This document shows, in pieces, positions 1 through 64,000 of a stretch of DNA of 64,000 nucleotides. How positions within the stretch are numbered: position 1 is the first letter of the stretch; every line of letters begins with the position of its first letter. Origin of the DNA: Hyaloraphidium curvatum. Lineage: Eukaryota; Monoblepharomycota; Hyaloraphidiomycetes; Hyaloraphidiales; Hyaloraphidiaceae. The stretch lies in NCBI GenBank assembly GCA_025558095.1, contig JAIVFI010000006.1:372001-436000 (forward strand). Direction: 5' to 3'. The notes under the pieces are model-generated. The model ran no database searches, was not told the DNA's origin, and was given only the letters and a program-made list of their open reading frames with translations. The translations under genes and the position numbers were made by a program.

Positions 1-1923
1 CGAATTCTTTCGCAGACGGTGGGCCTGTTGGGTAGAGCCGGTGCGGCGGAGGCATGGTCGTCCATGGCTGAGAGAGCCCTGGGATCTTGCCACGATGAGC
101 TTGGGGCCCTGCTGCAATGTGTGCAGGAAGGTAGCGTTCAAGCGCCCGGTAGCTTGGTGTTTCCTGACTGAAGGTTCGCCAGAGCAAGCCCACGCCGTTT
201 ACACAGGCGAGCTGCTGTTGCCTCGCCTTGACGACGGATCCGATGAGGAGCTTTTTGCCCTTTTGGAACGTCGTCTTGCGCGAGTTTCATGTTTTTTGCT
301 CCTTCTCTCGAATCTCTATGAACTCGAGCTCGACGTCCATGTGCGGACTCCGGCCGAACGAACTCTGGCACTCCTCTCGAGGATTTTCGCCGTGTCGCCA
401 GCAACTGCACCAAAGTCGGCAGGCTACAAGCTGGAAGCTACAGTGCTTATTGGGTCACTGCCGCGACTCTATCCTTTGTGCACGGAGCTCATGATTGCGA
501 TGTGTTCACGGTGCGCGAGCAGTTCCCTTCCATCCTCGGTTCCGGTCTGATATCGCCATCGCTCGCTCAGAATTCGCGATCTGGTGCTGCAATGTTCATC
601 GGTAACTCGCAATCTCATTCGGCGAATCATTGGGTTTTCCGATGAGAAACCGTGCGTACTTATAAGGCTTTGCATGCGGTCCATTTCTAAAGCACTTTCC
701 AAACTCCAGCCTCCTTCGCCATGCTGCGTACACGTTGGTGGAGAAGGTGGCGATGGAGGCGGGCGTGGGTTGCCTTTACGTCGTCGTCGACACCATATTG
801 GAGTCAGTTCTTGGGGATCTTGGACTTATTGCAAACAGCGTTGCGGCCCTTCAGCGCGACACAGAGGCCCGCTTGTCAGCAACGGATGTCGGTGGGAAAC
901 GATCAGCGGACAAGGGGTCAGCGACTTTAGCCGCAGGTCGACCAAGGTTGTGTCAGCGCTCGGTGAAGACTGGAGTGCTAGCTGCGCGTGCAGCAGCCGC
1001 CTTGGTCGCGTGCATGGGCACGGCGCTCGATAGCGAGCTGCGCGCTGAACTGGATTCGCTGGTGACCTCTATGCTATTTCAAGCTACCGATCAGCTTCCG
1101 TCCGAGCTTGCTGTGGAGCTTTTACGCTACTGTTCCATTTCATGCTGCTGCAGTGGTGCTGCGCTTCCGAGCCATCTCACGTCTGCGGCGCAGCTTACTC
1201 TGTCGGGATCGCATAGCGCAATACCCGAGGTGCGTCTCTCTTTTGCAAGGGTTCGAAATTCGCAACCCACATACCATTCAGATACGAGCGACGTCGAATG
1301 ACATCGTGTTGCGGCTCGATCCGCTGTTCCGGCCCAGATTACCACCGCTGCAGCGCGTCGAAGAGGCCAATGCGTACGGCGTGGCCCCTACTCCCGCTGT
1401 CACTTCGCAGTCGTTGCAGGCAACAGAGGCGTTCGGTCTCCCGTCTTCGCTGAACGCAGTCGCCTTAGCGACCGCGGATCCAGAGACCAGCCTCGGGACA
1501 CCGGCGCAACCGCGGGGGGGAAAAGGACCGGATCCCGATCGAACCGAAGTCGGCGGGCAGCCGTTGCCGCCGTTCGACGCTGGAGAGCAGCTCGCAGGGA
1601 CGAGGGACGGTCGTTCCAGCGCCATTGCTCGGGCAAACGGTCCGCAGACAAACAGAGGCACTACGGGGTTCGCCGAGGCGTCGAGCATAGAGCTGGATGT
1701 CGCTCGTCCCGCTTTTTCGACTCAAACGCCCCTGGTTGCCACGGAGCTCACGAAGCCCGAACCAGTCAAGCCAGCCTCCGGAGCAGCGGCCAGTCACCGA
1801 GAGCGAGCCGGCATTTCCTTTGCGGACGATGACTCGGATTCGGACGTGATTCCGGACATTGTGTTGCACGGATCGGGCGATGATTCGGACGAAGGCGAAG
1901 ACCGGGATGAGATGGCGGACTAG
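1..1923 (+). CDS. RIX1/PELP1-like pre-rRNA processing protein (5' partial, tentative)
   Basis: A spliced gene enters from the left edge. Readable pieces lie at about 180-480 (helical, with a stretch like 'LLSRIFAVSPATAPKSAGYK' followed by 'GSLPRLYPLCTELM'), about 735-1190 (alpha-helical, Ala/Leu-rich) and 1190-1923. The last piece reads LQGFEIRNPHTIQIR then LDPLFRPRLPPLQ before a Ser/Pro-rich region and an acidic tail ending SGDDSDEGEDRDEMAD. The order of helical repeats, an 'RP.LPPLQ' element and an acidic C-terminus resembles RIX1/PELP1, a scaffold of the Rix1-Ipi complex in 60S ribosome assembly. This is a resemblance judged by eye, not a diagnostic motif. Frames change at least twice, so several introns are needed. 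It converges on the condensin gene, whose stop is 66 bp away. Confidence 0.35.
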
Positions 1924-1989
1924 CTCAATTGAAAATCCGTGTTCGGATACCTCAAGCTCCCATGCACAAGACTTTCGCGTCGATCCGCA

Positions 1990-4900
1990 TCAATCTTCGC
2001 CCGTCGACTGGTCGCTGTCCTCATCCGAGGAATCTTGGGCATCATCGCTGTCTTCCTCTACATCCGAGTCCGATGCGACCGGTTTGGATTTACGAGCGCG
2101 TGAAGGGCGCGATCGAACAGCTGTTGGTTGCGAGTTAAGAGCGCATCCAAGGCATTCGAATGGCTGTGACCTACCCTTCGGGCGGGGCTCCTCGTCTGCC
2201 GACTCCGCTGCTGCGGCCTTTGATTTCCGGGGGCGGCCCTTCGGCTGCACCGGGGCCTCGTCGTCGCCCTCGATCTCGAGTCCGTACAGGTTCTGGATCT
2301 CGGAACGGAACTCTGTGATGTCTTTCATGTCCGCTTCGCTCAAGATGGGTTCATCGCTGTCCAGTTTGAGGAGTGCGGCGGACAACCTTCGAACACGCGG
2401 GTGATGAGATTTGGTCCATGTTCCACACTACGCCAGCTTACTTCTTGAGCGCGTTCAAAGCCGTGGTGTCGTTCGTGAGCTGCTTGAGCCGCTCCACAGC
2501 GGCCAACAGCTTCTTCAACGTCTTGAGCGAGCCGGCCGTCTCCAGGTCCATCTTGGCCAGGACTTGGCACGTCACTTTCCGGATGGAAGCGGATCTCGTA
2601 GAAAGCAGCTTGTGCACAAGTTCAAGAGCGACCTCCAAGTGCAAGTTGGGCTGGACGTCCTCAGCACCAGGTTGGAGCTTGCGAACGTCGATCCAATCCA
2701 GGAGCTGCTGACCAATCAGCAATGGCGAAGTCATCGTCCCTTGGCTCTGCTTGTCTAGCCTCTTGTAGATGGAAAGGAGCTCCATCCACAATGTAGTAAC
2801 GATCTGCGGAGGCCATTTAGCGCAGCGGCGGAAGCTAGCAATGCGATGCCCACTTTGGCGAGGCTGCTTTTGGCTCGGGGCGAAGATTGCGGATAGATCT
2901 CGAAGAAAGCGCTAAGGCATTGCCGAAGCTTCGCATTGTTTGCCGTTGCGGGATGGAAGAACAAGCTTGCGAGAAAGTGAAGTGTCTGGGGACGGAGGTT
3001 GGCCAAGGCGCGTCAATTCGGTCTTCGTGCAACCGACCCTTTCGTCGTTAATCTGCCCGGCGAGTATGAGCTTGGCGACTCCGTGGACGGCGGTCGTGTG
3101 AACGGCCTCGGAAGACGCCCCCTCGACGGCCGAAAGCAAAGGTTTCAAAGCATCCCCTGCGACGCCCCTGCCCATGCCCGAAGCGCCGTGGAGTGCAATG
3201 AGGTCGCACATTGTCCTCAGGCAAAGAGTTCGAACGTCCGAATCCTCCGAGCTGCCGAAAGTCTCACGGAACATCGGCATGTACTCGACGGCAAGACCCT
3301 GCGGAACGGTCAGCCATCGCAAGAACGTCAAGACGACGTGACGTCGTCGCACCTGGTCCAGCAGGCAGAACAGAGCCAAGCAGTGGAGGCTCCGATACTG
3401 GATCGATAGTATGGACTCATCGCCGATCCTTGTCGCGGGTATCACAAGCTCATTGAGCAGGCCCACGAGCGATGGCAACGAGCTCAGGTCGCCGTCCAGC
3501 TTCTCCAATACGCAACGGATGATTTCAAGGCCACGATTGATGGCTTCCATCTTCAGTATGTACCGTTCTGCGTCGCCCATATCGCCATCTTCGGCGGCAT
3601 CTTGCGAAGCACTGGGCGGTTCGCTGTCCGAAATGAGATCGGTAATGGTCTCCACAACAATCCGCGCGAAGTCTCGTTCGTCGAATGCCGTCTTGCGCAT
3701 GACTTCCACGACGGTCGGCAGGTGCATCTCATCCAGGAGGTTGGAACCGAGCATTGTACCTGCAGCATATTCTGAGTGACAGTCACCACGAACGGGGGCC
3801 AGGGAACCCTACGCAATGCCGCAAACATGTTCCGGCGGCCGACTTCGTCGGAGTAATCCAAGAGCAGAGCAATTCTCAGAAGCTGCGTCAGAACGAAGTC
3901 GTATCCGACTTTGGAAAGCTCGATGTCGTCCTCCGTCATTGCCGTTGACGAATCACCGGTCCCCACCGAGAGCTGGAAGTACTTTTCGATGCGCGAAACG
4001 TGCGCCGATACCTCGGGGATCAGCTCGTCGATGGCGTCCTGCTTCCCACCCGCCGCCTGCTGCTCGCAGTAGACGGCGAGAATGAGTGCCACCTCGGGCA
4101 ACAGATCATCCCAAATCGACTCTGAGAAGTGACAGCGTCAGCCGAACTTCAGCGGGCCAGGGGAACCGGACAGACCGTCGTTTGGCGGCGTGAAGTTCGG
4201 GCTCGACCTGAGGAAGGCCTTGATTGCGTGCTCGGCCACCGAGGGATTCGAGACGACGTCGAACTGCGCGAGGAAGCTAACGAGGTTGTTGCCACTCTGC
4301 TTGATCCAGCGTTCGGACAAGAGCTTGCCGCAAGCCTTTTGCACCGCCGCTTCTCTGCGAAAAGTGTCATCCCTGGTTGAAGCATGAAAGGGTGCCGTTG
4401 CCACGCACCGGTCCATCAAGCCCTGCACCAGCACCCTCTCCCTTTCATCCAGCGAAAGGTGATCCATCGTGATCTCGTCCCCGAACAGGACTTTGCTGTA
4501 GAACGACTTCCTCACGTTGACGTCGATGTCCCTGGCCCGCTCCATGAGGTATGGCCGCGAAGAATTGGTCGCTCCAAGGTTCTCCATGACCACTCGACGG
4601 ACCTCACTATGGGCCGCGGTGTTCAAAACGTCCCTAATCCCTGACCAGCAACGCCCGACTTACGCAGACGGGTCGTGCTGCATCATCTCCAGGAGGACCT
4701 CTTCGACCGGCCGCCCCTCTTCGTCTTCGAGGCCCTCCGAAGTCTGCAGGCCGGATATGGCCTTGACGGCCTGAACCCGCACCGCCGGATCCTTCTCCCT
4801 GAGCCTTTGGAAAAGCTGGAGCTTCAGCTTGTTGTAGAGATCCAAGCTGGCGGAAGCGAGGTCAACCAGTGACCGCGGCGTGGTCAGGGACGGCCCACTC

Positions 4901-5458
4901 AATGTCCTGGATAGCACCGATGCTCTCCGCGATCAGCTGGCAGACCCTCATGCGGACATTTTTGTCCTTCGCCTTCAATCCCCGCATTAGGTGCGTGAGT
5001 AGGCGGTGGACGAATCGCGAGGTGAGGCTCTCTCCGTCGTCCGAGTCCCCGTCCTTCTTGTCCGCCGAATCTGCCGTGTCCCAATGAGCACGCGGCCGAG
5101 CGACGCGTTGAAAGCATCTTGCCTCCATCTTTCTCGGCAGCAAACTTGACGTACTGGGCCACGAAGCGAATGACCCGGTCGGCCACGCCCGCGCCCTTCT
5201 TTATGGGAAGAGCGAGGTTCAAGTTCCGCAGAAACTCCTCGTTGAAAGCGCGTTCGCCCGCAGTATCCTTCGACAGCCGCTGCTGGTACTTCCACAGAGC
5301 GGCGGCGTTCTTCCGGTGTTTGGAGATGCTCGTTTGGCAGTCCTTCGGAGCGGGAGCCACTCAGGTCGGCAGCCGTCCGCGCCGGGCACCGCCCGCGCCG
5401 AAACGGCAGCGCGTACCTGGAAGATCTGCCGGACAGCCTCCGTCGTCCGCACGTCCAT
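1990..5458 (-). CDS. YCG1: Condensin complex subunit 3 (CAP-G/Ycg1/Cnd3 family)
   Basis: This is the HEAT-repeat subunit of condensin, which binds DNA together with the kleisin and helps compact mitotic chromosomes. The start MDVRTTEAVRQIFQ is at 5458. Intron 1 (donor GTACGC at 5416, acceptor near 5346) leads into DCQTSISKHRKNAAALWKY. Family blocks include an NLALPIKKGAGVADRVIRF segment, VSNPSVAEHAIKAFLRSS and LLLDYSDEVGRRNMFAALRR, the last being a hallmark CAP-G motif. A strong GTAAGC donor near 2440 joins the LTNDTTALNALKK end to a final acidic, Lys/Asp/Ser-rich tail that stops at 1990. That tail contains one more in-frame intron of about 54 nt (GTAGGT...CTTAAC...CAG, about 2115-2168). Several further introns are implied by frame changes. 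Confidence 0.88.
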
Positions 5459-5591
5459 ATTAGGGCCGTGGGAGCGAGCGAATTTGGGGAAATCAAGTCC
5501 GGACTGCCTATCGGCTGACTCAACCACCCACTGGTCGGTCACAAAGAGTGTATTGAAGTAACGATATCAAAATCCATCATCTGAAAAAGCT

Positions 5592-7579
5592 TCAATTTCC
5601 GCCCAATGCCGCGTTCGGGTTCCGGGTCAACAGGGCCTGCAATGCGGCAGGTGTAGCCGCCAACTGGTTGCTCTGCTGCAACAGCACCTGCTGTATCGCA
5701 ATAGGCTGCTGGGTCCTCATGTAGCTTTGGGGAACGATCGAATCTCGCCCGGGCGTGGCCGCCACCACGCCCCGCAGGTTCGATTGCGAGCCACCGCCGG
5801 AACCGACGGAAAGCTGGCCTGCCGAAAGCTCCTGCTGCACCTGCGCTTGCGGACGGGCTTGCAGAAACAGCTGCGAAGCGGAGTGGCATCAGAAAGAAAC
5901 CGCGCAAAGCAGGTGCACCACCGCAGACCTGTGACGCAACGTTCTGGGTTTGCTGCTGAGCTCCCGCGCCAAGCTGGTGGAGCGTACTGGCAATGTTCGC
6001 CTGCGACGGTGATTCAGTCCCCAACGGCGTGGCGAATGCTGCATATGCCGCTGGCGCGGATGCGATTGCAGCCGCGGAACCCTTGTCGCCGAACGAGGGC
6101 GCCGCAAAGTCAGTCATGACCTGACCCCTCTCGATCAGGAACGGCGCCATGTTCTTGAGGAACATCTGCGCCGCCTCCTTGTTGCCGAGCCCAAACCTGC
6201 GGGACGCGTCAGCCTGTCCGCCGAGCGTCTATGGTCCAACACTCACTGCAACGTGCCGCCATTGATGGCAGTATCCGGCACCGTCCCCCATCGGAGAACC
6301 GCCGAGTAAGGTCCGCCTTGCTGCCTTTCGTAGATGTTGAGGATGGTGTAAAGCCTGACGTCGTTGCCGGCTTCGTCCTTGCCGTGCTTGCGCTCGAATC
6401 GAATCGACCGGACGTTTCGAAGGTTGTTCGCGACGAGGAGCGGCGGGCCGGTCCGCTGCTTCTTCTTGCTGTCCACCGCGGCTCCGTAAGCAAGCGGTTC
6501 CCGGTCCGCCTCGGCCTTCTGCCTCCGCCACTCCTCAACAAAGGCAAGCTTGCGGAAACTGCGAGAAGTGTCAAGCCAATAGAGCGCTCACGATCGTGGG
6601 AGAACTTACGAGGGGTAGAACTCTGGCTTGTGCTGAATGGGAACGCTTAACCGGCCGCTCGGAATTCCGTGAACCGCGACCCACGTTGTCCATCACCGTC
6701 ATCATCTGCAGGTTCTCCCTCTTGCTCGTCTCCGCTTCTTCCTTCTCGTCCCAATCCCGTGGCCGCTTGCGAGTCGCAATAGAGTCCTTGCGGCGGTTGA
6801 AGTTGATCAGGTTGGCGATCCGTACGACGTCAGTGGTAGGCTCCAGGCATATCGGCGGCTGCGTCGCGAGCTAGATACCAAGGTCAGAGCCAGAAAGGTA
6901 CGCAGCGGTGGGCGGACACACGAGAATAGCTCGCTCTACTTCCAAAGCCTTGTCCTCGGACCAGTCCGTGTGATTCGCCTGTTCGTTCAGCAGGCACACA
7001 TCCGCCCAGAGGGTGTTGGTCGTTGGCCGGAGGTAGGCGCGAGTAACCCGGTGCGGACTCGGGTCGCCGAGCGCACCCTGGCCCAGTGGTCTAGGCGCCA
7101 TGAGAGAGCCCATTGTGCTCGTCCGGTAGTCGTAGATGTCGACGACCACGCTCCCTGGAATCGCAGCCGGGTGAGCGAGCAAGCGTGGATTTCTCGAGCC
7201 AGGTATCCCGACCCTCATGAAAGCGGCAACCGAGACTGTCAAAGAGATCAACAAACTCCGCTGGCAGCCGCTCGTCGCAAATGGCCTCCAGCAGCGCCCG
7301 TAATGGCCCGTTGTACTGGTGCGTCCCCGACTGCGGGCCCGGGAATGTCAAGGCGATAGACATTCGGGGCCAAACGACTCCAACCTCGGAGCCCAGGGTG
7401 AAATGATTAGGATAAAGGCGGACTATAAACGAGGGAGGACTGCTCGCTTCCGCCGTGGCAGCGCCTTGTCCCAAGTCCTCGGACTCGGGCGCCAGGTGCT
7501 CTAGCAGGGCCGTCCCTGGCACCGGGCCATCTCCACCAGCTACGATCTTTTGAAGCGCTGCCTGGATGGCCCCCGCCAT
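5592..7579 (-). CDS. SPT20: SAGA complex subunit SPT20
   Basis: SPT20 is a structural subunit of the SAGA transcription coactivator. The start MAGAIQAALQKIVAGG is at 7579. The conserved SPT20 core is visible in order: a FIVRLYPNHFTL segment with NGPLRALLEAI (about 7250-7460), VVVDIYDYR with LRPTTNTLWADVCLLN (about 6960-7150), a charged RKRPRDWDEKEE stretch (about 6750-6780), and YTILNIYERQQGGPYSAVL followed by RWGTVPDTAINGG (about 6245-6350), which is the diagnostic C-terminal motif. The end is Gln/Ala-rich, with a final intron (GTCTGC...TTCGCAG) before the exon ending NPNAALGGN at 5592. Its start lies 95 bp from the divergent CBF5 start, so the two probably share a promoter. Confidence 0.88.
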
Positions 7580-7674
7580 GGTCGACCGTTGATGCTCGGG
7601 TCGAGTTGAGAGCGCAACCCGGCGCACAGAGCCAGTCAATCAACCAAACACTCTCCCCGGGCGCATCCCCGCCA

Positions 7675-9402
7675 ATGAGTGAGAAGAAGGGAAAGCACAA
7701 GGGCGGGGACTCGAAGGGGAAGACCGACGATGGCGCAGACTACGTCATAAAGCCCGAACAGTCGACGCCGGCGTTGGACACTTCGAAATGGCCGCTGCTG
7801 CTCAAGGTGGGCCGCGTCGGTCTGCATCGCGCGCCTGCGTCGCCGACGTCCTCGGGGATTAGAACTACGACAAGCTCAATGTGCGGACCGGTCACTACAC
7901 GCCGATTCCGAGCGGCTCGTCGCCGCTAAAGCGCGAGCTGTCGGAATACATTCGGTGCGCCCTCGCGCTCGCGGGCCTTCCTCCAGCGCTGATGCCGGAC
8001 TCGATTAGGTACGGCGTCATCAATCTGGACAAGCCGGCCAATCCCTCGTCGCACGAGGTCGTTGCCTGGATCCGTCGCATCCTCCGGGTGGAAAAGACCG
8101 GGCACAGCGGCACGCTCGACCCCAAAGTCACCGGGTGCCTCATCGTCTGCATCGACCGCGCGACGCGGTTGGTCAAGTCGCAGCAGGGAGCGGGCAAGGA
8201 GTACGTGTGCGTCCTCCGACTTCACGACAAGATTGCTTCTGAGAAGAAGCTGCAGTCGGTGGGTCGATTTCCGCGGCTTCTGGGCTGCCTGCTCACCGGG
8301 CGTTCCCATCTTCAGGTCATTGAAACGTTGACCGGAGCTCTCTTCCAACGGCCTCCTTTGATCGCTGCCGTGAAGCGCCAGTTGCGCATCCGGACGATCT
8401 ACCAGTGCAAGCTCATCGAGTTCGACAACGACCGACATTTGGCCGTGTTCTGGGTCAGCTGCGAGGCCGGAACGTACATTCGTACTCTTTGCGTCCACAT
8501 GGGGTTGCTGCTGGGCGTCGGCGCTCACATGCAGGAGCTTCGCCGGGTTCGGTCGGGGGCAAACGGAGAGCAGGACGATATGGTCACGATGCACGACGTC
8601 TTGGACGCGCAATGGCTTTATGACAACACGCGGGACGGTGGGTTTTTCGGGTTTTCCATTTTCGAGTCTTGATCGTGCTGTTTTCAGAGTCCTACCTGCG
8701 GCGTGTCATACGGCCTCTGGAATCCTTGCTCACCACATACAAGCGGATCGTCGTAAAGGACAGCGCAGTCAATGCCATCTGCTACGGAGCGAAGCTCATG
8801 ATCCCGGGCTTGCTGCGGTTCGAGCAGGGCATCGAGGTGAACGAGGAGGTCGTCCTCATGACCACGAAAGGCGAGGCCATCGCCCTTGGCATCGCCCAAA
8901 TGAACACGGCGGTCATGGCGACGTGCGAACACGGTGTTGTTGCCAAGATCAAGCGGGTGATCATGGAGCGCGACACCTACCCCCGGAGATGGGGCCTGGG
9001 ACCGAAAGCGCAGGAAAAGAAGGTACGGTATGCCTAGCCCATATCGCGAACGGAGCTTGATTTGCTGGTCGCCGTCAGAAAATGATCAAGGACGGCAAGC
9101 TGGACAAGTACGGGCGGGCAACTGGCGACACGCCCGACGATTGGAAGCAGAGCTACGTGGACTACGCCAACTCTGCGGGGCAGCCGCCGTCAGCGCCTAC
9201 TCCGAAAGCCGATCTGAAAGCGGGCAAGGAATCCAAGCCCGCCGCCGAAGGCACGGAGAAGAAGCGGAAATCCGAAGCTGCCCCGGATGATGAGGCGGAG
9301 CGCAAGCGCCGGAAAGAGGAGAAGCGAGCCGCTAAGGAGGCCAAGAAGGCGGCCAAGAAGGCCAAAACCGCTGCAGAAGAGGATGACGAGGACGACGAAT
9401 GA
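7675..9402 (+). CDS. CBF5: H/ACA snoRNP pseudouridine synthase Cbf5 (dyskerin)
   Basis: Cbf5 is the catalytic subunit of H/ACA ribonucleoproteins, converting uridine to pseudouridine in rRNA in the nucleolus. The start [11 protein letters not shown] is at 7675. The N-terminal dyskerin box ([20 protein letters not shown]) is followed by [18 protein letters not shown] and the catalytic [11 protein letters not shown] motif (Asp in GTLD). The TruB core continues with [20 protein letters not shown] and [18 protein letters not shown] domain follows ([15 protein letters not shown], about 8770-9000). The C-terminus is a Lys/Glu-rich tail ending EEDDEDDE. Introns fit at 7807-7862, 7955-8008, about 8260-8318, about 8637-8686 and about 9022-9079. 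Length and domain order match the family. Confidence 0.95.
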
Positions 9403-9588
9403 AGGATGCATGTGGTGACAACTGAGTCTAGAAAACGTCAACGAAGCATCATTGAAGTCAGTGCAAGACATCGTCCCACGTCCGCCCCTTCACAGCCTGG
9501 AGATCAGAAGAATTCGGGACTTTGCCCGCTCTGTAGTATCCTGCCGCAACCTGGGAGGAAACAAGGGGGTTCAGCGTGGAACTTTCGT

Positions 9589-12754
<3,166 letters not shown>

Positions 12755-12879
12755 AATGAGATGGTGTACGTCGCATCTTGGTGTGGCGACGAGGAAGTGC
12801 CAGTAAAGCTGACAAGCCGGTCGCGACACGCGGAGGTGAACGCGGCAGCCGCTGTTCAACTGAATCGAGGCCCTTGCCG

Positions 12880-13135
12880 CTATGCATTGTTCTTTTTGGA
12901 GCTTTCAAAGCTCTTGCTTTGCTCCATCAAGTATTGAGCGAGCCACTCCAGAGGTTTCGCGGGCCTGCGGAGGACGGTAGACGGAGAGCGTCAGAGCGAG
13001 TACGGCGAACCCCATCGCGACGCACCGCTCATGAACCAGATTTTTCAGTCCGTCCAGAAGCGTCGGTACGACCGTCTGGTCCAGGTACTGGCGGGGGGGA
13101 AGGTTCTGGAGGTCTGGCTCCGTCGAGATGCTCAT
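12880..13135 (-). CDS. SDC1: DPY30/SDC1, subunit of the COMPASS H3K4 methyltransferase complex
   Basis: This small protein carries the Dpy-30 dimerisation motif: LPPRQYLDQTVVPTLLDGLK then NLVHERPAKPLEWLAQYL. The helical pair docks on the Ash2/Bre2 subunit of COMPASS. The start MSISTEPDLQNL is at 13135. One intron (GTGCGT...CTCCGCAG, about 12958-13028) splices LVHER to PAKPLEW, restoring the canonical 'RP..(F/W)LA.YL' end. The protein ends MEQSKSFESSKKNNA at 12880. Length (about 60 residues) and motif fit the family closely. Confidence 0.9.
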
Positions 13136-13266
13136 AGCGGAAAGAGGGCCCGGATCCTGCGGGCGGACCACATGGACGCGTCTGTTAGCTCCTCAACGAT
13201 GCATGAGACACGATAAAAGCGCACTTGCGAAGCCATGGCGAAGAAGGTGAGGTCGGGACTGTCTCG

Positions 13267-13334
13267 GGTTGAACTCGTTTCGAACCATCATCATCAGAAG
13301 CGCCCCCCCGTCCTCTCGGTTGAACTCGTTTCGA
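13267..13334. repeat. 17-bp direct repeat, two copies 51 bp apart
   Basis: GGTTGAACTCGTTTCGA occurs exactly at 13267-13283 and again at 13318-13334, and both copies are followed by a related A/T-C-A tract. It lies between the DPY30 start and the tricalbin stop. It could be a promoter element for DPY30 or the trace of a small duplication. The function is unknown. Confidence 0.7.
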
Positions 13335-13371
13335 GCTATCAAGAAACCATCTACTCACATCGGAACAATGT

Positions 13372-16300
13372 TCACTCTATAACCATAACCTCAAAGTCCG
13401 CCGATTCGACTCGCTCCTTGCCGCCCCAGCTGAAGCTGATGCCTGAGGTGACCGATCAGTCAGAATCTCACGCTTCCAAAGCAGGAGAACACCTACCCGG
13501 CGCCGTCTTGCTCGTGTTGCCGACGTGCATGCCGTTCCGGAAGTACTTGCGGGCCACGATCATCGTGCTGCCCGTAGCGTCGCGAAGCCCGCCGCTGACC
13601 ATGCCGACACAATGGCGCAACTCAGCCGTCGACGAGACCCGAATCCAGCGGATGCGCTTCATCGCCTGCTGGTCGGAAGCGACGAGGACCTGTAGAGACG
13701 TATGAGAGCCCGGCTTTCGCGGCCATCCGGTCTGCACGAACCTCGTACTCCTTGGAGACGCGTTCGTCTCCGTTGGCACCAAAGTTGGTGCCGCCGAGCT
13801 GCAGGGATGCTTTGCCGGCGTAGATTCCTCCGCCGTAGTGCACACGGGCGACGTACAACGCCTGGAAGCTCTTCAGGCCGGCGCTCCCACCCTCAATGGC
13901 GAGTGCAGGAATCTGTCCGTTGGCGGCCGCGACCCATTTGAAGCCCAGCTCATTCAGTTTAGCCTCGTCAATGACGTCGGGGAGAGGCGGCCTGACAGGT
14001 TTCTCTCCCGTCGCATCGACTGCATGAGGTTCAGCCGGTGTGCCGATGGAAACCGGACATGCGCAACCAACCTTCGGTGTCCTCCTTCCCGGCAATGACG
14101 GGATCACACATGGTCGCGCCACTGACATTGTCAGGCCAACGCACAGGAAGGAACTTGAATGCCATCCGCAGACGTCCAGAGGAAGTGCTGCGAGCAAAAC
14201 ATTAACCAATGCGGCAACAGAACGAGATGGCAAGAGAAGGCACGCACTTGAACAGCTTGAACCAATCGTCGCCGGGTTTCTGTGCACAATGAAAGGTCAG
14301 CCGCTTCGAAGAACGCACGTTGTCTAGCAGAAACCCACCCTCGCGATGGCATCCGAGATCTTGATGGTGGCATCGCCGATCGTAGGATCGTCGCGGAAGT
14401 CGGCACCGTGCTTGACGATCGCCGTGATGGACGACTGGGAAATGTCGTGGTAGTAGACCTCGAAAGTCTGGGTGTAGGACGGGTTGATCGTGCTCTTCTT
14501 CTTGGGGGTCCGGAAGACCTCCTTCCCGCCGACTTGGAACGAGATGTAAGGCGTGAAATTGGCGATGCCACCAAAAGCAACGAGCTCGGCAGCCTGGTGG
14601 ATCGTGACGCGCACAATGCCCGACTCTGCGCAGCGCGGTCAGATTGTTGGCGCACCCGGGAAGCGATCGACGGTAATCACTCGTGTCCTTGTTCTTCTCG
14701 TCCAGCGCTTCGGCAACGGCCCAGCACATGTCAATCTGGAGGTCTCCACGGAGTGCGCGAACGTCGTCCCTCTTCGTCAGCGGCTGCCAACTGCATCGCC
14801 GAGGGACTCGATCAGGCCCGCTGCACGCTCCGGAGGCCTGTACAGCACTTACACTGGCGACAGAGAGTCCGGCGTGCCCCACGACGCAGCCATCTCCTTC
14901 TTGCGGTCTTCCGGAAGGCTGCCGGCCTTACCCGAACGAATGAACTCGGCGATACGCATCTTCTTGGTGATGCCGATGAACTCGTGGGCGGATTTGTCGT
15001 TCCAGTCCATGACTTCGAAGCGGATGTTGTCCGCGCCAGTTGAGATGCCCTCCGCCGACAGCACGCTGTTCGGAACAAGGGCGTAGGTGCTTTCGTTCCA
15101 CAGAGGGTTCGCGCTGGGAAATGAGATCAGCATCGAACCGGAAAAGATCATGCGCTCGAGCGCCTACTTGTCCTTGATGATGCGGGTCTGGCCTAGGACC
15201 TTTTCCGCACCGGTGACGCCCATGAGGATCTTGCAGTACGGGTCCGAGGCACCGGAGAACATGTCGACGTTGGGCAGGTTGCGGGCGCTGATGATGGTCA
15301 TTCGGAGCACCCCCGCAGCCCATTCTGCAGCGTCCGTGGGAGGAGCGGCAAGCCCGGTCAGGTCCACCTTGTAGCCGGGGTACTTGAGCATCGACTCCAA
15401 TGTGCCCTTGATGGCATTTTGGATGGCGCCGGAAAGAAGAGGGACCTGAATGCAGCAGCATGGTGGTCAGCGACACGCAAAGCGCCCGACAAGCCACCCA
15501 CATCGAGGACGTTGACCGACTTCAGGGGCTGGAGCTCAAAGTCGATCGCCGGGGGCCCGTACTCGTCGGGGAACCAGGCGTTGACGGTCTGGATGTAAGG
15601 GACCTGCGGTCCGAACTTGAACCTGACGATGAACTGGCCCTCGAGGGCCACGTTCTTGAGCTCCACCGGCACGCCGACCTTGGCGGCACCGGCGCCGACG
15701 TAGGCCATGAGCACGATCTTGCTGTTCTGCATGTCCTTGCTGAAGCCGCCCCCGTCTTGCTCTGCCTGGGTCTTGATAGCGGAACGGATCCGCTCCTGCC
15801 GGACGCGTTCGGCGATGAGGTCCTCCTGCGTCAAGGGGGTCCACTCGACGTGGAACATGACTTGCTGTTGGCGCGATCTTCGCGTTAGATGGGCCTGCAG
15901 AGCGCGACCCAAGATCCCTACCGCCCGGTCGTCGCCGCTGACGCGCGGGAAGCTCTTGACGGCCTTGATGACCGGAGGCTGGCTGCCGAGAGTGAACTCG
16001 GACAGGACCAGGGAGCTGATGAACGAGGGCTTGAACGCCTCGAGCTGAGTGTTGACGGCTTGAATCGCCTGGCATGGTGGTGGTGTCAGCGTGGTGCTCG
16101 AAGGACCAGCGCGCGCAGCCCACCGTCTTGCTAATGTCGGGCTCCAATTGATACCAGAACTTCTGGAAGAAGTAGTTGAACCAGTCCATGCTCTCCCAAT
16201 CCGTCTCGAGCTGCGATCGAGGCGTCAGCAGCCGAGCTCCGCAACCCATGCAGGCGCTGCTCCGCTCACCCGGGAGTGGAGGACCTCATACCGAGCCAGC

Positions 16301-17289
16301 GCCTTCATGCGCTGGAACGCGACCTTGAGGCTGCGATCCCAGGCCGGAACCGTCGCCAGGAAGACGAACATAACCCAGGCGAACGACCACCCGGTCCGGC
16401 CCAGGAGCCAGGCAAAGGCCCCCGAGCCAAAGAGCATGATCCCGCGCTCCACCTGCTGCAGCCACGGGCCCATCCATTTGAGGATCTCGTTCTTTTCCCA
16501 TGTCTCGTCGGCAATGAACTTGTCGAGCAGAGACGTCTCGACCTTGGCAGGGCCAGCTTCCTCCTTCGGGGCATCGTCCTTGCCCGAAGCGGCCGTGTCG
16601 CTGCGGGCGACGGCGGTGTCCGCGGGTTTCGCGGCCGGCGGGGCGGCGGGCTTCGCTTGCGGAACAGCGGGTTTTGCCTGAGGAACGACGCCGGCAGGAG
16701 CAGCCGGAGCTGGCGTCGAAGGCGCGGGCGTTGCGGGCGGAGGCTGCTGGGCGGGTGTGGGGGCGGCCGCGGCGGGGGCTGGCTGCGCGGCGGGAACCGC
16801 GGGCTTTGCTTGCGGAACGGCAGCTGCGGTCGCGGCAGGCGCAGCCGCAGGCGGCTGTGGAACGGCGGGTTTCGCTTGGGGAATGCCTCCGGGAGCCGGT
16901 TGGGCTTGCGGAGGGCTGGCCGGAGCGGCAGCCGCGGGGGCCGCGGACGGGGCCGCTTGAGGCACCGCCGGTTTTGCTTGTGGTATGGCTGCTGGCGTTT
17001 GTGCGGCTGCCGGCTGCGATGCGGGCGGGGGCTGCTGGGCGGCGGCGGGGGCGGCCGCGGCGGGGGCCGGCTGCGCGGCGGGCACGGCCGGCTTTGCCTG
17101 CGGAATGGCGGGCGCAGGGGTCGGGCTCGGCGTCGGCTGCTGCGCGACCGGGGCGGCCTGCGGGGGGGTGCCCTGCGCGGGCGCAGGGACGACCGTTGTC
17201 GGTGGCGCGCCCGCGGGCTGCGCAGCTGGCACCGCCGGCTTCGGCGGCGTGCTCGGCGGCGACGCCGGGCCCGGCGCGGGTGCCGACAT
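13372..17289 (-). CDS. Tricalbin/extended-synaptotagmin with C-terminal DM9 repeats
   Basis: This is an ER-plasma-membrane tether. The start MSAPAPGPASPPSTPP is at 17289. Order of domains: a roughly 220-residue Pro/Ala-rich repeat region; a hydrophobic hairpin (FGSGAFAWLLGRTGWSFAWV, then MFVFLATVPAW); an SMP lipid-transfer domain (MDWFNYFFQKFWYQLEPDIS onward, including FKFGPQVPYIQTVNAWFPDE); C2 domains (LRMTIISARNLPNVDMFSGA then SDPYCKILMG; MRVTIHQAAELVAFGG then TPYISFQVGGKEVF). After the last C2 come two DM9 (DUF3421) repeats: FKWVAAANGQIPALAIEGG then LYVARVHYGGGIYAGKA, and RWIRVSSTAEL... with a final ISFSWGGKERVESADFEVM ending at 13372. Multiple introns are needed. DM9 repeats are not part of the usual tricalbin architecture. 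A missed gene boundary near 14100-14300 cannot be excluded, but no stop/start pair was found there. Confidence 0.78.
16610..17270. repeat. Degenerate coding repeats (Pro/Ala-rich, QAKPAVP units)
   Basis: Within the tricalbin N-terminus a unit of roughly 90 bp recurs at least five times on the minus strand, each encoding a variant of I/V-P-Q-A-K-P-A-V-P followed by Ala/Pro-rich spacer. On the plus strand it reads as recurring GGCTTTGCTTGCGG-like words. The region is low-complexity and GC-rich, so it is prone to length polymorphism and assembly slippage. Confidence 0.75.
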
Positions 17290-17704
17290 CGTGATTACGC
17301 GTCGCCCGCCTGCGATCGCGTCGGTCGGAAGGCGGGGAGGGCCCGAAGTCGTCAGCCCCCGCTCCTCCAAACGCGGCCGCGACCGGGCAAAAGATGCAAT
17401 GCTGCCTCCTCACCTAGATTGCTCGGCGGCGACGCGCGATGCGGCGTCAGGGGTCCAGGAAGTAGCGCCCCAAAGACGACGGAGCGCGGACCCTGATCCG
17501 ACTTCTGAGAGGTGATCGAGTCCCTGGGCCGCGGCCGGCGGCGCCCCCCCTGGCCGCCGGATATGTGGACAGGCGCTCCGCAGAGATTCGAGAGGTAATT
17601 CTAGTTCCTTTCGCTCCGTTCTGGTGCCACCCCCGGGACGGCGATCGCGCAAATGATGTCATCGGATGCGGTTCATTTTCGCACACGAATCGTCTGTACA
17701 GAGT

Positions 17705-18292
17705 TTACTCGGGCTTGACCGACGCGATCGTCGCGGCGATGCGGTCGAGATCCTTCTGCCCGTCCTGGGTTATCCGGCGCCCGCCATCCGCATCCTTCTC
17801 GAGAACCTGCAAGCGCGGCGGACCATGTCAGCAAGGTGCGCCTCGTCTCGCACCGCGGTGCCACAGACCTTGATCTTCTCAAGGGCCTGCAGAACCTTCC
17901 GCGCAACCGAGCCCGAGCCGACAGCGTGGTGCTTCGGCCTGACCCCGCGCCGCTTCGGGCCGCCGTACCGTTTCCGGACGCCCCCGACGCCGACACCCTG
18001 CCTCAGGTAGATATGCCGGGCGACAGCAGCTGGAGCATGCAAAAATGCAAGCGAGGGAGACGCGGCGGACCGTCAGCCCATCTGTGTCGAACCCACGCGG
18101 ACCGCGCGAAAGCCCACCTGCCCGCACGTAGAACCAGTCGGGGTCATACGGGGCCAGCTCCTTGTACGTGCCGGTCTTGACGATGTCGACCCATTTCGGC
18201 ACCTCGAGCTTGCCGGTCCGCTTCAGGTAGGCGGCGTAGGCCTTGACAAAGGCGGGGGGAGCAACGTCCCGGACCGTGACACCGCCGGGCAT
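17705..18292 (-). CDS. RPS19: 40S ribosomal protein S19 (eS19)
   Basis: eS19 is a small-subunit ribosomal protein. The start is [20 protein letters not shown] at 18292, then [20 protein letters not shown] and [12 protein letters not shown]. After an intron comes [20 protein letters not shown] with [20 protein letters not shown]. After a second intron comes [20 protein letters not shown] ending TIVASVKPE at 17705. Conservation is high throughout and the length is normal. Confidence 0.95.
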
Positions 18293-18757
18293 CTGACGAC
18301 GGGGGAAGGAGGGAATCCGCGATGAGCTTCCAGCCTTGAAGAAAAGAATGCCCGGCAGCCGCAGGAGGGCTCCGGTCCCGGGGGAGGGTCGCCGCTCTGG
18401 CCTCCACCGAGGCGCCTCCAAAGCAGCGGCAATCGAGCGAGCAAGAAGCAGACCACGCGCCACGTCCCAAGATGCCTTGCCAAGATGGAGGCAGCTCCGC
18501 GACACGAGACGCCAGACGACACACCGCAGGTGGCCCGACGCACGTCCGTCGCCCGGCCCCGGCCACCCAAGTGCCACGCAGATTGCTGCCTGCGCTCCGC
18601 TCCACCCCACGAGGACCAGATGGCCCCTCCCGGAAACCGCAGCGATACGTACTGTGAAGAGCGAGTTGGCGCGAGCGATGGAAGGGACTGACTCGGAAAA
18701 CGATGGGCTAAACCCACAGCGGTAGAGAAAGGGCGTTGTTGCATTCGCACCTCGCCG
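18293..18757. other. Intergenic region between divergent RPS19 and TFIIE-beta
   Basis: 465 bp separate the two start codons. No protein-coding conservation is visible on either strand, although several frames are open because of high GC. It probably contains both promoters and, on the RPS19 side, a 5'UTR (possibly with a leader intron, common in ribosomal protein genes). Nothing else was recognised. Confidence 0.4.
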
Positions 18758-19730
18758 ATGAGCCGGCCCTCTCCCAGCTCCACACCGCCGAGCCGGAAAG
18801 GTCCGGGGCTGCGGAGACGTTTTGTTGCCCGCGCTCATTCGGACCGCCCGCGCAGAAACGCCGTCCCTGCTCCCCTTTGATGCAATCGGCCTCAGCGGGT
18901 CCGCTGGGCAATGGGCCAATGTGGTCGCGCACCTGAAGGTCCGGGGGCCCAACGGGCGTCGTTCCGGCGCGTAGGCAGCGTCTGACGCCCCAGTCTTGCC
19001 GCCGAGCAGAAGAACCGGGTGCCGCTGACCATCGATGACCTCGAACGGGCCGGGTTCGCCAAGCTCGCCGAGCGGCACCCCACGATCATCAACGAGCTCA
19101 AGAGGAGCCCGTCAATAAAGTACGATCCTGCCAAGGGCACGTACCAGTGGATCTTCGAGTACGATCTGCACCGGGGCAAGGAGGACCTCAAGAGGCTGCT
19201 GGAGCTCAACCGGGACAAGCAGGGCTTCGTCCTTGGGGAGCTGATAGAGTCGTACCCCGGGGACCTGAGGGAGGACGTGGAGAAGCTGGAGAGCGAGGGG
19301 TGGCTGTTCCTTCTGCGGGCATCGAACGACTGGAAGAAGGCCAGGATCTACTTCAACGATCCGGGCCTCGCCAACCCCGTGGACAAGGAGTTTCGCGATC
19401 TTTGGGACAATCTGACGCTGCCGGAGGGCGAAGATGACATCGAACGGGAGCTCAAGGAGGCGGGTCTGAAGGCGCTCGGCAAGGATAAGCCGCAGAATGT
19501 CGAGGTGGGCTTCGCGGCTCGGCGCAAGTGGACCTTGCCGACGCGACTGCCTCCTAGGTCCAATCGAAGAAGAAGCGGAGAACGGGGAACCGGAAGATGA
19601 AGATCGTCAATACCCATCTGGAAGACCTTGGCATCGGTTTGTTCGGACGCCTCATGGTTTACCAGTGCCGACTCACACCTCCTCTCCCATAGATTTGACC
19701 AAGGATTACATCGTGCCGCCGAAAGAGTAG
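18758..19730 (+). CDS. TFA2: Transcription initiation factor IIE, beta subunit
   Basis: TFIIE-beta recruits and regulates TFIIH at RNA polymerase II promoters. The start [14 protein letters not shown] at 18758 is spliced (GTCCGG...CGCAG) to [20 protein letters not shown] with ANVVAHLK, the first winged-helix segment. After an intron (acceptor just before AAGAACCGGGTGCCG) comes [20 protein letters not shown] and the second winged helix ([20 protein letters not shown]). The C-terminal basic module [20 protein letters not shown] is joined by a last intron (about 19620-19692) to [13 protein letters not shown], the family-typical end. Confidence 0.9.
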
Positions 19731-19788
19731 CGCATTTGACATCGTTGCCTATACCCTCGATTGACTAGAATCTCTGTCGTACCCTGCT

Positions 19789-22700
19789 TTAGTCGTCGTA
19801 GTCCCCACCACTTCGGGCGCGCCTCCCGCGCGTGCCCCGGCTGCGGCTGCCGCGTCCGCCCCGAGCCCGTCCGCGTGTGCTTCCGCGAGATACCCCTCGG
19901 CCTCGGCTTCCCCCGTTGGCTTTCGGATTGGGGCAGCTCGAGGCAAAATGTCCGACCTGCCCGCAGTTGAAGCACTCGCGATCGGCTGCGGCATTGCCTC
20001 CTCCTCCTCCTCCTCCTCCTCCTCGATAGCCGCCTCCATCATCGCCATATCCGCCGTAGCCTCCACCACCTCCGTAGCCGCCGCCGTTCCCGCCACCACC
20101 CCGTTGCTCCGCGGGAGCGGCTTCGTCCATCCATTGGAAGAACCTGCACTGCGAACCAGACTGCGCGGGGTTGAGGTGGTAAGCCGGATTCGAATCTGGA
20201 CGAAACAAAGGGTCCAACCTTCGCACACTTGGCAAAGGGTCTCCCCTGGTTGGGCCCGTCTTTGGTAACCAACTTGGTTTGCGCTATTAGGCCGCATTCG
20301 CAGCGGGGGCGATCGTCCCTCTCTTCCTCATCGTCCAACACGCGCACGCGGTTGCCGATCGGCATTTGCAGCTGCGATGCTTGGTTCCGAGTCGGCTGCG
20401 GGAAATCGGCACATTAGAGAGCAACCAACGCCAGACCTGTGCAAACCAACCGCCTGGCCCTGCTCGTCGACCCACGAGAAAAAGTCGCACTGCGAACCCT
20501 GCGGCTTGCTGCACTTCCAGAACTACAGGTGAACGGTCAGGTGCGGGCCGGTCTTTTCGTTGATCGCAAAATGCTAACCTGTCGGCCGGCATTGTTTGAT
20601 GTCGGTCCGGCTGTAAGCAGCTTGCAAGGAAGGCCGCAGTAGCATGCTGCTGCATTCTCCTGTCCCGGGGGAAAGTCATCACTTCCGTGCCGCGGAGGGC
20701 GCCTCGCAAGCGGTGGCGATTGATCCCGGGGAGCGGCAAAGTACTGCGAGCGAGTCGGATCCGTCGGCTGCGCCGCCTGCGAATTGCGGGACCGCGCCTC
20801 GGCCGGTGGGCGCGGGGCCGCTTGCGCAGGCGCTCTGCGTTCCTGTTGCTGTTGCGGCGGCCCAGGTGGTGCAGCCCGACGCGGCGGCCGAAATTCTTGC
20901 AAGAAACTTGATAGAGCAGCATTGCAGCCCCAAATGCATGTCTCTTGAATGCCCTCGAGTAGCGAGGGAACCTGGGCGGAAGTCAGAGAGCAACCAGCGT
21001 CAGGCATGCGACGCACAGAACCTTGCCGCCGCGAGCGAAATCGATGCGAAACTTCTTGGCCGACACGTTCTGCCGGCGGCAACTGCCGCACTCCTCGTCG
21101 AGCGTTTCGATGCTGTTGACGGCCCCGTCGGGAAACCACACACACTCCTTGCAGTCGGGAAATGCGGTGCATCCTGGGTCTTCTCAGTCCTTGCCGGCCA
21201 TGACGCGGCGAACCAACCCACCGACGTAGTGCTTCCCTTCCCGTGTCGACTTAAGGACCATCATTTGGTTGCACTTGGGACAGTTCCGCACGGGATGTAG
21301 CGCCATTGGTTCCTCCGGAGGCTATGCAGGGTCAGCCCAGCTGCGACGGACGGAGATCGCTGCGCTCACCCCTTGTTGGTCGGGATCCCGCGGGAAATGC
21401 GCCGCCGCAACCTGACAGACGTTTAGCATCAAGACACAAAGGAGATCCGGTGACGCACCTCGTCGATTTTGCCGCCCTGAGCGCACATCCGGTCGAATAC
21501 CTCGCGGTACATGGCGAGCTGGTCTTGGAGCACCTGCTCAGGCGGCTTGGCGCCGTGCTCAATTCCCTTCATGTCTTCCTCCATCTGAGTCGTCCAGATG
21601 AGCTCCAGCTGTAACGAGACGCGAATGGACGCACCTGCCGTCGCAGGTACGGCTTCGAAAGCGAAATGTCGAAACCAAACCCCATGTTGTCGAACGCCTC
21701 GATCAAGGTGATGCCGAGGTTTGTAGGGTTGAGGCGCTGGTTGTTCTCCTTCATCACGTACTTGCGATCCTGCACTTTGGAGATGTGATCGGCGATGGTG
21801 GCGTCTGTTCCGATCCCGCTGCGTTCCATCAGCGTGATCAGGTCGGCTTCCGTGAGCAGCTGTGGCGCTTGCGTCGAGCTCTGGGTCATGACGAGCCGCT
21901 GCGGCTGGATGCGTTCGCCCTGTTGAAAGTTCGGCATTTCGTGATCAGACCACTTGTCGTAGACGTAGATTTCGAGGTAGTTTCGCTCGAGGACAATCAA
22001 GCCTGTAGAACGTAAGCTCCCCGAATAATAGAAGCTTGCAAGGACGGACCGACGGACCTTTTGCGCTGAACACTTCCTCGGATACCTCGGCCTTGATCAC
22101 CGTTTCGGTGCCCCGTGCATCATCAGAGCAGCAGCCCAGAAAGCGCCTTGCAACAAACTCGTAGACCCTCGCCTCATCGCCTTGCAGCGACGAGCCGTCC
22201 TTGACGGGATGAATGGGCGGGTGGGCTTTATCGTCCGTGCGCCCGTTCCTTGGTCTGCGAAACTCTCCCTGCATAAGACTTGCCAGAGGTAAGCGCCTGC
22301 GCTAAGGGCAGCACGCATTCCTTACCGCGCGGCGTATGGTCCCCATCTGGGATCAGTTGTCTGAGCCTGGACCAGAGGTTCGAGGGGCAAGGACGGCTCG
22401 AAGACGCTGGTTTCGGTACGTGGGTAGCTGATGAACCCCTTTACGTAGAGTTCCTCGGCAACCTTCGAGCGCGACAACCTTAGGCCATTCGGCTCGTGAC
22501 AATGGAGAAGAGCGACTAACCTTCATAATGCGATCAGGTGCAATCCGCAGCAGGCGGGATCCTTGCTTCGTCAGTTCGATCGTCGTCAAAGGGAAGGGCT
22601 TCCACTTCGAAGTCGGCCGCGAGTTGACTGAGGTTATTGTAGCCACGGGTTGCTCCATGCACTTTTCGTAAAGGATTGCGCATAGCCTTTGGTCAAAGAG

Positions 22701-23677
22701 GTGGTTGCGTTCCCAGTGGAAGGGCACGGAAGCGTTCCCCTTCCGCAGCTCAAGCTCAATCTTCCAGAACGGCTCCGCGACGAAGGCTTCCATGCGCCTG
22801 TACTGGTCCACGACGAAGCCAAGCGTCGGGAACTGGCACGAGCCTGCGGGAGGACGTCGTGTGAGATGCCGTACCCGGTTTGGAATGCCCCGGTAGCACC
22901 ATAGCTGATGACCTTGTCCGAAAGCGGGGTGTAGACTTGCAAGCGCATGGTGAGCCACCGGGTAAAGGCCGCGCCAAGCCGCAGATCGAGCTCGCTTCGA
23001 ACCGTAACGGCGTGGACCTGGCCCATGTTGAGAGGGCCGAGGTTGTTCATCGCCTGGCGAATCACCCTGGAAGGCATGCGCATGATGCAAAAGAACTAGG
23101 TCAGGAAAAAATGCGACTCACGCCGGTTGTACCACGGAAAACCTCGCCCTGAGGACCTCGATACCGGGCTTGACCTGCGTCACGGCGTCCACAACTTCTT
23201 GACCGATGGCCTCGCCCTCTCGGTCGCAGTCGGTCCAGATCACCAACACGTCAGCAGTTCTGCCGTAGTAGTGCAGGTTCTCGACGATCTTCTCCTTGCC
23301 CTGCGCAGGGAGTCAGATCCCTGCGCGACAGAAGCGAAGCAGTCGGTACCTCTTCAACCGACTTGACAATGGGAGCCCCGAACAGCTGGCCCGGGTGGCA
23401 GCTGCTCCATTTCCGGTACGCCGCTCCGAAGTCGGTCCTCATAACATGGCCCGCAACCGCGGTCACGATGACCTCCTGATTCCGGCCGCGGAACTGGTAG
23501 CTCAGTCGCCAGGTCTTCGGGTGGCCCCTGTTGCTCTGAGGGCGGCCCCAGATCTTCAGCTCGAAGCCACGTGGCAAGCCGGGCGTCCCTCACAATCATC
23601 GACGCCGAGTTGCTCAGGCCGCGGGCCAGCTGCTCTGCCACGGACGGCTTCTCCGCGACCATGAGAATCCGGCCCAT
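19789..23677 (-). CDS. TOP3: DNA topoisomerase III (type IA) with GRF and CCHC zinc modules
   Basis: TOP3 decatenates recombination intermediates together with a RecQ helicase and Rmi1. The start MGRILMVAEKPSVAEQLARG is at 23677, in the Toprim domain, which continues with VIVTAVAGHVMRTDF and WTDCDREGEAIG (about 23190-23260). The catalytic tyrosine lies in YVKGFISYPRTETS (about 22410-22450). After the core come a Cys-rich topoisomerase finger (CKECVWFPDGAVNSIETLDE then CGSC, about 21060-21150), a first GRF finger (CYCGLPCKLL ... FWKCSKPQGSQCDFFSW, about 20470-20610), a second GRF finger (KDGPNQGRPFAKCAK ... GSQCRFFQWMDEA, about 20110-20310), a Gly-rich linker and a CCHC knuckle (CFNCGQVGHFASSC, about 19940-19985). 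The tail is Arg/Gly-rich and ends RSGGDYDD at 19789. Many introns are implied. Confidence 0.93.
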
Positions 23678-23982
23678 GTTCAGGCTGTGCGGGCCGCGGG
23701 CGCGGCCTTTTTTCGCAGCTTCCTGCGCTCCCGCCCGTATGCTAAATGCCCATTCTTTGCCGATGGTGCGCCAGCGCGCGAGGAGTCGGAGACGTTGCGT
23801 CGACCGCGGTCAGTAGTGCGCGCGTGACGGAAATCCCACCAACCACGACCGGCGGTTTCGCGGGGCCGCTCCGCCGGAAGCAGACGCCGCCGGCCGCGAT
23901 TCTGCGTCTCCAACGTTCAGACCCGCGTCGGACGAGTGGACGAGTGCCGAGAGCGCGTGGGAAGGCACTACCGACGCGCACA

Positions 23983-26166
<2,184 letters not shown>

Positions 26167-26216
26167 CGAAAGCTGGTTTTGGATTGCTAATCTATTGAGC
26201 TGGAACTGGATCCGGC

Positions 26217-26842
26217 TCAGAGACCGCTCATGTTCCTGCCGGGAGGTCCGTCAGCCAAAGTCGCGTACGAGTCGCGTCGACGGCCCCACCTCGGATGGAA
26301 TTGTGCCTTATCCGAGTCCTTCGTCCGGTCCACGTGCGACTTTACCCAGTTGGCCACGTCCGCGCCCGTTTTGAGGTCGGCATTCTCGCCGGTCGGGATG
26401 TGGAAGTGGTAGTACTCCGCCAGGTCGTACTTCATTTCCGCGATGTCGTGGTCCTGCATCAGAAAATCGTTCCGCAGGTCCTGGTTCAGGTTAGGCTGGC
26501 GGTGGCGGCGCCGCTTCAGGGATGGCCTCCCGGGGTGCCAGAAAGGGGCGCACCGTGGACTTGTCGAACTTGGACAGCGAGTTCCGGAAGGCCGTGAGCT
26601 GCTCCAGCACGTAGTTGGGGATGGCCTCGCCGCCCGTCCTGGCGGCGGCGGCCGCGTCAGCCTTCTGGAGCGGGCTGCCGGCGGGATGCGGCGTACTTGG
26701 CCTCGAGCAGCTCCGCGAACTCCTCCGTGTGCAGGAGGAAGCGGAAGCGGTACGGCGTCCGCACGTGCGAGCCGCCCGTCGCGTAGCTCCGCACGAGCGG
26801 CGCCCGCTGGAACGCTCGCCGGATTGCCCGGGACGACAGCAT
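26217..26842 (-). CDS. Predicted mitochondrial protein, unrecognised
   Basis: The start MLSSRAIRRAFQRAPLVRSYATG at 26842 is a typical mitochondrial presequence: Arg-rich, no acidic residue, RSYA cleavage-like site. It is followed by TPYRFRFLLHTEEFAELLEA. Then, in another frame, come PLQKADAAAAARTGGEAIPN with YVLEQLTAFRNSLSKFDKST and VRPFLAPREAIPEAAPPP. After an intron comes LNQDLRNDFLMQDHDIAEMK then YDLAEYYHFHIPTGENADLK, ending at 26217. The frame change near 26690 would need an intron shorter than about 35 nt or a sequence error, so the exon junction there is unresolved. I do not recognise the family. Confidence 0.5.
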
Positions 26843-26964
26843 TGTGTGTGAACAGTCTGTCTGGCGGTGTGCACGGAGCGCCGCGCGTGTTGACGAACGC
26901 TGACTCTCCGTTCAATCTGGTCGTGCGATCGCGCGTCGCGGGCAGCAAAGTGGTATCTTTTCTC

Positions 26965-29900
26965 CTAAGTCATGTACACGACCGCCAGACGGTTGATCTT
27001 GCTGTATACGTCCGCGCTCATCCGCATCTGCATCTGCCCCGCGAACATGACGACGTTGTCCGCCATCATCCGGTACTCGCGTGCCGCCCTCACCCTCGCC
27101 GGGTCCTGGTAGCTGGCCTGGCGCACCGCCTTCCACAGCCTGTACAGGCAGTCCATGGTCGCGAGGATGATCGTGGGCATGTTGCGCTGGATGCTCTCGT
27201 GCAGGTTGCCGACGGCGTCGGCGGCCCGGCGGATGGCCGAAACCTCCTCCGGGGTGGGGTTGGCATCCGCCCGCGACGCCCGGCTGCGCACGTCGAGGGG
27301 GAGGATCCCCAGGTCGATCTGGTTCTGCAGCGCGCTCTCCAGCTTGGCCTCCTCGTAGTCGCGCATGAACTGCAGCAGCGCCACTAGCACCGCGCACGTC
27401 TCGCGCTCCTCGGGCGAGACCCTTGCCGAGATCGTGGGGTTGCCGTCGTAGTAGGCCGTGAGCTCCGCGGCGATCCGGAGCGCCTCCTCGATCGGGGCCG
27501 TGCCCGCGCTGCCGATCGCGTCGCCGAGCGACTGCCGGCCAAACGCCTCGAGGCCGGCATCCAGGCCCACGCCCGAGACCACAAAGTGCCTCTGCGCCAG
27601 GGTCTCGCCCAGGTACCTGTTGATGAGCCGCATGACGGTGTCGTAGTCCTCGGCCAGGTTGTACAGCTGGATGGCGTCGTTGAAGCGCCCGCCGTCCCGC
27701 TCGGCGCGCTCGGCCGCCTTTTTCGTGATGCTCTCAATGAACGCCGCCGAGGTCCTGAGGTTGAGAAGGGGCGCGTACCGCTCCAGGAGCCCCGGCGCCC
27801 GCGTGCCGTCGGGCCTGACACTGCCCAGCAGGGCGAGGAAGTCCCGCGTGTCGAGGACGAGATCGCGCACGTAGCGGTGCGCGAGGGCGTTGTAGGCCGC
27901 GGCGCGGCGCTGCTCGGCTTCGCCGGCGCCCTGGGCCGGCCGGCCGTAGATGCAGATGAGGAAGAGGTAGTGCAGGGCCTTGCCGGGGTCGGAGCGGTAG
28001 AAGGAGCGGGTGTACTGGTGCATGAGGCGGGCAAAGTCGAAGTGGGCGAGGCGGTAAGGGGGCAGCACCGGAGCCTGCGGGCGCGCGGGCTGCCGCGGGA
28101 AGCCGCCGATTACGGGGGTGGTGGGGAAGGCCGAGGGCGGGGGGTCCCGCGACGACGAGTCCGCGACGTCCAGCTCCGAGACGAGGTCCGCGTCCAGCGT
28201 GAGCGGGGTGTCGGGCACGCGCAGCACGCCGGCGTACGCCATGGCGATGGCAAAGTGCACGGCCTCGACCTGGTACGTGTCGATCGAGTACAGGTAGTGC
28301 GCCGCGCGCTCGAACTCGCCGCAGGTGAGCAGCACCATGAACCACATGAGCTGGTTGCCCTGGCTGCCCTGCGGGTTGAAGTACTCCGGGCCGTAGCGCA
28401 GGAACTGCCGCGCCATGTCGCGCATGGTGTAGGACTCGCCGAACGCGTCGGCGGGGTCGGGCAGCTCCTGGAGCAGCACGAGCTGCAGCCACAGGTAGTC
28501 CTCCGTGCCCAGGATGACGAACGGGCCGGGTATCATCTTGCGGTTCAGCTCGCAGCGGCCCAGGATCTTGTACACGGCGAGCTTGAACGGGTCCCCGAGC
28601 TGGTTGCCGTTGACGTCCTGGCCGTTCTTGATCTTGATGCGCTGGTTGTACTCGGCCGCGATCTGGTCGCGCGTGCTGCGGTCCGCCACGCCGTCCGGGT
28701 TGTCCAGCAGGTTGACCCACGACGCGAGGTAGTTGACCAGGTTGCGGTCCTCGTACCGGTCGAAGTCGGCGCGGACCGACTGCGCGAACGCCAGGGCCTC
28801 CCTCGCCTGGCCCATGCGCAGGAGGTAGTACACCATGGCCCACAGCGGCGTGCCCTGGAACTTGCCCGCCGACGCGACGAGCTCCAGCGTCGGCAGCACC
28901 CAGCGGTCGCGCATGCTGAGCATCAGCTTGATGTAGGCGCGCGCCTTGGGCGCGTAGCCGGGGTCCGAGCCGACCTCGGCCTCCCTCCTGTTGGCGTCGA
29001 GCTTGGCCTCGACGATGCGCAGGAACTGGGCCTCGTAGAACTTGCGCGCGCTGGTCGCCAGGCGCCGGCGGAAGGCCGCGGCCTCCGGGGAGGAGAAGGC
29101 CGTGGCCTGCGCGTCGTGGCTCCGCGCGAGCTGCCGCTCGCGGTCCACGGGGCCGAGCAGCTGCGAGAGCAGCTCCCACGACAGCTTGAGGAACGAGTCC
29201 TGCTTGGCGGGCGGCTCCAGGTTCTTGCTGGTCTCGGCTAGGCGCGCGAGCAGGTCGAACTTGGCGCTCTGCAGGCGCGCGTCGTTGAGGGCCTCGACGA
29301 CGGACGAGTACTGGTTCATCTTGGTGAAGAGCTGCACGCCGCCTGGAACGCGTGCTAGGAGTCAGGATTGCTTGGATAGCGTGGGAACAGACACTCGCCT
29401 GCCTGCGTGCCCTCGAGCAGCTGCTGGCCCGCCGACGGGACGGGGCCCGAAACGGCGGCGCGCGGGCTCGTCGGGCTCGCGGGATACGCGCCGGGCGCGG
29501 TCGCCGTGCTCGTGCGGATGGCGACCTGGTTCCTCGGCGTGCCTGGCCAGGGAGGTCAGACGTTGTCGCCGGGCTAGAGGCGGACACGCACCCGACGCGG
29601 TGCGAGCCAGCCCCGGCCCACCATCGGGCCTAGCGGCGGCGACGGCCATGGACGACGGCGGCCTGTGCTGGCCCAGGTCCTCGAAGATGCGCTGCTTCGC
29701 GTGCTCCCAGGCGCGGTACATGCCGCGGGTGGCCAGGTCGTCCAGCTCATCCCACGTGCGAGCCTTCTGCGCGTCCAGCGCGGCCATGACGGCGTCGTTG
29801 TGGCGCCGCTCGAGGAACTGCTCGAGGTCGCCCTCGGACACGGGCGGCACGCTCCTGAATGTGCGGTCGAGGTCGACGCCGCCCAGCGCGAGCAGAACGC

Positions 29901-30123
29901 GGTCGGGGTCGAAGTCGCGCTTCGCGAGCATGAACTGCGCGCGCGAGTCGAGCTGCGGCGCGCCGTCGCGCGCGGCCTTCGAGGCGAGGCGCCGCGACAC
30001 GGCGGCGATCTCGGCGAGGTCGCGCTCGAGCACGGGCAGCCCGCCCGGCCCCGCGTGCGCCGTCAGCTCGCGCGACGCGGCCAGCAGCGCGGACAGCCCG
30101 CCGGCGGCGCCCCCGGCCGCCAT
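26965..30123 (-). CDS. NIC96: Nucleoporin NIC96/NUP93
   Basis: NIC96 is a linker nucleoporin of the nuclear pore inner ring. The start is MAAGGAAGGLSALLAASREL at 30123. The N-terminal part carries ERDLAEIAAVSRRLASKAAR, FMLAKRDFDPDRVLLALGGV and the 'TF' element DLDRTFRSVPPVSEGDLEQF. After an intron (about 29340-29660) comes the alpha-solenoid: MNQYSSVVEALNDARLQSAK, WAMVYYLLRMGQAREALAFA, CGEFERAAHYLYSIDTYQVE, AIQLYNLAEDYDTVMRLINR, ending INRLAVVYMT at 26965. The whole is roughly 900-960 residues, close to the usual family size. GC content is higher than in neighbours, which creates long spurious ORFs on the other strand. Confidence 0.92.
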
Positions 30124-30360
30124 TCTAACGCGTCCAGCCGCACAGTTGAGGAGAACGGTGAAGTCCCTTGGGCCCACAGTCCCGCCCAACCAAATGGCCC
30201 ACTCCTGGCTGTGAGGCCGCAGCCAGCGGCGGACGGTGCTCGGCCGGTGTTCGCGCGTGCTGCCGCAGCCGGCCTCGGGTACACCCGCCCCCCTGTGCGC
30301 CTCGACCCCCGCAGCCCCCCCTCCCCCTCCCACCCGCTCCCCCCCTTCCCCACACCCGCA
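30124..30360. promoter_or_regulatory. Bidirectional promoter NIC96/RTT107 with C-rich pyrimidine tract
   Basis: 237 bp separate the two divergent start codons. The half nearest the plus-strand gene is an almost pure pyrimidine tract (about 30300-30357, runs of C interrupted by T and a few A/G) directly before the ATG at 30361. Such C/T tracts are common in fungal core promoters and 5'UTRs. The tract could also adopt i-motif/G4-type structure on the opposite strand. Confidence 0.45.
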
Positions 30361-33343
30361 ATGCTGTTCAAGGGCGTGGTGTACTGGCTGTCGCCGAACC
30401 TCGGCGTGTCGCGCTACACCGCGCTGGCCGACCTGCTCGACCGCCACGGCGCGCGGCCCGCGGACGAGGGCGCGCCGGACTACAGGTCAGACGCGTCGCT
30501 GCTGGTGCGCGCGCGCGCCTTCGAGGTCGACGCTGCAAGGGTCACGCACGTCGTGACGCCCGACACGGACTTTCCCGCCTACGTCTCGCTGCTGAACAAC
30601 CCCGACGTGGCCATCGTCACGCCGCAGTGGGTCGAGCGCGCCGCCAAGAACGGCTTCCTCCACGAGTGCGTCGGCGCATTCGCTGCGAATCAGAACGTCT
30701 TGCACTCACCATTCCCGGCAGCCCGCATTTCTACTCGCCGAACCCGGAAAAGTACTTTTCCGGCGTCGTCGTCACCACCACCGGCGGCATCTCCTCCAAG
30801 GACCGCGACGCCATCTTTGCCAGCGTCGAAGCCTTTGGCGGCCAGACCCGCAAGCCCCTCACCAAGGACGTCACGCACCTGGTGACGCTGCAGCCGTCGG
30901 GGGACAAGTACAAGGCGGCGATGGACAATGCGGAGCTGGGGATCGTGGTGGTGCTGCCAAACTACTTTGTCGACTGCTCGCGCGTGCGCAAGCTGCTGGA
31001 CCCGGACCTGTACCGATTCCCGGACCCGCCCGTGCTGCACCCGGACCCGAAGCGGTACATCAAGGTGGCGGAAGTGGTGGAGGGTGGGCCTTTTTCCTTG
31101 TCCGTCGCTCCCGCCGCTGACCATGCACGCAGACGCGGCCGTCCAGGGCATGCCGGTCGCGAGCCGGTTCCTGCAGGGGGTGCGCTTCTTCTTCGATGCG
31201 CCGTCGGTGCCGCGCTTCTACCAGGACAAGCTGGCGCGGGCGGGGGCGACGATCGCCCAGGAATACAGCACCGACGGCGTCGACGTGGTCATCCTCACCG
31301 ACACCGGCTCGCATTACTTCCACCGGGTAGGTCGTTCGCTTACCGCTCGGCCGATTGCCTGATCCGTCTCGCGCCAGGCCGAGGAGGAGGGCAAGATCGT
31401 CGCCTCGGGCGAATGGCTGAAGGACATCTTCATCGCCGAACGCATGCTCCCGTCGAAAGGGCGGCTGCTGCACTATCCCCCGCCACCTTCCCAAATGGTC
31501 CCCGACGCGGCCCGGGAAATGGTCATCTCCATCACCAACTACTCGGGCCGCGCGCGCGAGGACCTGCGCCGCATGATCGGCGCCATCGGCGCGACCTACA
31601 CCCCGACCATGACGCCAAACAACACGCATCTCATCTGCGCGGTGCCGGCGGGCGCCAAGTTTCAGAAGGCCGGCGTGTGGGACGTGGCCACGGTGAACCA
31701 CCTCTGGCTCGAGGAGAGCTACCAGCAGTGGAAGCTTCAGGCGGTCACCAAGCCGCAGTACCAGGCCTACCCCGAGGGCCTCGCCGAGACGGTCGGCGAC
31801 TCGCCGATGCCGCAGGAGGTCGTCAACCGCTTCCTGGACCTCGCCCGGGGCGCCTCCTCCTCCGCCTTCATACCCCCGGAATCGCAGCCCGGGGTCGCAA
31901 GCACCCAGCTTCTCTCGCTCGCGCGGTCCTCCCCGACCAAGATCCCGAGCCAGCCCCGCTCGCGGCCCCCTGCGAGCAGCCAGCCCCCGCCGCGGGACGA
32001 GGCCGCGGGCGACGCCGCGCCGGACGAGGAGAACGTGCCGGTGCCGGTGATCCACGTGTCGATCCCGGACTCGGGGCGGCCGCCAACGCAGCCCCCCGCG
32101 GACTCGCAGTCGCCCCCGCAGAGGCAGAGGGACAAACAGTCCCTGCCGGCGGACGGCGTGCTGGTGCCTGCGAGCGGCCAGCAGTCGGCGCCCAGGGACT
32201 CGCAGGCCGCGCGGAGGGAGTCGCTGGCGTCGGCGCCGAGGGAGTCGCAGCCCGCCGCGCGCGAGTCGCAGCCGGTCCCGCGCAGGGAGTCGCAGCCGGC
32301 TTCGCCGTCGTTTGCCGAGCCCGTGGGCGCCGCGCGGCAGGCATCGAACGCGGGGTCGCAAGCCTCCCCGACGGCGGCCGGCGAGCCGGCGCGCAAGACG
32401 TCCCGCAAGCGCCGCCTGGTCGACGCCTCGGACCTGGGATCTGAGTCGAGCAGGCGGAAGAGCAGGGGGAGGGCCGCAAGCGGCAGCCCGGAGCCGATTG
32501 ACGTGGGGCAGTACGAGAACGTGAACCCCGCGAGCGCGAGGAAGGGCCGGCAGGTGGCGATCGCGTTCACGGGCATCAAGCCCACGGACAAGGAGGCCAA
32601 GGTCGGCGTTGCTCGGAGCTGGCATTGTCGATGCGATTGCTGAAGACCGTGTCGCAGGGCATTCGGGCGCTCGGGGGAACGGTGGTCGATCAGATGACCG
32701 AGGCGACGCACTTGCTCACGACCAGGGTCACGAGAACGGAGAAGTTCCTGATGGCCGTCGGTGGAGGTCTCCACATCCTGGATCGCTCGTGGCTCGATTC
32801 TTCGCTGCAGGCTGGAATGTTCCTCGGTGAGTGTCCGTTGTGGATGGGGACGATTGGCCCTCGCTGACCGCGTCTCCGGCTCAAGACGAATCATTGTATC
32901 CGCTGCGGGATCCCGACTCGGAGAGGCAGCACAAGTACAACCTCCAAGAGTCGTTGAGGCGTGCGCGGACAACCAAGCTGCTGCAGGGGCGGACCGTCTA
33001 CATGACGCCCAACAGCAAACCAGAGGTCGAAACGATGAGGCACATCGTCGAGGCCAACGGCGGCAAGGTGAGCTCTAAAGCCGCATCGTTTGGACGCAGC
33101 GTTGACGCGGTGCTGCAGTTTGTGGTCCTCACGATGCGGAAAGCCCGCGACGTTTCAACAGCCGGCGCCATCGTCCTGTCGTGCCCGGAGGACAGCGCCT
33201 ACTTCCCCGAGTTCGTCGACCAGGGAGTCGAGGTCTATTCCACGGAGTACATCCTCAGCGGCGTGCTCCGACAGGAGCTGCCCGTGGACGAGTTTGTGCA
33301 GGACATGGGGACCGGGCGAAGTCGGATCACGGTCAGCAGGTAG
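30361..33343 (+). CDS. Multi-BRCT DNA damage protein (RTT107/BRC1-like)
   Basis: This is a scaffold of the genome-stability type that binds phosphorylated partners at stalled forks. The start is MLFKGVVYWLSPNLGVSRYT at 30361. BRCT repeats, in order: residues 1-100 (HVVTPDTDFPAYVSLLNNPD, then VAIVTPQWVERAAKNGFLH); a second, after an intron at about 30665-30720 (YFSGVVVTTTGGISSKDRDA, then TKDVTHLVTL); a third (PVASRFLQGVRFFFDAPSVP); a fourth (REMVISITNYSGRAREDLRR, then NTHLICAVPAG). Then comes a roughly 250-residue Ser/Pro/Gln-rich linker with about ten SQ/TQ motifs, and two C-terminal BRCTs (IRALGGTVVDQMTEATHLLT; GRTVYMTPNSKPEVETMRHI) ending RSRITVSR at 33343. Several introns are implied. Six-BRCT order with a long linker matches RTT107/BRC1; PTIP-type proteins are the alternative. 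Confidence 0.85.
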
Positions 33344-33442
33344 ATGATGCTTGGCTATGTACATGTCCTGGCGCAAATGCATCAGCATCTCTGCGAGATG
33401 CGCCTCAAGAGGTCCCAAGATCTATGGCACGGTGATGGTCGT

Positions 33443-34607
33443 TCAAGCCTTCGGAACCAGATCGATCCGCGGAATCATTCCTTCCTTGTCCGCCCGCGCC
33501 CCAGGCTCATGTCGGGCCTCCAACTCGACCTTGACCGGGATGCGGAGATCCTCAGTCTTTGCTACCAGCCGATCGGAGAGGTGGTGGTTGACGTCGCGGT
33601 GGTTGGCCTCATCGGCGCGAACAGCGAGCACGACGTCGCGAAGCGTCGCGTCCTCCTTCAGATGCCAGTACTCCTTGGCGATGTCGGGCGCGGGCACGTT
33701 CTTGAGCTTCCCCTCGTCGATCGCGCGCAGCATGTGCGTGTAGCTCACGACGGCTTCTTCCTCGAGGTAGCCGACGAAACGGTGGGCCGTGCGAGGGGCG
33801 ACAAGATACAAGCTGAAGAATGCGTTCCAGAAAGCGCCCTGCGCGAAGAGAACGAGCAGCCTTTCCCACGCTGCCGGCTGGATAAGGCTCATCCAGGTCA
33901 GGAGGTGCATGCGCTCGTTCTCCGCTTCGTGCAGCAAGTGGGTGATCCACCCGCCGTCCCGCTGCATCCTCCGCAACGATGTGAGGTGCCGGAGAGAACC
34001 CGCAACTTGACCAGGCACTGCTGCGACGGTTTCGAGCATGACGCCTGGAAGAGGAGGCGGGATGGACGAGCAGCACAAAGGAAGCGCTCAGATCACGGGC
34101 GAACAAGTAATAGAATCAAAACGTACCTCTTGCGATGTAGCGGTCGCGGAAGAACGAATCGGCCAGCACCCGCAGGAACCGGACGAGCCCGTAGGCGACC
34201 CGGTCGCCGATTGTGGTTGGAACACGGTGGAGCCCGATCCCGACGTCCCAGTTCTCGATCTCCCGGCCAGAGACAGGCTGCGCTCGCAGATATTCCTTCA
34301 GCATCGGCTTCGGGTGGACTATCTCCAGGCTCGTGAGCACGTGCCGGCGGGGAGCGTTGCGGAGGACGTCGGGGTCGAGAGGGAGCGGGGCATGGCCCTC
34401 GGCGGCGCGGTCCGCAGGCGGAGCGCTGGAAGACGCTTGGGCCGAAGCGGAGAAGGAGCGTGCAGGGAGGTGCGGGGTCGCGGGAGCATGGAGCCTCTGT
34501 CGGGCGAGAGCGATGGTCGCGAGCGGTGCGCCCGAGCGTCCGAGGGCTGCCAACGGGCCTAGCGGGGCCAGCGAGGGCGAACAGAAGAGCGGCAATGTGT
34601 TGAGCAT
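33443..34607 (-). CDS. AOX1: Mitochondrial alternative oxidase
   Basis: AOX is a di-iron ubiquinol oxidase of the inner mitochondrial membrane that bypasses complexes III and IV. The start [20 protein letters not shown] is at 34607, and the N-terminus is basic and Ser/Ala-rich, as expected for import. After [20 protein letters not shown] and [16 protein letters not shown], one intron (about 34045-34121) leads into the core: [30 protein letters not shown] and [19 protein letters not shown]. These carry the conserved Glu and His iron ligands. The protein ends [10 protein letters not shown] at 33443, converging with RTT107 100 bp away. Confidence 0.95.
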
Positions 34608-34775
34608 TGGGGATTGTGTGTAAGATGGCAGGAACCCGGGATTTGCGGGACCCGGAGTTTTGGCCTCGGAGGCCGGGCGGAGGCTGACTGATTCTTCCGC
34701 CCACCCGCACGCGGCCGACTCCGGCCGCATCTCCGAAAGAAGAAGAAAATTCAATCAAATGCATCAGAAACAACA

Positions 34776-36552
34776 TCAAGATATCCGGAACTCGGCCCCA
34801 GACTCGACCATCCGCCTCCACTCGTCCCTGTTCGCCCTCACCCGCCCCACGAGGTCAGACGCCTTTGGCAGCACCTTCTCCTGCAGCTCGTAGATCGGGA
34901 GCACGACGCTGTCGAGGAACTCGACCTGCATCGCCGGGATCTGCCCCTCCTTGTCCGCGTCCATGTTCCAGTTGTCTATCGTCCCCACAACCTTCTTGAT
35001 CCCCTGCGAAAGCAAAATGTTAGTCATGGTACCCGATCCACGCAGCTTCACGGGCCCACTGCGCCCTCAAGGAAGAACTCCTGGTACACGAGCGCGGTCG
35101 TCTTCCGCGCGCTCGGGAACGGCTTGTACGAGCTGCTGAGATCGCAGGCGTTCAAGATCAGGCCTCTGAGGGCGGAGCGCAAGTCGTGGCCGGGTCCGAT
35201 CGGGAACGGTTGAGTCGCAGGGTCGAACGAGTCCAGCGCTTCCTTGAGCGCCGCGCGGTTGGAGAAAAAGACGGCCAGGTCCGTGGCGACGATGCTCTCC
35301 TTCACAATGCGGATGGCGCGCTGGTAGCTCTCGCTCGGAAGGCGCTGGAAAACGTCGTGCCCTTCGGATGACAGGACTGCGGAAATCAATGTCAGCATGC
35401 AACAAGACGAGAGAAGTCATCCCGTCGCCCACTCTTGATCGCAAAGTTGGCGTGCAACAGTTCCATAGTAGACCTCGTAAAGAGCGAAAACAGAGGGGTC
35501 TGCGCGATCCGCTGGTAGGCGTTCGATTGCCCTCGATGATCCAAATCGTGGCAAATGCAGGCAACCAGCATGGAAAACACCTCGACGTCGTCGAAGACGG
35601 AGCCCAGCTCGAAGCGCTTGGCCAGGATGTAAAGGCCGTGAGTGACGGCGGCGCCATGCGCGAAACAGTGATACGGGACATCGCTCCTCTGACGGTAGTT
35701 CCTTCCAACGGTGAAAAGGAACTGCACGAACACCCTCGCATCACCCGGTTCCACGAGCCCGAGATCGTGAAACATCCGGAAGACGGCGCAGACGAGGTCA
35801 TGGTCATCCATTGCATGCGGATCCCAGTCAACATCGTCGATGCCCAGAGGATCCGGCTCCGCGGTGATTCGGGGAAGCTCCTCCTCCATAAATCTGTCCA
35901 CGAGTGCAGTGGGAGCCCGGAGATGGTAACTCATCACTTCGAGGAGGATCGAGAGATGGTTTTTGGTCTTGGTGACCTTGGAGATGAGCAGGGACTTGTC
36001 GAGCGCCAGCGAGGCGAAGAGGGCAAAGGCACCGGCGGTTTCGACGTCCGCCGCAGAAAAGGGGACGACGGAGCCCGAGTCCAGCTTGTTTAGGAAGGAG
36101 ATGACGGCCAGGGGTTTCCGTTCCGGGCCAGGACTGAACAGCGGGATCACAAGGAGAGATTTCGTGGTGTAAGACAATATCCTGTCCACTTCGGCGTTCC
36201 AACGGCTGTCTTCGCTGGCGTCTGGAACGTTCAGCACCTCTCCGTTCGTCAGGGCGTGGCCAGAGAGGGAGGTCAACGGGATCTTGATGTCCCGGAAGGG
36301 TTGGCCTTCGTTTTCGTGGGAAACGGCGTACGGGGCCAAGGTTCGGCTCGACTCGTCGTACATGAGCAGCGACACGCGGTCGCAGCCGAGCAGGTCGCGG
36401 GCCTCATGGAGGATGGTCCTTGCCAGGGCGGCAAAGTCGTCCGTACACGCAAAGAGCTCCCCGGCGATTTTGAGCATGGAGGCCTGCAGCGACGCCGGCT
36501 GCGACTGCGCGCCGTCGGAGGTGACCGCCGCTGGGGCTACGACGCCGTCCAT
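34776..36552 (-). CDS. GAF-domain class I cyclic-nucleotide phosphodiesterase
   Basis: It is predicted to hydrolyse cAMP and/or cGMP, with allosteric nucleotide binding through its GAF domain. The start is MDGVVAPAAVTSDGAQSQPA at 36552. The GAF domain spans residues about 30-190 (LLGCDRVSLLMYDESSRTLA; SLSGHALTNGEVLNVPDASE; SLLVIPLFSP; AVISFLNKLDSGSVVPFSAA). The catalytic domain follows: VPYHCFAHGAAVTHGLYIL, CICHDLDHRGQSNAYQ (the HDxDH metal motif), STMELLHANFAI, ATDLAVFFSNRAALKEAL, LILNACDLSSSYKPFPSA, and the QEFFLEG end. Introns lie near 35399 and 35050. Two positions usually occupied by histidine (ENHH-type and ATDLxxHF-type motifs) read Leu and Phe here. GAF-PDEs are typical of animals and zoosporic fungi, not of ascomycetes or basidiomycetes. 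Confidence 0.88.
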
Positions 36553-37009
36553 TGTCGACTCCGTGTCCGACAGCGTTGGGCTCTCTCACGCTCGCTCACA
36601 AGCAAGCACCGTACCAGCCGGGCGCGAGCGCACGGAGTTAGGTTAACTGCCGTGCTGGCCCGCGCCGTTCCGGCGACAAGCGCGCCCTGCTCAGGCCACG
36701 GAAACCAGGGGTTGCGCCGGGTGTGTGGTCTAAGAGACATGACGTGGCACCCGCGCTAGGGCACCCCGTCGCATGGCAGGCAGGGAGACTGTCTTTCACG
36801 TCGAAGACCTCTCTTCGATTCCGTAGCATTCTGAAAACGCTGGGACCCTAAAGTGGATTCCACTGGCTGGCTGGAGGAGATCGGCCTGATGCCGCTGCCA
36901 ACCGTTGGGCACATGAATCGCGCCGGATCTCGGCAGATCCTGGCGGATGATAACTCTTGATCGTCGTTCGCGTCGAAGCGGATTCGCAGTCCTCGATGCC
37001 TGGGTGTTG
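36553..37009. other. Upstream region of the PDE gene, no gene seen
   Basis: About 460 bp lie between the PDE start codon and the left target-site duplication of the hAT element. Short open frames exist but none carries a recognisable motif. It is presumed to hold the PDE promoter. The hAT insertion at 37018 may have displaced upstream elements of this gene or of COA8 on the other side. Confidence 0.4.
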
Positions 37010-37017
37010 GCTGGGGG
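37010..37017. repeat. Left target-site duplication of hAT element (GCTGGGGG)
   Basis: The 8 bases directly before the left TIR are identical to 39884-39891 directly after the right TIR. This marks the insertion point between the PDE promoter and COA8. Confidence 0.93.
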
Positions 37018-37041
37018 TAGGGTGCCTGGCACCAAAAAGTT

Positions 37042-37098
37042 GGGCATGCCCAAAGTGGGCATGCCCATGGGCATGCCCATGGCATGCCCATGGGCACC
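37042..37098. repeat. hAT left subterminal palindromic repeats
   Basis: The palindrome GGGCATGCCC occurs at 37042-37051, 37057-37066 and 37069-37078, with a truncated copy at 37082-37088. A longer palindromic word, TGCCCATGGGCACC, lies at 37085-37098. Clustered subterminal repeats are usual transposase-binding sites in hAT elements; that role is inferred here. Confidence 0.7.
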
Positions 37099-37353
37099 AA
37101 TTGCGGATGCGCTGCCCACCGGGTGCCCAACAGCGAGCCCGTCGAGCGGGCAGGGGAGCCGGCCTAAGGGGTCAGGAGCCAGGGCCAGGACGCGGAATCT
37201 ATCGCTCACGCCAAGCAAACGTGGATGAATTGATATAGTGATTCAATGAAATCATTCATCCGTAGAGCGGTCTCCGTTCCTTTTCTGCGAGGGTGTCGCG
37301 GTCGGCGGGTGGGGGGTTCGTCGCGAGTTCACCGGCTTTGCGAAGTCCTGAAC

Positions 37354-39768
37354 ATGGAGGACGAACTCGCGCCCAATGACAGCATCAGCGCAGTCAATGA
37401 AGGACGCAGCGACGAGGAGGAGAGCGGATCCGAGCGCGGCTCTGCCTCCTTGCGACCTTCCGTGGAGCGGGGCGATTGGGTGCGCCCGGCACCGGATCTC
37501 GACCCGCGATGGGCGGGCTTCCTCGTCAAAAGGAAGGACGGGGTGAACAGGGGCAAACGCGTCACGGCCAAGTGCACTTTCTGCTCGGAGGAAATGGATG
37601 GCCGGCCAGAACGGTTGGAGCAGCACATCGTTTCCAAGTGCAAGTCCGTGGGGGAAGAACGCGTCGCGTACCTTCGGCACCTCAATCAGTACGACGAGGA
37701 GCAGAAGAAAAAGTCTGCTGCAGCGCCGCAGAGCAAACGCAGGAAGAGGAACGCGTTTTCTGACGCGTCGTCGACGCCGCCCTCGGCGTGTTCTGCGGCG
37801 GGCTCCGCATCTGGCGCTGGAACTCTCCTGGCTCATTTCCATCCCCCTCTGTCTGCTGCCACTGCAAGTGCGGTGGATTTCGCGATCACCAAAGCTTTTG
37901 TGACCGGCAACGTCCCGTTTCGATTCGCGTCGAATCCATATTTGCTGCAAGCTCTGGGGATCCTGAGCCCGGCGTACCGGCCCCTGACACGCCACTCTAT
38001 TGGTGGTATCCTGACCCAGATCACTAGGGACGAAGCCCAGAAGTTGGTCGTGCTTTGTGGGACCGCAAAGTCGTGGACTCTGCAGCTTGACGGATGGGAA
38101 GATTCGTCTGGGGCCTCAATCTACGCGATGGTAGCCGTTACACCGGGCATGGAGCGTTTGTTGGACCTCTGGGATGTCACTCAGGATCGCCACAACGCGG
38201 AGCTTTTGCACGAGAAGGTGAACATGTCGTGCCGCTCAATTGGCCTCAATCTCGCGGCCCCGGGCCCCGTGAACGCGTTCTGCACGGACAGTCCTTCCGT
38301 CATGAAGAAGCTTCGTCGGCTGGTGAGCACGGAGCACCCCCACATCATCGGCATTCGGTGTGTTCTCCACAACCTCAACCTGCTCGTCAAGGACATTGTG
38401 AAGCACGACTGGGCCACCTCCGTGATCAAAAAGAACCTCACTCTCGTCAATTGGATTCACAAGGCGCCTATGTGGCGCCGCTTGGCCCAGATTTGGGCCG
38501 GCAAGCACGATGTTGCACACTCCCTCGCGACGCATACCGACTCGCGCTGGTACTCTCTCATTACGGTCTGCTTGGGCATTGACGCACATCAGCCGTGGTT
38601 CCGTCTTCTCCTCAGCCCGCAACACGCGCACGATGGCCTGGAACCCGGTGTACGGCCGACAGACGTTCCAGATCGGGTGCTGGATGTGGTGAAGGACCCG
38701 TATCACTTTGCCCACAATGCGGAGCTGATCCAGATCGTGAGGCCGATTGTGGATGCCCTAGGCCGCCTTGAGCATTCGGACGCGACCCTGGCAGACGTAC
38801 TGATCGAGTATTCGATGGTTGCTCGGACCTGGCGTGGTGTTAGTCCCGTTGTGGAGGGTGCCAGGGAAACATTCGCTCTGGCTAAGTTGTCGTTAAATGC
38901 CAGAGTCAAGGAGTTTGATCATGCGATCTACCTTGTTGCTCTCCACCTTTCCCCTGTTCACCGGAAGTTTTCTGTGACTGGGTGCCAGGTCGACGGCAGG
39001 GACAAGAAGCGGTGGCTCGAATGGGAGATTGGCAAGCTGCTGCTTGCTTGGAAGTTCCGACAGGAGGCCAGCTTGTCGGTCCTTGCCCAGCTGGATGACT
39101 ATTTCTTCGGGCGCAACATGTTCAGCGGGATCGACGGCCAGGTTCGGACGGCAAGGGAGTTCTGGGAGACCTGGGGCTTGGGCACTACGGAACTCGTCTT
39201 TGTGCGCGAGTTTGCGCTCATGGTGCTTAGCATTGCGCCGCACAGTGCCGCGACCGAGCGCGTGTTTTCCAGTTTGGGCCTTGCAAAGACAGACTCGCGG
39301 AATCGAATGAATTCCGCAACGTTGAAGGAAATAGGGCTGGTCAAGAGCGCATTGAAGCAGGAGATGAAGACCTTAAAGCCAAGGGTGCAATCTGCGGAGG
39401 AAAAGCCCTGGAGAACCCACGGAACCGATGACAACCTTGCCGACGTCCTGGATTCCTTGACCTTGGGCTCGGGAGCTCCTATCCGGGCCCTGGACCCGGA
39501 AAACGAGCAGCACCGAGATGTTTTCCACGCACTTTGGCCTCGCATTGATGCGGAGGAGGAGGAGTTCGAGGTGGGATTTGGGACAACTTCCGTCTTCCGC
39601 GCCGCGACAGGGCCCTATGTCTTGGAGAGTTTCCTCGACATTAATCAACTGCGCACTGCTGAGGAAGCCCAATTGGCTGCTGCTCAACCGCTGCGGGCTT
39701 TTGTTGAGGAGGGGGAGGCACAGATAAGCTTGGAAGCACTCTTAGCGCAGCATCGTGCACGTTCCTAA
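37354..39768 (+). CDS. hAT transposase with BED zinc finger
   Basis: The intronless transposase has the start set at MEDELAPNDSISAVNEGRSD (37354). An in-frame ATG at 37246 would add 36 residues. A BED-type finger lies near the N-terminus (FLVKRKDGVNRGKRVTAKCT, then FCSEEMDGR...LEQHIVSKC, with Cys-x2-Cys and His-x4-Cys). The RNase-H-like core includes SWTLQLDGWEDSSGASIYAM and FCTDSPSVMKKLRRL. The C-terminal hAT dimerisation region reads FALMVLSIAPHSAATERVFS, then SSLGLAKTDSRNRMNSATLK. The frame is open to 39768 with no stop or frameshift. Confidence 0.9.
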   Translation: MEDELAPNDSISAVNEGRSDEEESGSERGSASLRPSVERGDWVRPAPDLDPRWAGFLVKRKDGVNRGKRVTAKCTFCSEEMDGRPERLEQHIVSKCKSVGEERVAYLRHLNQYDEEQKKKSAAAPQSKRRKRNAFSDASSTPPSACSAAGSASGAGTLLAHFHPPLSAATASAVDFAITKAFVTGNVPFRFASNPYLLQALGILSPAYRPLTRHSIGGILTQITRDEAQKLVVLCGTAKSWTLQLDGWEDSSGASIYAMVAVTPGMERLLDLWDVTQDRHNAELLHEKVNMSCRSIGLNLAAPGPVNAFCTDSPSVMKKLRRLVSTEHPHIIGIRCVLHNLNLLVKDIVKHDWATSVIKKNLTLVNWIHKAPMWRRLAQIWAGKHDVAHSLATHTDSRWYSLITVCLGIDAHQPWFRLLLSPQHAHDGLEPGVRPTDVPDRVLDVVKDPYHFAHNAELIQIVRPIVDALGRLEHSDATLADVLIEYSMVARTWRGVSPVVEGARETFALAKLSLNARVKEFDHAIYLVALHLSPVHRKFSVTGCQVDGRDKKRWLEWEIGKLLLAWKFRQEASLSVLAQLDDYFFGRNMFSGIDGQVRTAREFWETWGLGTTELVFVREFALMVLSIAPHSAATERVFSSLGLAKTDSRNRMNSATLKEIGLVKSALKQEMKTLKPRVQSAEEKPWRTHGTDDNLADVLDSLTLGSGAPIRALDPENEQHRDVFHALWPRIDAEEEEFEVGFGTTSVFRAATGPYVLESFLDINQLRTAEEAQLAAAQPLRAFVEEGEAQISLEALLAQHRARS

Positions 39769-39794
39769 TAGACTCTCTTCTACAAGTACATGAT

Positions 39795-39846
39795 GGGCAT
39801 GCCCATATGGTGCCCATGGGCACCGGATCAGGTGATGGGCATGCCC
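39795..39846. repeat. hAT right subterminal palindromic repeats
   Basis: Two exact copies of GGGCATGCCC (39795-39804 and 39837-39846) and one copy of TGCCCATGGGCACC (39811-39824) mirror the left end. The right end has fewer copies, an asymmetry also known from other hAT elements. Confidence 0.7.
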
Positions 39847-39883
39847 GTGGGCACGGTTTTTTTTGAGCTTGCCAGGCACCCTA

Positions 39884-39891
39884 GCTGGGGG
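39884..39891. repeat. Right target-site duplication of hAT element (GCTGGGGG)
   Basis: This is the partner of the copy at 37010-37017. Removing the element and one copy would restore a continuous PDE-COA8 intergenic region of about 550 bp. Confidence 0.93.
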
Positions 39892-39972
39892 ACTCGCGTA
39901 CGGTGCGCCCTTCGTCACCGCCCGACAAAATCCAGGCATCCCTCCCACGCCCGCCGGCCGACCTCCGGGGCC

Positions 39973-40698
39973 ATGGCGGCGCCGACGCGACTGCTGCGGC
40001 CGCTGCCTGCCGCATCCCGCGCCTTCTGCGCGTCCGCGGCCTCGCGGCAGCCGAAAGGTGCGGTGGCGTGGCGCGCCACTCGGCCGCCGACCTCACCGCG
40101 TGCGCCCACAGCCATCGGCGACTTAGGCACGAAGCAGTCGCTGTTCTCGCCGGTCGAGCTTTCCGCCGAGGACGACGCGGCGCCGCACCTGCCGCCGCGC
40201 CACGCGTGGTTCGACCTCGCGTCGTCGCCGCACCCCGTCTCCAACATCCGCCGCATCCGCGTGGCGCGCCCGCCCGACGAGCACCCGGCCGAGCGCGACT
40301 GGCGGCTGCGGCGCGAGGCCGTCGTCGAGTGGCACCACAACTTCTGGCGCGACAACAACACGGACTTCCACCGCGCAAAGACCGCATTCGAGGAGGACCA
40401 CGTGCGCAGGCTCGGCACCCCGCCGTCGCACACGGCAATGTCGGAGTTCTACAAGGCGTACCTGGACGGCGCGCGCGAGCGCCACATGGAGTACAACAGG
40501 CGCTGGTGGCGCGAGAACTTTGCCATGCTGGCATACAGCTGGCGCGGCGAGCTGCGCCGGGGCATCAGGGTCGTCAAGCGGCTCTGGCGGCAGCGCGACA
40601 CGGACATGGGGCTCGTCGTGCCGACCACGGCCGCCGCGGTGCCCGCCGCCGCGCCAAAGCCGGACAAGGCGGCCAAGAATGGCCAGCCCGGACGGTGA
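39973..40698 (+). CDS. COA8 (APOPT1)-like mitochondrial cytochrome c oxidase assembly protein
   Basis: This is a single-exon gene. The start MAAPTRLLRPLPAASRAFCA is at 39973, with a mitochondrial presequence (Arg/Ala/Ser-rich, no acids). The conserved core, SNIRRIRVARPPDEHPAERD then WRLRREAVVEWHHNFWRDNN, TDFHRAKTAFEEDH, FYKAYLDGARERHMEYNRRW and WRENFAMLAYSWRGELRRG, fits the COA8/APOPT1 family involved in complex IV assembly and stability. The tail is Ala/Pro/Lys-rich. The start is only 81 bp from the right end of the hAT insertion, so its promoter may now include transposon sequence. Confidence 0.8.
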   Translation: MAAPTRLLRPLPAASRAFCASAASRQPKGAVAWRATRPPTSPRAPTAIGDLGTKQSLFSPVELSAEDDAAPHLPPRHAWFDLASSPHPVSNIRRIRVARPPDEHPAERDWRLRREAVVEWHHNFWRDNNTDFHRAKTAFEEDHVRRLGTPPSHTAMSEFYKAYLDGARERHMEYNRRWWRENFAMLAYSWRGELRRGIRVVKRLWRQRDTDMGLVVPTTAAAVPAAAPKPDKAAKNGQPGR

Positions 40699-40916
40699 TG
40701 CCGCCGGTTTGGCCATCGCTCGGCCGCTGGGCGGCCACAATCTCTGCCATCTCTTATGCGCTCGTGGATGTCGCGATCGACGTCGCAGTACGTCGGCTCT
40801 GTCTCCCGCTCTGCATGCCGCAGCTCAGCCTGCTGTAAATACTGAATCACTGTAGCGATTTGGACAATGGACTGGTTTCGCATGACTTTGGCGACGCGAT
40901 TTCGGCAATGATTTCG

Positions 40917-42159
40917 TCAATTGAGCCCTTGGGGCCACGGTTCCGCCCGGAAGTCTACATCGGATCTCGCCAAGATGTCCCGGCTCTGGATGAGCCGCAG
41001 CTCCGTGCATTTGACCTTCATGTCCGCATTCAGCTGGCCCCGGTCGTTCGAGGCGTAGTACTCCATCGTCCGCTTCAGTACTGCCTGGATCACGCTGACG
41101 GCGATCTCGCATGCCGCCGTGAACGCCGCCGCCGCACCGGATTCCGAAGGCACGCTTTCTCGACCGAGCTGCGAGTCCAAATGTGCCAGAAGAAGCGCAG
41201 CAAAGAGGTCCCCGGTGCCTGTAAAGTAGGCGGGCAGCTTCTTGCACCGGATCACGAATCGGTGGTCCCCGACCGCTGGACCATCCTGCCCGGCGCTCGT
41301 CCTATGTCGATAGCTCCCCAGCAGGTACAAGTACTCCACGGCATCCGAGGCTCCGTCAGGAAGGGGGAAAGACGCCGATGTGATGGCGACGAAGCGGGCT
41401 CCGTAGTCGTGGAGCTTGGAAAGCGCCTCCGAGGCGGTCGCGAAGGAGACCACCTTGACGCCCGTTAGAACCCTGGCAAAGCACCGTCAGATAAGAGAGC
41501 TGCAATTCGGTGGTAAACAGACTCGGCCTCGAAGGAATTCGGCACGAGAACATCCGCCAGCGGCGTTAGGTCGTCCTTGTACGAGTCCACGATGGCCTGC
41601 GGCACATACAGTCGGCCGTCGTCTCCCATTACCGGGTCCAGAACTGCAAGAGATCATTATGTGATCCTAGGAATGCTCAGAAAGCTGCAGAACGCACCGA
41701 AAAGCGCCTGAGGGTTCAGCTCTTTGACCTTCTTGACAAGTTGGGCGATCGCAGGCAACATGGAGGCCGAACCAAGGTACCCTGACCACCAGACGCCGCA
41801 TCAGACTCATTCCGTGCCCCAGTGCTGCCGCAAATCACCCGTTAGGACGTGCGAGTAGCCCAAGAGTCCATTCTCCTCCAAGCCCCCCTCCAGCTTCGTG
41901 ATCAAAGCACCGTCGTACCGATCCCCCGGAAAAACACGGTAGGCGGTGTGATTGCTCAGTTGAACCGTGTTGATGACATCCACGTCGAAGCCGAGCAGCT
42001 GCAGAGGGAAAGTGGCCGCCTTGTTGCCGACATAGCTGCATTGCGGGCGGAAGGACGCGTCCGGAGGTCGGCAAGCGGGGAAAACTCGTTCCACGATCAA
42101 AATCACCCTGATACAACGTGAGATTGAATACTGAGGACGCGATGCGGTCGCTCGCTCAT
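40917..42159 (-). CDS. BUD16: Pyridoxal kinase
   Basis: This enzyme phosphorylates pyridoxal/pyridoxine to the B6 coenzyme in the cytosol. The start is [18 protein letters not shown] at 42159. An intron (GTGATT...AATGCAG, about 42032-42113) joins G to [20 protein letters not shown], the invariant pyridoxal kinase motif. Then come [33 protein letters not shown] and, after further introns, [20 protein letters not shown] (about 41560-41640) and [12 protein letters not shown]. The nucleotide-site region [16 protein letters not shown] (GTGD motif with the catalytic Asp) is near 41190-41240. It ends [12 protein letters not shown] at 40917. The divergent hypothetical gene starts 134 bp upstream. Confidence 0.92.
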
Positions 42160-42293
42160 CGTGGGAAGTCCGCAGATTGTGTTCGCTCTCGCGCCGCCGC
42201 GGCCGCAGCCTCACAACTTCACACCCAAAGCAGTTCGCTGCAGACGGCGCAGTTCCACCCGGCGCGTACTGGCAACCCCATGACCTCGCTCTG

Positions 42294-44859
42294 ATGGAGG
42301 TGTCCGCACCGCCGCGGGCGGCTCCTGGTCCGATGCCAGGCAGAGACTTCGGGAGCGAGGTCTGGTGTCCCCCGCGGCGCGGCCACTCCGGCACCTCCGT
42401 GACCGCCCGCCCGAATCAGATCCAGCCGCTGACGGCGGACAATCTGAGCCGATGGACGGAGGCGCAGGAAGAGTTCAGCGAGGAGCGCAGGCTGGCGTTC
42501 ATCATGCGATACGTGCGCGACCAGTCGGGGCTGCTCTCGGCGATGCCGCGGCCGCCGGAACCGGCGCCCGAAGCCAAGGCGAAGCACCTTCCGCCAGTGC
42601 CGGAAGTGCTCTCCAGCACCGAGAAGCCGGCGCGCAAGAACCTGGTCGCGGAGATGAAGCGCAAAGACGGGTCGACGCCGCCCTCGAACCCGACGCCGTG
42701 GGTGGCGGAACCGATTCGTTGCAATGGGCGGCTCACTCTTCCTTGCACCAAGCTTGAGGGACCGGCGCAATCGTCGGAACGAGAGCCCGCTTGTGTCGTC
42801 CGCAAAGCCGGCCCACAACATGAAGGACCAGGACAAGCCGAAGGAGACCTCCGCTCGCAAACCGGCCCGTGAGTTGGCCGTTGCTTACCGTCGGCGAAGC
42901 AATTGAAACCTGCCCCGCATAGGCAAATCCGGTCACCACCAGGCGCATTCGGTGCATTCCAGCACCAGCGAAGGGGATGCACGCAAGCACACCAGGCGGC
43001 GCCGCTCCCAGTCCCGGAAACCTGCCCGTGACTCGGCCTCGGAAGCCGAGAGCGCGCACAAGAGGCTGTACAATGCATCCGAGTCGGACGACGTGGAGGA
43101 TGACCCCGAGCGCACTCGGAAGAGAAAGAAGTCGGCGGCGAGGGAGGAGAAGAGAAAACCCGGACCGGCAAAGGCGGCGGGACGCAAGAAGTCCGACAAG
43201 ACCAAGGATGATGTAGGTTTGGTGCTGCAGGAGCCGGCGTTGCATCTCACAATCGTACCCACAGCGCTTCCAATCGCAGCTGGTGGCTTCCGGCGCCCGG
43301 CTCACGGTAAATGGAGGTCCTCATTGTTCTACGCCGCAGCTTAACCAGTGCATTGCAGATCCGGAAACCCAACCAGGAAGAAGAAGCCGACGGCGGAGCG
43401 TTCTTCCTTCGGGATCCCGTTATCTCCATCGCCAACAAGCTCGGCATCTTCAACAAGGGCAAAGCCTCGACCAAAGCCCTCGCTTCAGGTGCGCTTCAGT
43501 TGATATCATTTGCATGAACCGCTCAAATGTGCCTTCCTCTCGAAGCTCCAAGTTTGGCGTTCAATGAATCGAGGTTTCTTGGCGCGGCAACGGCACCACC
43601 GCAGCTTCCCCGACTTGATGCCGGAAAACGGTCAGAAGGCGCGCAAAGCAGGACGGCCGAGGCGTCAGAGAAGAAGGGAGCAGAGACGATCGGGGCCATC
43701 AGCCACTTCTTTGCATCCGCGGTCGAGAAGACCAAGGGGAGAAATGCGGAACCAGAGGCAGGCGAAGCCGTCGATGATGGCATCGAGCCTGGCTCGCTGC
43801 CTTCACCCCCTCGGAACGAACGAGCAGCTGCCCCCAAGAAAGATGCCGAGGACGACTCGCAGCCATCCCCGACGCATTCCTCGCAAAAGTCGGAGCCACG
43901 CCCCTCGCGGAAGGAAGCCGGCGCCATGCAAGTGGATACAACCGATCTGCATGCCCGCATGTCCCAGAGTCGGGAGCAGGGAGGCCACAACTCGAAGAAG
44001 CAGGCCGGTCAAGGTGAGCTAGTTTCGGGTTGCTTGGCATTGTGTTTTCTAGCAAGCCCCGCATCACAGATGCCGCGCAACCGCGGACGATCCCGCAACG
44101 TGATCACGACGCCCAAGCTGCAAACCATGCGGCCCGAAAGGACAAGGAGTCGTTGCCGATTCGCAGCCGCACCGTTCCAATCGACATGGAAGCCGTGGAC
44201 GATCTCTTGGAAACGATCGAGCAAGCGATGATCCCTGTGTCGAAGACTTTGGAGTGAGCAACCTCGTTGCATTTTCTTCACTGGATGCCAACTAATCCGC
44301 TCGCAGCACTGGACGCGACCTTGGTCAGGACGAGGACCCCGCGGATGCACCCGACGACGAACCGCACTACCTCCTTGGAGGGGAATACCTCGATCAGTCG
44401 TGCTACCACGATGCTTCTGGGCACCCCGCTGAGGAAGATTGGCGGAGAGACCCAGAGTTCACGGCCGCCCTCGATCGCGACGGATGGATGCGCCACAACA
44501 CCCCTGCGGGGACGGTTGCGGATCACGCCTACGAGCATCCCGCGGAAGAGCCTCACTGGGATGTCATGCTGGAAGGTGATGACTACGCGACAACCGGCGC
44601 AGCTTTCGATCAGCATCTTCGCGGATCATGGGAGCAGCAAGACGAATTGGCGATCGATCCAGAGTTCATCTCTGCCCTTCCCTGGAAAGCTGCCCAGCAA
44701 ACCCATGGCCGCCCTTTTGTCGGCCACGGATCGCACACGTCGGGGAGTGGCCGCGCGAGCTGGCGATCGTTCGCGGCTCTTTCCACCGACTCGCTCCCAA
44801 GGAGCCCCCGGCGCCGGACGTCGTCCGCTCCTTTCACAAGGCCCAATCCCCTCTACTGA
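42294..44859 (+). CDS. Unrecognised basic, low-complexity protein
   Basis: A multi-exon gene inferred from a succession of readable frames. The start MEVSAPPRAAPGPMPGRD is at 42294, with DNLSRWTEAQEEFSEERRLA after it. Then come Lys/Arg/Ser-rich stretches (SARKPAR; KRLYNASESDDVEDDPERTR; AKAAGRKKSDKTKDD). A block that looks conserved is GAFFLRDPVISIANKLGIFN then KGKASTKALAS (about 43400-43485), followed by APSLAFNESRFLGAA. Next are an acidic/Ser-rich region, VPIDMEAVDDLLETIEQAMI (about 44185-44245), and an Asp/Glu/His-rich end closing RTSSAPFTRPNPLY at 44859. Composition suggests a nuclear or chromatin-associated protein. I do not recognise the family. Exon borders are approximate. Confidence 0.5.
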
Positions 44860-44944
44860 CACATGGACGGATCTTTTGTCGCTCTTTGTCACCCTAACGT
44901 TCTTTTGTTGTTGTTATGATGTATTTGCCCTGGCTGTTGATCCA

Positions 44945-46118
44945 CTATTTCTGAACCGTCTTCGCTCCGAACATCCTCGTCATTCCCGGTCCGGCAAACT
45001 GGATCGTCTGCTGGGCGTTCGTGTCCAAACGCTTCTGAATGAGAAGCAAGTCCAATCGCGTGGGCTCGTTCGCGATGATTTTGGCAAGCTGGGGCGTCAT
45101 CGGGTTGAGGTCCTCCTCGGACCACAGCGGAGGCTGGTTCAAGGCAGCGCGCTGCGCGTTCTCGGCCTTCCTCTTGGTGACGGTCTGCTGCACCCGCGAC
45201 TGTTCGCGGCCGACGTTGCGCTGCCACCCGGTCCACCGGTACATGTCCTGGCCCTGGTTCTCGACCTGCGAAGCAAATGTGAGTCCCGGTAGGCGGCCGC
45301 GCGCCCAGCACATCAACGCACTTCCTGGATCATGTTCTCCAGACGCGATTCCAGGTAGTTGTCGAAGGTCAGCTCCAGGTTGTCAAAGTTGGGCGACAGC
45401 GTCGTGGTTTCCTCCAAGTGACTGTCAAAAGTGGGACTGGGCACGGAGAGCCCGCTGATATCCGGCCGGCCGGCATCATACATGAGCTGCTGCATGAGGG
45501 CAGCTGCAAGGCTCGTGTTGTGGATCCGTACGGGCACCGGCTGGAAGACCTTGCTGAAGGTGAGCTTGTTGGCGACCAACGACTCCAGGCTAAAGCGGCC
45601 CGTCGTGGAGTCCGAGCGCATTTGCATGAACTTCGGGGTGAGGCGGTACGCGACGAGGCTCAGGTTGCCCAGGCGCGACGGGTCGTAGACGAGAACGACC
45701 GAGTGCGGGAAGGTCTTCTGGTACGTGTACTGGTCCTCCACGACGCCCGACTCGAAGAGCGCGGCATCGGCAGTGCGGTACCAGCCGCAGGTGTTGACGT
45801 CGTAGTTCATTTGCCGGAGCCGCTTCAGCATCGAGACCTGGTACTGCGACCCGTCCATGTCGTCGTAGTCAATCTCCCCGACCTCGAAATCGTCCCCGCC
45901 GCCCGAGGCCGTGAAGGGAAACGAGTGGGTGATCTGCAGGACGCCGTCATTGTCGACGCCCTGGATCTGGCCCGTGACCGTGGACGGCAGCGCCTCGCGG
46001 CAGTGCTTGATGATCCGCAGCGCCGCGAGCGCGTCCACCTGCACCTCCCGAATCTGGAAAAGATCCATTAGCAGGCATCGGTGCCTGATTCGCGCCGGCG
46101 CACCTCTGTCTCCTCCAT
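44945..46118 (-). CDS. Translation initiation factor eIF3 subunit h (MPN domain)
   Basis: eIF3h is a non-catalytic MPN-domain subunit of eIF3. The start MEETE (46118) is spliced by a 50-nt intron (GTGCGC...TGCTAAT...TTTTCCAG) to IREVQVDALAALRIIKHCRE, matching the family start. Then come GQIQGVDNDGVLQITHSFPF, VNTCGWYRTADAALFESGVV and FPHSVVLVYDPSRLGNLSLV. A second intron (about 45260-45312) leads to DMYRWTGWQRNVGREQSRVQ and the end FAGPGMTRMFGAKTVQK at 44945. The MPN fold lacks a JAMM His-x-His set, as expected for eIF3h. Confidence 0.9.
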
Positions 46119-46312
46119 ATTTGCGGGGAAGAAAACGGTGTCCACGGGATTTCTTGCAGTCGACCCTGCACACACTCGTTTCACACACAGGTCCCGCTAC
46201 TCGAGCTTGCCGGAGTCGCCGCGTGCGAATTTGCAACCGCTAGAGCACAGTCTCCATCGCAAAAGGCGCGTGGTGCCTCCTGCGTCGCGTCGGGGAACGG
46301 CACGGCCAAAAC

Positions 46313-49300
46313 ATGCTTCTGAGCGGGCCAGAAACCGCGGTTCGGCTCAAGCAGACCGGCAAGCTTGGCCCGGACGAGATTGCTGCTGTACTCGCAATTC
46401 ACCGAACGACGTATTTCCGTTGGATCCGCCGATGTGGGGCTCAGACCGTTCCGGACCATCCCCGCAAGGCCTTCCGCAAGGTGTCCGAGGAAATGGTCCG
46501 GCACGTAGTTGACGAGGCCAAAGCTCGCGTCCGCGTGACGCAAAGGGAGCTCGCTGCTGACCTGGCGGAAAAGTTTGGCGTTTTGGTGTCGCAGCAGCAT
46601 ATCTCGCGGCTGCTGAAGGCCAACAGGGTCACGAGGAAGAAGCTCACCATTAAGAGCGCCGAAGCCCTGAAACAACCCGAGCGGCACCGCATGTTCCACG
46701 AGAGGGTCACTTCCTTTGATGTGGGGCGCCTAGGTGCCTTGGACGAGTCCTCATTCCAACTCAACGATCCGGGGCGCTTCGGCTACTCGGAGAAGGGGAC
46801 TCCCGCCGTCGTATACCTGCCAGGGAACCGGGGCCCCAAGGTGACCCTTTGCCTCGCCATCTCACCCACTCCGCGACCCGGTAATCACACTGGAAACGTG
46901 ATCTCGTACCAGATCTACAGCGGCAACATGAACACCGAGAGGTTCTGTGCTTTTCTCAAGACTATTCGCGCCGGGGCTTGTGGGTCCGAGTCCCTGGGCG
47001 TTATCCTGGACAATGCGGGTTTCCACGGCTCTCCTCTGCGGGCAAGGAAGACCACGGACGGCACGGCAATAATAAAGAACCTCTCAGGCAAGTCGTTCCT
47101 TGCGGTCCAGGCCGTAGCAAAGGCCAACAATCTGAGCCTCATCTACCTGCGACCGAGATCGCCGGAATTTAACCCGACCGAGTACGTGTTTGCCACGATC
47201 AAGAACCTCGTGAGGCGGGACTGCCCCAGGACGGTGCCGGATCTCGTCCGGTCCATCGAGAGGGCCATTCAAATCGTCGGCCACGGCGATCTGATGGCGA
47301 CGTTCCGGCACTGCTTGAAGCTAAGCGAGGCTGAGTTTGTGCGCATCGCGGAATCCGCGTCCGCCGGCAAATGTGTGGCGCGGAAGGTCACACTACAAGG
47401 TCAGATCTCTGCCTTTGCTTCTCCGGCTCCTCAGACGTGCCCTTCCGCGATGGAGGGCGCAGCAGCGACCCAGACCGAAGCAAACGCGGCCGAGCGGCTC
47501 GCTGAAGAGGTGGACTGCCATGACGGTTGCGCATCGGGCATGCAGACCGCGCTGACTCACGACAACGCCCACTCCGAGCAGGCTCGCAACCTCGGCGTCG
47601 CCCACATCAACCCGCACCAAAAGCACACTTTGCTGATCCTGAGGGAAGTTCTCCACGTCGATGGTTCGGCGAGGGAATTCTTTGGGCCGTGGAACGACTT
47701 CACGGACTCCGCTCAAAGGACCGCGGGCTTCGACGCTGCGGACGTCCTCGGGGGCCTCTCCAACCTCGGTGAAGCTCCTTTCGAGTTCATCTGTCAGCGG
47801 GTGGCATCGGGTCGGGGGTACAAGCTGGAGCGCGAGCTTTTCGTCGCGCGCCTCCGGAACATCGTCGCCCGGCGGCGCCGGGTCGCCCCCAGTCTGATCG
47901 GACCAGACGCACCGGCACCCCCCTTTTTCCGCCCCGCGGACGATGGCGCGGATCTGGGACCGCCGTCAGCCCCCGACGTCTCCATCTCCCAGCTGGATAA
48001 CCTCGCCCGCTATGCCGACGTCCCACCGGAACTTAACGTCTCGTTCAAGAAAGCCAGCCGCGCCGCGTTGAAACAGCTGTTTCCGCTCTCAGCCCTTGCA
48101 AACGACACCGTGCTGGACGAGAGGTTCGCCATCCTCCTATCGGGCCTTGTACGAAACGGTCGTGGACCAGAATGGCTACGTGCGCTCGCTGTTTCTCTCT
48201 GGGGACAGCTCGGCCCGGCCGGGAGGGCACGCATGGACAGCTTCGAAACATCCGAGACAGCACGTCGTGCTCTGCATTATGTTCACCAGCCCATTTCGAA
48301 GGTCTGTCGGTTGGAGTACCTCGAACGCGCGGCTTCGACCGAGTCTCTGCCAAGGAACCTTAGGCAGATACTGGAGGAAGCGTGCCGCACGCTGAAGGAC
48401 CAGCAGGGCCGCTCGCTTTTTGATGCGTCGCCCGGCCTGGAGTACTTCCTTGCTTCGCTCTCCCTCCCGCAGCGATGCAAGATAGTCATGGCGGCGCGTT
48501 TGCCGGATAGTGTGGCGAGTCGCAATGCGGAAGGGCGCAAGAGATTCTTCGATTGGGCGGTGTGGAACCCGATGGCGGCCAACGAGGAGGCCCTCGCCAT
48601 CGAGAATCCGGGTTCCGTTCCCGTGCTGGTGTGCAATCTCCTGTCGAGCAGCCCCGCAATCCCAAACTGATTTTTGCCCCGGCAGCTGCTTTCGTTCCCG
48701 GGCCTTTTCCAGATGAGCCCGGGCGTACCTGGACTGGATGCAGAGGGCGATAAGCTGCTGGCAACCCTGTTCCTGAAGGCGGAGCAGCTCGGGTGGGAAC
48801 ACTCTTCCATGGTGACGCTGCGGCTGCTGGAGTCGAGGCCCAAGATGCGCGATTTTACCCTGGACTTGTGCGGTATGCCCGCGCTGGTGCGCGGTAGCAA
48901 CCCCGAAGCACGGCAGGAGGCCGCGCGCACCGCGCTCGACGCCAAGCTCCACTTCCACGCGGAATCCGTTGGACTGCTGGACTTCGGCCGTATCCAGAAG
49001 CGGGATTGTCCGCTCTGTTCCTTCAGTGTGCAGGTGGAAGGCGAAGTCCCGGCGAAGGCTGGGCGGCGGCGCAAGGTCGCGGCGTCGGGGATGGTGGCTG
49101 ACGGAGCTGCGCGGGAGCGTGTCTATGACGCCGAGCTTCGGCTCCTCCACCACGTCAAGGGTGCGCACCTCACCTGCAGAGCGTGCCCGGGGAAGGGACA
49201 TCAGTTCGACCTCGAGAGTGAGTTCCGGCAGCATGTCGAGGAGAACCACCGTGGGGCGTGAGTTGCACCGCGCTTTCCATGCATGCCTGGGACCGATGCG

Positions 49301-52300
49301 AAGCTGACCGCCGCCGGGGACAGTTTGGTCGCCCCAAGGAATCTCACCACGTCGTTCGGCCAGTTCATTGCCAACGCACACTACATTGTCCCGTTCGCGT
49401 CGACAAACCTCAAAGCCAACATTCCTACGGGCCTCGGCGGCTCGTCCTGCCCTTTCTGTTTCGCCGGTGGCGGGAGGCACCGGCAGGAGTGCTCTCCGAA
49501 GCGGCGGTGGGTCGCGCTCAACGGCTTCCTCGCACTTGGCGACCCCCAGCACGAGCGATACAAGACGATGACGGAGCTGGCCGTCGAGTGGTTCCCGGCG
49601 GCCGAGGTGTGCCACCCATGGGCGCGGGGCCCGTACGAGCAAGTCGGGCCCCTCATCACCAAGGCCTGCACCCTCGCCGCCATCTTATTCAAGATCATCT
49701 GGACCAAGATCTTGTTGCAGATCCACAACAAAGAGCTCCCGGACCAAGACGGATCCGTCACGCAGGACATGCTCGCCAGCTTTCCCCCGTCTTACGTCGC
49801 AAAGATTGCCATCCACGCCGTGCTTGGTGCCGGCCAGATGTCCGCCGCTGTTGGAACCCGCCGCGCGGGAAAGCAGAAGTCGGCCGGGCTCGGTGCTGGG
49901 GCGAGATACTCGGGCCATTCGGGGGCGCCAGGAGTGGAGCAGCTTGTGGACGGCGGTCCGGACCTCGGAGCCAACGACGACGATCGAGACGAGGTGCTCG
50001 AGGACGTTGACTTCGAGGACGATGACGACGCGATGGCCGAGGACCAGGCCGGCGCCAAGATCTTGGCCGACTTCTTGCACGGCGAGCTGGATCAGATTGA
50101 GGACGAGGACTTGGTTACGGCTGAGGACACCCCCGATCTCTCGCAGGTTGCTGATCAGGGCGCACCGTCCGTTCTCACCGTCGCGGAGCACAACGCAGCG
50201 GCAAAGCTTGTCCGCAAGGCGGCCGTTGCTGCGTTTGCAGAGGCGCGGGAACTTGTGGGCGAGACGTACGACAAGCTCAGGCCGCTTTTCGTGCAGGGAC
50301 CTTTGCTCCGCTATGCCGAGCAGGTCGCTTTCAACCGAGCTCGAAGCGTGCCGCAGCGGCTGCTGACTGCGCTCAAGGTTCTCATCCGTCGCTTCCTACG
50401 CGGGGAGGTGAACGCGGGCGTCGGCCGGAGGCGGATTGGCCCGATCCTCAGCTACGCTCTGGCAAAGCTCGGATATGGGGACGACGACTTCTCCAATTTC
50501 CCGTTCGAAAGCGCATTTGGCTGTGGTCTCGCCGAGGCCACGGAGCTCAGGGTCGGGCTGGGGAGGCTCCTCCGGCCGTTCAGAGGCTTGCAGCTGAACC
50601 GGATCGTTGACCTCCGGGATTCAAAACAGAAGCCGCCGGTGCCGGCAACCGTTTCGCAGCGGAGGGTTATCGCTCGGGTCCTGCAGGACAAGCAGGCGGG
50701 CAACCCCGTGGCGGCCGCGGTGCGAACCGTGAACCTGCCGAAGGGCAAGCCGCGCGGAAAGGTCGACGCGGAAACGGAGGCGGTGCGCAGCTACCTCCAG
50801 AACATTTGGGAGACGCTGCCGCGGGCCTCACCTGCGGAGAAGGCTGACTTGCGAAAGGTGGAGCTGCAGGAGCTGAGGGACTGGGTGGTTGCAAACCGTC
50901 TACAGCTTCGGAGCATCCCCTTCCGCTACCCGGCCGTGACCACGGCAACGATTCGGTCGACAGAGCAGAAACCCAAGTTCTGGGTCCCCGAGCACGCCGA
51001 GGACATGAACGAGGCGGCGGCGGCGGCATTGGTGGGGCAGAACCGGCCCCACTGGGAAAGCGAGAAGCTTCTGGTGGCGCGGATGAGCGAGTATGACCTC
51101 GACAAGTGTCGTTCATCCACGAACCCCGCGGACGAAGCCTTCGGCTTCCAGATGTGCTTCATCGCCCTGCACGAGCTCGAAAAGCAGGACGAGGCGCTGA
51201 AGAAGAGGGCCGCGTCCGCGGCTGCTGCACTGCCGGAACCTGGAACGGCGCGGAGGACGAGCACCGCCAGGGACCCCGATTCAACCCCAACTTTCCCAAC
51301 CATTTCAACTGCTCCGGTCAAGGACAGGGAGGCTTCGAACAAGACCAGGAGGGCCCGCAACACGTGGCGGCCGCACCGCGTCGAGAAGCGGCATTACAGC
51401 AAGAATGGCTCCCCGAAGCGATGGCACGGGTTCGTCGTGAGCTTCCGTAAGCGCCGACCGCAGCCGGGGCCCGAGGGACTCGCCAAGAAGGAGACCATGG
51501 AGACGAAGCGGCGGGAGCGCAAGGCGGCCGCCGCCGCCGCGATGGCGGGGCTTGGCGCCGCCCAGACCGGCAAGGAAAAGGCAGCCTCGTGGGCGCGGCG
51601 GAAGCTTCGGGCTGCGGTCGCCGAAATCAGCTTGTCCCCCGTGACCGTCTACATCTCGGCCTCGGATCTGCCCGAGTTTTTGTCCAAGCTGGGCGTGGAG
51701 GTCGCGCCTGGCATCGACACCTCGCGCGTTGACTCGGACTACCTATTCGGCCACCTGCTCAACGGCGGCAACCAACTCGTCAACGAGGACCGGCTCTTCC
51801 GCCTCCGTCAGCAGGGCAAAGTCTCGGCCAGGGGCCATGCCGCCGCCACGCAGCCCATCTATCGTCGCACCGCGGACGTTCTGAGGTACTCCGGCGTCCG
51901 GGGCATCTATCATTGCGGCAGCACCCTGGGCATTCTTAACGAAGAAGTCTCCTTCGTGGAAAAGGTCTCGTTCCAGCAGTCGCAGCAGCAGGAGCGGCAA
52001 AACACGACACAGGACGTCGAGCCGCCAAAGCGCGCAGCGCATTCGCCAGCAGCCGCGCCGGCTCCTCCTGTTCAAACTCGGCCCACCGTCTCCGTTCCCG
52101 CCGCAGCTCATGTGCCCGCCGGTCTTGCTGCTTTCGAAGTGGATGTTTCGTTCCCTCGCGATGTTCCGATGGATCCCTACCCGCCGCTCTACACCGGTCC
52201 ATGGCTGCCAAACGGCGATCCGGACCCGCCGTGCGACATGGCTGTCTTCGATGGTGGGCATTTTGCTCAGTGACGCACGGGTTCGGAGGCTGATCGGATC

Positions 52301-54685
52301 CTCACTTTTCCAGGCCAGAATCGGATTTGGCATGGGGGCATGGTCTACTACCTGCAGGCGACGGCCCAAGGGGACGAATCGGTCCCGATGGATTGGGAGC
52401 CCTCTTATTGTGCCAGCAGCAACCTTAACTTCACCACCATGCCTTCCGAGCCTCCGGCGGACTGCGGCATCCCCGCCGCGGTCCCGCCGGAACCCCCGCC
52501 CTTTTTCTCCTTCGTCGAACCACCAGCCTCGACTTCTCTCCCTGCCTCCATTCCCCCGGAACCGCCCCCGCATTGGGTGCACGACCCGTGCTCGTGCTGT
52601 CAAGATGCCGCCTGCAAGGCCGTGGACTGTGCGCCCAACGTGTTCGCGCCCCTGAGCTCGGGGCACAACGACCCTCCCTGCGCGACTGTCTCGCCCGGTG
52701 ACTCGGTGCCCGAGACTTCTGTGCATCCATGCGCGGCCCTTCCTTTCCCCGACTTCTCGCCGCCACTTCCTTCCCCCTTCCTTTCTTGCTTCCCTCCCGA
52801 AGTCGTCGTTTGCGCGGTCGAACCGTCGCCGCCGACGGTAACGGTCGAGGGCAAGTTCGCTGCCCCCGTACCTCCTCAGCTGGCCCCGACCCCGGTTCCG
52901 CTCCCGCCGCGTTCTGCCGAGCCGTTGCCGCGGCCCCCGGTCGACTTCAAGACTGGCATTCCCGTCTACTACCTCAGCCGCCCTGACCATGTGTCCGTGC
53001 TGGCACCCAATCTCCTGCACATGCCGACGCAGGCGGAAATGTTCGAGCGGGCCGAGCGCGGCGAGCCAGTGGAGGGCTGGGTCGTCGACGTGGATCCGAA
53101 TCGCTGGTTTCTGGCTGTTGCCAACCGCCGCGTCGACGTGCGGCTCGTTGCCAAGAGCCTGAACCCCGGGCCGAACGGACGCTACGACTTCGCCAACAGT
53201 CATCTGCCGGGGACAACGGAGCGCATCACCGTGACCAATGCCGACGGCACCAAGTCGCACTACGTGCCGAAGCGGGCGAACCCGTCCAAGGCCGACGGTT
53301 CCGTCAGCTTCGGGAGGATCGTCGGCTTCCACCTAGAGCACTCCTGCTCCGATACTAAGCGGATCGCAAGGTCTTTCGGTCCGTCGCCGCCTGCCGCTGG
53401 AGCGTGCAGACACCACCCGCTCTGGGAGCCCAAGATCTCGGAGTTCAAGCCGCCGGCGCCCGATTCGCGCCCCAACGACGCTGCAAAGGCGGAGAAGCAC
53501 GCTCGGCGCAACGTCGAACTGTTCCCGACCCCTGGCGGCTGCACGGACGAGTTTGGTGCCAAGCTGTGGGGCGAGGTCGCTGGTGCCGGCCGTGCGGGGA
53601 CCCCGGCGCTGCCGGAGCTCATCCTCGGTGTTCCGGCCAAGCTCGACCGCCGCCTGTGCGGCTACGACAAGGCGGCCGCGCGTCTGAATGCCACCAAGCG
53701 GACCACCATGCTGGACGTCAACGATTGCGAGGGCAACCCTGTGCAGAAGTCTCTCCACGATTTCGAGCGCGACCTGCCCTCTCAACGCACAACGAACAGT
53801 GCAGCCTTCTCGGACTACACGAGGGCGCTGCTGCCACAACTCGACCGCATCCTGGACGTCTACTGTTCCGGAGAACGGAGGTGGGCAAGCCAATCCCTGT
53901 GGCAACGACTTCGCTCACGCATCCTGCAGCCTGGATCGTGTGCGCACGATTCGCCGGCGCCGCGAGGTCCTCAGCTGGATCTGTCGCGACATGTGTCGCA
54001 ACCCGTATTCGGGCAAGTACGATCCACAGACGACCATCGCATACGGCGCCGCGCGATTCGGCCATGCGAGCAAGGGCGGCCCGGCCTCCCGGATCGTTCG
54101 CTTCAGGGCGGAGCTGGCCAAGGCCGGGATCATGGTCTTGGTCAACGAGTACCTCACGTCCCAAATGTGCAGCTGGTGCGGCAGCCGCCGTGATCATCCG
54201 ACTCGCCTGACGTCCTTTCCAGCTGCAAGACCACCTATGTCGTCGGAATCCGGAACCCCGGCTCCAAGGGCGAGGTGCGCGGGGTGAAATACTGTCCCCT
54301 CTGCCGCCGCTTCTGGATGCGCGACGTGAACAGTGTGCACTCCATGGAGCACCTCTTCTGGTTCGGCCTCATCACCGGAGGGGAGCGCCCCTGGCCGTTC
54401 AGGCCGGACACCAGGAAGCCGAAGCCGCAGCCCAAGCTCCGAGCTGGGACTGGTGCAGCGCCGCGCAAGTCCGCGGGTGAGCGCGCTCGCATTCGCGACG
54501 GTCATCCCGAGCGTCATCCCGAGCTGATCCGGGAGCTCCAGGTGCCGCCACAGGCCGCAAGCGTACGGCCGCAAGCGCCGCGAATGGGTCGGTCAAGAAG
54601 CTCAAGCCGGCAAGCTGACCTGGCCGCGGAAACAGTTACAAGTTGGCGTGCCATGCACCGCGTGGGCGCCATTGCATTTGCTTGA
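46313..54685 (+). CDS. Fusion of IS630/Tc1-type DDE transposase with a Fanzor (TnpB-like) RNA-guided nuclease
   Basis: Six exons splice into one 2697-residue frame: 46313-48628, 48686-49257, 49324-52253, 52314-53880, 53930-54175 and 54223-54685. Introns are 57, 66, 60, 49 and 47 nt, all GT...AG with matching phases. Residues 1-345 form a transposase: helix-turn-helix (IAAVLAIHRTTYFRWIRR), then catalytic D144 (GALDESSFQ), D233 (VILDNAGFHGS) and E290 (RSPEFNPTEYVFATIKN). The middle is unrecognised but has Cys/His pairs (CPLC...CRAC...H) near residues 870-960 and a Pro-rich linker. The C-terminus is Fanzor-like: RuvC-I D2200 (GWVVDVDPNRWFLAVA), TIAYGAARFGHASKGG, the relocated glutamate E2535 in LVNEYLTSQMC, a CxxC...CPLC zinc finger, and RuvC-III D2578 (MRDVNSV). 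Whether one polypeptide is made, or two from separate transcripts, is untested. Confidence 0.8.
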
Positions 54686-54742
54686 TCGAGGTGGAGTCCG
54701 TCAGGGACCGCCTTTTATTCGCAGGCTCGATGATGAACATTG

Positions 54743-54786
54743 CTGCTAGGCCGCAAAGGATTGCGGCACAGTGGGCACAGTAGCAG
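54743..54786 (+). ncRNA. Candidate Fanzor guide-RNA scaffold hairpin
   Basis: 58 bp after the Fanzor stop codon lies a nested inverted repeat: outer arms CTGCTA (54743-54748) and TAGCAG (54781-54786), and a perfect inner hairpin CCGCAA-AGGA-TTGCGG (54751-54766). Fanzor and TnpB guide RNAs are normally encoded at the 3' end of the nuclease gene and extend to the element end. The position fits, but short hairpins arise by chance in GC-rich DNA and no expression evidence is available. Confidence 0.25.
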
Positions 54787-54834
54787 TTTCTGAGAGTGTA
54801 GCTAACAGCAGCCTCGTGAGCAACATTCGACGCG

Positions 54835-56439
54835 ATGGACCCCGGCTACGAGGTCCGTGATCTTGGGGGCGTGCTGGGGCGCGCGATGTTCGCGACCAGG
54901 CCGTTCGCGGTCGGCCAGCTCATCTTCCGGGAGGCACCGCTCCTCGTTGTGCCCCGGTTCCGGGATGGCTCCCTCGATGTCCCACCTAAGCTGGCCAAGA
55001 TCGTGTCGGCGGTGGCGGCTATGAATTCGGACGTCGATCTCCCCGTCGAGCTCACGGTCAACATCCTGGTCTTGGTCGCGAGGCGCTCCGCCGAGCCGGA
55101 CGCGCAAGCCTTCCTCACAACACTCGACGATTTCGCGAGACCAGGGAAGAACCAAGCGCCGGAGTCGTGGCTGAACCCGATCACGGATCTCGTGGCCTCC
55201 AAGTGCAAGTCGTTCGTGCCCGAGATGTTCGCCGCGCTTTCCGAGCGCCAAATTTCGGACTGTCTGCTCAGTTGTGCGACCAACGCCCACTCGTTTGAGA
55301 CCGACGAGGGCCCTTACGTCGGGCTCTACAGCATGGGCTCTAAGCTTGCCCACAGCTGCGTCCCGAACACATTGCAGGTGTTTGAAGCAAACGACATCCT
55401 GCACTACGCTCTTCGGAGCATCTCGCCCGGAGACATGATTGCGATCAACTATGGCTTTGCCGAGGACATTCGTTCCGTGTTTCCCACGCCGCTTCGGCGT
55501 GCGCGCCTTTCGGTCTCCAAGTTCTTTCACTGCGAGTGCCTTCGGTGCACCGCCCCCGATACCAACCGGATGTTCCGTTGTCCGAAGTGCGACGAAGCTG
55601 CGGTCGCACAGTGGGACTTCGCTGAGGAGGAGGAATCTGCCGAGCAGGAGGCGGCAATTGACTCGACATCTGGGTCGGCGGAGCAGGAAACGGAAACCGC
55701 TGATCCTGCAACCTCTGTCGCGCGCTCCCAATCGCCGGGTTCTACAGACGTGGCTCAAGGAGGGAACAGTGAATCATTAGCTACGGACGGATCGTCTGGC
55801 GCGCCAGAGACTGCCGCACAAACAGCACCGGATGCCAGGCACCCGTACCGCTGCGAGAAGTGTGCCGCTGTTTTCGCGCCCGAAGCCATGCCGCTCGCCG
55901 AGGAGCAAGAGTTGGCGGAGAGCTTGGCTCAAGTGTCTGATCTCCTGATGCAACCTTCGACCGACAGGGAGCAGTTGTACCACGCCATCGATGCAACATG
56001 CAAGACAGCACATGCGAAGCTGGGAGGCGAACACTGGGTGTCAGGTTGGAGCCTACTTTTGCTACTGAGCGACACCCGAGGTCGCCCAGTCAAGGGCAGA
56101 GCTCGGGCAACCGACGCCGCTTACAAAGCCAGGCGCAAAGAGCTGGCGCGCCAGTGGTTCGGTTGGGCAGCGCGACACGTTTCGCCGTACTTTCCCCACT
56201 ACTTTGCAAGGATGCTGTGCAGCGAAATCTCGGACGTCCTGGACGAAGCCTGCTGGCGCGAGGTTGTCGCGAGCGTGAACGACGCCGAGACATATCTCGA
56301 GCCGCAATTCCTCGGGCCCGTTTTCTCCGCGGAGCGACGGGAAGCCATCAAGGCAAAACTGGCAACGGCCCGGGCAGCAAATCAGGCTGCGTCGTCGCCG
56401 ACCCGGGCGAGTGCCAAGAACGAAAGGAAGAGGAGATAG
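54835..56439 (+). CDS. SET-domain protein (SMYD/SET5-like putative methyltransferase)
   Basis: This is a single-exon, 534-residue protein. The start MDPGYEVRDLGGVLGRAMFA leads straight into the SET N-terminal part (GRAMFATRPFAVGQLIFREA). The split SET domain closes with SKLAHSCVPNTLQVFEANDI (NH-type motif, here AHSCVPN), ISPGDMIAINYGFAED and a post-SET cysteine cluster (FFHCECLRC). Next is a CxxC pair (RCPKCDEAAVAQWDF), an acidic Ser/Glu linker and a second CxxC (RCEKCAAVFAPEAM), so a zinc site may be split across the linker. The C-terminus is helical, as in SMYD/SET5 proteins. A canonical MYND finger was not seen. Confidence 0.82.
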   Translation: MDPGYEVRDLGGVLGRAMFATRPFAVGQLIFREAPLLVVPRFRDGSLDVPPKLAKIVSAVAAMNSDVDLPVELTVNILVLVARRSAEPDAQAFLTTLDDFARPGKNQAPESWLNPITDLVASKCKSFVPEMFAALSERQISDCLLSCATNAHSFETDEGPYVGLYSMGSKLAHSCVPNTLQVFEANDILHYALRSISPGDMIAINYGFAEDIRSVFPTPLRRARLSVSKFFHCECLRCTAPDTNRMFRCPKCDEAAVAQWDFAEEEESAEQEAAIDSTSGSAEQETETADPATSVARSQSPGSTDVAQGGNSESLATDGSSGAPETAAQTAPDARHPYRCEKCAAVFAPEAMPLAEEQELAESLAQVSDLLMQPSTDREQLYHAIDATCKTAHAKLGGEHWVSGWSLLLLLSDTRGRPVKGRARATDAAYKARRKELARQWFGWAARHVSPYFPHYFARMLCSEISDVLDEACWREVVASVNDAETYLEPQFLGPVFSAERREAIKAKLATARAANQAASSPTRASAKNERKRR

Positions 56440-56527
56440 CGTCGTGCGTTGTGTATGGGAGTTACATCGCTGTTGCCGTTGCCATGGCGACCCACTCCTT
56501 CACTACTTCCTGTTCGATGCGCAACCA

Positions 56528-59156
56528 TCAGCGAATGAAAGGAAGATGATGTATAGCACTCGCCTCAAGGACAACCACATTCTTCCATTGTGCTTTCTTG
56601 CGTTCGTTTTCCTCGTATCCGATTCTCTTCTTCAAGGCGGGATTCGGAACTCCAACGGGAGGATAGGCGATCGCGTGTCGGGCCTCCGCGAGAAGTTCCT
56701 TGCACGATCCCGAAATCACCGTCATCTTCTTCTCCTCCGCCACGTTGACAAGGAAAGAGAGGATGGGATACAGATAGGACGAGGGCGCGCTGCTCTCCTC
56801 CGAAGGTTCACCGTCATCCTCGTCGGTCCCATACTGATCCCCAGACACAAAGAAACCATATAGAACAGGAAAAGGCGCGGCGGCCACCGAGTGAATCAGC
56901 CCCGTTAGGGCAAGGTTGTACTCGAACGATCGCTTGAAGAAACCGGCCAGCAGTGACAGAAGCAGTGACAGAACCGGATCGCTGGCGAGGACCCTTAGTC
57001 CAGAGACGACCCCGACAAAGGCGACATCGTCGAAGGAGACTTCGACGTCAACCGGCGATTCGTCTTCTACCGCTCGATTCCCGGGTTCCGGGCTCTCTGG
57101 ACGCGATATCCAGAGCAATTTGCTCTCGGTGGCCTCCACATAGGTTGTCAGCGTCCGTGTTCCATCTTCCTTGTCATGCCCTCCGGATTGATCCTGCGTT
57201 CCACCGGAAGGGTCAGAGTCCGCAGCAGAGTACGGGATCATCTGCGTAGGATCCACGAATGCCAAAGCAGCCTGGAGCCCGGGAGGAGACGGCGAAGCCG
57301 ATCGTCGGCCCGACGGGGTCCCAGGCGCAGAGTCTGCTTCGTCGTCCGGAAGCAAAGCCAGCCAACGCGCGAGCTGGGGAACGGCTTCCAGCTTCATGCG
57401 CTGCAGAATGGCTCTGTTCTCCGCCGAAACCGTCCCTTGGTCACCGTAATGGGACCATGACGGCAAACTCTGAACGAGGAGCTGGACCGCCATGGGTCCA
57501 CGGCTCCCGGAGCATAGAGAGTCCAGAAGCCGCAATGCGGGCACTGCCAGCTCGTCACGATCGTCCGCAATCATGGAAAGCAATACTGTCCGCACCGACA
57601 CGACCCCCGCCTTGTCACCCGCGAATTCAGTGTTTGTCTGCCCGCCCAGCAGGAAGCGAACGATGGAGTCGATGAGGCCAAACTGGGGTTCGACGCCGGG
57701 GCGCGCCGAGGCAGCCTCCTCCACGGTTGCCACCATTCTAGCCAGAGCCCCGGTGAGCTTCGCTGATGCACCTAAGCTGTCGGAATCGCGGTGCGTCGCA
57801 AGCACCGTTTCGTACAGAATGGCGCTCAGGAAGTGAGAATCGAACTCGGAGGCGATCGCCTGCGCTAGCCGTTGCGAGGGCGTCCTCGACATGATGCTTT
57901 GGATGAACTGGAGAAGACTGATGAAAAACGACAGAGGATCCGCTGCGGATGTTCCGCCGCTGCCGCCAAGCTGTCCAGATTTGGAAGGAGAGTTCCTGCT
58001 GGAGTCTGCCGATCGCCGAGGAACGGAAACCTTGCTGTCCCCAGCTCTCTGCGGCGCCCGCAGTTCGCCGTCCGCATCCGCTCTCGACGCGCGTTCGGAG
58101 GGGCTGCCTGCGCCGAAGCAGTAGGCCCAGGATGCCCCGAGGCTGGCGATGAGGAGCTCGGGCAGATTTGCGCCCTCGACCACGAAGGTCTCCAAATCCG
58201 AACCCGGCGAAGCCAGTTCGGGAAGTTCGAGCAGCTTTCCGATTGCGGTCCGCGCGATGTCGCCGGATTTGGTCGGCGCTTGGAGATGGCGGAGCAGCAA
58301 ACCGAGCAAAGGGAAGGGTCCCAGCTGCGCGGCCGCAGTGGCGCCAGATTGTGACCGAGCAATGGCAGGCGCCACGGAAGGACCTGAGTTGGTTTGCACA
58401 GGCTCGAAAAAGATGTACAGCAGCTCCGGATACTCGTGTATCTTCTCGCAGATCCCGTAGAGGAAGTCCATCACCTCGTCCTCGTATGCTTCGAGCTTAT
58501 CCCAGTCGAGAGACCTGAGAAGCCGATTCAACGGGCCGTGCACATTTCCTTGGGTCAGGAAGCGCGCCTGGAGCGGCGAGTTGACGAGGTCCGAGAAGAG
58601 CTTCACGGTTTCCCTGACGACCCCGACGGGGATGTTGGCGTACGAGTACTTGACGAGGTCATCGAGTATGTTTCTGTTCAGCAGCTCCTCCATACTGCGC
58701 GGCCGGCCGTCAGTCGTTCGCGTCAGCGATGGGCGACGAGGCTGCTCACCAAGGTCCCGTCGGGTCATCCGGCGCGTTCGACTTGTCCTCGTACAGGAGC
58801 ATCTTCACCAGCTCCTGCATGCAGACCGGAATGTCCGTTTTCTCCACCGGCGGAACCTGCTCCGCCAGCTTGCCGCTGAAATCCGACAGCGTATCCTCGA
58901 TCGTGCGCCAGCATTTCTGGAACCGCGCCAGCGTATCCTGCTTGGACCGCGGCCTCCCACCCTTCGTGAATCGCGCAAAGAAGTCCATGACTTGTCGGTT
59001 GGCAGCTTTCGCTTCCTTTGGAGGAGGCTGCGGCGGTAGAGACGGGAGCTTCGCCTGGGAAGTGGTGCGCCCGCCAGAAGGCGACGCGTTCTTCGGTGGA
59101 GTCGGGGGGCCGCCGCCTTCAAAATGGGAAGGTAGTTTGGAGGCCCAATCTACCAT
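56528..59156 (-). CDS. FHIP (FTS-Hook-interacting protein, RAI16-like)
   Basis: FHIP links early-endosome Rab5 to Hook-dynein for retrograde transport. The start MVDWASKLPSHFEGGGPPTP is at 59156. A Pro-rich N-terminus is followed by LARFQKCWRTIEDTLSDFSG and MQELVKMLLYEDKS. An intron (GTGAGC...GCGCAG, about 58695-58767) joins DDPTGP to CMEELLNRNILDDLVKYSYA. Helical family blocks follow: ETVKLFSDLVNSPLQARFLT, FLYGICEKIHEYPELLYIFF and, near the C-terminus, ALTGLIHSVAAAPFPVLYGF. It ends IHHLPFIR at 56528. The start lies 98 bp from divergent HYPK. Confidence 0.85.
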
Positions 59157-59254
59157 CTGAAGCAGCGACGGCCTCTCGCTGCCGGCCGCGATTGTGTGGC
59201 GGTTTCCACCAGCGCGTTCCCGCGCGCGACCCGCATTGAAAACACCGACCAAAG

Positions 59255-59811
59255 ATGTCGTCGAAGAAGAAGGCTACGCCGGCCTCAGAGACTGCTGCGC
59301 CGACTCCGTCGCCGGCATCGAAGAAACCAGCCGCAAAGGCGGACGATCCGGCCGCGGAGCCCGAAGGAGCGGACGATGAGGAGGAGGTGCAGAAGGGCGA
59401 GAAGGGCAAGGCTTCGAAGGACCTTAGCAACGTGACCGGCTACCTGCCCGAAGAGGCCGGAGCCAATGTGGACGCAAGCAAGCTGAACACAGTGGGGCTG
59501 ACGGCACGAACCAACGTGAAGCACCGTGCTCAACGTCGCGACTCGCGTTCCAGGCGATGACGGCCATCACGGACGCGAAAGCTACCGCATCGGCGCGCAA
59601 AGCAAGAGAACGAGAGCTGGAGAAGGTCGTCATCGCAAAGGAGGACCTTGAGCTCGTGGTGCGTCCCCTGTCGCTGTCGGAAAGCCCTGCAATTGACCGG
59701 CTCCTGAAGATGTCCGAATTGGATCTGAGTAAAGCTCAAGCCGACAGAGCACTGAGGGAAGCTAAAGGCTCCGTGGCTACTGTATTGCGGAATGCGCTGG
59801 AGGCCTCCTAG
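59255..59811 (+). CDS. HYPK-like chaperone, regulator of the NatA acetyltransferase
   Basis: This small, charged protein starts MSSKKKATPASETAAPTPSP at 59255, with a disordered acidic/basic N-terminus. After a short intron near 59500-59560 comes AMTAITDAKATASARKARER. The diagnostic C-terminal UBA-like part reads LEKVVIAKEDLELVVRPLSL, then DLSKAQADRALREAKGSVAT, ending NALEAS at 59811. HYPK binds NatA (Naa10/Naa15) on the ribosome. The first exon also contains NVTGYLPEEAGANVDASKLN, which I do not recognise. Confidence 0.78.
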
Positions 59812-59861
59812 CCGCGATGTGTTTCCAGGCAGCAAGAGATACACTTCCCCTGGCGTCGTCT

Positions 59862-61788
<1,927 letters not shown>

Positions 61789-61961
61789 TGACGCGTCCGG
61801 ACGGCCGCGGGCCCTTCTCGCCGCGTCCGAGCGCTCTGTCCGTGATGGTTGTCGCGCGCCCGGCCCCCGTCATCACGCCCCTTTGTAGTCTTTGAGGATA
61901 CCTCGGCCGCACGCTCAATCAAGAGGCTCATTCAAAACGGCAAAAGAGGACAGCCAATTGT

Positions 61962-62456
61962 CTATTTCTCCTCCTTCTTGAAGTTGGCAAAGACATCATC
62001 GTGGACCGTGAGCAATTGTCGGTCAAACTTGTACTGCGGGAGAAGCATTAGCGGCTGTTTCCGGCGGCAGGGAGCTGATCGACAGCAGAGGCAGAGAGCG
62101 AGGCCAGGCCGAAGATTGCCCGCGGCCGGCGCCCAGGTCCTCAACCTCGGAGGCCCGAGTCTCCGCCACCACCACCGTCCCCCTTTGCCTGCCCCGACCA
62201 CCACATCGCGCCAAACCACCTGCTGACACCCACGTTGAACGTTGCCGCACACCAGTAGAAGAAGCTGGGCACCAGGATGCCCCCGATGAGGCCGTATCGG
62301 AGCGTCCGCGGCGTCACTTTGAAGTTGCGCAGCGTGTTCTCCCGCATGTACGCCCATTTCTCGATTGCCGGGTCCTAATAGACAACGGGGCGTGAGAAGG
62401 TCCAGATGGAGCCGGTTGGTGGGAGCGTATCGGCGTCCGATACCGTCGGTTGCCAT
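61962..62456 (-). CDS. Probable complex I subunit B15 (NDUFB4-like)
   Basis: The clear core reads DPAIEKWAYMRENTLRNFKV, TPRTLRYGLIGGILVPSFF and YWCAATFN. This is a short matrix-facing segment and one membrane helix with the 'DPA..RWAY' start of NDUFB4/B15 proteins. An intron of about 200 nt (GTGGGT...CCCGCAG) would join it to YKFDRQLLTVHDDVFANFKK, with the stop at 61962. Without splicing the frame runs to a Gly-rich end at 62141. The first exon is uncertain: MATDGIGRRYAPTNRL (ATG at 62456) precedes a TTAG acceptor, but the phases do not join simply. Confidence 0.5.
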   Translation of the reverse strand: MATDGIGRRYAPTNRLHLDLLTPRCLLGPGNREMGVHAGEHAAQLQSDAADAPIRPHRGHPGAQLLLLVCGNVQRGCQQVVWRDVVVGAGKGGRWWWRRLGPPRLRTWAPAAGNLRPGLALCLCCRSAPCRRKQPLMLLPQYKFDRQLLTVHDDVFANFKKEEK

Positions 62457-63017
62457 CGGGGTCAGCGAGGTCTCGGGGCTGCCATCGCGCCCGCGAGACT
62501 TGCCTTGCGGACCTCGTTCAGGAAATGGCGTGCCATCGCTCTAACGCCGCAATTGGTCGCCAAAAGCGGCGCAGGATGGCCCGGGTGACCGCTGCAGCCG
62601 CGCGGTCTGTGGTGTTGCCGTCGAGAGGGCGCTCTCGTCGCTGGCGCCGTAGCATTCTCCTCCCTGCCCGATCACACCTTCGCGTCTGTTTATGCTCCAA
62701 TGCTGCGACCTAACATGGTTCCTTTTCCTAAGTTGCTGCAGCGTCTTTGGCAACGAGGCCCGTGGGCCGCAGATGCAGGGGGAACGTTGGTCTATCTGAA
62801 GACGACAGGCCGGAGGAGATGAAGGGAAACAAGAGATGGCATGAATCGTGCCTGTTCTTACTTCTTTCAACGGCCAATACTCTGCTCGAGTGCGGAGAAA
62901 AGCGAAGGTGATCACCTCGCGATGATCTTTGCTCTTCCCTCCCTTTGCCGTCGAATTCCGTGACGCCCTCGTCACGTCCGAAGCGGCCGGCAGGACATCC
63001 TCCAGTCGCTCCGCGCG
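62457..63017. other. Intergenic region upstream of SLD2, no gene recognised
   Basis: About 560 bp lie between the probable complex I gene and the SLD2 reading frame. Open frames exist on both strands (for example 62541-63110 minus) but show no motif, and their codon choice looks random. It probably contains divergent promoters and possibly a first SLD2 exon (a GTGACG donor and CCGGCAG acceptor lie near 62961 and 62993). Confidence 0.4.
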
Positions 63018-64000
63018 ATGCTCGGCCAGGAGTCTCTCTCGGAGCGGGAGAGGCTTCGGAAGGAGCTCAAGGCTTGGGAGCGTTCGTTCAGGGCAGACCA
63101 CGGCCGCCAACCCGAGCCCTCGGATCTGAAGGAGCTACCCGCCATCAGTGGGCCCCGAGACGATGTGTGATTGCGCCTAGTCGTCTCACTTACGGCCATC
63201 GCAGAGCGAAAGTACCAAGAGTACGAGCGTCTGAAGAAGGCGGAGAAGGAGCGGGCCGAACGCCCCACTGCCTCTCGGCCGTCTCCCGCTCAGGCCCGGG
63301 CTGCTACGAGCGACGATGACGCTGGCAAGGGGCGCGACGAAGACGAGAACAGCGTTCCCGATTCGCCTCCCCATCATCAGCAGGAGAACCCCACTTCCTC
63401 GCGGTCGGCATCGCTGACGGAAAGGACCCCTTGGCTCAAGAGCCGACCTTCGGCGGGACTTCGGGGTCATTCGCTCGGCGATGAGGCGGACGGAGATGTC
63501 GTCGAGCCTACACCGGGCGTGCGTAGGAGAAGATCTTCCATTTTCGCTGCGAGGCAAGCCCAGGGAGGATCGGCCAGCCGTGGCGCCTTCGGAACCCACG
63601 TGAACAAAAAGGAAACTAGAAGCGGAGCTTCGCGAGGCAAAAGGGGAGGCATTGAGATCGCCGAAGAGGACCACGAGGATGGCGCGGATTCCCTGCAGCC
63701 GCCCAGCATTCGTCCGGCGAGCCAGGAACGCCGTACACCCCTCGCGGAAATGGAAGTCCCGGCGATGCCGGTCGAGGCTCAGGACGCCATGGCAGTCGAT
63801 TCGCATGCGCACGAAGAGATCAAGTGCGTTTCCTAGCTAGCCCGGAGGCGGAAGCCTGACTCATGATTCCCATCCAGTCTTCCCGAACAGTCGCTGGATG
63901 AGTTCAGCCTATATCCTTTGGAACAAGCTCTGGACGATGAGCCTCAAGAGCGCGGTCTCTCGGTGTATGATTCCAGCACCTGGTACGACGATCCGGACGA
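63018..64000 (+). CDS. SLD2: DNA replication initiation factor SLD2 (3' partial)
   Basis: SLD2 is the CDK-regulated replication-initiation protein related to the RecQL4 N-terminus. The readable frame starts MLGQESLSERERLRKELKAW at 63018 and continues ERSFRADHGRQPEPSDLKEL. This is the SLD2 signature (K.WE..F....GR.P...D). An intron (GTGGGC...ATCGCAG, about 63147-63209) joins it to RKYQEYERLKKAEKERAER. A long Ser/Pro-rich region with SP and TP sites (PDSPP, TPGVRRRRSSIF) follows, as expected for CDK control. Another intron begins near 63836, and the gene continues past the window end. The true start may lie in an upstream exon. Confidence 0.75.

Follow-up and report, generated by a model that had tools for sequence, protein, structure and literature searches.

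In the bacterial IS200/IS605 and IS607 families, TnpA and TnpB are encoded by separate genes, and the transposases are HUH enzymes or serine recombinases. For Fanzors, coupling to a transposase has so far been argued mainly from co-occurrence. Fanzor1-carrying Mariner/Tc1 elements are exemplified by PGv-1 and PUl-1, for which transposase and Fanzor were described as separate proteins (Bao and Jurka, 2013; PMC3627910), and the word "fused" is absent from the text of that report. Other papers on Fanzors report co-occurrence of transposase and Fanzor only (PMC10711439; PMC10432273; PMC11423790), and our literature text searches, of incomplete coverage, found no transposase-Fanzor fusion. A locus in which the two are joined would bear on why eukaryotic transposons carry RNA-guided nucleases.

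In this work, we analyzed a window of 64,000 nucleotides from Hyaloraphidium curvatum (GCA_025558095.1, JAIVFI010000006.1:372001-436000; positions are counted from its first nucleotide) and found an 8,625-bp element on the plus strand (46178-54802) with a single predicted gene of six exons and five introns that encodes 2,697 aa. A first-pass annotation had proposed that the transposase frame stays open for more than 400 codons after the catalytic domain and is then spliced in phase through five introns to a Fanzor end, and both proposals were borne out. Read from the ATG at 46313, the frame meets an internal TGA only at 48668, 49259, 52271, and 54191 (in introns 1, 2, 3, and 5, respectively) before the final TGA at 54683. 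Every internal stop sits within a GT-AG intron, and the spliced product of 2,697 residues is free of stops. The exon-1 frame is open to codon 785 from the ATG, more than 420 codons beyond the transposase domain, and spans 808 codons from stop to stop. Over 2,791 codons the main frame contains five stops, compared with 39-65 in four of the remaining frames and 24 in the fifth, which is antisense.

The genome (32 Mb in 55 contigs) contains 10 near-identical copies of this element, hereafter family A, with both halves at constant spacing. No light-harvesting proteins turned up in this genome, so that a photosynthetic host is improbable. A diverged family B has five copies; its transposase is 65% identical to that of A, with synonymous sites at or near saturation. 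The family B protein (2,623 aa) is collinear with that of A over its whole length, beginning at residue 1 and extending to the C-terminus of the Fanzor part. The B exons were called from the open frames and splice sites of B itself, and comparison with A was used to choose between alternative sites.

All exons and introns of the window copy lie on the plus strand. Exon 1 (46313-48628) encodes a helix-turn-helix (HTH) and DDE transposase (residues 1-345), a variable linker (346-421), and a conserved middle part (422-772); transposase and middle region thus share one uninterrupted exon, as they do in B. Intron 1 (48629-48685; 57 nt, phase 0) has a 59-nt counterpart in B. Exon 2 (48686-49257) encodes two zinc-finger-like Cys-x2-Cys pairs and shares 37% identity with B across 184 codons. 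It starts with LLSFPGLFQ in A and PLTFYEIFQ in B and has no conserved ATG there, so it must join exon 1. Intron 2 (49258-49323; 66 nt, phase 2) has the same phase in B and is offset by approximately three residues where the alignment is gapped. Exon 3 (49324-52253; approximately 976 residues) is collinear with B at 34-37% identity; it has an acidic stretch near residue 1200, a basic stretch near residue 1650, and no Pfam match to a known domain. Intron 3 (52254-52313) is 60 nt long and in phase 1. Exon 4 (52314-53880) encodes a proline-rich linker and then the start of the Fanzor domain with the RuvC-I motif DPNRWF (D2200); from residue 2149 it is 46% identical to B, and it is conserved in two decayed relatives, C1 and C2, described below. 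Intron 4 (53881-53929; 49 nt, phase 2) is required for a change of frame. Exon 5 (53930-54175) encodes the RuvC core, the motif NEYLTSQMC with the alternative glutamate (E2535), and the first half of the zinc ribbon. Intron 5 (54176-54222; 47 nt, phase 2) also shifts the frame and splits the ribbon, which therefore exists only after splicing, and exon 6 (54223-54685) supplies the second half of the ribbon, the RuvC-III motif RDVNS (D2578), and the stop, with 61% identity to B over residues 2544-2630. Introns 1, 3, 4, and 5 match B introns in place and phase, and B has two additional introns. Translation of TGA as an amino acid was rejected because some of the corresponding B introns have lengths not divisible by three.

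Several measures point to constraint along the whole frame. Between A and B, Ka was lower than Ks in every segment (Ka of 0.14-0.75, except for 0.98 in the short linker), and codon positions 1 and 2 were better conserved than position 3 throughout. The middle part at residues 422-772 is 37% identical between the families. Comparison with relatives, which the first-pass annotation had suggested as a check, recovered the same architecture intact and collinear from end to end in the diverged family B and in decayed form in C1 (locus L044, contig C2:426400-436399) and C2 (locus L045, contig C2:396900-406899). Both of the latter lie on the same contig and keep the order of transposase, long middle, and Fanzor, with broken transposase frames. 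These comparisons confirmed that the transposase-Fanzor frame is real as a predicted coding sequence, and they support one gene, and by inference one protein, that carries both a DDE transposase and a Fanzor-type nuclease domain.

At the DNA level, identity between C1 and C2 is 92% within the transposase domain and approximately 66-70% in the few other alignable stretches. Since the high identity is confined to the transposase domain, module exchange seems likely, which suggests that the transposase module was swapped between these two Fanzor-bearing elements. The middle of C2 contains a minus-strand open reading frame (L045, 2413-6534; 1,374 aa) with a weak match to OTU cysteine proteases (E-value of 0.03, below the cut-off). 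Three further loci (L041, L042, and L048) encode distant IS630-like transposases in an open frame of 822 aa, with a different C-terminal extension of approximately 460 extra residues that is unrelated to the middle region of A. No Fanzor was found near them in the stretch analyzed, and their extension may represent a fused cargo.

The transposase part matches Pfam DDE_3 (PF13358) at residues 143-302 (5.8e-15, above the cut-off), with an HTH_32 match upstream, and its predicted catalytic residues D144, D233, and E290 are conserved in B. The middle region comprises approximately 1,800 residues in which no recognized domain was found, and it was not found on its own in this genome. At the other end, the last 500 residues contain DPNRWF, NEYLTSQMC, a C4 ribbon, and RDVNS. 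The spliced ribbon of A scored 26.3 bits against PF07282 (OrfB_Zn_ribbon, the TnpB/Cas12f ribbon), equal to the cut-off of 26.3, and that of C2 scored 32.1. By the ribbon criterion for Fanzors, [TS][TS]xx precedes a C4 ribbon and RD follows 5-50 residues after it; here, the order is TSQM, C4, five residues, and RD. The alternative glutamate E2535 within NEYLTSQMC is invariant in A, B, and C2. All Fanzor genes found in the genome (17 of 17) are preceded by a transposase of this type. Collections of viral and prokaryotic contigs, phage records, and PDB sequences yielded no relative of the fusion; a profile built from the Fanzor end matched nothing beyond the ribbon of the TnpB/Cas12-like nuclease LaTranC. 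Single-sequence AlphaFold models were too poor for use (mean pLDDT of 40 and 36).

The limits of the element were set by alignment of the copies, in which identity ends at 46178 and 54802. Both ends are present in nine of the 10 A copies, which start with GTTTCACACACAGG, end with GAGAGTGTAGC, and have unrelated flanks, whereas the left end is missing from the tenth. The terminal inverted repeats (GTTTCACACACAGG... and ...CTGAGAGTGTAGC) are imperfect and short in families A and B alike, extending over approximately 13 positions. The window copy is inserted between genes identified by Pfam as eIF3h (minus strand) and a SET-domain gene (plus strand), with TC on its left (46176-46177) and TA on its right (54803-54804). 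The right junction is TA in all nine complete A copies. At the left, T occupies position -2 in all nine, and the dinucleotide reads TA in three and TC in six; the family B junctions read NA (left) and CA (right). A clean TA target duplication is not apparent. The base adjoining the left end of A copies appears to be inherited with the element, with TA in one subclade and TC in the others.

In the parts compared, the A copies differ by a handful of changes, almost only base substitutions. A stop at residue 2265 interrupts one copy, one deviates at the start of exon 3, and the 3' part of the copy at C7:469-477 kb failed to align with the others owing to a length difference. The exon-1 frame is open in all 10 A and all five B copies; the integrity of the remaining copies of both families was judged by exon-wise matches and partial loci. 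Two A copies (L007 and L008) carry distinct small deletions immediately internal to the left end and otherwise look complete. The window copy alone has R823 (48836) and W2195 (53078), where the other copies compared have G, as does family B at the W2195 site; because of these two residues, the window copy may be slightly impaired. Genome-wide queries with the left-end and right-end sequences matched only the known copies and found no short derivatives. This lack of short copies would fit, as a weak hint, a protein that prefers its own encoding element.

A conserved noncoding block (54680-54715, plus strand; GCTTGATCGAGGTGGAGTCCG..AGGGACCGCCTTTT) starts at the stop codon and can form a GC-rich hairpin. 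The block GCTTGATCGAGGTGGAGTCCG..AGG(G)ACCGCCTTTT is almost identical between A and B despite the saturation of their coding DNA, and its pattern has exactly 15 matches in the genome, one per A or B element, with none for the reversed control. Folding of the right end was no more stable than that of shuffled sequences, and Rfam has no family that matches there. The block is a candidate omegaRNA scaffold of a guide RNA and could instead be a transposase or transcription signal.

The main rival to a single fusion protein is a second start in the linker. An internal promoter or start codon there (e.g., the ATG at residue 380) would give a separate protein consisting of the middle region and Fanzor, and the transposase would come from a shorter or differently ended transcript. 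The linker at residues 346-421 is indeed short and poorly conserved (25% identity between A and B), and a search for starts after residue 345, as recommended by the first-pass annotation, located one ATG within it in each family; separate proteins are also what has been reported for Fanzors of known Mariner elements (PMC3627910). However, the linker ATGs of A and B do not align, and exons 2-6 have no conserved start codon. Moreover, in neither family is the transposase frame closed by its own stop codon, and the probability of an open linker by chance is 0.14 in A and 0.12 in B, with a further factor of one third each for being in frame. We consider this two-product arrangement quite unlikely. 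An equally improbable variant is a true polyprotein that is cleaved post-translationally into transposase and Fanzor. A product of 2,697 aa is very long, and a second weakly conserved or low-complexity linker (residues 1,940-2,148) adds to that at 346-421, but Pfam shows no protease domain in any exon. An NPGP in the Fanzor part was rejected as a 2A peptide, as it lacks the 2A context and reads DPGP in B. With no protease or cleavage signal seen, the initial label of polyprotein was dropped in favor of fusion protein, which fits better.

The Fanzor part may also have taken on a role without cutting, such as RNA-guided DNA binding or a structural function. In A, B, C1, and C2, RuvC-I reads DPN rather than DPG, with the aspartate retained; the distance from this aspartate to the TS motif in A is 337 residues compared with the published 125-275, which is consistent with a long insertion in RuvC, and the solved structures hold no detectable homologue outside the zinc ribbon. 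Against this, A, B, and the distantly related C2 all retain D2200, E2535, D2578, and the four cysteines of the ribbon, and exon 5, at 82% identity to B, is better conserved than any other segment, such that we regard the loss of cutting as unlikely. A chance open frame or a decayed locus that joins two unrelated genes might be suspected in a GC-rich genome with long mirror frames on the other strand, but this is refuted by the whole frame with five introns being common to two diverged families, by purifying selection throughout, and by the 10 near-identical copies, among which substitutions account for nearly all differences in the stretches compared. The reading that we favor, and hold to be likely from the sequence comparisons, is that the element is an autonomous, recently mobile DNA transposon of the IS630/Tc1 type whose single predicted gene encodes a fusion protein.

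Because relatives with a separate evolutionary history conserve the joined gene, the transposase and Fanzor activities are probably physically tied together. In a possible mechanism, the transposase domain would cut and paste the element, and transcription of the right end would yield a guide RNA in which the DNA flanking the insertion provides the guide. The transposase domain would hold the Fanzor domain at the element, and the latter would cut the empty donor site, or a copy without the element; repair from the sister copy would then restore the insertion, as proposed for bacterial TnpA/TnpB. Fusion would guarantee equal amounts and co-localization of the two enzymes. Re-cutting of the donor site is inferred by analogy. 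That one covalent enzyme would do all of this, with the transposase domain holding the Fanzor at the ends, the right-end RNA loaded in place, excision and donor re-cutting by the same molecule, and net replicative movement, is a tentative proposal that falls somewhat short of even odds. The first-pass annotation had argued that a single protein would couple transposition to targeted cleavage for donor-site repair or guided insertion. The presence of both domains in one predicted gene is backed by A and B and by the decayed C1 and C2; guided insertion found no support. Among the 20-mers that flank the right ends of nine copies, the best pair was alike at 11 of 20 positions, compared with 12 for random genomic 20-mers (95th percentile, best of 36 pairs). 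The flanks are thus no more alike than random sequence in this indirect test, and since those of different copies are unrelated, the copies do not land at sites that resemble the flank of another copy.

A fusion maintained by purifying selection in two diverged, multi-copy families would provide direct evidence that transposase and nuclease functions belong together. It would also offer a single-protein system amenable to assay and a naturally occurring precedent for the fusions of transposase and nuclease that are now engineered for gene insertion. Like the bacterial IS200/IS605 and IS607 elements, this one pairs a transposase with a nuclease, here presumably RNA-guided, and has a right end that is a candidate source of guide RNA, whereas the bacterial genes are separate and their transposases are unrelated to the DDE type found here. 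The predicted Fanzor part shares RuvC and a C4 ribbon, the alternative glutamate, and a C-terminal RD-N with SpuFz1, GtFz1, and PpFz1, and extra length inside RuvC with PpFz1 (PMC10432273; PMC11423790). Most Fanzor1 nucleases have 600-700 aa (PMC10432273; PMC11423790), whereas here the Fanzor is the C-terminus of a protein with approximately four times as many residues and has DPN in place of DPG. PGv-1 and PUl-1 are alike in combining a 5' transposase of the Tc1/mariner type, a 3' Fanzor, and terminal inverted repeats in one element, and in that elements share a transposase part of approximately 1 kb and differ in the rest (PMC3627910). Those elements have TA duplications and separate proteins, whereas the element described here has a left TA that is not uniform and one spliced frame of 2,697 aa. 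Judged by these sources, the single-frame fusion is new relative to the known Fanzor-carrying Tc1/mariner-like transposons, in which transposase and Fanzor are separate proteins.

Follow-up and report, generated by a model that had tools for sequence, protein, structure and literature searches.

In the genome of Hyaloraphidium curvatum, a transposon of 8,625 bp appears, on predicted splicing, to encode a transposase, a zinc-finger-like middle and a Fanzor-like nuclease in one open reading frame, and the same holds for a second transposon family of this genome. The element lies in the 64,000-nt stretch of DNA analysed here (the window; C6:372001-436000 of a 31.9 Mb, 55-contig assembly), and we call its family A and the second family B. 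The original prediction had placed a nuclease module at 52314–54685. That span does fall within the transposon, and takes in exons 4–6 of its six exons; the unit itself is considerably longer (Table 1).

Table 1. Features of the family A transposon, in window coordinates.
Feature	Position	Strand	Evidence
Whole transposon, family A; flanked by TC (46176–46177) and TA (54803–54804)	46178..54802	+	Flank divergence of ten copies; end-pattern searches
Left terminal inverted repeat, 24 bp, GTTTCACACACAGGTCCCGCTACT	46178..46201	+	Imperfect pairing with right end, judged by eye
Exon 1: HTH, IS630-type DDE transposase and conserved extension	46313..48628	+	Pfam DDE_3, E 5.8e-15; spacing
Intron 1, 57 nt, phase 0; in-frame TGA inside; joins transposase to downstream ORF when excised	48629..48685	+	59 nt in B, same alignment column and phase; rank 1 in A and B
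Exon 2: two C2H2-like pairs (about 49007–49168 and 49175–49249)	48686..49257	+	Motif only, without Pfam match; also in family B
Intron 2, 66 nt, phase 2	49258..49323	+	54 nt in B, same phase, at most three alignment columns off; rank 1 in A and B
Exon 3: CCHC-like knuckle (about 49448–49492) and acidic stretch	49324..52253	+	Motif; comparison with B
Intron 3, 60 nt, phase 1	52254..52313	+	52 nt in B; rank 1 in A, 2 of 6 in B
Exon 4: proline-rich linker, RuvC-I candidate DPNR (D2200, 53093–53095), long insert	52314..53880	+	Motif; family alignment
Intron 4, 49 nt, phase 2	53881..53929	+	60 nt in B; rank 1 in A and B; seemingly same place in C and D (by eye)
Exon 5: IAYGAARFG, RuvC-II glutamate E2535 (54147–54149), start of first CxxC	53930..54175	+	Motif; family alignment
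Intron 5, 47 nt, phase 2	54176..54222	+	58 nt in B; rank 1 in A and B; C and D intronless and open here
Exon 6: remainder of C4 zinc finger, RuvC-III RD (D2578, 54323–54325), basic tail, stop	54223..54685	+	Pfam; motif
37-nt block, 34 of 37 identical in B; hairpin possible, then T-run	54680..54716	+	blastn E 7e-10 in a small search
Right terminal inverted repeat, 24 bp, reverse complement GCTACACTCTCAGAAACTGCTACT	54779..54802	-	Copy comparison; end-pattern searches

Family A has ten copies with unrelated flanks, and the ends of the element were set by where these flanks diverge. The nine other copies, viewed over about 46175–48865 and 52160–54804, are 99.6–99.9% identical to the window copy in their blast pieces from these stretches (one short piece, 100%). 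Some copies are damaged, one by a premature stop and one, the reverse copy on C7, by a 171-nt gap; the copy on C35 has lost about 140 nt from its left end. Judged from these sequences, family A is recently active and its copies are young. Both A and B end in 24-bp imperfect terminal inverted repeats, paired by eye; in two further families of the genome, C and D, a search for terminal inverted repeats found none at 18/24. The left flank of family A is TC in six and TA in four of the ten copies and the right flank is TA in nine, and family B has TA on the left in three of five copies and CA on the right in all five. The target-site duplication is imperfect in both families.

We assign the element to the IS630/Tc1-mariner type because of its 24-bp imperfect inverted ends together with the DDE_3 domain and D-D-E of exon 1. 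The putative catalytic residues, assigned by motif, are D144 (46742), D233 (47009) and E290 (47180), with 56 residues separating D233 from E290, and the D-D-E is found in both A and B. A protein-database search with the transposase, covering 8,000 candidates that shared most words with it in a length window, matched one protein of 457 aa at 46% identity.

The DNA on either side of the copies has features of its own. In 11 of the 15 A and B copies, an ATG lying no more than 60 nt into the right flank starts an open frame of at least 65 codons, compared with 21.7% of control positions (binomial p 2.8e-5, with distance and thresholds picked after the flanks had been viewed and with random rather than intergenic window positions as the control); read outward under the same criterion, the left flank has 4 of 15 (p 0.41). 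At a criterion of at least 300 codons the right flank has 5 of 15, against 2.8% in the control, and the left flank 0 of 15. Nine of the flank ORFs were compared with Pfam: two gave matches over the cut-off (SET from residue 15, MscL from residue 180), one a sub-threshold Myb match (residue 5), one a doubtful sub-threshold match and five none.

The left ends of the copies also carry indels, which start at about position 12–18 of the left end in four of ten A copies and at about 31–33 in three of five B copies, two of the latter sharing one deletion; these positions hold to within a few bases, and in one case the change is an extra C in a run of C. With starts spread uniformly over the 135-nt leader, four would fall into one six-base interval with a chance of 3e-4, the interval having been chosen after looking. 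The nucleases SpuFz1 and GtFz1 cut 14–21 bases from their TAM (PMC10432273, excerpt), so that self-cutting near the left end is conceivable.

Once five introns are removed, the family A frame is open from the ATG at 46313, behind its 135-nt leader, to the stop at 54683–54685, giving 2,697 codons. The three short introns that the original prediction had proposed (introns 3–5 of Table 1) all run GT...AG and rebuild the frame as described, and two more lie upstream of them. Intron ends were chosen by hand for a preserved frame and for likeness to the other family, and the choice was checked by scoring all frame-keeping GT–AG pairs of 30–95 nt near each junction against the other family's peptide. 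The hand-chosen pair came out on top in nine of ten cases (3–18 candidates each), the exception being intron 3 of B, second of six, in a check that is partly circular, its yardstick being the other family's model. Family B (L044), with five copies, has a model of 2,631 codons and seven introns, five of which match those of A: their phases (0, 2, 1, 2 and 2) agree, four of the five share an alignment column, and the second is offset by at most three columns. Intron lengths in A and B (57/59, 66/54, 60/52, 49/60 and 47/58 nt) differ modulo 3 in four of the five pairs, and both frames are open right to the Fanzor stop. Because the two versions of intron 1 differ in length by two bases, a frame that is open in A and in B after its excision is hard to account for otherwise. 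Within this frame, exon 3 gave no Pfam family at E ≤ 1.

All of the motifs named in the original prediction (RuvC-I aspartate, IAYGAARFG, glutamate, CxxC...CxxC and RD) are there in the order claimed, and its numbering of the triad, D2200, E2535 and D2578, fits the 2,697-codon model to the residue. A profile search points the same way: the spliced piece passes Pfam PF07282, the TnpB-type zinc ribbon, with 28.0 bits against a cut-off of 26.3, the best single unspliced frame scoring 20.0 bits; the C-terminal piece of family C scores 31.2 bits and family D 32.1 bits. In an alignment of the four families, D54, E389, C396, C399, C422, C425, R431 and D432 are invariant. All four have E-x6-CxxC, which puts the glutamate at the Fanzor position given in PMC10711439 (excerpt), as predicted, and all four have the RuvC-III aspartate in an RD after the finger. 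The further claim, that every catalytic residue is intact, agrees with the finding that D, E, both CxxC and RD do not vary across the four families; the assignment of D2200 itself is by motif and invariance.

RuvC-I reads DPNR in all four families, thus without the DPG that is 'near exclusively' the form in Fanzors (PMC10711439, excerpt), and the residues between the RuvC-I aspartate and the RuvC-II glutamate number 334 in A, 321 in B, 314 in C and 320 in D. Compared with the published Fanzor motif, D-X(125,275)-[TS]-[TS]-X-X-C4-X(5,50)-RD (PMC3627910, excerpt), the domain has the same order and the TS/SS-x-x-C, and its D-to-E spacing exceeds 275. Since RuvC-I is DPN and this spacing lies outside the published windows, we label the domain 'Fanzor1-like, divergent' rather than a strict member. 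Its placement with Fanzor1 rather than Fanzor2 follows the carrier, a DDE transposon and not IS607, with DDE_3 in the same ORF.

Beyond these families, a profile built from all four matched 16 PDB sequences at E ≤ 10, the best being LaTranC (E 4.6e-4) and TnpB-like L79 (5.9e-4), both over the zinc-finger part only; the Guillardia theta Fanzor1 was a weak match over the same part (E 0.063), and TnpB entries (E 0.27–0.43) were interspersed with unrelated proteins. A search with a single sequence matched nothing in the PDB, the Fanzor domains of A and D matched nothing at E ≤ 0.01 among 8,000 protein-database candidates sharing most words in a length window, and a viral scan gave 81 pattern matches, none of them confirmed. 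By hhalign, the profile aligned with another ORF of this genome, Fanzor1-like and of the DPG type but itself known by motif only, at E 1.2e-9 over 159 columns. This ORF does not confirm D2200, because it reads NRF at the expected RD position and its DPG is out of register with DPN in a five-sequence alignment; the RuvC-I segment had no statistical match to a known Fanzor. The Fanzor module of the original prediction is thus supported, at the level of sequence, as a domain of the Fanzor/TnpB kind with Fanzor nearest, and it forms the C terminus of a transposase fusion rather than a free-standing protein. Contamination by a bacterial TnpB was considered and is ruled out by the introns shared between families, the single ORF with the transposase and the intron-bearing relatives in the assembly.

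The four families are related to different degrees. Identity to A in the four-family alignment is 56% for B, 32% for C and 28% for D, and hhalign of the A/B domain against that of C/D gives E 9.7e-39 over 384 columns. The transposase of families C and D (L045 and L046) precedes the Fanzor part by about 7.7 kb on the same strand; as known from their parts rather than from end-to-end splice models, they share their domains and domain order with A and B. The family D intron at the apparent intron 4 site is GC–AG. Between the middle of A/B and that of C/D, hhalign found nothing significant (best E 0.11, one collinear stretch E 0.018), and because these matches are weak or absent, the middle part seems to have diverged or been replaced between the two pairs. 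In family D, a stretch resembling an OTU protease (E 0.03; 15.2 bits against a Pfam cut-off of 23.3) lies between transposase and Fanzor.

Between A and B, the Fanzor core is the best-conserved part, and the transposase is no more conserved than it. Lowest in this core, at 0.147 (149 codons), dN/dS is 0.174 in the DDE transposase (345 codons), 0.344 in the remaining Fanzor domain and 0.24–0.50 in five other stretches; these values are rough because dS, at 1.3–2.9, is near saturation. Identity reaches 75% in residues 2501–2600 and 28–67% in other 100-residue windows. Among the ten A copies, the coding variants relative to the window comprise 14 synonymous changes, 21 non-synonymous changes and one stop in the stretches viewed, of which the Fanzor domain has 7, 5 and 1 and the DDE part 2, 6 and 0; selection within family A is not visible from the variants in these stretches.

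At the 3′ end, the conservation of the 37-nt block between A and B compares with 73% identity in nearby coding DNA. Its 18-nt core occurs exactly at 15 places, which are the 15 A and B copies, and with two mismatches at three others. The block is not a conserved reading frame, because A and B differ in length by one base inside it and identity goes on beyond it; a coding origin is ruled out on the same grounds. The stem of the possible hairpin is invariant, its folding energy is not better than that of shuffled sequences (z −1.63 and −0.61), and a search of 54000–55200 against Rfam gave no match at E ≤ 1. We regard the block as a candidate guide-RNA (omega-RNA/reRNA) scaffold, whose position would fit that of SpuFz1, where the scaffold spans the stop codon to the 3′ inverted repeat (PMC10432273, excerpt).

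We consider it probable that family A is a recently active IS630/Tc1-mariner-type transposon that makes one chain of about 2,700 residues, comprising an HTH DDE transposase, a zinc-finger-like middle and a Fanzor1-like RuvC nuclease, and that it works by cutting and recutting. Observed directly are the anatomy, the open frame, the invariant catalytic residues, the conservation between families, the young copies and the conserved 3′ non-coding block. From a spliced message translated as a single chain, the transposase part would excise the element via its 24-bp inverted repeats and insert it at TA-like sites. The Fanzor part would bind a short RNA from the right end (candidate scaffold 54680–54802) whose 3′ end would extend into the adjoining host DNA, and, guided by it, would cut the emptied site again. 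Repair from the sister or homologous chromosome would then restore the element, and the nuclease would in this way have a role in the gain of copies. The role of Fanzors in transposons is given as unknown in PMC10432273 (excerpt), which describes a proposal made for TnpB, in which the donor site, once emptied, is cut again and its repair brings the copy back.

The same domains could instead reach the cell as two proteins, if intron 1 is retained, if translation starts internally or if the chain is cleaved. With intron 1 retained, the transposase would have 785 residues, the last 13 of them encoded by the intron, and it speaks for such a product that the retained-intron frames of A and B both stop after 13 codons, VCNLLSSSPAIPN and VSNVLASSSSILG, 6 of 13 being identical. 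The OTU-protease-like stretch of family D, sub-threshold as it is, would suit cleavage into separate proteins, and the Mariner elements PGv-1 and PUl-1 do carry transposase and Fanzor1 as separate proteins (PMC3627910, excerpt). However, intron 1 sits at the same codon in A and B and its excision keeps the frame despite the two-base difference in length, and the coding parts are only 57 nt apart, which leaves scant room for a promoter; we think two proteins unlikely.

Less likely still, and in our view improbable, is a RuvC fold that has been kept while cutting was lost, leaving a module that binds DNA, with or without an RNA guide, and steers the transposase. Being physically joined to the transposase would serve such targeting, and DPN in place of DPG and the long insert between RuvC-I and RuvC-II could be read as signs of lost activity, but none of the three acidic residues and four cysteines varies across the four families, and nothing in the comparison of A with B is better conserved than the catalytic core. 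Moreover, SpuFz1 contacts metal through E541, D383, N385 and D606 (PMC10432273, excerpt), and its D383 and N385 would match the D-x-N of family A, which gives D-x-N a precedent. The C-terminal part could also be a chance string of motifs or belong to another RuvC-like or zinc-ribbon family, a reading already disfavoured and, we believe, very improbable: the two empty protein-database searches (E ≤ 0.01, among the 8,000 candidates) and the empty single-sequence PDB search would fit it, whereas PF07282 is over its cut-off, the profile matches LaTranC, L79 and, more weakly, TnpB, and hhalign aligns the domain with the DPG-type ORF. Chance motifs as such are ruled out by the PF07282 score, the invariance across families and the hhalign values of 1.2e-9 and 9.7e-39.

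With the single-chain, cut-and-recut transposon as the preferred reading, a bolder version can be put forward tentatively and with some doubt, in which transposase and Fanzor form one covalent machine that couples excision to RNA-guided recutting and the element inserts in fixed orientation just upstream of host start codons. Were this so, the element's gene, with its 135-nt leader, would come under the host promoter, and the first bases of the host gene's 5′ region would enter the guide. The idea that the empty site is recut would be testable in one natural element, as the nuclease shares a frame with the transposase and there are ten near-identical copies, and a natural fusion of transposase and nuclease would be of interest to those who build such fusions.

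The literature we searched, which took in PMC3627910, PMC10711439, PMC10432273, PMC11423790 and PMC12633428, contained no fused transposase–Fanzor ORF; a 2023 Science Advances survey of Fanzors, which may describe one, was outside that search. Like the present transposon, PGv-1 and PUl-1 unite a Mariner-type transposase with Fanzor1 inside a single element that has inverted repeats and TA-type sites, the latter imperfect in family A, and PGv-1 has its transposase at the 5′ end and Fanzor as the third protein (Bao and Jurka 2013, PMC3627910, excerpt). PGv-1 differs in having separate transposase, GIY-YIG endonuclease and Fanzor1 proteins, whereas family A has, as predicted, an uninterrupted spliced ORF that includes a long zinc-finger-like middle. 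SpuFz1 and GtFz1, Fanzor1 proteins established by biochemistry, are similar in their C-terminal RuvC with D, E and D, and take their guide RNA from the 3′ end with its inverted repeat (Saito et al. 2023, PMC10432273, excerpt). According to the same excerpt, the SpuFz1 locus spans about 2.1 kb and holds a single ORF, with no transposase found between its inverted repeats; its D-to-E distance is 158 positions (383 to 541), compared with 335 in family A.

Fanzor2 and TnpB share with family A a zinc ribbon and, in TnpB-like L79, the NEYLT[T/S] string with E-x6-C; they are compact and reside in IS607 or IS200/605 elements, unlike the intron-bearing gene in a DDE element described here. Members of the IS630–Tc1–mariner group have the same HTH and DDE catalytic domain, inverted repeats and, it appears, TA-like targets; family A departs from them in the 56 residues from second D to E and in a C-terminal extension of more than 2,300 residues that includes the nuclease. 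Transposase and Fanzor are known already as separate proteins of one element; what appears to be new here, on the predicted gene structure and against the literature searched, is a transposase and a Fanzor-like nuclease in one ORF.

The dinucleotides flanking families A and B, two related transposons present in ten and five copies, respectively, vary at the left (transposase) side but are near-constant within each family at the right (Fanzor) side, being TA in 9 of 10 copies of A and CA in all 5 of B, a pattern unlike a clean TA duplication. The ends themselves were also compared between copies. Left-end indels start at about positions 12–18 in four of the ten A copies and at about positions 31–33 in three of the five B copies, and right ends are uniform in 9/10 and 5/5 copies, respectively.

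Likely start codons, counted as a flank ATG within 60 nt that opens at least 65 codons (thresholds set post hoc), lie just downstream of 11 of the 15 A and B insertions, with the transposon right end facing the gene, against 21.7% for random window positions. A SET-domain gene begins about 32 nt past the window copy of A, near which lies a reverse-strand gene that we take to be eIF3h-like; another IS630-type transposase adjoins the C15 copy of A at its right flank (L056).

Among further relatives in the same genome, family D carries an OTU-protease-like stretch (Pfam E = 0.03, below the cut-off) that is degenerate in family C, as judged by eye. DPG-type Fanzor1-like open reading frames (L065, L066 and further places) form a separate multi-copy family, with open frames of 666–1,230 codons and cysteine-rich N-terminal parts in both sequences read (n = 2). 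Another Fanzor-like frame, L002, has the motif VDEYLSSQRC and its own zinc finger, and is apparently interrupted by an intron.

Coordinates of the features described in families A to D and at other loci of the assembly
Feature	Locus	Position
Left end, A	window	46178–46201
Retained intron 1 to stop, A	window	48629–48667
Right flank, A	window	54803–54900
Retained intron 1 to stop, B	L044	3024–3062
OTU-protease-like stretch, D	L046, 1,374-aa frame on the reverse strand	residues 619–789
IS630-type transposase	L056	G000:C15:543627-545096
Fanzor-like frame	L002	G000:C5:334526-337672

Finally, intron 1, if retained, brings a stop after 13 codons in both A and B. Because the two families stop at the same length and with similar peptides (6 of 13 residues identical), their sequences suggest that a transposase-only isoform is possible through retention of this intron. 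A comparable case is known from P elements.
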